From Clavelina lepadiformis (lineage: Eukaryota > Chordata > Ascidiacea > Aplousobranchia > Clavelinidae), in assembly GCF_947623445.1 (NCBI RefSeq), contig NC_135242.1:19840001-19904000 (forward strand): a stretch of DNA of 64,000 nucleotides, read 5' to 3'. Positions 1 through 64,000 of this stretch are shown here, piece by piece (the stretch's first letter is position 1; the number at the start of each line of letters is the position of its first letter). The position numbers were made by a program, and so were the translations under genes. A model generated the notes under the pieces. It searched no databases. It was not told where the DNA came from and worked only from the letters and a program-made list of their open reading frames with translations.

Positions 1-3000
1 ACTAGTACAGTATTTGTATTTCGACATTATTATGCAAGTGCTTAGAAGAACTGTGAAAAGTCCCCATTCATTTGTTGCAGCTTCCGCGTTTTCTCTTCAA
101 AACAGGGAATTGGGAAGGAAGTTAAAGTAACCAACAATAGCTTATGTGCAAGCTAAACATATTTAAACAATGACTTGTTAAAGTATTGCATCATGATAGA
201 TCATATCGGGTTATGTTACCTCACTACCGCGAACAACTATTCAACGATTATTTTCCAAAATTAAAATAGTAATTTTGTAGTTTTAAATTTATCAAATCTT
301 TCAATTCAAAATTTTTGTAGCAATAAAATTCTTTTTAAAAATTGTCAAAAAATATTAGAATCAGTATGAGCAGTAGGTTTAAGCCTTAAACTTTTTGAAA
401 TGTTTACACTGATACTGTTCTCAGAAACATATTATGGCCCACACCTAAAATAAATAATTGTTTTTCGACGTTGCGCAACAAAGTAAGCAAACAAACGACC
501 TCCCGGCAACCCAACGGTGATGATCACCAACAAAATGGACCATAACGCCATGTTCACGTAAATAGCTCGGCAATGGATGTCATTGTTGTAGGGAAAGCAT
601 CACGAGAAAATGTTTGGAGCGGAACCTTGATCACGACACAATTAACTTGCTGACGCTGGAGTCACGGGTATAAATAACTGAGTTAATATCGGAAGCGTAA
701 GGGCTAGAGGAAGTGCGAAAATGCTACTTTGCAATTTTGTTTTGTTTTGCAACAACTGCATAGAAAATGCAGTATTGTAATACCTACCGTTTCCAAGGTA
801 CTTAACTAACTTTTACGTTTCGATCACTGGCAGGTGAAAAATGTTCTTGTGAGGCATGTCCGCTGTGGGCTTGCAGAATAGAAAAGTTACCTTACCCTGT
901 GGATACAGGGTGTATAGCAGTAACCGGGCCAAGCAATTAAGCTTAGTCGGCGCATTTAGACTGTTCAAAGTTCGAAATGTGGAGCGCAATAAAATATCTG
1001 ACCCCTGACGGCAAGCAAAAGTACTGGGTGTGTTGCAATGATTCATCGGTAGCCTTTTCGTGACATTCAAACTTTTTGACTTGTGTGTGGTTTTACGAAA
1101 TAGACTACAGGCCTACTATGCTAATATAGCTTGATAAGCCCTTTAGCAAAATCAACAGTTGAACAATGGGATAGGTTAAGTTTTGTTAATTAGCTTTGAT
1201 TTTGTTTAACTCATGTAAGAACAATTTTCAACAATGACGGGTTATTGCATCATCTAAAATATAATATATAATAATAATATTATTATTGTATAAATTAAAT
1301 AATAATATTAATAATTTATTTTGTTGAAGGTAATGCCACATTATAAAGGTGAAAGTGAGTAGCGACATTATAAATGGATTGTATGAACTCTTCTTGTTGG
1401 ATTTGCAAATCAAACTTTGTGATTTATCTTCAATTAAAACAGCATGACATGCAAAGTTTATTCATTCATTCACTTAGTCTGCTGATACTTTATTTGTGGC
1501 TGTGTTACTCGTCGTACATTGTCATCGAGTCATCTTTTAATCATGTCCATTTTAAGCCTTTGGGCAGGAGTACCAAATATGTCAATCGCTATTGACCTGT
1601 CGAGTTTAGGATATTTTCCGTATAATTAAGTTTATGTTTATACGTGCACGGAAGCCTTTTTTCTGCACGAAGTCCTTTTTTAAAGCTATACCTGGCCATT
1701 TTTACAGCAGGTCGCGACACTTTTGCCCTAGGGGTCTTGTCACTTTTTCCGCTCGTTGTATGTTTTGCGAGGCTGTTATTTTATCTTAGTACAATTGTTT
1801 GCATATTAATTTTTTGCTTTTTGCACGCACTGACATAAAAATTAAAGGTACGATGCTCTTGTCAATAGTAGAAAATTTAACTACTATTTAGTTGAAATGC
1901 TTATTAAATCAATGCTCTGTGTTGTAGGAAGGTGTATTTTTTAAATCTTGTTCAAGGCATAGCATAAAAGTGGCAGCTGAAGCACGGAATGTGCCTGAGA
2001 CCTTAAAACAGCATCGAAAACCTCCTAACTGCTTGTCCGTTGAAATAATTTGGTACATAACCACCAGCTGACATTTTTATGACGCATTGATCACGTGAGA
2101 TAAACAAAGAGCTGCGCCATTATAGTATGCTTTCTCGCGACCTGTGAGAATATGCGATGTGCTGCCAAGTGCAAAGTGTATAAGTTACCACCTACCCACT
2201 GTTCGTAACTGAGTTGTCTTGTTGTGATAATTTGTTTTCTGCAAACCACTCAGTACACGAATTGCCTAAACCACTTTGCCTAAAAGGCAAGGCAGGTTGT
2301 GTTACTGTTCGGTTGTTCATAAATAAACAAGCCAGGTCCAAGTTTGATACCCTTCGAAACAGTATTAGTGAGCGTATTAAAGTGATATTAACACAAAAAT
2401 GACGAATACGTAACATATTTACTTTTAAATTTCTTGTGTATGATATCTGAATAATTCTAGTAACTTAAATTTAATTGAACGAAGCAATCAAGTTAACATT
2501 ATTTACTTATCCATTGCCACACTTTTTTATGCTCTAATAACCCCTTATGTAATGTAACCAATCAACCATAGTGGAATGACGCAACAATAGTTCACCATTC
2601 TCCAATTCCAGCTTATCAAAGCTCTGAAGGGAAGCTTGAGAAGCCATTGGAAGCCTTGCTGAAAAGAGTAATGTAGGACAACTTTTATCATTTTATCAGT
2701 TGCTCTGAGCGGAATTAGCCAACGGACACGGCAGAAAAGCGGATACAAGTGGTATTTTTTCGTTTTCTGCTTATACCTGCTAGCTTCGATTAATGGAGAG
2801 ACGAATTGTAACCAACATTTGGGTACAGTACCGTACAGCAGTAGGGCTACAACTGCAGTAATGGTAATACAAGGCTTACTTATCGTATGATATTATTGTT
2901 GGAGCTATTTGTGATGGATCACATAAAATAGATAGGTATAATGTAAAGGATGTGACCAGGTTTCAACATGAGAATTGTTCGCAAATACATGTAGTGCGAT

Positions 3001-5866
3001 ACTTGTAAATTTCGTACTGCTGTATATACAAAGACCATTGGCGGGAAATGTAAGTAGGCTAATCAGTTGGATTTCAGGACTTGTACGCCAGCGCGGCACT
3101 GTTCTGTAGTGATGTCAAAATTTGCAGTGCTGTATATCCAGCTAGTATGTCGGGCTATAGTATATCCGGTTAAGTTTAATCGCGTACCTATTACAAATTC
3201 AACTGTTGTCTGTGGGCCACTGGTTGCCACATTTCTAACTTAAAATGATCGAGTGGGTTGAGAGCGTAGGATGAAAAGTTTCCAACGCAGCGGTAACTGG
3301 ATCCAAACTCAACAATAACATGTTAGGACGAGTCAATATGGTTGTTTCAAGGGTATTAAGCGTGCGGCATTGTACTAAATTAAAAAGTAATTATCGATTT
3401 CTTTCAGTAGAAAGAATTGCTCTCAAACGACGAAAATGTGTGTAGGCTATACTAGGTTGATTAGAGTGCGACTTTGTAATTGTATGCCACATTGTACATA
3501 TAGTCAGGTGAAGAAGTCACTGCAATAGTATATTAAGTAGGTCATGATGACATACCAATACGTCAGTGGCATGTATGTTTATACTGACTGAAAAGCAACA
3601 TAATGATTAGCTTCGCGGTAATAGCTTGTATTACTGCGGTATATATGTAATTATAAGTGGTGGTTATATAAAGAGCGTAGCTATTGAAGTAGTTCAAGTT
3701 GCATTTCGTGGTTTCTTCTTAATAGAATCACTGCAATCGTTCAGAGTAGCTTTGAAGCAGGCTATATGTCAAATAGGTCTGTATCGGTCAAGGTCGTTAC
3801 TGTCAGCTCATATTTCAGAGGTTAACCAATTTCCTTTGACGTATATATTGTTATATGTTTCAGTGGTGGCCATGCGCGAGTGATCTATTGCTTTAATTAC
3901 CATTTACCTGCTGCGAAGACATAGAAAGAATTACGAGGGTAGTTTTACTACGAACCCTTTAATTGCTTGGCTTTCAACATAATGTGGTGCAGTTAATTAG
4001 AAGGTTAGATTTTAGGCCGATCCCACGGTGGTCGATAAGAGCAATTTTGCCAGGTATAGATATGTATGTGTTAAATCTGGTAGGCACTTACTGTAATTAC
4101 CGGTTTGGTATTCCCGGCTGGTTGCTTAAACAGAAAAGTGAACTCGAACTATTTAGACTTCAGGATTTATGTTTGCTACTTAAAAGGCCAATAAAATGTC
4201 ACCCCTTTTTATTTGCGTAGTTTGTAGTTGTTTTATATAAACAATTTGCATATGGTTGTATTCTGTATGAAATATGTTGTCCATAAAAATAACGTTTAAT
4301 CTAGCTAGCCCTGTACCAACTCAACAGTTTTCCAATATTTGCCTACATGTAAGCTTACAATGGATGACTTCGCTAACTGCTAAGCGTAAATTCGAGAAAA
4401 ATATTCCGTTGGGCGGTTCAGTTTCCCGTATGCGTGAACTCATTGGAAGATAGAAAATTACTAAGTTAGTGCGAAAGTGCCATGACGTGCTGCTTACGTC
4501 AATAAGGCCTAATTTTCGCTACTTAACCCGAGGCCAGATAGAAAGTTAAAATTTCCAATAATGCGTAAAAAATGAAAGAGACTCATGATGATTTGTTGCA
4601 TCACTTAACATGATACGGCGAATTAAAAAATCTCCTTGTCATTTTCTGAAATCAGTCGAAGTTTAATGAGCGCAACATGGCACTAGGTAACAGCGTTGTT
4701 GAGTAGCTCATAGCTCGATTGTAAGGTACGTCATGCAACCGCTAATGGTTGACAATGAAAAACCCATTAACGCTTTCGTGTCGCTACAAGCCGTGTTTAT
4801 TTGTCAACATCTTTGTCATGATGTTTAACGAATGTTCTCAAATACTCTTTGTAACAGTCGAGGTGAAAACGATGATGTTTTATCGCCTTAGCTCGTTCTT
4901 AAAACACGCATTAACGAGCATGCGGCAAGCAATACAGCGGTCTATATAATTGACAGTACCGTGAAGGGCGGTTTGGCAGGTAACGGCAGGCTGTGTCTCT
5001 TGAGACTGTTATCATTTCAGCAGGGACGTCATTTCATTCACCAGGTTTCGATTTAATTTCAGGAAGCCTATGGTGTGATGTAAGCGAGCGAGGCAGCCTT
5101 TTTCCCTTTTACTGTACTAAGGGAAAGTAAGCCAGTAGGGTTGGGCGATAGCGGTCTGCAGTTTCCTACCTTACTTTGCAGGCCATGTAGCACCGTATGT
5201 GTACAGTCGCCATAAATATAATATAAACGAAATATAAGACTTTTGGTCGTTTGTACTAAGCTCACATAACACGTTTCCGGCATGAAACATGTTATGAGTT
5301 GTGACGTAGCAATTTTAGCCGCCATGCCAATATAGTGATCGGGAGCTATTGCATTGGCGCAGTTAACTGTTTAATTGGAAAGGAAATAGCTTATGTTTAC
5401 TACGTGATTTGATCCACGATGACCATATAGTTACGTTTTGCTTTCGAAGGGTTGTTTCGGCAGTTTACAGACATCAGAAGTGACTGTTTGCATCTGTTCT
5501 AGCAATTATACATTGTCTTGTATTTACACAGACTATAGGGTGTGAATGTCCTTCTTGTGTAATAGGTCGAAGACTTGCTGAAGTAATGGAACGTACATGC
5601 AGTGACCAGCTACTTGGGCTACCGCAGAAGGTGAGGCATTTTTTCTGATTCAAGTCGCAAAGAGACATTCCAAGCAATTAAACATCAATTTGTTTACAAT
5701 TAATCATAACGTTTGTTTTCTAAACTAAATAAGGAAATTGATGATGCGGCACGTGTGCTATGTTTTATTCATTTACTGAACTTTGTTTATGAAGTCTGAT
5801 AAAGCTGTTCTCTGCCATGTGATACTTACCAAACACTTAATCACATGCTTGCGTATGCTTTTGCAG
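1..5866. other. Upstream intergenic / 5' region of the sorting nexin gene, no gene recognised
   Basis: I see no exon, RNA gene or transposon that I can support here. Short open frames exist, for example 85 codons around 3626-3883 and 3963-4220, but they have no recognisable domain and no coherent splice partners. The missing 5' exon of the SNX10-like gene may lie here. It would have to end in phase 0, because the first certain exon begins with a full GAA codon at 5867. Confidence 0.5.
1257..1320. repeat. AT-rich simple repeat (AAT/ATT type)
   Basis: A stretch made almost only of A and T, with imperfect ATA/AAT units running into ATT/TTA units, so that parts can fold back on each other. It is low-complexity sequence with no coding value. 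Confidence 0.8.
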
Positions 5867-8800
5867 GAATACATCTCTGTACGAGTTCAGAATCCAACCA
5901 TACACAACACTCACGAGGATGGAAGGTATACAACCTTCGAAGTGATTTTGCAGGTACATATTACTAATTTGGACATGAGCGCTTGAAAGCTTTATCATTT
6001 CAAACTAAATTACTTGGGTTATTCATATATTAATTTAAATTCCTAAACGTTTTACTATAACACCGGAAACGTGCTTGAAAGTTGTAGTTAATTATTTTTC
6101 CAAGTGCTAGAAAATTCTATACCCGGTACAAAAATTTTATTGATGTGGTAACTGACATCATTTTGCGTTGAAACCTACTGCCTCATATCACTTACATACA
6201 TCCTACTTACGCAGACCAACAGCCTGTCGTTCACTTCGAAGCATTCCATTGTACGGAGACGATACTCCGACTTTACGTGGTTAAGGAAGGCACTGGCGAG
6301 AACAACCGATGTGTAAGTGGATTGGCCTAAAAAATTGGGGGTCTTTTGAGTTTTTGGCCCACTTGGGCAGTGCGCTTTTATTTAACCAGTGATGTAAATT
6401 GACATGTCCCATATATTGTTTTCAAGGAATCACCTTTTGAAAACCAACCCTTAAAGATAAGACAGACCTAAGATAAAATTTAAATTTCGGTAAATATCGG
6501 TATGCTCTTTGATTTTGTTGGAAAAGACGTTTTATTGATCGAAAACTTCTAAATTAGCCATAAACGCTAGACAAAAAGACGATTTGGCGAGGTAGCTTTT
6601 GTTGTTGTTGTCGTGAAAAGACGCTGGCATTTCCGTGATTTATTGAGTCACATGCTTTGATTGTTGTGAGGAATTACGACCAACTAACAAAGGTGCTACA
6701 AATATATTGCAATATTGTTCCTCTTTGGTAGTCTGCGGAAGGTCCGGTACAATGAGCGATCATGCTGACAAGGACAATACAGATCATATAATTTCCGACA
6801 TTGGCATGCATACGGCAGACTAAAATTGTGTTTTTTTGAATAGAAGCGTTGCAAGAATGCTTATTTTTATTTGATCACGAGATTCATATCATTTAAAATT
6901 TTAAACTTTGGTTATGTGGAAATACACTACGCGCTTTCAACAAACGCGAAACATTTTTGTTTTCCCCAGTCAAATTTATTCTTATTCAGCGATCATGTGA
7001 TAGGTAAGGTAAACATAGAGTTGTATGACTTTTGTGTGTTTTGTGCAAATGCTCGCAAACATTTACCTATGAGTCAACCAGTCGCAAGACCCGCCGTGTA
7101 ATTGCTCGTGTAAATAGCAAATAAAACTTGCAGTACTCACTGCCATGGTTAAATGTCGCATGCAGATGCAGCTGTATAATCACTGCAATGTATAGCGAAA
7201 CGCGGGGCAGCGCGTGCGGTGTGCGACTGCAATGTATGATTCCAAACGTCACCGTTCGTTGATCGCCTTGTTCCTCCACCCAGTGTTAAAAGCTGTCCTT
7301 GAATATAATCATTATTAATTGCAGAACATTTGCTGCAAAGTGCGTTGCTTTGTCACCGCCGCTAATATCTCGTTTTCAATTCAGCACCAGTTATCCTGGC
7401 TAGGAAACATATTTATAGATTTTTCTTCGATTTTGCTGGTTACAATTTGATGCTTATTTGGTTATACAAATTGGGCGGACTTAACTCGTAATGTAAGTAA
7501 ACATTATGATCCTTGTGTACGGGATTCGTCTCGTGATTTAACTGTCAGCATCCGGGTAAGTGTACTATGCCGGCTGTGCCTGACCCGCACGCGTTAGCCA
7601 ATGTTTTCAATGCAAATGCCGCTGTTAGTTTGTCTTACCACAACAAACTGTTGCATAATGAGCTTACTGTGAATTGCAAGAAACCACGTTCACTGAACAA
7701 TAGATACCGGATCCTGAAATCGCCAAAACGCATTTGAATTCAATGAGATTAGCTGTTTATCACCGCAGCTGCAGCGGCATGTAAATATTTTTGCGGATTT
7801 TGGGAAGCTGAAGCCACTTTCAGCAACCAATTGTTCGTTTTATCACGCCAATACAATCCTTACTATCGCAGCCATAAACAGTCTTCCAAAGTAAACCTAT
7901 GGCTTGCCATTGTGCGAGTTTGACGTCATAAGGTAAATTTATCGGTCAATTATACGTTTAGTATATTTTTGGCTGGCTGTGAAACCGATGTTATTGACGT
8001 GTTAGCTTGCATGTTCTAGTTTTTGAGTTGTTTACTGCGCGGAAACCCTGTGCTTTATTTTTGAATACATGGACTAGATTAGTTGCAGGCAAATGAAGTA
8101 AAAAAGAGTCGGGTATTTTCCGTTAATGTTGTTCACTAGTTTTTCGCGCAAGAGTAGTTACCTGTTGCTCTGACATCACCACATTCGTAATGAGTCTCCA
8201 AATATCTCCAAACAACTTCTCGGAAATAAGACAGCATTGGTTTGTTTAAGTCATGATGACTTGGCGTTTTTGATCATTTGCTGAACGAAATCATTTGTCA
8301 TATGCTTTATGATTACTTACATGACAACGTTGGACAGTAGTAATCTGCGGGATTCTCGTTTGTCACATTTCAGAACTTGAAAATTGCGTTGGTCAAAATT
8401 TCACTATTTCGCGTTCCTTGATATATGCTTAACGTGTTTGAATTTAAGTAGTTCTTGTACTTTTTATAACATATTTGATGCCAGTTTTATTAGCAATGGC
8501 TCTACTGTGCATTATATTTAAATTTGCAAAATTTCACATTTTAAATATTTTTTCCAGAAAACCACCCTCTTTGCCTTTCGGTCGCTTGTTTGGAACGTTC
8601 AGCGAAACTTACCTCAAAGAAAGGCAAGCCATATTGACGGCCTTCCTTGAAAAGTAAGTGGATGAATGTATGCTTTATCTCTGTCAAAAAGTAGGCTAAT
8701 TTCCACGGTTGTTTAGTGTGGACCGTAGCATGTTATTATTTCATGACGTTAAGTACCTTCAACTATGCGTAAAATGTAAAGAGAATTGAGTGAATTTATT

Positions 8801-10887
8801 CGTGGCATGGTCAGAATTCGCGTATGTTATTAAGTTGGATTAAAAACCTCAAACCACTTCCATATGTTGTTTATAAACGAATCGTCGAAAGAATTGTGTT
8901 TAGGATCAGGTTAGTGGTTCCACTTTTCCGTGAGCTGTGTTTCATATATAGATCTTGCGTTAAAGGAAATAACCGTTGCACAAGCCATGAACTTTCGGAT
9001 TAAATCATGAAAAAATTACGTCACAGAAATCGCGCGTGTTTCGTGCTGTACTGTATCTGCCCATATTAGTCATGCTGAGGCTTATCATAAGACTTCCATG
9101 CTCATTGCTCACATTCACCACAATTTAACCATTAGTTTCTTGGGCATGCTGCGATCAACATTTCCTGTAACTTGTCACGATTTTGAGATAAAACGGTTCC
9201 AGCCAAATGTCGCCTTTGACGCTCGTAAGACAATCACCACATTTACTCTTTATCGCTTTGCACTTATTGTAAGCGCCACTAGTTTTATGCACAACTCTTG
9301 CCGCGGATTTTTACACGATAATATATGTTTAGGGTCGTCAGAGAGACTCTCTTCCTGTCAAATGCGGCTCTTCACCTCTTTCTTCAAACCTGCCTGACGA
9401 AAAAAGAGATGGACGTGCTCCTTAAGGACGTCAAGAGGCGTGGCTCCATGGACAGCATCACCCGCGCCATCAAACGCTTCGGAAGCAGATCTCCTTCCAT
9501 TCCCGCAAATCTGTGCAACGTCGTATCCAGCCCCTTTGACAGCAATGACTCGGGTATGAACGAATCCAAGTCCACGCCGTCGTTTAACTACGAACACGGC
9601 TCCTGGATACACAAGTCCAACTCCTGGAGAAGATCGTACTCTCCTGCCGAGAGCTTCGGAACGCATCGATTTTCAGATTCGAGCTCCAATGCCAGCTACG
9701 ATAGCAGCGTCGGGTTCTCGGGGAATAACAACAGTTCATCTTCTAAAGATGGAGAGTGGGTGATAATAGAAACCCCACCTCCGTCACCCCGTGATATCTC
9801 TTTCGATGTGACGGATTCAGCATTTCCACCAAAGGACGATGTCAAATCATCCGATTTCACTCAAGTTACTTGGAACCTTGGAGACTCATGTCATCATAAA
9901 CTGAAGTCAAAGGGTCCCTCCTGGAACGAGTTTCGAATGTCAAAATTCATGCTCAGTAACTCGGTATCAATATCTGATAAGAGCAATTTGTCACCAATTC
10001 CTTACTTTAAGCCTCATAGTTTGGAAAGTGCGATTAACCATTTCTATACCAATCATGTCGACGGATCAGCACATTGCAAGCATTGTTTAAAAGTTAAAAA
10101 GACCTCTGATATGCGAAGAGCCTCCTCAGATACCAACATCCGAGATCTTCCACTGGATGAACCCAATTCCAATATATTTAATAGATCAACTGGAGACAAT
10201 GAGTCAATTTCAACTGTATCGTCTCCATTGCGATTGATAACTGATGTTGAAAGATCGGCTCCACTGGTATCTTTGGCGCCATCAACACCGGTTGCTGCTG
10301 TGAAGTCTTTGGAAGAAATTGAGGATTCACCGCATCGGGAGCAAAAGGAGAGCCCTGAGGTGAAGGCTGAAGTCACTTCTGATAACTTGCTGGAAGTTGA
10401 ATCAAAAGAGGTTCATATGGAAGAAAATACCACTCCTGAGAACCAAATTTACAATCTTCCTGTTACGGAAGAAAATGAAAAATCAACATCTGCATCGGAG
10501 CCAGCAAATCACAAATCCGATTCCAATAAAGAAGATGAAAAGAATGCATCATTTGAACAAAATACCATGTTGTTAACGGCCAATCTAGACTCAGTGCAAC
10601 TTAAGAAGGAAAGACGTACGTCTTTACCAATAGTGGCAAGCAAGCCAACACAGTCGATATTTCCCTCAAAATCTTATCCAAGTTTGTGGTCAACCGCGAT
10701 GAAAGACGAGTCCCTATCCACTACAGCAAACGGTCATGGCGCCAGCCTTGCTGGCTCTGTCGATTCCGGGATGGGGAGCACTTCAAGTAGCAACAGCTAC
10801 GTTATAAGGAATGGGAAAGTGGTGGTTGAAAAAGAACCTGCAGTGCTGGAAACAGCTGTCAGTGGTGCTGATAAAAGTAATTTGTAA
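5867..10887 (+). CDS. SNX10/SNX11-like sorting nexin with long disordered C-terminal tail (5' end not seen)
   Basis: Exons 5867-5953, 6215-6312, 8558-8653 and 9333-10887 join in phases 0, 2 and 2 to give 611 residues. The first about 130 form a PX domain: EYISVRVQNP, then SIVRRRYSDFTWLRKAL (the Arg-rich phosphoinositide-binding segment), KERQAILTAFLEK and LFLSNAALHLFLQTCLTKKE. The last two match the helices of the extended PX fold of SNX10/SNX11 (known from the family). Those proteins bind PI3P on endosomes, and SNX10 is tied to the V-ATPase. SNX10 and SNX11 have about 200-270 residues; this one adds about 470 Ser/Thr/Glu-rich residues with one CxxC pair (AHCKHC). The N-terminus is unsettled. 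An in-frame ATG at 5855 would add only MLLQ, but it lies inside a good acceptor (TTTTGCAG), so an upstream exon is more likely. Family call firm; SNX10 versus SNX11 orthology not decided. Confidence 0.87.
6313..8557 (+). other. 2.2 kb intron of the SNX10-like gene
   Basis: The phase-2 intron is bounded by GTAAGT at 6313 and TTTTTTCCAG ending at 8557. It holds a perfect cAMP-response-element octamer, TGACGTCA, at 7921-7928. I found no exon needed to complete the PX domain inside it, and no transposon. Confidence 0.6.
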
Positions 10888-13734
10888 AGTCCAGTCTTTC
10901 TATAGGCCTACGTTAAGTAAATTATTTTGTTGCATGTTTTGATTAACTGGTGTGCGATTACTGCAAAATATTTAGGTGTTCGTCTACTTTCTGTGTTAAT
11001 TATTTGCGTAAGTGTAATACTCACAATTGTCACGTGTTATTTTCAATTTCCCCATTTTTGTGCTTGTTTACTTCTGTTATTTAAATGCGGCCATGTCTCT
11101 CGTTTGAATGCTTTCATCATAGAAATGTGTACATGATGCGCACACTTAAGCAACTACACGTTTGCGTTCCACTTTTAACAACGTTTTTGTCGTTTTAGGG
11201 TTAAGAAAATTGTACTCATTTTCTTGAATGTCCTTGTATTTTAATGGAAATCGATCAACTTAATGAAATTACTTTTTCTTACTTTTCCTGGTGTTTTGTA
11301 TCGAGCAATTTAGTTTAAGCGCTTTAAGGATATCAAAAAAATCTAGAGGTAAAAGGTATAATTCACAATAATCAATTTTGTTGGTATAGTATTGACACGC
11401 GATGCTTTATCTCGGATTAAGCAAGAACTTTACACCGCTTAAGCTCGGCCATGATTCTTTCCAATTAATCCAAGGTTACTGTGCATGGGAGCTAAGTATG
11501 TGCATTTTTCAATACATTAGTTGAAAGTTTTTTTTAGTATTTTTTACTTTTTATGAGGTGCAGACAAGCATAGGCGCTAGACAGACCACCGAGAGAAATT
11601 TCGAAAGACGTTGCAAATAACCTTTGCGGTCGGTATTTCACACATTTGTGTTTTAAATCTACAAGAAAACTTTCATGAATCCATAATTTAATCAGTGTAA
11701 TCCTATAGCGATAGTCGTACGACACTTAGAACTAAGAAATATTTAATTTAAATTGAAGAATGTTTTCTGTAGCTCTATAGGCGTGATCCTAAATTTTCAC
11801 AAATAAACAAAATAGCCTAGACATCTACGGCTTTGTGAGAAAGGAAATTTGTATATTCCTGATGACCTACATCTGTGTTAACATTCTTGAATCCCAGTTG
11901 TAGTCTGTTTCTCATCATGACTTGTTTCCTATGATTAATTACCGGCGTAAAAATGGTTACCAGCTCCAATAATCATATTTCTCTACAATATACTACATTC
12001 TCTACAGTCGTAAGCATCGCAGGTAAGCTCTCCATAGAGCCCATTTTTTGTTATAATCCCTCAGATTGATTTCTTTTTACTGACCAATCCCTGAATTTTG
12101 AACGTCGATGACCATATGCTCAATTGGCTTTATGGATGATTTGTAGTTATTTTACATTGCACCATATAGCGTACTAATGAAATGCGCAAGTTTATTAATA
12201 GAGAATTTAAGTTTAACTTATTATGTTATGTTCAACCATCAGCTCATCGTATTCTATGCATTCAACTCAAGCATAGCTTGCACACAACGTTTAACTTGCC
12301 CCATTTAGAGTCCTAAATAAAGCGATAAAACCAGGTTTTTACTTTCTGGATGGAGGGCACCAGCAAATTGCTTGGAATTAGTAATTACGTTCGCTTTATA
12401 GATCAATGTTGAAATCACAGGTGGTTTCAGGATGATTATTTTGTCGATTAGCCTAACGTCGAACTCTTCCAGGACCACAGGATTAATATGGTCGACATTT
12501 TGTATAAACCCTTAACTCATAGATAATATAGAGCAAACAGTTTATTGTTCATTGCTTTGGCTATCGGGATGATAATTTCCAGATAAGTAATAGAATTAGT
12601 GAGCCATTTAAATCATTCCTAGGTGAAAAGATTGGCTGTCAGTATTTCACCGGAACAATTTGTGCGTTCAAAGCTCTTTTTCACAGTTTCTCATTAACCT
12701 AACTTAAATTTTATAACATAGCCTAGTAACCTAATAACCTAAGCGTAACCTAAATCTACCTTCTAATCTAAATCTAACTTTAATTAAATACTGAATAACT
12801 AAAATGAAATTTTTGCATACCCATTATCCTGGCCTAAGAGCCTATTTTGGGGCTGCTTGTCTTAATTTCGGAAAAATACTCACTCTCTAAAAGATTTTGT
12901 CACTTCTTCAATTTCAAGGTATGTTTAACATCATCACTGTGCGATTATAAATACGATATATTTCTATTCGTTAGGTAGCGCTCCATGCACGCCAAGATGA
13001 ATGATGCGTAGAGCAGAGTGGCCATGTGGTTTTAAATTGTAAACATAAACAAGGACTAGGCCAATTGCCTACTTTATGTGTGTCAGTGTGTGCAGACTGT
13101 GAGGCTGCGGAGTAGACTTGTAGCCTTAAGACGCTGCTGGACGGGATCTAGAAGAAGCTAATTTTATCATGGTTTCATTGTAACATTGGGAATATTTAAA
13201 AAGTCGCCTGAGTTCAGGTTCAGTAAAGAGATGGTAACTAAACATTCAGCTTGTTTAGCTTACAAGGTTATGGAAGAATCCGGTGTCATCGACAAAAAAA
13301 ATTTGACAAAATTTGCAATTGCTGCCGATTCAGTCCAAATCCACTATAAAGAGAAAAGATAAACGTTCTGTAGCGCTTTCAAGTATTAAGTGAAGGAGAA
13401 GATCCAAGTTTGGTTTCGTAATGGACTAATGGTTAGGCCTAATAAAGTGAAATATTAACAGGGCATTTTTGTGACGGTGTAGGCCTACAGGCTAGGTTTT
13501 CGCTTTAAACTGTTGGAGAAAATAAATGTTTTGATTCTACAATTTTCACCCTTGCCCTTAAACAGGCTACAGAAATATAGCTACTGTACTACCAAGACAG
13601 AATTTTTTTATTGGTTTAATTTGCTAGAGATTGGCTAATTTGTTTAAATGTAATTGTTGGAAAGCTGTTAAAAGAAACAAAACCAATTAAGGGTTTGTCT
13701 TGCTGTGGAGAAAATTAATTTTATAAAAACAGAT
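10888..13734. other. Intergenic: 3' side of SNX-like gene and promoter side of calsyntenin
   Basis: No gene is supported in this 2.8 kb. It holds the degenerate CCTAA-type tract at 12693-12785. The last kilobase presumably carries the calsyntenin promoter and 5'UTR. A splice-acceptor-like AAAACAG ends at 13732, two bases before the calsyntenin ATG. Confidence 0.5.
12693..12785. repeat. Degenerate TAACCTAA / CTAAATCTA tract
   Basis: Imperfect tandem units of the kind AACCTAA, AGTAACCTAATAACCTAA and TCTAAATCTAA fill about 90 bp. A similar tract in the opposite orientation lies at 32881-32967. It is seen directly and no function is claimed. The units resemble but are not clean telomeric CCCTAA. 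Confidence 0.55.
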
Positions 13735-16700
13735 ATGCTTCAAAAAACTATTGAACTTTTAACATTGGTGTTTTTCCTTGTGAATGTTAATGTTTCTGGA
13801 TATTATGTAAATTCAAAAGGTAAGTGCAAAAAATGTACAGTTTTACAAGAATTTTATATACATATATACTGTATATAGTATGGACAGATTTGATGGTCTT
13901 ATACTTTGCAGATAAAAATAGATCTAACATGTTTAACTTTTATCTTCACAACAGATGTAAATTCTCATAATCCATCTATGGTAAAATCGTTTGTTGGAAC
14001 CATTTCGGAAAATTCCAATGTTGTTGTGCTTGATTCACCTCTTGTTGCTATTGATAAAGATGCTCCTGCTTTACCAGGTAGAAGCCACTTCTTGATTATC
14101 ACATACATTTTGTCTTTTTTCTATGAACATTATAATAGGTAATTTTCTTTTTGCTCTATAAAAAGTTTGGTTTAGTCTGAATGCAGTTTTAATTGGTTTA
14201 TCATATGCCATTGGTTATAAAATTTGCAAAATTATTATAATTGTTGCTTCAGAAAATTGAAAATTAAAATTGTGATATTCAATCATATTTGATCTTACAG
14301 GGTTAATTTGTCAATATCGTCTCCACACAAACAAAGGTGAATCCTCAGAACTTCCATTTACAGTCGCCATAATCGACAAGAGAAGTGGAACAGGTGAAAT
14401 AAGACTTAAGGATGGTCAAAAGTTTCTTGATTGTGCACAACAGAAAACTTATACCCTTTACGTAACTGCTCATGATTGTGGAGTTGGGAATGACAAAGAT
14501 GGAAATATTATTGGACAAAGAAATTCTCGCAAGTCAGTCAGTTGTGAAATACAGTAATATTCTCCCTTGAAGCATTTACAATAACTGGCAACTTTTTTGT
14601 ATGATTTATGTTTTGATGAGAAGTAACGTGGATATAGATTATATATCGTACAGTACATACTGAAAGAATGTTTTGTAACATACACTATAAAATAACAATA
14701 TAATTGGTTTTTGATGCGTTGCTGTATTTTTAACTTTGGATTTTCCGTAGGTCTAGTCTGCACATATCTGTTGTTGATATCAATAATCATGATCCATATT
14801 TCAAAATCTTAAACAACTACTTTGAGACTGAGGAACCCATTTTACCTGGGAAGCCAATCATCAATGTGGTAGCAGTTGATGATGATTGTTCCCAGAATTA
14901 TGGAGAAATCTGTAAATATGTCCTGTTCGGAGATGGTGCAGATGTGCTTAACATTGATAAAAATGGTACAGCAGTAAATCTGTTTTTTGCAGTTATTTTT
15001 GTTATAATTTATTTACTTCATTGTTAATGATTTATGCAACTGACCAAGTTATTGGTTATGGTTGATGACAGAATCGCAGTAATCTTTTACGTGTGAAAAA
15101 AATTTAATAAGTATATCATGTTTAACTGAATTTTTCGTATTAGCGCACTAGTTTTAACAAACTTAAATCCAACAAGTAAGCAAGCTTACTCTAATAAGCT
15201 TAAAGCCACTTAATGAGGTTTAAATAAGTAGACAAGAGTTCTGTACGTAGGTTTGCATACTAGCTTTCACCTGACGAAGCAAGTTCAAACTTCGAAAGCA
15301 CTTGCGTTAATTAAGAAGACTCATTGAATCTGAAACATGATATTTGTTTACTTTTCTTCAAATTTATTGTTGTACCGACCGCAAGTTTGATGTAATGTAT
15401 GACTGACATTTTTATGTCATGACAAGCCTACCATTGTTATTCAATGAATCGAAAGTATTTTTTGTTAAAGATATTTGTGTGACAAAATTAGGTGTGGTGA
15501 CATCAATGAAACTCCTAAAAGCTGTCAAGGAAAGTTGGATCAATGTGTCGGTGATTGCTTTGGACTGTGACGGACAAAAATCATCACCTACTTTAGTTTC
15601 CATCAAAATGCTTCCTCCATGTGCTGTGGGTTGGTCTGGTAAGAAGTGTTTTTTACGGTAATGTTTTAATTGCATCTTTCTTTTATTGCAAAACTTAATA
15701 AGATTAGTTCAAAAATCACTATATTTGCGGTAGAAATTGCAAAATATATTGTATTTTTATTAAAGTTTGCTCAAACTTTATGTAAAAAGTTTGAAGTCCA
15801 CTTTGTTACAAATATATGGCCTTATTGAGGTAAAGAATACTAAGCATGATATATATGTTATATATATAAATATGTATTTATACTCTTTAGGTCTTTTTAT
15901 ACAAATGTATAACATGGAATAGAAAATAACTATTACAATTGCTAGCATTAAGAATAGTTCATCATTTGATCAACTGCAGTAAAGCCTTACTTTAGTCATT
16001 TGAATTATTTATGAGGCTTTCTCAACAGATTAATGTTTTATGAAGTCAAATAAAGATTGGACCCTCTTAATTTTTTTAATGAAAAATTTTTAAATTGCAA
16101 GACTCTAATATCTGTTTGCATTTATCTGTATTGATATGTTTAAAACAACGTCTATGTATTGACCTATATTTTATTAGATATTCAAATACGAATAATATTT
16201 AATACTACAAAAGTTTATTTATAAAAAAATTATCAACGTTTTCTATACAACAGGTATCAACGAATTTGTTGATTTTATCCCAAGTGAAACACATGCTGTG
16301 CAAATCTTCAGCAATCCTGCAGTAAATCTATGCATGCCGTCCGATGATGTTGTGAGAGTTGACATAAGTGTGCGTTTGGATACTGGAAGTGTGAATGCCA
16401 TCACAGGATGTGATCGTGACACCTACACTCTCAAAGATGCTAGAAGATTATGTGGTAATTGACGATAGTACTTAGTACAGTAGTTTATAAATGCATCTTG
16501 GCCACAGCCTATTTCGGACTTAATAAACTCAAACTTGTGAACTGAAGCACCAAATATGTTGAGGATGTGGCAAAATTGCACGTGAATCAATACATTTTAA
16601 TTTATGTGTCTTGCATGGTCTTCCATCAAAGAGCATAGTAACATAGCTTTTTGTTAAATCTTAACTGCCATTCTAACCAGTAAGTTCCATCTGTGTCTAA

Positions 16701-19700
16701 CATGAACACATACAATAGAGAAGGTTGTTTATTCACCATCGAAAATATGGAATTTGGTGACAAGATGGTATTATTATATGTTCACAAGTGGCTTGTTTTT
16801 CGACTTAAGAATATTTTGTTAACTAGAATTAAAACTGGACTTTTGAAGCAAACTGGCTAGTTTGCTGTGTGAAAATTCCCTATCAATGTAAAATGAATGT
16901 ATCAAACCGCTGGATTTATTATCAAAATATTCAATAGTTGAATTAACAAGCACATAACCTGTTTCTTTAGATACCGAGGAAAAAGAAATAACAGAACTTC
17001 TGCCATCTTTTTATCAATACAAGCAACTTATGGAGAAGACTGATCTTGATTTTGCATTGCCACCAACATTGCGAGTAAGTTTATAGAATTTAATTCAATA
17101 AAGTGAATTCAATAATTTACGGAATATAAACATGTAATTTAATGAGTAAATAACCATTAATATGTCATCATGTGATAGTGCTCACAGAAGGGAGTGTTAA
17201 TGCTTTGCATACAGGGTAAACTGTTAAGTAGTAATCTGATTTCTGATGCACTTGGAACATGTTGCTGGAAGAAGTCTGCCCTCGAAATGCATGTTTCAAC
17301 TATATTGTTATCACGCATTTATTTCAAAGCAAAAAGCAAGTATTTATGTTTTTCTAGAGAGATGTGGTTGAGCATGGTGTGAGAATTTATGAGTTTAATG
17401 GGATTGATCAAGCACTTGAGATATCAAACGAAGAAGTTTATGATGACTTAATTAAACTTAATTTAACCTCCATCTATTCCATATCTTTTCGAATGTTAAT
17501 TTCCCAAGATCCAAACGAAACCAACCAAAGAAAATCAACAATTCTGTGCAAGTCTGATAAATCAAGTAAGTAAAGTTTTGCTTTGGTTCTTTCGTATTAT
17601 ACTGCATATTAAATGATTTCAATTAAAAAAATGACTTCAGAAAAATTTAACTTAGAAGCATTAAACTTGGAATGAAAATTCATTATGATGTTCAATAATT
17701 TAATTGACACTCATTGGTTGCCTTGTTTGTCAAAACTATTTAATTGCAGAAATCTTACAAACATATTTCGTTTTTTTTTCATAATTCTCAACTTAGGTCT
17801 GAGTCGTCATCACTTTTCAATTTACACCAAGAATTGTCATCTGGTGTTATTGATACGAAATGAACATGGCCTGAAGCGTTCACTAAATCCTGCTGAATGG
17901 CATTGGAAGCTGGATGATAATGACGTATAAATAATGGAATTTATTGATCTATGCACCCTAGCAAGCTGTTTGTAATCTCTAGGCTGTTGCCATTAGTGCC
18001 TGTGGTTATTTGTTCTTAACAGCAAATTGCTTTTTCTCATTTTACACGAATTGGAATAGTTATAAACATCTGCCACAATATCCGATAATATTCATATTGC
18101 AACATTTTCATTCATGCCTAGGAAGCATACTTCAGTTTACAACTTTTCTGTAGTAAGGCATTGTATTGATTGATATTTCTGACATTTACTTGAGTGTTCT
18201 CCTGATTAAACTTGGCTTTCTCACAGTCTTAATTATTAGTCTACATGCCTTAATTAAGAAGCTAGTTTGGATAGAATTTTTCAATTTTCGGCATATATAT
18301 GTATCTACAGTATATAATTTAGACATAGTTTACTTGCGTATATGTTTACATATACTTCACTTATTTATTTTTCAAACTATTTTTATGCCATGTCTTAAAA
18401 GTAATGTTGATTGTCATTCTAATTGTTACCATCAACTTCAAACCTGATATGAATTATCTATAGATATGGTGTTTACTGTTTATACTCACACTTGACAAAA
18501 TAGGGAACATAGGGATTATGTTTTGCTTCAGATGGTGTGCCAATTTGGTCTTCTAATTTTGTTTAACATTTTCTAAAAATAAACAGAATACGATCATGTA
18601 ATTATATCAAAATATAAATTGTTTTTTAACTGCAGTGTAATGAGAAGTGGTATCGGATCTTGCTAAACATCGATTTTCCAAATGCCACATTGTTAGTTAA
18701 TGGCAAAGAACATTCTCCATTCCTTATCGCTGATGACTATCCACTGCAAGGTACTCGGAAACCTTCAAAATGGGTGATTGGGGCATCATGGGAAGGTATC
18801 ATTTAAATCACTTTGCTATTTTGTGATGTCTGAACTTTTAAAAATGTGCCTTAACCTTTGTTTTGTCTTAGTATATTTTAACCACTTTGTTTGCAATGGG
18901 CATTTCTTGTATTGAAGTGAAACAGAAATATACTACCAGTAGAAGAGATAGAATGTTACACACTGCCCTTTTCCTTGTGCACTTCAGGGCTGCAATCTAA
19001 ACTGAAACTCTGTAAAATAAGAATGTTTCTTTTCTCATCACTTAGAAGTCCAGCATTTGCTCATGGTTAACATCATTCCATTCTTATCCTGACATTTATT
19101 TCACTCAAAATGAAGAGTAAGAGGTAACGATGATTCATTTATTTACAGGGCGGTTGATGGAATATGTGCATCACTTTAACGGGAAACTTTCAGATCTAGC
19201 AATCCACCATGGTTCACTGGAGCAACTTGAAATCCTCACATGTGTTGATCAGTGTAAGGAAGGTTTAATATACCAGCACCATGGTGATGGGGAAACAGAT
19301 GACAGGAGCATTAAGCAACATACTGTAAGATTATTCTGTGATGAGAGCAGCTTTGCTAACTTTGAGAATATTGCTTCCTAGTCCAAAGCACATAGTACTA
19401 TAGCAAAAGTATGTTATTGCTGATACTGTCTTTATGGCAAACGGTAGTGCGAGTAATTTGCCTTACGCATAATTTATGACAATTAAATTTGCAATAATTG
19501 TCTTGTTATTTCTAGTATTCTGCCTAATCTAAATTTCACATGCATGCATTATAAATTTATAATCAATCAATAGTTTCAAATTTCGATAACTTTAACAAAT
19601 CAGTTTGTTGCATTTATTGCAAAAATCTTTTCAGCACACTTTTTCACATCTGTTCAAAGCATTTCACGTATTTTCGCATGTATTCATGGATTAGCAACCA

Positions 19701-22700
19701 ATGAACTTTTTTATGTGTATTTTGTAGTCTCAACTGCATGATTCCAACTTTACGCTGATGATAACATCAAACAGCTTGAATGATATTTTTTCTGATCTTC
19801 AAACGATTGTTTATTATAATAGCAGAACTTTCCCGACACCTGGAATTCGCAGTGTGTCAATAGAAACATCACTCGAGTATGGTTGTACACAAGTTTTTTT
19901 TTATCCTAAAAGCTGGTTGTGTAACGACCATTTCCTTTAAAATTTGGTTGAATTGCAATTGCTCAGGTTGTATTTGACAGCATGCGCGATAGGCCTAAAG
20001 TTTCTCCTCTGTCTTTACCTGTTTACCACAATATATTTGTTTATAAATCGAATAAAATATAAATTCTTAACAGTCATTGGTCAATAATTTTTTACTGTTT
20101 AATGTTTGACATCGTTTTGACAATGTTTTCATGTATCAACATTATTTGCAGATGTTTGCCAACTGCTCCAAAGTGCTCATACATCCCTCCACGGGAAACC
20201 TACATCAAAGTTCTTCCTCCTTCAGACCCTGTTATAACTCTGTCCGGAAGTCAACTCAAGTCCTTTCCTGAAAGTGATGTTCTCAGCCGCGAACTTTATC
20301 TTTTCGATGATATCAAAATAGTTTCAGAAGCAAAGAATAATTTGAAGCAAGGTTTGGATAATGTATTTGTGCTTGGTTTGGGTGCAAGGGAAGGCAAATT
20401 AGGCAACACCGGGAAGCTACAACTCTTGTCAGATTTTGCTTACTTGATAAGTTGTTTTACTTGTTTTAAGCAATTATACTGCTGAATTCCTTGAAAATCA
20501 TAAAAATCCATTGCCAAAGTAAGGATATAAGTTATTTCGCTTTTTTATGTCTGTGTTTATGTGCTCTTTGTGCTGATATATATTAATGTTTACATATTGG
20601 CAGGGTTGTTATCTCTAGAGATTGCTTAAATTAATTATAATTGTAAAGTTTTTATTAGTTATCTACTAGCACAGAGGTGGGCAAATTTGTTCAGTGAAAG
20701 AGTCACTTGCGGAAAACTACAAACAACAGCGAGCCGCAAAATCAGTAGTGTCAATACAAACATGGTAAACAATGCATGGATAATGAACAATAATGGATAT
20801 TACTATTCAGCTAGAAGAGCCACATTAAAACATGTCGGCGAGCCGCAGTTTGCCCACCTTTGTACAAGCAGTTACGTTTATGAACCTTGTGTCAGAGCCA
20901 CTGATTGAAGAAAAAAGGCACCGATTTGACATCAAAATGCTTAAACTTGCAGGTGATATTGTTCAGGAACAAAATCTTGATCGTTGCCTTGTGTTAGAAG
21001 TAGAAGGTGGCAATGGAAGCTGGGGAAAATTTAAAGCGAAGAAACGAAACCGCCTTGTTCAGAATGGTTTAATTTTAGAAAAACTTAAAAATGGAATTGC
21101 TATTCGAGGTAAAATATTATCCATTTTGCAAAGCTTAAGTGTCAAATATTTCACTGTCTGCATAAGTTTTTATTTTTAATTTGTTTATTGTGAAACATAT
21201 TAAACAAGTTTGTGTATTTCTTAGAAATTATTGAAAGGCTAATTGTTAATTCTTCACTAATGCTTGAATTTAACCGGACAAAACTCATTGGATTTTTTGA
21301 ATTTACTTTTACGACAACATAGTTCAATCATAAATTTAGAGTTAAAGCAGTCCTTTAAACAGCTTTGTGTAACAATGCTGTGCCTAAGAAAATTGTTGTT
21401 CATTGTTCTTTTACGCACAAAGCCTCTTTATTGTAATAGATTCTTATCTTACTAGGAATACAGAAGCTAGAAGTATATGAACAGATTCTACGAACAGTCG
21501 TCTATCAAAATCAACAGGCCAAGACCATCAATGACGTTATCTTTATTATTTCATGTTCAGAACTAAATGGTCGTTACCAAAGCAACCAGTTCCAGCTGAC
21601 GGTATTACATGTTTTTCAATAAATAATTAAAACTTCACGTAAAATTTTCAGTAGCTACCTATACTTTTTAAACTGATAGTTTGTGTTCAAACTTTTTACT
21701 GAGCACTCAATAAATGTACTTACTAATGCCAAGTATTTTTGTGTGATTTATTCCAACAGATGTTTCTGAAGTAAAACTACAATACTTTATCCTTTTGTCT
21801 TCCAGTTAACAGTATTTCATCCAAGTCCTCAGCTGATTCCTGCTGAGATTCCTCCGTTTCAGCCTAGAAAGGAGGCGCTTTCCGTGGCTCTGATGGCATC
21901 AGATGTTGGTGCTGTTAGACTGAACCCAGCAGGAGCAGAAACACCTGACAATATTGATGGCAACTTTATGACGAATGCTGAAGGAAGTAAATGAGTTAAT
22001 TGTCAGGATTATGATTTTTTTCAACAACTGATGGTTTTTTTAATAAATAAGCCACTAATTGCCTTTTGATTTTAGCATTACTTTGTAGAAGCATGTTTAT
22101 AATCACTTTAATTCTTTCCCTGCAAAGAACTTACAGTAAACGTCTTTTGCTATAACGATGAACAACATAACTTGGATTGTGTTATAACTGACTTAGCATA
22201 CCAAGCCGTCGCTATTAGTGCAACAAAATCAGGAATAATCATAACACTGTGAACAATAACAATGAGAATGATATTTTAAAACTTGTTTGTCAGTCTCACC
22301 AAGAAGCAGATATTCTACATAATAATGATAGTTTAATTAACAGAAGTAAACAAGAAAAACACCCAAAGAGCGTTTTTCTAGTTTAAAAACACTTCCGCCA
22401 TGGCAGCAGATTACTTCTGTGTGACATTTCTTCACTGAAATCCGAACTCTATTACGTGACTTTATATTATGTTAACATCTACTTTGTGGCATTCAATTAT
22501 TAACCCAACAATAAGAGATAAACTTATACCTTCTTGCTGACGACAGTAAAGGAAACGGATTCAAAAATATAAATTAACATCACTGCAGGTCACTACACAA
22601 CCACCACCGTGTCGGCAATAATCATTGCTGTCTGTGTTGCTTGCCTACTCATCCTAACCGTTGCTGCAATCCTCTACGTCAGACTTCACGGATACGTCAC

Positions 22701-23381
22701 TGGTATTGATGAGGAAGAGGAGGACATCGTTATGAACGAACATGTTGTTAAGGAAGTCCAAGAAGAAGAGCTGGACTGGGATGATTCGGCCATGATCATC
22801 ACCAGCAACCCAATGGAGGTATACTTTGACATTGAAACCCTGGTTACTTTGATGTGATAGTCAGTGATGCATAGGGCAGGTGTGTTGGTGCATGCCATAG
22901 GAACGGTGTCGCGTTAGTAGCAAAAACTAAAGGACGTTTGGGAAGAATCCGATCTATCATATCAGGAACAGGAGAGTTTATAAGTTTACATAAATGAATT
23001 TTGTGCTTTGACATCACATGAAGCTTAATATGTTATGTCAGTTAAAATCAAGGGAGGAATTAACACAAACCGCAGTAAGTTTATTTCTGTAAATTGCCAT
23101 AGTGTGTACTTTTGCTTGCGTCGCTAGGATCCCATTTGGTTCTGCCAGGTACTTGTTTTGTGATAGGTGGTATTTATAATCGTGGTATTTGTCTTCAGAA
23201 CGAGGATTTCATCGATGTGAGTGAAAGTGATTTTTCCGAGATTGAAGATGAAATCGCAAGTCAGTCTAGTTATTGTGACAATGAGCTTCAACGTCAGTCA
23301 ACATCACGCACGACAAAGTATCCCATCGTTGCTAAGCGTAGTGGACGTCTTCCTGATGATTTTTATGAATGGAAAGAATGA
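13735..23381 (+). CDS. CLSTN: Calsyntenin, type I membrane cadherin/LamG protein (18 exons, complete)
   Basis: Exons: 13735-13819, 13955-14077, 14301-14532, 14751-14965, 15471-15638, 16254-16454, 16971-17074, 17358-17565, 17797-17924, 18636-18795, 19149-19324, 19728-19876, 20152-20351, 20953-21108, 21456-21601, 21806-21986, 22589-22818, 23199-23381. They give 1014 residues (human CLSTN1 about 980), with every junction in phase. Order: signal peptide 1-21; two cadherin repeats (VVVLDSPLVAIDKDAP; VTAHDCG; VVDINNHDPYF); LamG-like region (GCDRDTYTLKDARRLCG; AEWHWKLDD; DDYPLQG; CVDQCKEGL); the stretch holding YYNSRTFPTPGIR and SCSELNGRYQSNQF; transmembrane helix about 886-908; then LDWDDSAMIITSNPME at 939-954, the W-acidic motif by which calsyntenins bind kinesin light chain (known). 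The tail is acidic. Calsyntenins act in axonal cargo transport and synapse organisation. Possible poly(A) signal ATTAAA at 23453-23458. Without the last splice, translation would end after about 13 more residues. Confidence 0.95.
20672..20862. mobile_element. Short non-autonomous hAT-like element (MITE), 191 bp, in calsyntenin intron 13
   Basis: The left end CAGAGGTGGGCAAAT and the right end GTTTGCCCACCTTTG are near-perfect inverted repeats. The flanks TACTAGCA (20664-20671) and TACAAGCA (20863-20870) form an 8 bp target duplication with one mismatch, the hAT signature. There is no transposase frame. The right end lies 90 bp before exon 14. It shares its ends and orientation with the element at 51259-51620. 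Confidence 0.9.
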
Positions 23382-26300
23382 TGGTGGTCACCAGTAGCCG
23401 CTCAGGGCAGTCTTGTCCATGTGAGATGTGAAAGATTTCTTGTGTTTTGTTGATTAAATGTCCGAATGTTATGATTTCATTCATCACTGCGGTTTTTATG
23501 TTGTGTATTTTGCGCATTCTATAGCTATTGTGTTGGCGTGCCGTTAATGATTTTTAGTATCTACCAACTTTATAAAACGGCGCTAGGACCATTAAATCAC
23601 TGTCTATTTTTGCAAGTTAGTGATAACAGTCTTATGTTCCAGACTATTTAAGACTGGATAAAAACTGTTTTGCACGAAATACACTGTGTTCTCTAATCAT
23701 GTCAAATCGTGGTGCCATGTGCATGTCGTACTTACGAAATCAATAAGTCGATGAAAATGTTGCTGTACATTTCATTTTTTCTTTGTGTTATGTCATATGT
23801 TTTTTTCCAAGTCGTTCTTCAGTGTTGACTAAATATTGTATTCTGCTTCTACAGGTTTACAGTTGTACGTTGAACAAGTATCAAACACTTAAGCTTAAAT
23901 TTTGAGGAAAATTAACTTTGCAAAGAAGCGTTCCTCCGGTAAAAACTGTCCCAATGGACACAAATTCAAATCCCGTACTTTTTAATATATTTTTAAATAT
24001 CAATCTGATTGCAAGGTGACATCTGAATTACTTTCAGTAAAACTTGTTCATATTGAGAATTCTCAAAAAGATAGGTCGATTCAATCCGTAAACCATAAGC
24101 TCCATTATACATAGTTTATATTCCTATACGATCAACTTAAATGTTTTTTTTATTGTACAGTGTTAGTTTTGTTGTGCTATTTTGTCGTTGTGCACATATC
24201 TTAATAGCAGTGTTAGCAGACAATCATTTGTGTGAGTTTAATATGTGTTGCAGTTGTCGTTTAAAATCAAGTGTTATCAATATAATATACAACAAAACGT
24301 AATGATTTCCCGCATCTTTACCTGGTTTTATATGTTTTTTTGAGCTGAATATTTTTTGAAAACTATTTTTGTGACCTGATATTTGAAATATCACCCGAAA
24401 TATCACGGGCGTAATGCATCCTTTGTTTTTCCAAGTGTTGAACCTTGAACTATTTGTAAAATTGGACTATTTTCAGAAAGCTTTCGGTCATTTTAAATTT
24501 CTGTCGTTTTCCCGAAAGTGGACCTACAGTACTATGACAACCGAAAGAGGGAAGCAGGACATCAGAATTGATAGTTTTCTCGTCGCTTTGGGGGCAGACA
24601 ATACCGGGCTACCAAACGAGATAGCATTCAAGATCCGTTTTTGGATTTGTGGCGTTTAGTGCCACACAGGCATGCCAAATAGTATTATCCCCTTAACTTT
24701 TCTGACTTCTCGACGTATTCCTCACATATAATTAAATTATCATTGGTCGTGTTATATGAATGTTTGTGCTGGCAGAATGACACGGAATGTCTTATGTTTC
24801 ACGAGTTGGAACAAACCTTTTAGATTGAGTTTTATCTCTCAGTATGTCTGCAGTTAGTGCTGGCAGAGTAGGACACGTGGCCTTCATGGAAGTCAGGTGA
24901 AGGTGAGTTTATTGACGCAGACACGTGATCTACCAACCATAGATCGCTGCAGATTAATCGACGGTTATTTGAGGAATGTGGACGCACTTGTTAGCTTATG
25001 ATATTTGCGTTCAAACTTTAAGGGGTATCGCTACCCTTGTTCAAGGTAAACCATATGCAACAAGTGCAACATTGCTACACTTTGTGCAAGGCCGTTCAAA
25101 TTGTAATGAAGGTAAAAGGTATGCTCAAATTCCAATAGTGCAACTTATATGCAAAGTTGTTTCGGAATCCCAGCTGTTAACGTCTAGTTCTTTTTATAAC
25201 TTACTATAATTACTTGTCCAGATGCACGGCAGATGACATGGAATACGTGACTTTGATCACACTCGTAATATCCAATTTTAATCACGTTTTTCGCATTATT
25301 TAGAATTCAAACATTTTATTTTTCGTCGAGACATAAATAAAATAAATTAAAACAGTAATTACAATACAACGAACCCGATCAGCTAGTGATCATATTTGTG
25401 AGTGAAACGACACGACACTTGCAGATCACAAATCTTAATTAAATTAAATTAATCGCAAATCACTGCACACGAAAACCACAAAAACATTTATCATTATCTT
25501 TTCGTCACTTCAAACGGAAGACACGTCAGTGCAAGCATTATGTTTCAATATCGTATAAAATTGTATTTATGTTTCAATAACACGAAATTTCTAAAAAATA
25601 AAGCTTATGCCTTAAACGTACAGCGATCTTCTATAGGAAATATCTGAGTGTTCTCTATCGCAGTGAAGTTGCTATTTCACCTACGATGGCGTTGTTCAAG
25701 GTAGTGAGTGCATAAGATTAGAAAAAACAACGAAAGCCGGTTAACTTGGTAAAGAGAAGTTTTCTCAGGTCGGACGACTTTGAATGTGCGGTGTTCTCTG
25801 TAATAGACACTGCCATAACTTAACAGTACAGAGATGCCATTGCATAGTGGGAGCCACAATTAATTAGACAAAGTATCATTTCGTCATCGCTGATTGATTG
25901 TAGTCGAAACAGGCAGCTTTCTTCAAACATGCCAAAATTTAAATTTCATTTCATTATTAGTTATAGTTTTCAAGTTAAATAGAAAGTTATTTTACGACTG
26001 GATTTATCACAACGTCTATGCAAATGAGCGTAGGTTTATATGACGTTTGGTATAAAATGTCGAATCGGTGACGGATTTTCAGCGAATCTGAAACGTTTGG
26101 GCAAAAGCTAAGCAAGCAACTGTGATAAAATGTACAATCAAAAATGGTCACTTCAGAAAACAAAGACCGCATCAAAAATAAATATAAAATCCCAAAAACA
26201 CAATGATAGAATGCTTGCAGTGATTACAAGTATGTAGATAATAGAAAATTTGCATTTGGTGACTGGTACGTTGGACCACAAATACACTAATACCAAGAGC

Positions 26301-26835
26301 AAATCAGTAGAGTTATTTACAGATACCGAGATACGACTATTTTAGCTTGAAGGTAACATATTTCAAGTGAGGAGGTATTCACAAGCAACAAGGGTAGTTA
26401 AAAGAATATTGAGTAATGGTAGTTAAATTTGATGCAAAAATCAATTGATGAAAAGTTGTATATCACAGAACCACATGTCCACTTGTACTATGATGCTGGG
26501 AACGTTGCACAAACACATTTAATAGATTAGAAATATTTAAAGACGCCTACAACTAGAAAATTGACCTAACACAAAAGACTTAGTGTTACACATTACATCA
26601 CAGGGTCACAGGACAGGTAGATATGGGTTGCAGTGACAATTTCTTGTGAAAATTACAGGGAGAAATTAAACAAAAATGCCCAAAAAAGGTTTGTCAACCA
26701 GAAAGATGCTCTTACATTAACAAATCTTTCAGACAACAGACAGTAATAAATCACAAATTGTATAAAACTGCATGGAACTGATGTTAGCTTATACAAATAA
26801 ATAACAATAATACTAAAAATTTGTAATAATTGCTC
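23382..26835. other. Intergenic between the convergent calsyntenin and riboflavin kinase genes
   Basis: It contains the 3'UTRs of both genes. ATTAAA at 23453-23458, 72 bp after the calsyntenin stop, is followed by T/G-rich sequence and is a likely polyadenylation signal. The rest is AT-rich with no coding exon, RNA gene or bounded repeat that I can support. Confidence 0.5.
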
Positions 26836-27848
26836 TCAAAGATTGCTTCCTTGAGAAGCAGGGGGGTCAGTTCCATTTGACCAAGGCTTATCAATCTCTT
26901 GAATGCTGTCAGTTACTTTTGTGAAATATCTGTCCGACTTGTAGCGCAACATTGATTCTTTTTCTAATTCCAGTTTGGCAATGCTAATGTCATTGTTGAT
27001 GGCCTCAATTAATGCATCTGAGAAAAATTTAAATTGAGTTACAAATAGAATGGATGGACAAAGAAAAGTAAATAACCAAGTACTGTTAGTTAGTATTATC
27101 AGAGAGAAGAACCTAAAAACTTCTGCTATATCGCAAATTTAATAACCAATACATTACATATTTACATTTTCTATTGTAATTTTACCGCGATCAATTGAAA
27201 TTTATGATTAGTCTGGCTATTACCCAATGATGAAAAGTTTTCCTCTCCTCGGATATAACCCAACATTACCACACTCAGTTGTTGTCCATAGAAATCCGAT
27301 GGGAAGTGATGTATCACGTGTGTTTCCTACGTCACCAAAACATTAGCACAATGAGTAATTATAGAACTGACACACACTGCTATGTTTCATTTCTGTTTGC
27401 ATATGCCTATGGTTCCATTTTCATTAGACACTTTCTCTCACGTTACAACACTGACCATTGATTTCTTTTCATTGTGGTAATATGGATTCCAACCAACGCT
27501 CATGACCATCTTGTGGACCTCTTCTTTATCTACCTGTGCCCAGCCATAATAAATTCCTGTTGGTAAATCTCTTGGAAGATTTTCTACCACAACCTCTGGA
27601 AAATTTGCTAAAAACACAAAAAAGTCAGAGCAATGAAATGATGATACAATAATCTGGGAAAAGCTTCATGTATACAAAGTTTATTAATTCTATTTTAAGC
27701 TCATAATAAATTTTCTAACTTGAAGCAGATAAATTACATACTGTACTTTACCTGTTGGTATCCCTAATTCTTTGCTTCCACGACCAAATCCCTTGACTAC
27801 AGTTCCTCTACAGTAATACGGAAGACATGCCAGTATTTTCTCCAGCAT
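26836..27848 (-). CDS. RFK: Riboflavin kinase (ATP:riboflavin 5'-phosphotransferase), 4 exons
   Basis: On the minus strand the exons are 27848-27752, 27607-27456, 27326-27224 and 27017-26836, joined in phases 1, 0 and 1, giving 177 residues (vertebrate RFK about 155-162). It converts riboflavin and ATP to FMN, the first step of flavin cofactor synthesis, in the cytosol. Diagnostic segments: LPYYCRGTVVKGFGRGSKEL then GIPTANFPE, the conserved nucleotide/flavin-binding loop; LPTGIYYGWAQV; MSVGWNPYYHNEKKSM with the conserved GWNPxY; ETHVIHHFPSDFYG carrying the catalytic-region Glu; GYIRGEENFSSLDALIEAI. The fold is complete. The C-terminus is about 20 residues longer than in vertebrates and Pro/Ser-rich. 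The start is the only ATG ahead of the conserved LPYYCRG. The gene lies 823 bp downstream of CPOX on the same strand. Confidence 0.96.
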
Positions 27849-28670
27849 TATAATAGTATATTGTGTATGGAAAAATTATTAACTCCCTAAATTATCAGAA
27901 ATCTAAGGCAACCGTAAAAGGTTGGAATAAATTTTAACAAACCACAAAATTATTTGATATGGCAACTATTCTTGCATAATCATCAGATTTCTGTTTCAAT
28001 AAGTGACCGAAAAAGATAAAGCCATAATAGTTCAGTCAAAAATACAATGAAACTGGCATGAAATAAATGATTGCGTACACAGTATAAATACAAATACATG
28101 GGTGGCCCAAATGCTAGCAATTGTCTTGTTGCATCACAAACGCCTTGGCACCAAAAATGATCCTCCCTATTATGTATATTGGTATTTAAAATTGTGATAA
28201 TGTTATGAGGCCTGTGAAAATTACAAAGTGATCTAATCGTCTTGGAATATTGCTACAGAACATAGCAAGTAATAACTTAGAATAAAAGTAGCTAGCACTC
28301 ATTGCTTTGAAGTTAGCACAAAAATTTTAAGTAAGCTTTTACAAACAAACCATAGTGGTCATGTAACTTGAAAGAAAAATAACTGTCAACATGATAATAT
28401 GGCTGTTGCCCAAGACAAGGTTATAATTAAACGAGGGAAGGGACAAAATGAGGACCTGGGAAGAATAAGCTCTTCCTGGGAGTGAAAAGAAGTGAAAACA
28501 CCGGTGTAAAATGTGTACTGTCCTGAAGACTCAGAAAGATATTCATCAAAAGATAAGGTAATAGGTATTAGTTTCAATTTTATGACTTTCAGGCTTCAGC
28601 CACTGATTCAATTAAACTGCTAAATGATATCATAACTAGTGCGTAGACCATGCATATTAAAGCAGCTTCT
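27849..28670. other. Gap between CPOX stop and RFK start
   Basis: The 822 bp hold the CPOX 3'UTR and the RFK promoter and 5'UTR. No further gene is seen. No acceptor-like AG precedes the RFK ATG closely, unlike several neighbours. The gap is far longer than the few to few tens of bases usual between tunicate operon genes. Confidence 0.5.
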
Positions 28671-29843
28671 CTACACCCAATCCTTTGGTTCTTTTAGAAC
28701 TTTCAAGAGTTTATATTCTTGGGAACCTAGCTTTGGTGTATGCATGTACTCCCATCTTGCAGTAAGTGGCAAAGACATCAATATGCTTTCAATTCTAGCT
28801 CCTGGAGTTTGAAAGCCAAACTTTGTTCCTCGATCATAAATTAGATTAAATTCCACGTAACGACCACGTCTAAGCTGTTGCCACTGTTTGTTTTCGGGAG
28901 TAAATGATTTGTGCTTGTTTTTGGCTATTATAGGAATGTAGCTTGGAATAACTGACTCTGCACATGACTTGACAAAAGCAAAAGCCGAATCAGCATCAGG
29001 ACCTTCAACGTCATCAAAGAAAATACCACCCACACCCCGGCGCTCTCCCCGAATTGGAATCGTAAAATATTCATCACACCATTTTTTGTATTTTGGATAT
29101 AAATCATTTCCATGTTTGTTGCATGCTTTCTTCAGCTCTGAATGAAAATGCCTAACATCATTTTCATCCAAATACATCGGGGTTAAATCTGTGCCCCCTC
29201 CAAACCACCAAGTCTTTTCACCATCGGCACTGGTCACTTCGAAATAGCGATAGTTAAAGTGTACAGTTGGACAATATGGATTGGTAGGATGTACGACTGA
29301 ACTTACACCCATTGCCACAAAAGGTAACGTTCCATCGTCGTGCCGCACAAAGTTACGACCCCTGCTTCTCATTTGTTTTTCAGCTCCTTCACTAAGACTT
29401 CCGTGAACAACCGAAACATTGACACCAGCTTTTTCAAACACTTCACCATCTTGCAAAACACAAGTCACACCACCACCAGTATTGTTGTCTTTGCTCCATT
29501 TGTCGACAATAAACTTCTTGTCACCTCCTTCCAAGGCTTCTATTGCTCTACAAACACTGGCTTGTATTTCCATAATAAGCAGTTCCATTTTGGTAGCAGT
29601 AGATGTAGGACATTTTAGAAGATTTTCGATGCTCGTTACCGGAGCAGCCATAAAAGAAATGGACACTGGAGAACGTTCTTCCTTACATGATAAACAGGTC
29701 ACCTGCTGGCTAAACTTTATAAAGTTTAGCTTCACTTTTGACGATGTCAAGTCATAGCCGGCATAAACACATCCGCCTACAGCAGTTATGCAACCTATAT
29801 ATTTAGATTTATTTCCTAAACTACGTATTGCTCTAGACCACAT
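28671..29843 (-). CDS. CPOX: Coproporphyrinogen III oxidase, oxygen-dependent, mitochondrial (intronless coding region)
   Basis: One uninterrupted frame of 390 residues. The enzyme turns coproporphyrinogen III into protoporphyrinogen IX in the mitochondrial intermembrane space, the antepenultimate step of haem synthesis. Strong blocks: [158 protein letters not shown] and a C-terminal KDWV. The N-terminal about 60 residues are basic then hydrophobic, as expected for an import leader. The in-frame ATG seven codons upstream (29864) straddles an acceptor-like TGCAG ending at 29857, so the ATG at 29843 is preferred. Animal CPOX genes usually have several introns; here none interrupts the coding region. 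Confidence 0.97.
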
Positions 29844-30014
29844 TTTGAGCTCTTTGCTGCACATAAATATTAAATTTCATTAATAAAATTCAACTCAAAG
29901 TAATCATCATAGAAACATAATACTTACTGCTATTTCCTATACGTAAATTACAGATATCCAGCAATAATTACTTTCCTTTGCGTAATTAAAATCAGTTGTA
30001 TAATAAGCCTATAT

Positions 30015-30331
30015 CAGACATGTGCAACCAGTGGCCCGCGGGCCGCACTGCGGCCCACCAGGTTGTTCCGTGCGGCCCGCGTGGTGCTCAGCAAAATGTT
30101 AGAACTTCATTTTCTTCAGTTTCCTAATCTTCCATCGACAATTATTCACAGTTTTTCAATAAATTGTCGCACAAGTGTATCGTGGACTGCATTAAATCTA
30201 TTTCTTAACTACATAAACTGCATAGGAAAGTCGTTTTACAATACTAATTTTTTCTGAAAAAATCATGTGGCCCACGTTGTCATTCAAAATTTTGTATTTG
30301 GCCCTCCAGTGAAAAAGGTTGCACATGTCTG
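30015..30331. mobile_element. Non-autonomous hAT-like element, 317 bp, upstream of CPOX
   Basis: The left end CAGACATGTGCAACC and right end GGTTGCACATGTCTG are perfect 15 bp inverted repeats. GCCTATAT at 30007-30014 and again at 30332-30339 is a perfect 8 bp target duplication, typical of hAT. The left part is GC-rich (GGCCCGCGGGCCGC) and the inside AT-rich, with no transposase frame. It begins 171 bp upstream of the CPOX ATG, so it may sit in that gene's promoter. Confidence 0.95.
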
Positions 30332-31427
30332 GCCTATATCATACAGAGTGCAATTACCAAAATGACTCTGTTTGAATTTTTTTTTTATAGTTTTCAACTT
30401 GGTTAGCGTTAATCAACCATAATAACATGAGCAAGATACAAAATAATAATAGAAACCAGCAGATTTTGGCTAATGTAGAACAACTATTTAGTCTTAATGC
30501 AAAAAAATGCACTACAGTAACCTCAGTCTAACTTGTAACTATTAGAAAGTGACAACCATGGTTTAATCATATATATATGGCAGTCTTGACTATATAAATG
30601 CTATGTCACTGTGGTTATTTAAAAATATATATATACGGGAGCTGGAAATACCGGCGTGAGAAACGTCACTGACAAACAGTGCCCTAGGTTACAACATCAC
30701 AGGTATGATACAAAGTCCTAGTATTTAATTTTGCTATTTGCCTTAAAGCTATATAACAACTCTAATAAGTTTATAGTATTCTTAAGTAAATAAGTTAAAT
30801 CTTATTAAAAGCTGGCCAGTTGAATATAGTTCTCTTTTAATTAGTGTATCAAAGTTAAACAGTCACAGGTTACAAAATTGTATAACTTGTCGAAAAAGTG
30901 CCATCCTTTCCAGTCTGGTCATTACTCTTAACCACACATTTTAGGTATAAAAACGCACTATTCATGACCAACTTTGCCCTAACAACCAAATTTTACCTAT
31001 CAGTGTAAACAAAATGGTCTACATCTACACATTTGATAGTTGCTATTTGCAATTGACTTGGACGTAGGCTAGTTTGCTTAGTCACGTAGGCAACAGCATG
31101 ACCTCTTATGACGGCGCATGAAGTGGGTCGTTTCTCGAACATTGATTGATTCGCGTCCTGGGGAATTTCCGATATCTGAACTATGAATAAATAAATAGGT
31201 TTCTAAATAGATATACAGTTGATAAATATTGTATATGCTGTAAATGTAGTTACTTTACTTTAGACGTGTTTTAAATTCAATCTAAAGGTTGTAACGGAAG
31301 TATAGATACAAAACTAGAAAGTCTTCGGAATGCAAAGAGGCATGCCACAACGTGTCGCATAATAAGTTAACGACTGGTTGTGCACGATTAGACAAATTGC
31401 GCACGCTTATTAGTCTACTACTCTAGT

Positions 31428-31767
31428 CAGTTGTTCCCAAACTTCTTTCAGCGCGACCCAAATTTGAGTTTGGTGAACATGTTGCGACCCAAGTCTCAAA
31501 TAGCGTTTTTTTAACACGAAAAAAATAATGAAGGCATGGATGACTTTTAGCAGTAACTAGCTAATTTAGTTTTCAATGTCAGCGATCTATTTTTTTCTCA
31601 AGTACCTATATGATACAGACAAACACAAACAAACAGCGGTAGTGTGGTCCACTTACTACGAAGCAATATATTTTAGCCTATTACAAGCAAGTTTGCATCG
31701 CCTAGGCGCGACCCATTTATCCTTTCCAACCCTTGTTTGAGTTGCGATCCATACTTTGGAAACCACT
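31428..31767. mobile_element. Non-autonomous hAT-like element, about 340 bp
   Basis: The left end CAGTTGTTCCCAAACTTCTT and the right end ACTTTGGAAACCACT are diverged inverted repeats. Inside are GCGACCCAAATTTGAGTT and an inverted GAGTTGCGATCC, the usual build of the TTCCCAAAC...GTTTGGGAACC hAT group. Flanks ACTCTAGT at 31420-31427 and 31768-31775 give an 8 bp duplication; the exact right end may be one base off. More decayed than the 30015 element. Confidence 0.82.
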
Positions 31768-31800
31768 ACTCTAGTCACTAAAATTTCCAGTTGTTTTTGC

Positions 31801-31881
31801 AGTAGTCACACCAACGATATAAAGAACTTTATAGTTCTATAGAACTTTATAGAAGTTCTGTATATCGTTGGTCACACTACT
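31801..31881. repeat. 81 bp inverted repeat (hairpin, possible tiny MITE)
   Basis: The arm AGTAGTCACACCAACGATAT at 31801-31820 pairs with the reverse complement of ATATCGTTGGTCACACTACT at 31862-31881; a CAC/GTG triplet is the main mismatch. The arms extend through AGAAC. The centre TTCTATAGAA is itself palindromic, and AGAACTTTATAG occurs twice as a direct repeat. No clear target duplication was seen. It could be a very short MITE or an RNA hairpin. Confidence 0.75.
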
Positions 31882-32880
31882 TCCGTATGTACAGTAAGTA
31901 TAAGCCTAATCGAAATTTAAGTTTCACGGAAATGTAATCTCTGAACATGTTTGTGGAATTATGAAAAGGTCTTTGTTAGATTTGATCATTAGATGGGTTT
32001 TCGTCTATCAAAAATGTATTGAGTAACATAAACAAACAACTGTAGGCGTTTCAGCAAAGGAGGATATCATGTTCAGCTAGATTGCTAGAAGAACAAGTTT
32101 GTAGCCAGAAAAAATGCTAAGCATTACAATTTTCCGAAGCAATAGTTAACATATGCTTTAATTCGGTTGTTTTTTATCCTTTCTTTGTCTGCAAGATGAC
32201 GTCCCAAGGTAGGCCTACGTTTCCAAGAAGATAAAATCGAAATATGCAAATCAAGCCTTATGTTTACGTAAAAATGGTAAGGCTGATATCGCGGTTATTA
32301 GTGTTGTAATGAACGTTGTTGTGGCTTTACAGAGATTTCCGTGCATAAGCCACAATTTTGAAATAAATAGGAGTCTATAACTGCTCCAGCCTATATATGT
32401 CCACAGTTTTACACTCTTTGATTGATTGATTCTAAGTTAGCTGAAATTTCAAGTTACTCGATCAGCTTCGGGTTGGTTGTTAGACCTACTGTGTTTTTTA
32501 CAACCGTGTCAAAAGTTACCGAGTCTGGTTCAGTTAGTTTAAGTTATCTGAAAATTTAAGTTAAGCGAAATGAACGAGTTTATCTGCAATTTATATTCCA
32601 AAATTTGCGGCAACGTCAGTCTTTTTTATTTATAGCCTACTACTCTGACACAACAGCGATGGGTAAACTAATAGGAAATACGGTTTATAAGGAGACATGC
32701 GACTCCACTTCTCAATTCAGTGAACTCCCACCTATTTTTTAACAACAACAACCGTCATATCCAGATGCGCAACATTTTTATCATGTCTTACCTACGAATA
32801 ATTAATTTGGGTGACCACTCTTTTCATAAGTAGGTCAAACCGCTGTTGATGATAAGGGGTTAGGTTTGAAAAAAGAACTT

Positions 32881-32967
32881 GTTAAAAGTTAATTTATTGT
32901 TAATTTCATTTAAGTTTAAATCAGGTGATAGATTTAGATTAGGTTAATTAGGTTAATATGTTAAAAC
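32881..32967. repeat. Degenerate TTAGGTTAA / GTTAATTT tract
   Basis: Imperfect repeats of GTTAATTT, TTTAGATTAGG and TTAATTAGGTTAAT. The reverse complement (AACCTAATTAACCTAATCTA) resembles the tract at 12693-12785, suggesting two copies of one low-complexity repeat in opposite orientation. Confidence 0.5.
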
Positions 32968-34014
32968 ATTCGAGTTAAGTTGGCATGGGGATGTCAAAAA
33001 TTCAGTTTTTTTCCTGTGTGACAGTAACGGTTTTCGTTGGTAAAATACGTTGCAATCACAGCAATGTGTAAGAAACTTGTGAATATGACGACCACATCTA
33101 GACGTAGAAGCAACAGCAGGTCAACAGAATGAATCACACAACTATTGCAACATCACTCGGAAACAGGTTGGCGACCTCTCTGTTTACACAGTTGTAAGTA
33201 TGCCCCGTCACGATTACAAGGGTTTAAAATTTCATGGTTGATCGAAGCCGAGGTAAATTGCGACTTTGTCTTTTACTACCTTTGCAGATGTTTCGGTTTA
33301 CGCTTAAAAGCATTCAATGAAGTGTTAAGTTCACAAAGGCGAAACCGGGTAAGTTGGCAAAATAGCCGGGTACGTTCGCCTGCAGACTCTTGCTTCACAT
33401 TTTGTTGCTTTAAAAGTAAGGTCGTGTTTCAACAACGTGACTCGGCAAACGACAATAAAGTGAAAGAGAAATTGTGAGGATGCTCTTTCAGAGAAATAGA
33501 GTTGCTCAGTGTGAAGAGAGAGGGTTACTGCGCGGGTAAGGTTTGTCGTGCAATATATTTAATCGGTTACTTCAGCAGTGACGAAGGAAGGACCATGCGT
33601 TCAGCTACAATAGGTGACAAGTTCGTATGCGCTTAACGCGTTGAAGATACTGATTTGGTATAATTTTTCAAAGTGTTGTTTAGAAAATCTGTGGCATTAA
33701 TGGTAACATACAGGTTTGGTTGTATGGGCAAGAAGCAACGTATCATTTATCATACGCCTGACGCATTTATCACTTCCTTCCTCTTTCTGTACTCTCTACA
33801 AAACCACTCTTCAACTACTGTACATGTAGTGGCGTACAGTAGTTGTTGTATTCTTAGCGAAACTGGGAAATAAATTCATCTAAAACAAGAAAAAATATTT
33901 TCGTTTTTAGGTAACTTGACTCATCTGGCATTTCAGCAATAAACAAAGTCTTCTGCTAACTTTGTTAATAGTTTATATTTTTTTGTACTTCTGGACAGCT
34001 AGGGCGTTTGGAAT

Positions 34015-35459
34015 ATGAACATATATAGTCCTGGAAAGGTATTCCCTTTAGTAATGGCAAGTAAACCTGCTACCACTCTCAAAGGCCATAAAAAGGCTTG
34101 TAATGGGAAGAAAAAATTTTTCAAAAGAGGTAAATCTTTGCTTGGTCCCTTGCCAGACTTATCTTTCGGACCAAAAGCTTTAACTCGGCAAGATTTTGCT
34201 CGAGATTATGTCTTAGATCCTGAAAATCAAACTTTAAAGTGGTCACGTCCACCGGAAAACATTCTTATTATTAAAAAGAATGATGCAGCAATCATACCGG
34301 CTTTCATTGCATTGGCAAATTGGTTGATAAATGACAAAAGTTTGAACATTTTTGTTGAGGAAGCAGTTTTGAAAGAAAAACTGTTAAAGGTCAATGAAGA
34401 TCTCAAAGAAAACTACACCAAGTTGAAGAAGTACGAACATAGCAACAGCACCAAGAATGGCTGCGACACAATTGATTTGATCATCACCATTGGTGGCGAT
34501 GGCACTTTGCTTTATGCAGCATCACTATTCCAAAGTAGCATGCCTCCTGTCATTGCCTTCCATTGTGGTTCCTTAGGTTTTCTGACTGTTCATGAGCTGA
34601 CTTCTTACAAAGAAACAATTTCAAATGTTTTCCTTGGCAATGCTGGGTTGATGTTGCGAAGTCGACTTAGGTGTATGATACAGAGGTGAGTTTTAAATGT
34701 TTCTGTGCATTAATTTCAACCATATGAACAGTATTGCAAAGCATGGTACATACCCGAAGAGGGTTATATATATATATATATATATATGCTTAAGCCAGCT
34801 TTAATCCTCTTCTGGAAAAAACTTATCTTGTGTTCGTATTTTAATCAACGTTTTCATTTTACAGAAAAGGAGAGATTGAAGATGTAATCCATAAATCTCC
34901 CAGTTATAATGGAATTGTTGACTTGACCGACATAAATATCAAAGGCAACGGTGAAAGTTGTCACCCTTCCTTCTTAGTGTTGAATGAAGTTGTGGTAAAT
35001 AGAGGCCAGAGTCAGTTTATTTGCAACATAGACCTTTATTTAGAGGGGCGGAGAATCACGTCCGTACAAGGTGATGGCCTTATAATATCTACCCCGACTG
35101 GAAGTACAGGTTATGCAGTTGCTGCAGGGGCCTCTATGGTACACCCGAATGTCCCTGCCATCATGGTCACCCCAATTTGCCCACATTCGTTATCCTTTAG
35201 ACCAATCATTGTCCCACCTGGGGCGGAACTTAAATTCGCTCTGTCTGAAAATGCGCGGGGTCCTGCCTCTGTTTCTTTCGATGGCAAAGGTACGACTGAA
35301 ATCTTTCCTGGTGATTATGTCACCATTCGAACATCAGTCCACCCAGCTCCTTGTGTTTGTAAAAATAATCCATTTGATGACTGGTTTGACTCCCTAAGTC
35401 GATGCCTGCACTGGAACTCAAGACAGAGTCAGAAGCAACTTGATCCTATTCCAGATTAA
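34015..35459 (+). CDS. NADK: NAD kinase (NAD+ to NADP+), 2 coding exons
   Basis: Exons 34015-34685 and 34865-35459 join in phase 2 to give 421 residues. The enzyme phosphorylates NAD+ with ATP to NADP+ in the cytosol. Signature motifs: LDPENQTLKWSRPPENILII, the conserved entry to the fold in animal NADKs; the catalytic GGDGTLLYAA loop at 160-169; FHCGSLGFLT; LRSRLRC; LNEVVVNRG; DGLIISTPTGSTGY, the second kinase motif, at 295-307 (here GSTGY where GSTAY is usual); SLSFRPIIVP; and SFDGKG. Length and order match cytosolic NADK. An in-frame TAG lies 15 bases upstream of the chosen ATG, so the frame cannot extend further within this exon. A second Met (MASKPATT) is a possible alternative start. 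A possible poly(A) signal AATAAA is at 35939-35944. Confidence 0.96.
34765..34788. repeat. (TA)n microsatellite in the NADK intron
   Basis: A clean run of alternating TA, about 12 units, inside the 179 bp intron between the two NADK coding exons. Confidence 0.9.
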
Positions 35460-37519
35460 AGCCGTTTGTTTCATTGTTTTCTGCGCTTGTTATGTTTCAA
35501 ACATTCTCACTCCTCATGCACTTAATGCATACTTGTTGCTGTTGCCTTGCTGCTTCCTTTAGGCCTATGGTAGCTTGCTTCACTACTGTTTGTTGACTGA
35601 GATAGTATTTATAGCGGAAGATTATACAACATTTAAAGTTTCAGAGTTGTATAAACTATGTATGTTATTCTATGATTGAACTCATAAACTCTATTGTTGA
35701 AAATTATTTGTTGTTATTAATTACAAAACTTAATTGCATTGTCATTTAGACAGTAGGCTTGTTGTTTTTATGACTTAAGTTTCGACTGTAACATCAATTG
35801 TCCTAAATCAACGAGAAAAATTCAGAACGATTAATTATCAGTTAACTGTAACTTTACCGAATCTGCCATCCATAAGTGATCAATTGATCATTTGCTTTTA
35901 CCCAATAATTTGTAATTTAAATTTAATAGTTTGTATATAATAAAATTGACCTATTGTTATGTGTTTGCGATTGGTATACCTGGAAAATTTTTATTTTATT
36001 ACAAATTAAAATTAAGAGATTTTATAATCAAGTTTTTACTGTTATTTTGTTTATTGCTGTTATTGCCGTTACATATGCAAACGTGTTCTATATAATTACA
36101 GGTACGATTAATGTTTCTTTTTTGCATTCAGCTTCAAATGTTGTACAAAATTAAGGTCTTGCTATTTTTAAGCCAAGACAAATTTGTGTCATTGATATCT
36201 TGATTCAATGATTACATTAGTGCAGTTGGCTACTCATTTTGTAGTGTAATTCCCATTTAACGTTAAAGAATATTTCTATGAATTGATCGTTTTAACTCCG
36301 TGTGTTATTTGGTACTTTCTGCTGCTTTAAAACATTTAGTTTACATGCAGTAGAAATTAAATGACTGTCCATGTTATTGACAGTTTATAATTAGCCTGTT
36401 CTGACACGATGTTTCCAAATTTTATTTATTGGAAGATCTTATGTCGTCTGTCTATTTTAAGATGGCTAGAACTACCACTAATATATGTGACCGATTTTGT
36501 TGGTTATATTAAAAAACTAATGATGTATCTGTTGATTTGTGCAATCATGCTCATACATCTAAAAGTAAATGATAACAGCCTAGCACGTTTTTTTAAGAAA
36601 TAACAAATACACTGTCACATTGAAGGCGGTGGCCTCAAATAATAGTATTTAGTTTCGAATACTACTGGGTTTCAGACTGACATGGAAAGCCTGATGCAAA
36701 TTTGCTGAATTGAACCTTGTACATTAGGGAATGTACATTGTACTTGTACAATAGGGAAAGTGTAAATTGTTAAAAAATCGGCCAGGAAAACAATAACTTC
36801 AGACAACCTAGTGGGCTTTTCATTTATGAAAGAAAAAGTAAGAACATAGCAAAATAACAAGCAAGACTTTTACAAGGATACATGACACAGGTACATAAGT
36901 GGTGTCAGTCAATCATTAGTTAATCAATATGACCTGGAAATGGCGAGCAACGAGCAAGTCGTGAAAGCTCAATAAAAGGTCAAACCAGGCCAAATTTAGT
37001 CAATAAAAAATTAAAACTTAATATAAAATTACTTGTTAAAACAATAAACTTTTACCAGCCACACCCCTGCTACCTGAAAAGGTAAAACCCAACGCGATTA
37101 TACTTGCAAGAACAATCATACTCATAGTGCTGTTACAGAACAGAATTATCTATTTTGGCAGCAAAGCCTAAACAACCTCAAGAAGATAAGCCTAAGTGTT
37201 ATATTGCATAAATAATCACATTATCACTTAAATGCAACATCCACTACAGGTGATAAACTTTCACTGCAAGTAACAAAATTAAACATTATCCAAAAACACA
37301 ACCATCATTAGCAAACTACAGTATAACGCGCCATATACCTCATAACGTTTTAAATGGAAAAAAGTAAAAAAGATTAACTAGGTTAACAATGATCGAAGTA
37401 CTGCTTGAGTAAACTCATGCAATCAAGCAAAACAGTTGAAAAAATAAAACCCTATAAATTTAGCAAAAGGGCAAGTCCATGTGACAATAAATTTAAACTC
37501 ACATAAAGAAAGTACGATT
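35460..37519. other. Intergenic between convergent NADK and Abraxas genes
   Basis: The stretch holds the 3'UTRs of both genes. AATAAA at 35939-35944 is the best NADK polyadenylation candidate. The rest is AT-rich without a supported gene; open frames around 35954-36154 and 36409-36603 have hydrophobic, low-information translations and I do not call them. Confidence 0.5.
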
Positions 37520-40500
37520 TTAATCAGCAGTTTTAAGTCTTCCTGCACGTGTCCTATCAGCCCATGGAAGCTCATCATTATATTCTGCTAATAAAGCGGC
37601 CTCATCTCTAGGGGTGTTAGGGGGGTTTTGCGGTACATCAGGGGTCTTTTTTAAGTCCGCCTTGGCAATGCTTACAAGGCTACCGAAAGGATCATACGGC
37701 GGAGGGGGCTGAGAATCTTGTAATATTTTGTCGTTCATTCCGATGACGTCCGCTGGCTCTTCATGCTCCACAGCCGGGATCCGATACATCGGAGCGAAGC
37801 GTGGGACATCGACGCTTGAACATGGGTCATCTGGAATATAGTGACCATCTTTCTGGTGCAGATCATCCAAGAGCTCACTCGCCTTTTCTTCGCCATAATA
37901 CTCGGCGCTGTCACTTGATTCCGAAGTATCGGTTTCATCACTCAAGTATTGATTTAGTGGCAAACTTTCTTCGACGTTTGGTTTCTTTAGCCCTGACAAA
38001 AAAGTTTTGGTATTCACAGCATTAACAGGAAAAAGTTGCGACAAATAGTGCTAAAATGTTTTGCACTAAACTTTATTTTTTTAAATCTAATAAAGACAAG
38101 TTGACTTGGCACCTTGTAATGCGGCCAGCTTGCTCTTTAGCTGTTCCTGTTCACTGTATGCAGATTCAAGTACACTTTCAACAGAGCGAAGTTTTCCGAC
38201 GGTCTCCTCAAGGCTGCGCACCATTTCTTGCCCAGTATCTCTACAGTTTTACAAGAGTAATATATATGACTGTACAAACATTTCAGCGGACATGTAAATC
38301 CAATAGTGTCAATATTTTGTAAACAATACTTATTGTGTTACGTATTATTATACTACTTATAATGCTTAAGCATAAACGTTCTTGTTGTTGTAAAATTGGT
38401 GCAAATGCCTTGATAGGAAAATTGGTGAAATATTTAGTCCATTCTGTAAAAACTAACATTGCAACCATGAAAATTCAATTTTCATTACAAATACAAATTA
38501 CAACTTGTTTTTACCTCACTGCTTCCACCATGTGGAAGGAACAGTTGCTGTTATTGGTCATAAAGGAGGCATTAAGTGAAGATAAAGCTTTCGTAGCTTG
38601 TGGTAATCTCTGCTGTTGGTGTATCGTGGGATATGGTTTGTATACTCCACATGTTGTGGCTTTTAAATTGACAATTTCCATTGGACATGGAATAAACCAC
38701 CTGAAGATATTTGAAAACAAACAGTTACGCTTGGCCATTGATTAACAACAAGATTAAAATGCAACTTCCGCTTACATACCATAGTTATTAAAGCTTCTGT
38801 AAGGCTACTTCTGTTTAAACGTGTGAAAAACTTTAAACCTTTTCAGCTACTTTGTTGGGCAAAAACAGTAAATACATTATACAACTAAAATGATTCTATA
38901 TTGACATATGTAGTTTTATCATCATATGTGAATTTCAGTAAGAAAAGTAATGAAAAACATTTGTAGTCTGGCATTCCTTAAAGCCAGCTTAACTAACTAT
39001 CTTGCAATTCATAGCGCTCTACGAATTTATGTAAATGGTCATTTTGAAAGGGTTTGGTTAATTGTATACCCTTCCCTAAGGAGTAAAAACTTGTCAGTTT
39101 TTCTTGCCAAATTCGAAAAACTTATATCCTTTAAATCTATTACATGACATTAACAATGCTTGTACCCTATCAGTGGTTCTGGTGAACAGTTCCTAATTCG
39201 AGCAAAACCACAATAACTGAATAATAACTATTTCCATCAGAAAAGCTGAATAATTGAAGTTCCATTGAGTGGTGAGATATCATGACGAAATTGTGTAAAC
39301 ACCCTTCCCAGTTTGAGTATAAATATTTTGTTACCGGTGTAATCAACGACCCAATGACCTTATTGTGTAACAAATGCTATATATAGATATATAGCACATA
39401 CATTAAAAGAAATAGACGGACGGATGTACTATAATAGAATCTTCCACAAAAAATTAACATACCTTTCTCTCAATACAAAAGCGGCAAATTTCCATAAATA
39501 CAAAGACTGGTTTTCTGTCCACCTTTCGTGAATCAAAATTGTCACAACTTGAGATGAAAAGTCAGTAGTTTCAGTGGTTGTGTCTTGTTGATATAACTTT
39601 TTTTCCAATTTGCGATGTACTGACTACAAAGAATTTGATGTTATGACATTCAAAAAATATTTTTTGTTAAACAAGTAGCATTACTGCACAAGTATAACAA
39701 CTGAGCAATAAAATGTAAATATATCGCTAGTATTGTATACATCAGTAGATATCATATAGCTATGAAGTTGTATAATGCAGCACATTGTAAGTAGCACAGA
39801 TACATGTGTTAATTCTTGCAAATCATATCCAACATATACCAGTAAACAAGTTCCTTACAGCATAGACAAGTTAGACATCCATAACAAATAATAAAGGAAA
39901 GACCGATCACCAACATATACCTTTTCATGAACTGTCAAACGAAGCACAGGCCTTCTGCAGAATTTAAACCAACCATAGACTTTTCCATTTGAACATTCAA
40001 TGGTTTCATCCTTATTTAGCTCATTTAAACATGGAAGTGCTCCAATGGTATGGATTGCTGAAACATAACAGAATTAAACTTTCAACTTTTCTTATACGTA
40101 TACATTTAAAATTTAATTTCAAAAAGTGTCACACCATCACCAAGAAAATATCATTTGTCAATTTATATTCGTATCATAAGATGAACGAAAAACACTGATG
40201 GTAAATGGGAAAGTTATGCAATTTTCATTGCATTTAGTTGAGAAAACATGAAAACCAACTTTCTATAAATATATATGATATTATATATCCACGAAACCTA
40301 GGGACCAAACCAATTTGACCAATGGCGGTGATACCAGAAAGCTCACAAAAACAGAAGCCACTACAACTGAACTTGGATAGGCACTGTTAGCCATAAATTG
40401 CCAATTAACCATTTGTAGCTCAGCTGCCTATATTAAATTTATTGATATTTATTTGTTATATATTGACTATGTATTTTGTCAAAAAATTTAACTCCATCAC

Positions 40501-43166
40501 AAGTTAGCTCAAAAAGAAAAAAGCAATTGACAGTGTTATGGATCGACACCAATCACCATCTGTCACACGGCACACATGCAAAAAGGCAAAGTACAGGTTG
40601 AAATAAATGATAATGCCAAAGTACAATGGTACAATATGGGGAAGGAAGAAAAAATATGAGAAAAGAAGTAGCCATTGTTTCTAAAGTCTGGTCATATTGT
40701 ACTTAACAGAGATTTATACATGGAAAAGTTTGAGACCAACAAAAATGGTCATAACACTGGATGGTGGCCACATTAAGTGACTTCTACCATACCGTATATA
40801 CCTGTTTTTAAATTAAACGTATGTGATTTAGTAGGTTATCTATACACGAACTAGCATTTGTGCTCCTATAGAAATCTACCCATATGCAATAGTGCATAAC
40901 AACAAAAAGTGTTCAGCTAGGTAAAAAAAATGATATATTTGCTGAAAATCTTGTTCAAGATTTTGTTTAAGATTTTAAAATATTTTTTTTATCTTTTCAT
41001 CCCAAAAATTATCTACAAAATGTTTAACCATCCTTTCCGAGATTTTATAATTGCTTGGCCAGTCTTCTGGACTGCCTAAATTCATTAAGCCACCTACGTT
41101 TCCGAGAGTGTGAAGGTTATTTTTAAGATAGAAATTAGTTTTATTGGAAATGCAAAAAAACATAAAAGGGGTAAACATGCTAAATAATTTTTCATCTTTA
41201 CAGTTGAAAGATATTGTACGTAGTGGTGGTTACTACTATCATTGCCAGACATGAGCTATGTTGCATGTTGTCATATATTTGCATATGGTCCAGTGGTGTG
41301 GCTGAAAACGCTCAACTGGTATTGGTTAAGCTAGAATAATAGTAGTCAAAAACATATTGGGCAAGATACATAGCTCAGAAAACTTGCAGTTGAGAGAATT
41401 ATCCAAACTTGGCAGTCTGTTCGCGTTTTGCCTCTTACTTATGTGGACCTTTTACCTTTTATAACACCAATAGCAGCAAGGTACTGGGCAATGAGCACTA
41501 TACTTGGACCATTTTGGTTTAGTTTAAACACCTGTTGCAGACCTTAAGTTAAGGACAATTACTTTCTAAGTAAGGAGCAAAATGTTGAGAGTTGCCACTG
41601 CTATTTAGAATGAATACAAGAGCTAAAACAGTACAAAGCATATTAATAACGTTTTGCTTTAGTAAAAATTTAATCGGGTTTCTTTTCCCATCCACTGATG
41701 TACAGCATTGAAATGATTTTCAATCATCTGTTGCTTAAACACACTATCTGATCGTCTGCTTAATTTCACTCTTTTTCAACTTATGTTTGTGGATTTAACT
41801 ATTTATGGGTTTAGTGGCCGTGCTAGTTGTTACCAGTGATTATTACCTCGAATATTTTTGAGCATGTTTTAAGCCTTTTCGGCATTACCACTTTTTCCTG
41901 TTCATTGGCACGTGCTAGTAGCAACTGGTTTGATTTTTCGCCCCCACCGTGCTTTTGACGAAAAATACAATGATTGATTGATTAAATACGCAAACATTTT
42001 AAATAATCAGACGATTCTGGCCCTTATATTCATTCTACGTAAAGTAAAGCTAAAGATTCTTGCCAATGCCTGGCTTTCGTAAGAAAACAGTCTAATTGAT
42101 GCAGACAAAAATTGACAAGAGCATACTGAAACGATTGAATCTTGCAACTGTCCAACACAAGCTATAGTTTAATTACAGCACCTCTGCATTCTAGCCAAAT
42201 CCTTCTGCTCACCTTTGCAAGCAAGTGGCAATAAACATTGTTAATAAAGTTGTTGATACTAGTGGCCAAATAAATGTTGTTATACTTTTAGTGTAATCAC
42301 ATACTCACCATGGAATCTTTTCTTAATTCATCATTAACAATATAGCCAATAAAATTGAATGCAGAATTGCCCAAAAGAGACACTTTTTTTGTAGTGGCTT
42401 GCCATTAAATTGATTGACATTGAGTGAAGATGTAAGCAATAGCTTGGAGTCAAAATTTTAATGAAAAATAACACTCAGTCACTCAATCAGCTAAGCAAAT
42501 GTTAAACAGTGGTACGCATAAAATGTGTTATTCATTTACCAACTGTGAAACACTGTAATGCGGCATGTAGCTAAGTCGTAGAAAAATTTGTGAGTGGTAT
42601 TATGATAAGTGTCTTAAAATGAGAGTTAAGTAAGTTTTAACGAAAAATCAGTTAAAATGATCAAGTGTTTCAAAACTTTCACATGTAGGCCAAGTCGTTT
42701 TAACAAGCAAAAGAATTTTATTTTAAAGCCCAACATATGTGTCTACAGAAAGATTTGGAGTTGGCTGTACATGTGGGGCCAAAACGTTCCATTTGTTTCA
42801 GTTAAAAATGGGAAATTTTGATAATGCATTAGGAACAGACAACAATTTGCAAAGCAAAACAATTGTAGTTCCGGTACTTCAGATATAACTTTATTTTTTC
42901 TGGTAACTGTAAATTTAATTTTAACTACTAAATTTCGAATTAAGTGAAATTGATTTAATGAATTCGTCCTGTAATGTAAGGTAAACACAATCACACAACA
43001 ACTTACAAAGAACTTCCTCAGTGGTTATGGTAACGTCAGAATCAGTTATATTTTTCACTGTTTCAGTTGTTAGTTCTCCACAAAGTGTTCCTTCATTTTG
43101 TCCTTGACATTTGGCAGCTTCATAAACAAGCATCGCCATACATGGTGAAGTAATTTTTACTTTCAT
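37520..43166 (-). CDS. ABRAXAS2: Abraxas-family MPN scaffold, ABRAXAS2/ABRO1-like (6 exons, complete)
   Basis: Minus-strand exons 43166-43007, 40057-39921, 39623-39463, 38700-38515, 38240-38113 and 37992-37520 join in phases 1, 0, 2, 2 and 1 to give 414 residues (human ABRO1: 415). Abraxas proteins are the catalytically dead MPN partner of the K63 deubiquitinase BRCC36, scaffolding BRISC (ABRO1) or BRCA1-A (Abraxas1). Seen: an N-terminal MPN start (CMAMLVYEAAKC, GTLCGELTTETVKNITDSDV); GKVYGWFKFCRRPVLRLTVH, matching GWY(K/R)FRR with the following RE segment; VHRKLEKKLYQQ; a coiled-coil region at 215-257; an acidic Ser-rich tail with PPPPYDPF near 353-360, like DPPPPYSDF of ABRO1. The BRCA1-binding C-terminal SPxF of Abraxas1 is absent (the end is RLKTAD), favouring the BRISC type. 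Exon 4 aligns weakly. Start: the first in-frame ATG, after an acceptor-like TTTCTCAG 22 bases upstream. Confidence 0.85.
40058..43006 (-). other. 2.9 kb first intron of the Abraxas gene
   Basis: This is the longest intron assembled on the minus strand apart from those of the Ig/EGF gene. It is AT-rich and I recognise no exon, RNA gene or bounded transposon in it. It separates the first 53 codons from the rest, so it is a likely site for regulatory sequence. Confidence 0.5.
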
Positions 43167-44469
43167 ATTTGCATTGAAAGTTCTCACTGAGAAACTAGGC
43201 TATATTAAAATCTTTTACAGAGCACTTTTGATTCCTTGATTTTCAAAAAAACTGCAAAAATAATCACTTATTGGCGTGCGACTTCGTTTACTGGGCTGGG
43301 GAGTTGGAACATATACGGCACCGTTCAGACTTCAGAAGGCTTCCAAACTCATTCACTCAAACAATGGCCTCAGACCATAGATATATAAGATATCTATGCC
43401 TCTGACACACTTGGAGTGCTGACTTGTATTATTGTGGGGTCTGGCCTGGCTGGTTCCAGTAGGTGTTGCAATGTATGGTTTGTTTTTCACCATTAACTGT
43501 GCTGAGCGAAAGTTAAGATGCTAAACATTATAGTTATAGCACAATAAAAACAAGCTCACGAACAATTAACGAGCAGGAAAAAGTGGCTAAGCCCAAAGGC
43601 TTAAACATGCAAGATAGTAATAATACAATTGAATTGTGTCATAAGATGGTATGTTAGTATGGCTACCAAACCCACAATAGTTAAGTTCCCAAGTTTAACA
43701 AATATACACAAAACATTACAAACAACGAAAAAAGTATTGGAAAATGCAGAGAACTTGCACAGCAACATTGAAGGCACTGATATTAACAACCAAAATAGAT
43801 TATACGAAGTAACGTAGTTTGATTACAGCAGCATTAAATATCTTCAAGTGTACAATATCAAAAGAATATACGTTTCATCACATTTTGACTTGTAAGTTGA
43901 TTAACTCCTCGCGTTGTAGAATTTTTTGTCTATCGAGATGCTAAAAAATTGTTTGCAAATAAATAAACCGAAATTCTGTTTATCTTTTCTTATTTTTAAG
44001 CTAAGTGCCAGTAGGATTTCTGGGAGTATTTTATCTGATAAATAAAGGCTACTACAAAACAGATGTACCAGTCATTATTTGTTTATTTCGAATACCACTT
44101 ATCCCAAAAAAGCAGTGCTGTAGCCTAAATTTAGTCTTGTTAGAGCTAAACTTGGTTCTTTTTTGGTCACGTAGCTTCAAAACTTCTGATCTATCTTCCA
44201 GTTCTTAACCTAACTCTTAAATATTACAGCAAAAGCATCTAAAACGGGGCTAATATCCAAATCCAAATAAGGCTAATGCCAAGTTGCAACTATAGTGACG
44301 GTTGGTAATCAAACGCTTCTTCTTGTTGTAGCAGATTGGTGATGTTTGATCAGTTGTAATTTCATTGATGAAATTACACTATATTTTTTGTTTCTTGCCA
44401 TCGTTAAAAGAATTCGGAAAGTGCATCCAGTGATTTGTTTGATTTTATATCCACGTATTTTGTCTTCTA
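43167..44469. other. Upstream region of Abraxas, with a short palindrome
   Basis: Presumed promoter side of the Abraxas gene. CATAGATAT-ATAAG-ATATCTATG at 43376-43398 is an imperfect palindrome. An open frame on the plus strand around 43629-43817 has a plausible-looking Lys/Asn-rich translation but no family and no splice partners, so it is not called. Confidence 0.45.
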
Positions 44470-45490
44470 TCTTCTTCTTGAGCGTCTTCCTTCAGTAATA
44501 TTTTATAACAGGTGATGTTCTACGGCTATGTCATTAATTGCTGCCTTTTATACAGTATGTCTAAAGTAGGTCTATCTAAGTTTCCGTATCTTAATGCTTG
44601 TACTGTGTTAATTTTCCAACGGTCATCAACTTTTTTATGTAGTCGTTCGTTTTCTTTTATGTCCAGTTCATGTTCAACAACCTTCTGCAACACCAGGTTC
44701 CGAAACTTCTGAAAAGTTTCGATACGTCTATTGTCTATTTAATTATTTCCAATTTCAAATTTTGCATCCATATTTAAGTTGCCACAAAATAAACCAACGA
44801 ACGTAACAATCTCAAATTTACGCCATTTTTAATTTACCTGCTTTAATAAATTTTGTTGATCACAGGCGTTTCTGCAAATCCACTTCCACTTCGAAATTTT
44901 TTTGGTGTCGTCATATTAGTCAGTGATATAGCTGCCAAGATAACAGAAACTACTAGGCATAATTCTTTCAACTATTGTGCTGTACCGTGTTAAGTTGATG
45001 TGGTTTGTTTTGATTTTCTTATCACTACTGAAGTGCACGCTCTGTCTAATAACGCTGGAAGTTCTTTCGAGCTGCCAGTGACCAGGACCAAGTCTAGGCC
45101 GTATAGATAGGCTAATACATTGAGGTAAATGAGATGTTTACCCCCGTAAATATTTTGGAATTTTAGCTCCAAACATTGTGATGTGACAAAATGCATTTTA
45201 CAACATACCTAAACAGCAATTAAGTATAACAGTCAGTACATTTGCTTCCGAAAAATTAATTTAACCTCGACTATGACCTTGTAAGTCATCAAAATATCAG
45301 AAGTTTGCAATGCTTGTCCAGCAAATTTAACCGGCTTTTGGAAGTATTCCAAAGTTTTCTTTATTATGTTTTTATCGTATAGGCAAAGTTAAAAAAGTAT
45401 GGCGAAAGTGTGCATCCTTGTCGTACTCGTTGACCGATTTCAAACCAATCGCTTAATCCATCTTTAGTCTACGCTGCTGCTTTTTGCTTG
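44470..45490 (-). mobile_element. Decayed LINE reverse transcriptase fragment
   Basis: Read on the minus strand, pieces of a non-LTR reverse transcriptase follow in the right order. GLSDWFEIGQRVRQGCTLSP then YFFNFAYTIKT (about 45370-45465) is the palm RxGxRQGCxLSPxLFN block. Next comes GLDLVLVTGSSKEL and a following helix (about 44995-45108), in the place of the (A/F)xDD active site. Then CYLGSYITD and YDDTKKISK (about 44840-44947) form the block after it. Stop codons and frame changes separate them, so the copy is dead and old. A further open stretch to 44480 may be its 3' end. No tail repeat or target duplication was seen and the clade is not assigned. Confidence 0.8.
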
Positions 45491-48400
45491 TTGTATAAGG
45501 TACAGTTTTTAAAAGTTTGATGGTGGTGGTGTGTTAAACGCCTAGCTCTAACAGTAAGCCTGAGTTCCAAAACAAACGCCACCGTTGTATTACGGAATTA
45601 CGAGAACTCGCGGATTACATTGATTATTTTGCCTTAGAATAGTCTTAGAATTGATTGCAAAGTTAACAACTGACACTTGGGATTAATGCTTATTTAAACG
45701 TCTTCATTGATAACATATTATAATAACAACGATTAGATTAACACAATGTTTTCAACATATTACTGTATCTTATATTGTTCTAATCACAATATATGAAAAA
45801 ATTTCAAATAACTCGAAATTCTAATAGGTCGACACACACCGAATTAAAACACTGAAATAGCCCATAAAAGAAGCAAGGAAAGAATGCAATTAGCAACTCA
45901 CTGGTTTATGTCTAATTACGTATTTGTTAAAGCTTTTTTTTAGAAATTTCTTCTAAAACGTTCCATGATGATGTCAGAATGTAGTTACGATATATTGGCT
46001 AGTAATTACATCATCATAATCAAAGTACATTTCGTTGCACATCCAGAAATATTATCACGTCAATGCATATTTGAAAGGAAAATTCACAACTCACAAATAC
46101 AATATAAAATAGTTAACCACCTGGTGCTGACAGAGAGTAATTAAAATTTCATTTAACATTCAATGGCAGTCCACTTTTGCCAAACAACCATGGCAATACC
46201 ACCGCGCATACAGAGTATAAAATGTTAATGGTAGCAATGAACTTACAAATATTTAATAATTACCAGGAAATTTATCACTTCTGAAAATGTTCAAAGTAGT
46301 TTAAATCCGTTTATTGAACTTCGAGCTATGGAGAATTCTGTGCTTGTTAAAAGAAAAAAATGTCTTAACACTTTGGATAACTCTTGCGACAACTGCATAC
46401 TGTGTTTACTATATAGCGAGGTTAAAATTGGAAAGAAAATGAAAAAATATATGCATAAAGTTACTAAGATAATTTTTCTGAGACGTTTTTTATTGTGTAG
46501 AATATAGGCTACCATTTTGTTTTATTTTAAAAAGCTTATAGCTTTACAAATGCTTCAGATTTTGAAAAAAAACTAGTGCAGTCAACATTTCTTGCAGGGT
46601 TTCTTAACTCCGAAAATTTAAATTTTGCTTTACTGGGATATTTAAAGCTTGCTACAAATTAGCCATGAGCGATAGTTTACCTTGTTGCGCAGATGATCTT
46701 CGCATGTCCGGCTAGTTGCAAGTGAAGGGAGTGGCCAGCTCACATCTCGAGAGTGCTCATGTGAAGTGTACTTTTGTGCAGTGACAATTGGAGGTGACTT
46801 CTTGTTTATGGTTATCTCAAGCCACGAGCGTGGCTCTTCAAGTTAACTCTAGCTGCAAAAACGACTAGCACATGAAGCAAGTGTGTTCGCAAACATTTTG
46901 TAAACAAATTTGGAATTTTGTCGAAAAGCAAAATAAGTAATTAAAACGAGTGAGAAAAGTTTTTTTATTTTTAGTCGGCCTGGATGTCTTTAGATGCTTT
47001 CTAGCATCATTTCCTTGTACTTAATTTCTTTTAAAAAGCATCATAATAGACACAATGTTTGTAACAGAAAATTCATGCATCAGTAGCCTGTCGAAATTGT
47101 GGCCCATTACTTACACTCAATGGATGTAGCTTAAAATTGTATATGAGTGGTTATGCTTTCCAAGATCAGGTTTCCTTCGTACACAAACGCTGAGGTTGCG
47201 ACACCAATAAACGAACAATGTCCTTTTGTCTTGTTTAAACATTCTTTCCTATTGTGTCGAGTGGACGTTTACAATTACGTCACCTTAAAATCATTTTCCG
47301 CTGAAGAAATGCTAATAACAGAAAACCATGTAGAGTTATAGGTAGGGTCGTCATGCAGCGCTGTAGACTTTTTCTGCTCGAAACGGCGATGCTATTCGTT
47401 TTTAAATAAACTTCCATGGTTAAATCTATTTGGTATGTTTTAAAACAGCAACACAATTATTACAGAAAAACGGTTATAAAAATAAAACAACAGCTGTTAA
47501 GAGGACGACACAGACCTGTGCACTGTATGTATCGTAAGATAACAGACGGTTTGTAAAGGATTTACTGGCTTATATGCTGCCATAATGTATTTCGATATAG
47601 CCTACCATTTTATCGACGATACAAAATTGCTCAACAGTCTACTCTACAGTAGATTAGATGATTTAATAGCCTATGTATTGTTTTGTATTTGATATGAAAA
47701 TTGTCTTCGTTTCGAAGTAGTAGCGAGTGCCACAGCTAAAAATTTCGCATTCAAGCCAGTCTGGTAAATGGTGATATGCAGTGAGCTTCAGCACAATATT
47801 GTGTGTTTTTTTATTTTAAATGCCTTCACTTGCAAGTTAATTTTGGGACTTATCACCCTATTTCGGCTGGCAAGTCATGACAAGTTTTATTACGGCTTTC
47901 AAAATTGGAATACGTCGGTCTTAACATGTGATCGAAGATGTATTGGTTCGAACATGCCCTCCAGTTAGTTATAAGGATTCCTTGTGATGTATTATCTTAT
48001 GAAAAGTACCAGGCTGTTTGAATAAATCTTTTATTATATTTGCCCAGCAGTCCCAGCCTGTATTTGTAAGGTTTCATAGTGTGATTGCCCAGAACTACTT
48101 ATTTTTATGACTTGGCGACACGCTTGTTGAAATAGCTCACTTAACGTTTGATAATTCCACTTTACAGTAAGTCTTGCATGACTGGGCACTGTGAAGCCTA
48201 CGCCTGAAATACTTTTTGTTACTGGCTGAAATAATTATGACGTCATGTTAGTTTATGAAAAAAAGAGCTGTTTTGTATGTAATTCGTGCGCGCACTCTCT
48301 TCGTTATAGTTCACATAGTAAAGTTAGCTGCGTTCCACTCATGAATGTTGGCTAATGACAGTGAAGGACACTACACAAAGGTTTAGCTGAAATAATGCAC

Positions 48401-49859
48401 AAATTACAACGTAGTTCAGATAAACGTTGGCAGCCATGTTTTAGCGTCAGTAGCGTTTGTTTCTTAAAACTAGAATTGTGTGCTATTTAAGTGAGTCAGT
48501 TTATTAACCTATCATATGCGCGGCATTTTTGTCACAAGTATATTCGTTAAAAGCAAGAGATCAAATCTAAATAACTTTGTATCATTCCGCAAACATGTAG
48601 TATTTGCGAAAAGCCATGTCGTATGGTAAAAGCCTAATGAAGTACTTCAATATTTGTTCGTGATAACGTTTTCAATACTTGGTTACGGTTACCAAAGCAT
48701 AGAGTGAACCTATCTGCTTAGACATGTTTAACTTAGTACGGCAATACTGAATACACCAGAAAGCTAAAATTGTTCCCCAGGTCTGCATTGGTCAACTCGT
48801 TTAAACTATTGGTGCAGCTCTACGCTCATATAAACTGCTGTGTTTTGAAACTGTTATTCTGTACTGTACAAGTTTACTAATGACGTAGATCTACAAAGCG
48901 AACTTTATGTTCCATTAATTATATTTTTCGATAAAATTATAATATGCGCGTTACATGAACTGTACAATGCAGGTATAGTAACAGTTTATGAAACCAACAA
49001 TAAAAAACATCAACCATTGAATGGTGGCAAAATGAAGAAAAGGTAACAACATGTGATCAATTTTGTTTAGACGTCAACAAAAAACATCTGCCGTATGGAT
49101 GACTACAGGTGCAGATAAGCATGATTCCTCGCAATGAATTTTTAATCAGCGTTGCACTTTTCGGAAAGAACACCGCAACATTTTTAACACTTCTCGGGTT
49201 TCAGTCATGATTGTTATGAGGTAAATAAACGAATGGCGTTGTTATAGTGATTGTCCAAGCAAATATTGGCTCTGTTCGTGACGTCATAATAGGCTCACGA
49301 CGTCTAGCAAGATCGAGGTTTTATTGCTTTGTGTTTTGGCGTTATTCGACGCCGAATTTAATTCAGGGGTTCAGGTTAACATAATGTATAACGCCACGGC
49401 TAATAGGTATATTGGAATTCAAAGAATTGAGTTGTTTGCGGTCAGCTATTCAATTGTTCGCAATATTTTGACGTCAACGGCCAACAAGCAGCGGGGCTGA
49501 ATGTTGTTAAACCGTGGACCATGTATAGAGTTTGAGTGAGTGAAAATAACCAGCATATATTGCAATATTCTTATCTTAGCAGTTGAATTAATCTGCCAGC
49601 CGGTGAAAGCCGTTGGTTGTTGGAAAGATCAAATAAAACAAAGTGGAATTAAGGAATAGAAATGTATAGCTAGGTTATATAAAAAATCGAAATTTTCTGA
49701 AAATCAATTTTTATAAACAACTTCATTTTCATTTAGATGCAGGAAATTTAATACTGGGCTAATATGTACAACAACTCAAATATAGGAAAATGTTAACTGT
49801 GATGACTGAATGAAACTGTGTTAAACTGTTGTATACATCAAAGAGGACGTATCAAAGTC
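45491..49859. other. Intergenic upstream of the AT-hook gene
   Basis: A 4.4 kb stretch with no gene I can support. It holds three perfect TGACGTCA octamers in its last 1.6 kb, listed separately, and a 16 bp perfect palindrome AGCCACGAGCGTGGCT near 46820. A splice-acceptor-like TTTTCATTTAG occurs near 49735, about 125 bp before the ATG, possibly the end of a 5'UTR intron. Confidence 0.5.
48238..49476. promoter_or_regulatory. Cluster of three perfect CRE octamers upstream of the AT-hook gene
   Basis: TGACGTCA occurs at 48238-48245, 49279-49286 and 49469-49476, that is 390 to 1620 bp before the ATG at 49860. TGACGTCA is the classical CREB/ATF site. A given 8-mer palindrome is expected about once per 65 kb of even-composition DNA. 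Two more copies lie in the gene's coding exons (50396 and 51838). That they act as promoter sites is inference. Confidence 0.4.
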
Positions 49860-52800
49860 ATGAATTTCAACGATTCTCTTCCGCGTGTTCTAACCACCCC
49901 TAAACTCCATCGGCGCCCGCAGGTTGATATCACCGCCAACTCGCCAGAGCTTCAAAAGCATAGATGGCCGCCAATCGACATTACCAAGGACGCGTCTGGT
50001 GATTTTTTCGTCATCGAAACGACTGCGAATATTCAAGAAAAGAGTCGAGTGGATCATAATGGACATCTGGTAAATGAAGAAACGCAGTTGCCATTATCGC
50101 CGGCCAACGGTGTGTCCGCTGCCTGTGCGGCGATGGCCAATGCATGTAGTCACGACCATGATTACATTTCCAGCGACTCCTCTCGTTTGGGAAGATTAAA
50201 TCCGGATGTGGCTAGCGCAAGTCGCCCAGCATCGCCATCGAAACTTTTTGAGGATTCGGTGCCACGAGTTCGTCTGGAGATTAAAACGGTTCGGGTTCCT
50301 GTACCACCCAAGTCACACGCACCAACCTCACCCCGGGACGCGAAACCGGCGAGGACAACCGGTAACAAATTGATAAGGAGATACATACGACCTGATGACG
50401 TCACCGAAACGCGAAGAGGACGGCCGAGCAAAACACAAGAGCCACATGAGATCATCGACAATAAATGTGTTTTTGTCAGCACGCGGAAAACAGCGGAATC
50501 GACCCCAGGTCGCGTAAGTGCCGGTCGTAGACGGAACAGGAAGAAAGCGACACCCGACTTCGTTACTGCGCAAGAACAATCCAGAAAAACAACATCTTTT
50601 GCATCCGACGTAGCAGGAGTAGCAGTGAAGGAAGAAATATCTGTAAATAATGACGAAAAGTTTGACCTGTCGAATGATATTCTCACGAAGGAATGGCTGA
50701 AAATGGTTCAGCGGTATCGAACTGAAAAGAGACAAAACGACGAGGGGCCAGATGATGCTGAAACTGAAAATTTTGGAAAACCTCTGCGTGAATCCACACC
50801 TGTAAGAAACGCTAAAAGTAGTGATGCAAATACAGAACTGAAATTTCTCTCACCGCGTCGAAGCGTAACGCCATGCCCACCTAATCTCTCAAAAACAGAA
50901 ATGAAATCCAAAAGCGGGGAACTGAACGATTCCAACGTAGTCGGTGACGATTCCGCATATTTTTCCATTACGTCATCAGTGTGCAGCAGACCGACCAGTA
51001 GTGCTGGCATGCCAACCTTCCGGGCAGGGTCCGAGAGTCGACCCCCGACGGGAGGACGCCCTCAGTCCGGAGAAAAACGTGTTGCAGCAACTAGTCTCTC
51101 TTCTTCTTCATCTTGTACTGCTTCCAGTGATGATGATTCAGAATTTGGCAGCATGACGTCTCCAAAAAGTGATCTTGGCGATGTCGAAAATTGTCGAACT
51201 TCGGGCGAAAGAGTAACGTCTTCAGGGAATTCACAGTAAGATATATAATAATCTATAACAGAGGTGGGCAAATGTATTCAATGGAAGAGCCATTTGCAGA
51301 AAATACAAGTACCAGAGAGCCTCAAAATTATTTCAATACAAAGACGGTTAATACTGCATTAGCATTAGATGTCATCGTTTTCGTTTTGCAGTGTATTTAA
51401 GTAAACTAAACTGAGCTAAACCTTACTGTCTTAGCAATGAAATTGCGTTGACTTGCTGTTAACTAACTCTTCGGATTCTATGTCTGTTGTTACGTCATAA
51501 ACGAATTCCTGACCTAAATAAAGAAAAGAAAAAAAGAGAAACGTTCATAAACAATACTCTTGGTAGCCTTTACAATTTTTTTGGAATTTTACGATTCGAC
51601 TAGAAGTTTGCCCACCACTAATCTATAAATATTACGGTATTTCCCTACTGGTATTCTTTGTGATTAGTTTTTATTGCATTATTTAACCCTTATCAAAATA
51701 AAGTATTGGAAAAATATCTGATTGCGTTTTTCATTTCTTTACATCTTCTGCCAACTATTAAGATGTGGGAGTGGCGGTTCCTGTAAAGATCAACGAGCTG
51801 TAAAATCTAGAAAAGGCAAGAAGATAGTTCGACAAATTGACGTCAACTGTGCCAAAAAAGCAATTACCAAACCTCAGATGCGCCCTATGCCACCACGGAA
51901 ACCTAAGAAAGGTTTGTTTTTGCACGGTTGTTTAACAAACCAGAATGTTGTGCAATATAATTTAGCATCGTAAGATCATGGTTGAAACCTGCAAAAGCTT
52001 GGTGACAGTAATTCAATCTAATACAGATCCACTCCCAATGCATTTACGAGCGCTGCCGAACTCATTCTTTCAAGAACCTAATAGGGTAAGCCCTTCGCCA
52101 TACAGCGTTTTACCGCCGGTACAACCTCTGTTTCGACAAGTTTCAACCGACGACATAGCTGGTGAGTGAGGATGCATATCCACGGTTTATATGTAAATTT
52201 GTATCTGCAGTCCTTGTGCCATGCACTGATCACTGAATACAAAATGGTATTGGATACCAATGCTGATTATAAGCTCTATTTAACCTAAAGTAGGCTTTCG
52301 TAATGACTTTTGAGGATTTGTTAAATGCCGTTGCAAAACAGTGTCTTTGACGAGGGTAAACATTTGTCAAATATTACAGACGTGAGGCCCGTCACACCTC
52401 CTTCAAAAGAAGACACTTCAACTACTTCAAGCATGAAACGTGGTGCAAAAATCATCACAACGGGAGATATCGAACTACTACAGCGGCTCTTTGATGCTGT
52501 GGAACCGCAAAACAAGGCGACTGGTATTAGGATCAAACGAGGAAGGTAGGTTGATTGGAAGGTTATAGATAAAGTTTCGATTTGACCCAGAACAGGCTTT
52601 CATTTTAGAAATTACATTAATTGTATGTCATTTTCTTCGTTTGTTGGTTTTTGTATTTACCATCGTATATGGTGTTAATAGGCTCCTTTTTCAGGTAAAT
52701 TTTCTTTATGATTTCTTCTTTGTTATGCATAGGCCTAAGAGGACGCCGAAATTGATGCCGTCACCCCGCTTGAAGCTGGACAACAACCCGTGTATAATGC

Positions 52801-53183
52801 AGTCAATCACGGAGAAACTCTTCCCTAAACTAACCATTGACCGCCGTCGTGTGAACTCAATGCGCACAGCAAACGTTACGGGTTTGGTGTCGACTACTCA
52901 GCCCGCGGCTTTTATCGGCGACGTTCAGTCTCTAAATACGAATTTTAACAACAATGCCCAAGACCTGGACAGCACTTATCTAAGAGATTGGTCATCATCT
53001 GGGCTCCTGTCGACCAAATCAAGCTTTACAAGCGTTTATGATGACGACAAGGATTTTCCAGAAGTTTCGATGGAAACTAGGTCGCCTACACCGCAACGTC
53101 TTGAAACTTTAGCGCTTCCTCTTTTAACGGGTACCCAGCAGGATTACTCGCAGATGTTGTCAGAGGTGGCTGCGGTTCTTTGA
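49860..53183 (+). CDS. Disordered protein with two AT-hook-like motifs, family not recognised (5 exons)
   Basis: Exons 49860-51235, 51763-51911, 52009-52161, 52380-52545 and 52733-53183 join in phases 2, 1, 1 and 2 to give 764 residues. The first 460 are Ser/Pro/Arg-rich and probably unfolded. RRGRPSK at 185-191 and KRGRPKR at 612-618 match the AT-hook core (GRP flanked by basic residues) that binds the minor groove of AT-rich DNA. The second is split by the last intron. Exons 2-5 carry the most conserved-looking part: NCAKKAITKPQMRPMPPRKP, DPLPMHLRALPNSFFQEPN, YSVLPPVQPLF, DVRPVTPPSKED and IELLQRLFDAVE. I cannot name a family for this set. A nuclear, DNA-linked role is only inferred. The start is the first in-frame ATG after a stop; a GTG-led extension is not used. 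The first intron carries a hAT MITE. Confidence 0.8.
51259..51620. mobile_element. Non-autonomous hAT-like element, 362 bp, in intron 1 of the AT-hook gene
   Basis: The left end is CAGAGGTGGGCAAATG and the right end TTTGCCCACCACTA. ATCTATAA at 51251-51258 and at 51621-51628 is a perfect 8 bp target duplication. Both the end sequence and the following TTCAATGGAAGAGCCATTTG resemble the 191 bp element at 20672, so they are one family with different internal lengths. No transposase frame. It starts 23 bp after the exon 1 donor. Confidence 0.95.
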
Positions 53184-54942
53184 GCTTCTGAAAACACGCA
53201 ACTAATCTGGTACGTTTAAGCAACCGGCTCTGCAACATGCTGTTTTTTCGCTCGTGTAAGAACTTCAGGGAGTCTTATGGTGTCTTGCAGCCTACTTTGC
53301 TCTGGAATCGATGAGGAATATAAACGTTATGCTGTTAAACTTTTTTCCCCAGAAACGCCTTTCAAGTACGTTTTTCCCTTCACTAGTTGCTGCCTTGGCC
53401 GAAATTTGCCTGGTCATCCGAAGCTACACCACAGTAATTAACTAATAGTCAACCGAATTTGCTGGGATGTTATGATGTTATTGACTGCAAATTGTGTAAC
53501 CTCGCTTACTTTAAGCCGAGGATTGTACATCGTTCAAAGTTCCGTTTATTGGCCAAATTTTCAAGTTGCTTGACCACAATATTTGTCTGCTTAAGTTTAC
53601 CTATTTTTCATACCGCCGTCACTGTGGATTACATTATAATAACGACTGTGAAAACATTCTTTCGTTTGTAATTTAGCTTTAAACGTTTTTTGCTATTTTC
53701 TACCAGCAATCTGCTCTCTTAAGGTACTGTATATAGTGAAATGGTTTATAACTAACACACTCATTTCGTATGTCTACAAACTCACATTAAATATAATGTA
53801 TTGCATTAAAACGGCTTGCTTCACATTTTCAAAAAATGTTTGTTGTAAATGTGTGGTTGTCAAAAGAGCTTCATAAAATAGCTGGATGTGAACAGATATG
53901 GCTTGCATGTCAAGCTCTGCGGTTTTAAATATCTTGTAGACTGCAGTATTGTGTGTCTATTATATTAAAGTGCTTTTTGAGCATTCCATTTAGACATGTT
54001 ACGCGTTGAAAATGTTTACTGTTTTGACAATATTTTTATTATTTTCCTGTGATCGCATTGTCCTATACTTTTAATCAACTGTTTTCAATACAGCTGGAAC
54101 ACGTATTGGCGTAATGTATCGCAACTGACGTACAAAAATGGAGATTTGGTGCAGCGTTGAAGAAGCATTGCCAGATCTGCAAAGTGTTAGTTTAATATTT
54201 GTTCTAGGGTTAAAATCAGCAAAAAGTGATTTGCGTTACATAGCAGCTACTAGATAGTGACTATTTAGTCATTCAATCAATTTAACGACTAACATATGAT
54301 CACATAGCCTCATACCTTCGTTTTTTCCCTAGCAACATTTGAACCACTTCGGGCGCTCAACAAAAGCTTAAGAAGAGTCAGTCGTTCTTGTTTTTTGTTG
54401 TAAAATTTTAACCGCTTCGAGGCACTTACTGAGCCTACTGATTGTGACGTACTTTCTCGTCTGAAAGAAGAAAAAAACACGAAGGTTACAAACAACTTCA
54501 CGCTTCAGATATTTGAACCCTTGAGGCAAAACAAACTGTTTTAGCTAGTCTAAAGCCGAGATGGAAAAGACTGCTTATTATCGGCAAGGGTGTGGCAGGT
54601 AGATTGCATGATCAAGTTACGGTTTTAATGCAGAAAGTATTGTCCTGTTATAACTGAATACACTTAACTACTGTGGCAGGTTTTGTTTTTATTCTGTAAC
54701 TGTTAATATCTGATAGGAAAGAGTAGTGTCTTGACTCACTTCATACAGGCTACCACAAGTGATTGTCTTTCAAGCAGAAGGAAGCTTGTCACAGTTTCAG
54801 GATTTGGTGGAATTAGGATGTTCTTATGTGTTATTTTCTTGGAAATTATAGTAACCCTCAGCACAACGACGTTTAAATTTATGTCGTAAAACATTTTTTA
54901 GGCGTAGTTTTTTTGATAGGCATCTAACAACTGTGTAGAAAA
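53184..54942. other. Intergenic between the AT-hook gene and the four-pass protein gene
   Basis: Holds the 3'UTR of the AT-hook gene and the promoter and 5'UTR of the next gene on the same strand. No coding exon or repeat is supported. Acceptor-like sequences TTTTTGATAG (near 54918) and TGTGTAG (near 54938) precede the next ATG within about 25 bp. Confidence 0.5.
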
Positions 54943-55880
54943 ATGAACACGACAGATAATATTGGCCATCTCATTGTTATATCAGTTCTTGTTTTTTTGT
55001 CTTTTGTTTTCGCTATCATCGCAGTTGCCTCTGATGGTTGGAGCAGTGCACTTCCAGTGCCCCTCTTGAATCATTACAACTCTAGAGCGCCTGGTGTCGA
55101 ACAAAGAGCTCACTGTGAGTGGTTTCCTAATAAATTACATTGGCTTTGTAACTTTCAAAACAAAGTGTTGGTCGGCGTAATAAGGTAGTGGCGATGCGTT
55201 ATTTGTGAACAATATACCGGCTGGATTTTGGTTAAAGATAACTACCTCTTAAGCGATACGCTGTATAAAACTGTGATGCATATCTATACTTTTTGCTACC
55301 GGAATTCTTAATATTACCTCTCTTGTAGGCTACTGTTCAACCATTTTTCGTGGTACGATTTTGTTGTTTTAATTCGGATGTTTGTTGCTATAGCAGGCTA
55401 TTCTATGTTTCTGGCTACTTAAATCTGTTTTGTATACACAGTATGGATTGTCGGATGTGTAGTGCTCACCATTCTTGGTATTCTCTGCTTGTGCATATCT
55501 GCCATCATACTTCTGGCTCGATTCTTTAACCACGGAAAAGGCAGAGCGGCATTAGGTGGAGTTCTTAGCATATTTGCAGGTAAGACAAGCTTAAGGTTTG
55601 ATTTAAGCTACTGTACAATGGAACCAAAAGTGTACCTTAAGAATTCATCCATTTCGGCATGAGACAAGCTATGCTAAACATAGGTAATAATAATTAATTT
55701 AAAGCGTGTATTAAACGTTACTTTCAAGGTGTAATGTTTCTTGTCACACAAATCATCTTCATGGTGCAACAGCGACCTCAAGACGTGTACTACGGATATA
55801 GCTTCGCCCTCGAGTGGGTGGCTATTCCATTTGCTTGGTTTGGGGGTGGCGCTTTTTTCGCCCTAAAGGCAAGCGATTGA
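54943..55880 (+). CDS. Small four-pass membrane protein (tetraspan, PMP22/claudin/MARVEL-like size)
   Basis: Exons 54943-55114, 55442-55579 and 55729-55880 join in phases 1 and 1 to give 153 residues. Four hydrophobic helices can be read: about 9-30 (VISVLVFLSFVFAIIAVASD), 58-84 (IVGCVVLTILGILCLCISAI), 94-114 (VLSIFAGVMFLVTQIIFMVQ) and 127-149 (LEWVAIPFAWFGGGAFFALK). The first loop has about 28 residues and contains DGWSS. The claudin/PMP22 signature W-GLW-C-C is absent, so membership in that superfamily is not shown. Length and topology also suit MARVEL proteins. The donor of exon 1 (CACTGTGAGTGG) is strong; reading on without splicing adds a Cys/Trp-rich segment that ends at a stop at 55188. 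ATTAAA at 55880+400 (56281-56286) could be its poly(A) signal. Confidence 0.7.
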
Positions 55881-58319
55881 AACATATTGTTTTTAAAATT
55901 AGTGGCGTTATAGGCTATTTGCTGCGACGTTATACTGTAGTTTTTGCAATAATGGGTTATATGTTTTTTGGGCTTTGCAGGATTCGGAATTTTTGAAGTA
56001 AATTTCTGAAGAATGTTGATTTCAGGATGCCTCATCTCACCAATTTTAGATGTATATAGCTTATATCTGCTTTTCATAGGACACAGCTTTAAAACCTAAA
56101 ACTAGATCAATTTAACGTGTACGTGTTTTTGCTTATGGTCAAGTAAGACTTCATTATTGAGTCGCTGATGTCGCATATTACTTCTTGCTACTTTGTATGA
56201 TGTTTTCCCCAAATTGAACATAGTGACTAATACCACTCACTAGTTTATTGCAAGGATTACTGCTTTTACTACAGTTTGATATTAAAGTTCTCTATAATCC
56301 CAGTTAACAGGGCTTGTTCTGTTTGTGTTTGAAATTTATCAAATCCTCTGACAGCGTTCAAGGACATGTTTTAGTTTAAGACAAAATATAGGTCGCTCAA
56401 AGAGAGGTCGATTTTTATATTTTATTTTCTTCTCGGGTAAATTACACACACACACAAAAAACAAAACGAGTATCGTAGCGATGCAAACACGAAAATTTGG
56501 CAACATCACCATCAAAAGAGTAATTAAGGCACAAAAGATTTTTCCAGCTTCGGATTATCACCTACTACTCATTTCAGTCCCGTAATAACCATGTGATTTC
56601 AATTTCTCAATGAAGAGACAATTCTTACGTATGATGCTACCAACACACCTTGAAAGAAATATACAGTATATGTCAAAAACACTAACAGCCACCAGTGACG
56701 AAAGCTAAATCTCGTTATTGGCAATGATTTCATTAACGCTGTGGAATTGAATATTGCAACAGCTTCAGTGTTGGGGTTTTTGGGAGAAACTGGTTGTGCG
56801 CAAAAAGGCAGTTTACTAACTGGAAGAAAATCTAAGAATATTTGTCAAAAATTGACCATGATCAGAAAAGCAACTTGTTCAAACTTGGTCAGTTAGAAAT
56901 GGTGACGCCACTGGGTGGTACTGTAAAACGACTAAGTGAAGCATATAAAAAGCGTCCCTGATAAAACACAGTGCTGTAAAAACACTTAAAGAAAGAAACA
57001 CAAAAATGAAACAACATCAGAACTTTTAATGGCAGTTGGTTGCCCCAAACCAAGTTGATAATCCAAGTCAAAACCGCAAAACATTTTAAAAGTCAAGCTA
57101 CAATTAAAATGTTTAATACTGAAGTACTCAAAGGTTCCTTTATGCGACTGGGTACAGACGTGGTAAACTGGATCTTTTTCGATAGTTCCTCGACTTAAAA
57201 CTTGAGTTTTGTAACGATCCGGCAATGTAATTACGTCATCAAATTGTGATGAAGAATGACATCATTCATAGTAAATCATAGTAAACCAGGACCGCATAAT
57301 ACCTTGAAAAACGAAACGACATAAAGCATATACGAGACAGCAGCTTTGGCAAGAGGGCGTAAAGAAATCACCATAGAAAAAAAAGCAAATTTGCTGACAA
57401 CTCCAAGCAGTCAAATTTTTAACAAATCAACGTATTGGTAAATTATGTTATTATATCCGTAACATAAATTATGTTTGTGGAATATTTATCTCATTTGTTT
57501 TACACTTTTATATTCTTTTAGTATACACAAATGCACACTTTCTAGACCGGCAATTCACCATGTAACCAAGGTGTAGTAAATCAAGCAAATTACACTTCAT
57601 TATATACATGTTTGAAAACAACAAGCATATGTGCTAGTTAGTCAACATCATTGATGATGACATGAAAGTGGAAAATAAACAGCGCAAACGCCGCCAAAAA
57701 TATGAAGTAAATAACACCAATTATTTTTTGCCACCGCCAGATGTCGCCATGCATATGCACGATGAAAATTCTAGACGAACTTTAACATAGATCGTCGCCA
57801 TTTAATGGGCTGATTTTCGTAGATGATTAAAACAACTGGGGCTATTTCTTTTTGCTAATGTTGGTATTAAATTTAAAAGTGGCGTACAATTGCATTTTGA
57901 CATCAATTGAGAATTAAACTTATGGACAGTGTTTTTAAATCGCAAATTTCGGTATATGGCTTATAAACTAAGAACGCTTAAGAGCAACCTCCAGAGGCCA
58001 TAACTTGGATAAAGACCTCAGTAAATGATTTCCTGTGGTTGGTCAAATCGTAAAGCTGCAATAAAAGATAATGGTGATGCAACAATTGATGTTATTACAA
58101 AACTGCGATAGCAAACAAAGCTTATACCAAAGCCGCAATCGTTTCCAATTAGATTGGTTCATTTTCACAAATACTTTAATCTGTGAGTCGAATTGTCTCG
58201 AACGTATAATTGTGTTCAAGCCATGCATGCGTATTAGTTAGTAATATGGTGACGTTTCATGACAAATTAGTTACCAAAACTAGCATATTATGTCTTTGCA
58301 ACGTGCGGTTGTAACCTAC
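55881..58319. other. 3' region of the four-pass gene and last intron / 3' end of the Ig-EGF gene
   Basis: The minus-strand gene to the right must end here. After its donor at 58319 the next exon has to start in phase 1. Two overlapping acceptors fit. One at 57193 gives VEELSKKIQFTTSVPSRIKE and a stop at 57093. One at 57200 gives VLSRGTIEKDPVYHVCTQSH and runs on to about 56986. Both lack a strong pyrimidine tract, so neither is called as certain. The rest has no supported feature. Confidence 0.4.
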
Positions 58320-61300
58320 CTTGTTCGCAAGACACTCCACCATAGTCTGGGGGACATACACAGTTCCCTCTTTTGCACTGGCCCCCGTTTTGGCAACGTA
58401 CTTTCGCACAGGCTTTTTTCTTGCTCCCTTTCTTCGAATTTCTCCGGGCCAGGCAAACATCACCCACTGCCTTATAACCCTTATCACATTTGCAGACTCC
58501 GTTTCGACTACAGTGGCTGTTGGGTCCGCATGGCTGAGTGCATTTTCTTTTTCCTGAAACAAAAGTTCGAGATTAATGACACTTTACGCTGTTATAGCCC
58601 GTCAGTTATTGATAAAACAAAAACTACAAAACCTCGATAAGCATGCACGTGCATAATTACATTCTATTCGAGCATCGAAGTAAGGAGAATTATAATACCC
58701 ACCGGGTACGACTATCTCGCAACGTTCACCTGCGAAACCAGGTGGGCACTTGCATTTGTATCTTCGTTTGCAAATTCCACCATTTTCACAGTTACAGTCG
58801 TGCTCTGTTGGTCAAGCAGAACAAAAGAAAATTGATCATGCGTGATTGAAAACTTAATAGTTTGAAAAATTATTTCAAAAATAATTTTCAAGCCAACAAT
58901 GTAAATTAAAAAAGTTCTTCAACCAAAGCGCTAGAAAGACAAATTACATCAAGTGCAAGCTGTGTCTACGTGCAGAAGTGTTTGTTTGCTTTCTAATTTT
59001 GCATCGTGTATTTCTCACAGAAAGCTTCAAGTGCATTGAACCTTGGACCTATCATGGATAAGAACGTGGGAGTGGCATTATAAATTACTCGCCGTATTGT
59101 GGGAAGAACACTTTCGCTAACACGCACTATAACTTTTGATGGCGTCGGTTCTTTATTAAACATTAACTCCTCTTGCTAGCGACTCGAAAATAACTCTTAA
59201 AACAAAAGGGTCCAAAACACCAGAAGCACGTCGTCTAACGTGGAAAACTTAAAATTCCCACAACACGAAAGGCGTTAACAACATAACAACGCAAAGACAA
59301 GCTTTGACAACGCGACTGACGACGATAAGCAGAGTGCAACTGCATTGCACCGCGCTAAACGTTCTGTGGAAAACTAAGACAAAACTCGGGCAGTTGCTAG
59401 GCTACTGCAAAACAATTGATTTTTCCACATCTTAATTTGTTTGAATCGGTAAACAATCTTCGATTAGAAACATCATTTCGATACTTTCAAAGTATTCTCA
59501 CAATTACTGTTTTCGAATTTCTCAGAAACCTTTTCCCCAAACTTTCATTTGTAAAGCTTTTATCCTCGATTCAAAACGTATCGTAAGTAAAACTTTGACG
59601 GTACTATTTCTACAGGTTTCCACGCGTCATTGATTTCAGTACTGTTTTCCGGAAAATAAACTTTATGATATGCCAACCACCTGAACTTGCTTGAAAACAA
59701 TTTAAATTGTGACGTGGCGCTTTTAACATTTACTCAAAGCGAGTAAAGTCGTAAAAGAACAACAGACACATCGTACTAGCAAATATCGTCCAAAACAAAT
59801 CGATTCGAGTCAAACAGCTGGGAATCTACGAGAAGGGAAATACATCTGTCGTTAGTGGTCAAACTGTTTTGGTGGTGATCGTGCAAAAACATGTTTCAAT
59901 TATCGGGGAAATAATAAAAACAAAAAAGGAAAACATTCACATGAAAACGAATTAAAATTACCAAAGTTTCATTTCCAAAAAACTTTTAATCAGTCACTTA
60001 TATGCTTACTTCGTTTTCCCTTGGACTTCTTCGTTTTCAGGCAGCACATCACCCCAGTGGTTAGGCCCTTCTGATAATGGCAGGATTTCTTACTATTCAG
60101 AGACGGCCCCACGTCAAACGGGTCTTCTAGAGGGCCCCACACATCAATGCGACCTTTGTTTAGGCAAGATGTCAAGTTTTTGTCAACATGGCCACAGTCA
60201 CGGCCAATACCAGACATCAAGTTTCCTTTTTGACGGTGTGAACATCTGCACAGACAACATTTCTTTGATATCTTTAGCGTGAATGCGCTACACATAAACC
60301 TATAATAGTCGGAGAATGTCAATAATAAAATGTAAAATTATAATGTGACGACGGCAATGGCACTAACTTGGTACATGTGAAGTGGTCTGATGTTGCGGCG
60401 TCATAGGCGTAACAGCCCTGGAGTGACGTGGTTTCGGTCCATGTTAATTTGTTGAGAACATTTCTGTCTTTCAAGCCACAGACATGCCAGCCTTTAGCAC
60501 AAAGCTGCTTAGTCGCTCTCTTTATTGGGCCTTTCCAACGACCCTGGCAAGCTACCATACTTGGACTGTAAAATGTCATAGATTGTTATGTTAATTTGTA
60601 CCATAGAAGACTGTAAATGATCATTTAGTTACACATGTGTTTGTACTTATGCAGACAGGTTATAATTTCGGAATGTTTGACCTCTTAAACAAAGCATACC
60701 GATTTGGAACAATATAGTAGCAGGTGTGATATGTTATACTGTAAAAGTGTAAATAAAGCGCGAGAATAATGCCCGCTCACCTAAAAATTTGCTGTTTGGT
60801 CGGGTCCTTGCAAGCTGCCACATCGGGCAAAGGTTCAGAGATGGTGATATCTGAACTGTATGAGATGGAATGTCCATGTCTACAAACAAAAACAAATAAA
60901 AAGTTAACTTTTCACTGAAAAATGTTAAAAAGTATTTGGAAAAAGGGAAAAATTATCTATAAAGCGAGGCGTAAACCCGCAGCTCTTGCTAGCGTGACCA
61001 CACTCCCTGGCTGGGTTACAGTAATTTTAAATGCCATTTAAAGCATAAGCTGTAATTAGTTACGGTTGGGTTTGAACAAAGAGACTTCAAGTTTTAAAAG
61101 ATAAAAGGCAGAAGCACGTGACGAATACAGCTATGCAAAAAGCGGATTACGTCATCGAGTTATTAAATTGTTCGCAAAAATTAAGCCTAAAACCCGAATT
61201 AAAATTCCCAGATTGCAGAACAAACGTGTTTGTAAATGAAAGGTATCACTTCTTCATTTTGCCAACGTACAACCGAATTACACGGAACTGAAAAAAAACC

Positions 61301-63127
61301 TATTAGGTAAACTCATTCGTGACGAAAAAGTGTGTAGGCGTGGATTGTAAAAATTTTTAAGTTCTATAGTCTATACGATGGAAGACAATCAATTCTACTA
61401 AATAAGTGCAACGACCATATTGAGCGCTGTGTTTCGTTCCACAGACCCAACGTAAGCAAAACTTCTACAGTTAACAAGAGTGCACTACCAAGAAAAAGGT
61501 ATAGCGATACACAGACAATAATAATTGCTCAACAAACAAGTATAAATCTCGAAATTGTAGACAGCTCAACATTAAACCAATTTAGAACCACTTCAAGGGT
61601 TTGCAGCAATGGACTGCGCAACGTTAAGCGACGCAGACAACTATAATCCTATTTGATGTTTTCATGGCAATCCTGTTTTTGTTAATTTGGCAAAACACAA
61701 CTCAATCCAATCCACTATCTATAGAACACTTGAATCGGCTCAGGATTGACTGACCCAGTCGAATTTTTATTCACTGCAAAAATCATCTACGTTTAACTAG
61801 GCTTATATTTGACAAACATTAATTATAGATTGACATAAGCAAGTAGCACAATACTTGTCTTTAGCGCAAGGGGCATTTTTTACTGCTCGCTTTAAGCGTT
61901 TTGAAACTTTTTTGCTGCGTTAAAAATTTATACTTAAGAATGTCTACAGAACACAACAAATTTGGACCAAAGACTCAAAGATCCTTAATAGACCGGTGAT
62001 TTAATGTCAGCGAATTGAAATCTAGATTGCGAAAAGTTGAAGTGTTTTTATCGGCAAAGGAAACCGCGTGGAAAGTCGCAAACGTTCTTGTAAATAAACC
62101 TACACGCTGCAATCTTTGACTCCTATTGGACACAGTAGACACGCTAGAAATTTATCGACCAATCAGACGTCGGTTTACTCTAGGGCAAACCTGCCATATG
62201 ATCAACCACAGTGACATCACAATGGTAAACGTATGGCGGTAAACAAAGAGTTCTTGGAAGGAAGTTCAACACGCTTCAGTTGATTTGTGAAAACAGAATT
62301 CACGGTTCTACACCACAAAGAAGTTCTGCAATGGGGCCCTGGTTTTCAAAAAATGAAGACAACGAAACCGATGTGTTTTGTGTTGCGCAATTCCGTTGCG
62401 ATATCCGCTGTAAATCTGTTACGAATGATTTCAGACGGTGTGGCGAAATATTTTCAAAAATTACACACTGCTGAAAAGGTTAAGATATTCGCAAAATAAA
62501 GTAAATAATCGATATTTACTTGGCCATTGTTGAAAGAGCTGGTTACGTAAAAGGTTAAAGTTTCACCATCGACAACAAATTTACCTTACATTTCTGTTAA
62601 AGTGGTAGTTAAGTTCATGTAAACGAATGGGGCAAACAAATATTGTGAACCTGCAGAAAATGGACTAATTACAAAGAATTTAAATTCGAGTTATAAATCA
62701 TTAAGGAAAAGTTCGTTCTTGATAAGGACATCGCTTGTACAACTGTCATGCAATCGATTTCAACGCGGTTACAGTATGTGCAGGAGACGAACTTACAACA
62801 AATCAAGTCAACCTTGGTTAAATGAGCAACCACGAAAAAACGAGCGCCTCAACAAAACACTTTTCTAATTAACCCACAAGATAAAAGAATGTGTGCTGAA
62901 GGATGTAACACTAGTAGAGCAAGTTTCTCGACGTCAACTTACGTCATGTTAAGCAACCGCAAATGGAAAATAAAAACCTGTAATTACTTCGATTTCAAAA
63001 TTGCACCTTGAGAATGGTATGTTTGCATTGTAAAGACAAATTTACGGCAAACAATCTAAATCCCATCATTCAACTTGCAACCCTGCACAGTTCTCATGTT
63101 CACAGTTCAGAGGTTTAGCTACACGCC

Positions 63128-63167
<40 letters not shown>

Positions 63168-63427
63168 TACATACTTGTTTTCCGCTCGACAATGATATAA
63201 CCCCTTCGTGTCCGGCGTGGAGTTTGGAAGGGTTAGTCTGGAGAATACCACGTCATCTTGATTTGAAACTTCATCAAACGCGCCTTCCATTGTAATGGGG
63301 TAGTCATTTTTTAACCAAGTTATGGTGGGTAGGGGATCTCCGGTAGCTTTACATTTGAGCAAGACTGCCTGTCCCACCGGAACCCGCATGGAGGAAACCG
63401 GGGATACCGTGATTGTTGGTGCTTTCC
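58320..63427 (-). CDS. Ig + 12-cysteine region + three EGF-like repeats, secreted or surface protein (partial, both ends open)
   Basis: Minus-strand exons 63427-63175, 60879-60781, 60565-60368, 60245-60010, 58804-58703 and 58553-58320 join in phases 2, 2, 2, 1 and 1. Order: an I-set Ig domain (PVGQAVLLKCKATGDPLPTI, TWLKND, KGLYHCRAENK); a region with about 12 cysteines (DVAACKDPTKQ, CQGRWKGPIKRATKQLCAKG, WHVCG, LQGCYAYDAA, GIGRDCGH, TTGVMCCLK); a basic linker (KTKKSKGKR); one EGF (DCNCENGGICKRRYKCKCPP); a second (KCTQPCGPNSHCSRNGVCKC); a basic spacer; and a third (VRCQNGGQCKRGNCVCPP). Each EGF has six cysteines. The first exon starts in phase 1, so at least one 5' exon, with the signal peptide, lies upstream, probably beyond the window. 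No membrane helix is seen in these exons. Ligand, matrix or receptor roles are all possible; I cannot name the family of the middle region. Confidence 0.82.
58805..60009 (-). other. 1.2 kb intron of the Ig-EGF gene
   Basis: The intron between the last exon of the cysteine-rich region and the first EGF exon. It is AT-rich with no supported feature. Confidence 0.5.
60880..63174 (-). other. 2.3 kb intron of the Ig-EGF gene after the Ig exon
   Basis: It separates the Ig exon from the cysteine-rich region and begins, on the transcript strand, with a (GT)n microsatellite. I saw no further domain exon; overlapping plus-strand open frames at 62280-62499 have no recognisable domain. Confidence 0.5.
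63131..63165. repeat. (AC)n microsatellite, (GT)n on the transcript strand
   Basis: About 17 uninterrupted AC units. On the minus strand this is a (GU)n tract beginning about 10 bases after the 5' splice site of the Ig exon (GTATGTATC at 63174-63166). Confidence 0.95.
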
Positions 63428-64000
63428 CTAAACACAAAAATAATTAACGTTTGAGATCAAATCATTAATTTCAATGATACGCAAAGTTTGAATCGGCGTC
63501 GTTCTTGTACGGACAATGGCAGGTTGTGTTCGCCACAGTCAAGACCTTACAATAACATGCTTTCCGAGAAATATTACGGAACAATTCTATCACTAAATTT
63601 GTACATTTTCGATGGTTTTGATAACAACATAAGCACAAGTTTTAAACGTGTCTTTTCTTACATAATAACCTTTTATTGGTTTACACAGGAGTCAGATAAA
63701 ATACCAAATTTGACCTATCCCATTTAATCTTATGGGTCGAACATACGGTAGCTTTAATTTAGAATGGCCTACGGGGCGTTCTGTTGCCTCGTGGTAAATC
63801 TTACAAAGTGCAACTTTATTTAGTAAATCCGATTTGAGCCGGCGATAATGATTTTCCTGCAAAAGTTAACATCATTAACAAAGTGCAAAGTCTAGCTGCG
63901 CAAAAGCCAAAAAACGTTTTTTAGATAATAATCGGATGATTTACTCCATTTAAGGAAAACTATTATTTATCTGCAACATCCTTGATAACAATTGAACTGT
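63428..64000. other. Right edge: intron or upstream sequence of the Ig-EGF gene
   Basis: The Ig exon has an acceptor (TTTGTGTTTAG) at 63428, so this stretch is intron at its left part. I could not find a convincing signal-peptide exon on the minus strand before the window ends. Confidence 0.45.

Follow-up and report, generated by a model that had tools for sequence, protein, structure and literature searches.

The window analysed here is a stretch of 64,000 nucleotides of chromosome 3 of the ascidian Clavelina lepadiformis (contig NC_135242.1, positions 19,840,001 to 19,904,000 of the forward strand), and all coordinates without a contig name refer to it. A gene of five exons, encoding 758 residues, extends on the forward strand from an ATG at 49860 to the end of a stop codon at 53183. 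Both ends had been placed correctly in the initial annotation, whose product of 764 residues gives way to the 758 residues of the spliced sequence. The features of the gene are as follows.

49860..51235, forward strand: exon 1 (aa 1-458), rich in serine, proline and arginine; reads as disordered
51763..51911, forward strand: exon 2 (aa 459-508), basic
52027..52161, forward strand: exon 3 (aa 509-553), with the omega loop inside
52032..52079, forward strand: omega loop LPMHLRALPNSFFQEP (aa 511-526), Pfam TEADIR3, corresponding to TEAD interface 3
52380..52545, forward strand: exon 4 (aa 554-608), with IELLQRLFDAVE inside
52478..52501, forward strand: predicted helix of LxxLF type, LQRLFDAV (aa 587-594), candidate interface 2
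52733..53183, forward strand: exon 5 (aa 609-758), with the stop codon at 53181-53183

All four introns are bounded by GT and AG, and the reading frame is kept throughout. The G+C content of the exons is 44-49%, as against 36% for the window. Exon 1 contains the basic stretch RRRNRKK (aa 223-229), and the C-terminal part of the protein is acidic, with net -6 over aa 661-720. The gene is real and has this five-exon structure. A wrong model, for example one with a false join or one that misses extra upstream exons, is most improbable, although the 5' end is loose: the reading frame of exon 1 continues without a stop for 54 bases upstream of the ATG, as far as 49806, and the best-scoring stretch between 38742 and the gene in a codon scan reaches 7.8, about level with the true exons 2 and 3 (7.7 and 7.6, respectively). 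A short upstream exon may thus exist. Against an error in the model stand the codon score of 120 for exon 1 and the rank of the frame used, which is the best of the three in each of the five exons; these scores come from a training set of five stretches elsewhere in the window, and Pfam gives no support to two of them. A search of the genome (209,060,895 bases in 95 contigs) with fragments of the gene gave three matches, all of them its own exons, and no paralogue was found. Among viral contigs, 19 stretches fit the pattern searched for and none was confirmed as a relative.

Several other features are seen in the same window.

9322-10884, forward strand: serine-rich open frame of 521 residues, disordered-looking, no Pfam match at E 0.01
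20063-20482 and 22573-22854, forward strand: matches to the Calsyntenin C-terminal model, the former below the cut-off of 27 (23.4 bits) and the latter above it (31.7 bits)
28674-29876, reverse strand: coproporphyrinogen III oxidase in one open frame (PF01218, 448.7 bits, profile positions 1-295 of 295)
34003-34686 and 34845-35456, forward strand: N- and C-terminal domains of NAD kinase in two open stretches
37523-38050, reverse strand: acidic, proline-rich open frame of 176 residues, no Pfam match at E 0.01
54928-55185, forward strand: open stretch that by eye resembles the start of a claudin-type membrane protein, no Pfam match at E 0.01
63069-63443, reverse strand: exon with an immunoglobulin domain (PF13927, 59.6 bits)

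The main feature of the protein is a block in exon 3. The initial annotation had pointed to four strings as conserved rather than random, all of which can be read in exons 3 and 4, and had been unable to assign the protein to a known family. The former judgement was right and the latter can be replaced, as the block matches above the cut-off the Pfam family TEADIR3 (PF15238: omega loop, TEAD interacting region 3) and is a TEAD-binding omega loop. The profile spans the loop from end to end (16 of 16 positions); against a cut-off of 26 bits, it scores 26.9 over the complete protein and 32.6 over a segment of 38 residues. The loop obeys PxxxRxLPxSFFxxP at every fixed position, as none of 5000 shuffled sequences does; this consensus is described as common to PERCC1, FAM181B and YAP/TAZ (PMC9710580). 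Its alignment with the loop of the animal's own YAP scores 58, a value that no shuffle reaches (0/5000; best 38), and S521 is aligned with S94 of YAP. Besides TEADIR3, no further Pfam domain exceeds its cut-off in the 758-residue protein; the matches to PF08926 (DUF1908), of 12.6 and 16.9 bits, stay below its cut-off of 27.5 and were put down to composition. Since the block is a TEAD-binding omega loop, the protein is to be regarded first as a candidate transcription cofactor.

TEADIR3 finds six places in the whole genome at E <=10, and three of them lie above the cut-off. The present gene (31.8 bits) is accompanied by a YAP locus on contig C7 (31.7 bits), which has an interface-2 helix, an omega loop and a WW domain, and by another locus on C7, whose loop is of Vestigial type and scores 25.6 bits alone and 26.2 bits with its neighbours in frame, with a Tondu domain about 1.1 kb off on the same strand. 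The other two places above the cut-off are YAP and VGLL, and therefore belong to known kinds of TEAD cofactor. The weak matches on contigs C2, C3 and C8 (15.8-16.9 bits) were taken as chance. In control genomes, TEADIR3 has matches in 7 of 14 and none above the cut-off in any of the 14. The only two places in the genome that match Tondu (PF07545) are both on C7, at 8660531 on the reverse strand and at 8668873 on the forward strand; from their positions, 8 kb apart on opposite strands, they perhaps mark two neighbouring VGLL genes. It is the one at 8660531 that has the Vestigial-type loop about 1.1 kb away.

A profile of these three loops retrieves 17 sequences from the PDB at E <=10. Thirteen of them are FAM181A, Vestigial, YAP (one match being named Yorkie homolog) and TAZ, with E values from 2.3e-6 to 0.19, and the other four have E values of 1.5-7.5. 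FAM181A is the best match. The entries of the 13 cofactor matches recur among those containing chains of TEAD or Scalloped. When the loop region is used as a single sequence, YAP comes eighth (E 0.51), with seven of the nine listed sequences above it; these seven, among them beta-lactamase (E 0.07) and CusA (E 0.43), leave the core of the loop uncovered and were taken as chance, and by itself this search is no proof.

One TEAD locus was found in the genome. TEA-domain matches occur only at C1:8850993-8854580, in two exons, and the YAP-binding domain (YBD) lies downstream in three exons at C1:8856069-8857842, the last of which was recognised by eye. The joined three-exon YBD matches TEF-1 (TEAD1) with an E value of 1e-80. 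The residues of the pocket for the omega loop are kept, at positions that we take to be E263, D272, K297, W299 and Y429 of TEAD4. D272 of TEAD has been reported as the salt-bridge partner of the arginine in the VGLL2 loop (PMC7566471).

It is less clear whether TEAD would be contacted at a second point. An LxxLF occurs just once in the protein, within IELLQRLFDAVE (aa 587-591). It follows the loop, from which 60 residues (aa 527-586) separate it, whereas in the animal's own YAP the LxxLF comes before the loop. LxxLF is given as the mark of the interface-2 helix of YAP/TAZ (PMC10146773). Interfaces 2 and 3 are described as consecutive in FAM181B and PERCC1 (PMC9710580), although another report has both FAM181A and FAM181B without the helix and is thus in conflict with the former on FAM181B (PMC10146773). 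No interface-2 motif is found upstream of the loop in the present protein, and nine LxxLF strings in the forward frames between 38742 and the gene are all outside the coding-scored stretches, in a scan that is blind to short exons. AlphaFold2, applied to exon 4 alone without an alignment, predicts one helix at aa 581-598, with mean pLDDT values of 80 (aa 574-583), 85 (aa 584-593) and 59 (aa 594-603), and 71.7 overall with a pTM of 0.31. From this prediction, a helix at the LxxLF site is plausible, and its contact with TEAD is a guess. LPPVQPLF, which also follows the loop, was rejected as a helix because of its internal proline.

The chances are about even that the LxxLF at aa 587 is fortuitous and that TEAD would be bound by the omega loop alone. 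LxxLF arises by chance in 8% of the shuffles (421 of 5000), and the BLOSUM62 score of the site against the helix of the animal's own YAP is 11, below both the mean best score of the shuffles (16.2) and that of an unrelated site in the same protein (18). On the other hand, two shuffles out of 5000 contain the longer pattern LxxLF[ND]xV, which was picked after seeing the site, and the segment comes out as helical in the prediction. Isolated omega loops are reported to be weak binders of TEAD, with IC50 values of about 98 uM for YAP 85-99 and 133-160 uM for VGLL2 and Vg (PMC7566471), and the affinity might therefore be low if the protein has no second contact. If the order of omega loop and then LxxLF is upheld, it would be new.

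Two AT-hook-like motifs, RRGRPSK and KRGRPKR, each with a GRP core and basic flanks, had been noted in the initial annotation, and both are present, at aa 185-191 in exon 1 and at aa 606-612, respectively. It takes the join of exons 4 and 5 to create the second core, and an unspliced six-frame scan of the window finds [RK]GRP only at 50415. A third GRP, at aa 399 (GGRPQ), is without a basic flank. The Pfam model AT_hook (PF02178, cut-off 17.4) scores 8.2 bits over the complete sequence, reaches 13.3 bits when the first segment is taken alone, and has no match in the second segment. By their sequence, the two cores may be real hooks. The earlier proposal of a chromatin-linked protein holds in so far as such hooks would make the link possible, and it is weakened by these sub-threshold scores and by the unmatched second segment. 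A protein that acts on chromatin through AT-hooks, with its omega-loop-like block serving something else, would explain the two [RK]GRP cores, which are rarer than chance (at least two in 2 of 5000 shuffles); it is nevertheless improbable, because the match to TEADIR3 is both strong and specific, whereas that to AT_hook falls below the cut-off. We also regard as rather doubtful a combination of both features in one protein, in which a TEAD-binding domain with reversed elements plus AT-hooks would grip TEAD together with AT-rich DNA nearby.

As to ancestry, the 758 residues contain no Pfam match to WW, which is present in the animal's own YAP, or to Tondu, and neither a PPxY nor a LATS motif was found in them. 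Because of this, the protein belongs to neither YAP/TAZ nor VGLL, and control by the Hippo kinases via the YAP route is therefore not indicated. FAM181 and PERCC1 are both described as having invertebrate members (PMC9710580), which makes an ancestry in one of these two families the likeliest. More precisely, the protein might be a fast-evolving tunicate orthologue of FAM181 (or PERCC1) that shares their omega loop and in which the interface-2 motif before the loop either has been lost or is missing, as it is from FAM181A. The prospect of this falls just short of even. The mechanism would be the same as in the explanation that we prefer, and the ancestry alone would differ. Besides the reach of the two families into invertebrates, such orthology is favoured by the fact that this gene is the sole candidate found, the other loops above the cut-off being YAP and VGLL and no paralogue having been detected, and by the first rank of FAM181A among the PDB sequences that the profile of the three loops retrieves, since FAM181A is reported to bind TEAD through interface 3 only (PMC10146773). 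What speaks against it is that a loop of 16 residues is too short to settle orthology and that it is the only Pfam domain above cut-off. Among the matches listed in the open-licence literature, no title or start of an abstract deals with a tunicate FAM181/PERCC1 protein or with an AT-hook protein having a TEAD omega loop, and the words tunicate, Ciona, urochordate and AT-hook are all absent from the main text of PMC9710580.

Taken together, the sequence features suggest that this is probably a disordered nuclear protein that binds the Clavelina TEAD by the omega loop at aa 511-526, in competition with YAP and Vestigial/VGLL2. It would probably give the sea squirt another kind of TEAD partner, the third beside YAP and the Vestigial-like proteins, and a nuclear role is likely. 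The omega loop would dock in the TEAD pocket that is used by YAP and Vestigial/VGLL2, and, as the pocket is shared, this docking would shut the loops of YAP and VGLL out of the same TEAD molecule. The protein would thereby bring its own disordered regions to TEAD-bound enhancers, perhaps with weak contacts of the AT-hooks to the DNA there. The basic and AT-hook-like segments may hold it in the nucleus near DNA, and the LxxLF helix, 60 residues further on, may give a second contact at interface 2. More speculatively, the acidic C-terminal part could recruit co-regulators.

If this is true, the protein would, beside YAP and VGLL, supply a third omega-loop input to the one TEAD that was found, and the three would compete for this output of Hippo signalling. 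Vertebrates and tunicates are sister groups, and the protein is a candidate tunicate relative of FAM181 and PERCC1. FAM181 has been linked to nervous-system development. PERCC1 is associated with congenital diarrhoea (PMC9710580). A reversed order, if true, would show the arrangement of the TEAD-binding elements to be changeable, a point of relevance to how they may be joined in the design of inhibitors. The puzzle left by the initial annotation is largely solved, the conserved block being a known TEAD-binding loop and the reversed order being the unusual feature.

The protein resembles several known systems in part. With YAP/TAZ/Yorkie it shares the omega loop, in which 12 of 20 residues are identical to those of the animal's own YAP, but it is without the upstream interface-2 helix, the WW domain and the LATS motif, and the true YAP is encoded on C7. 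It is like Vestigial/VGLL2 in the omega loop and unlike them in that no Tondu was found in it. Two GRP cores with basic flanks are reminiscent of AT-hook proteins of the HMGA type, although here they remain below the Pfam cut-off. FAM181A and FAM181B have an omega loop of the same consensus and, like them, this protein shows neither WW nor Tondu, whereas LxxLF after the loop and the AT-hook-like motifs set it apart; FAM181 is also conserved in its N-terminal region (in human FAM181B, aa 59-106), and the comparison with it covered the loop, the domains and the motifs. PERCC1 likewise has conserved N- and C-terminal regions, and the comparison with it covered the two motifs. Both LxxLF and PxxxRxLPxSFFxxP are described in PERCC1, where interface 2 is followed by interface 3 (PMC9710580), whereas in the Clavelina protein interface 3 comes before LxxLF.
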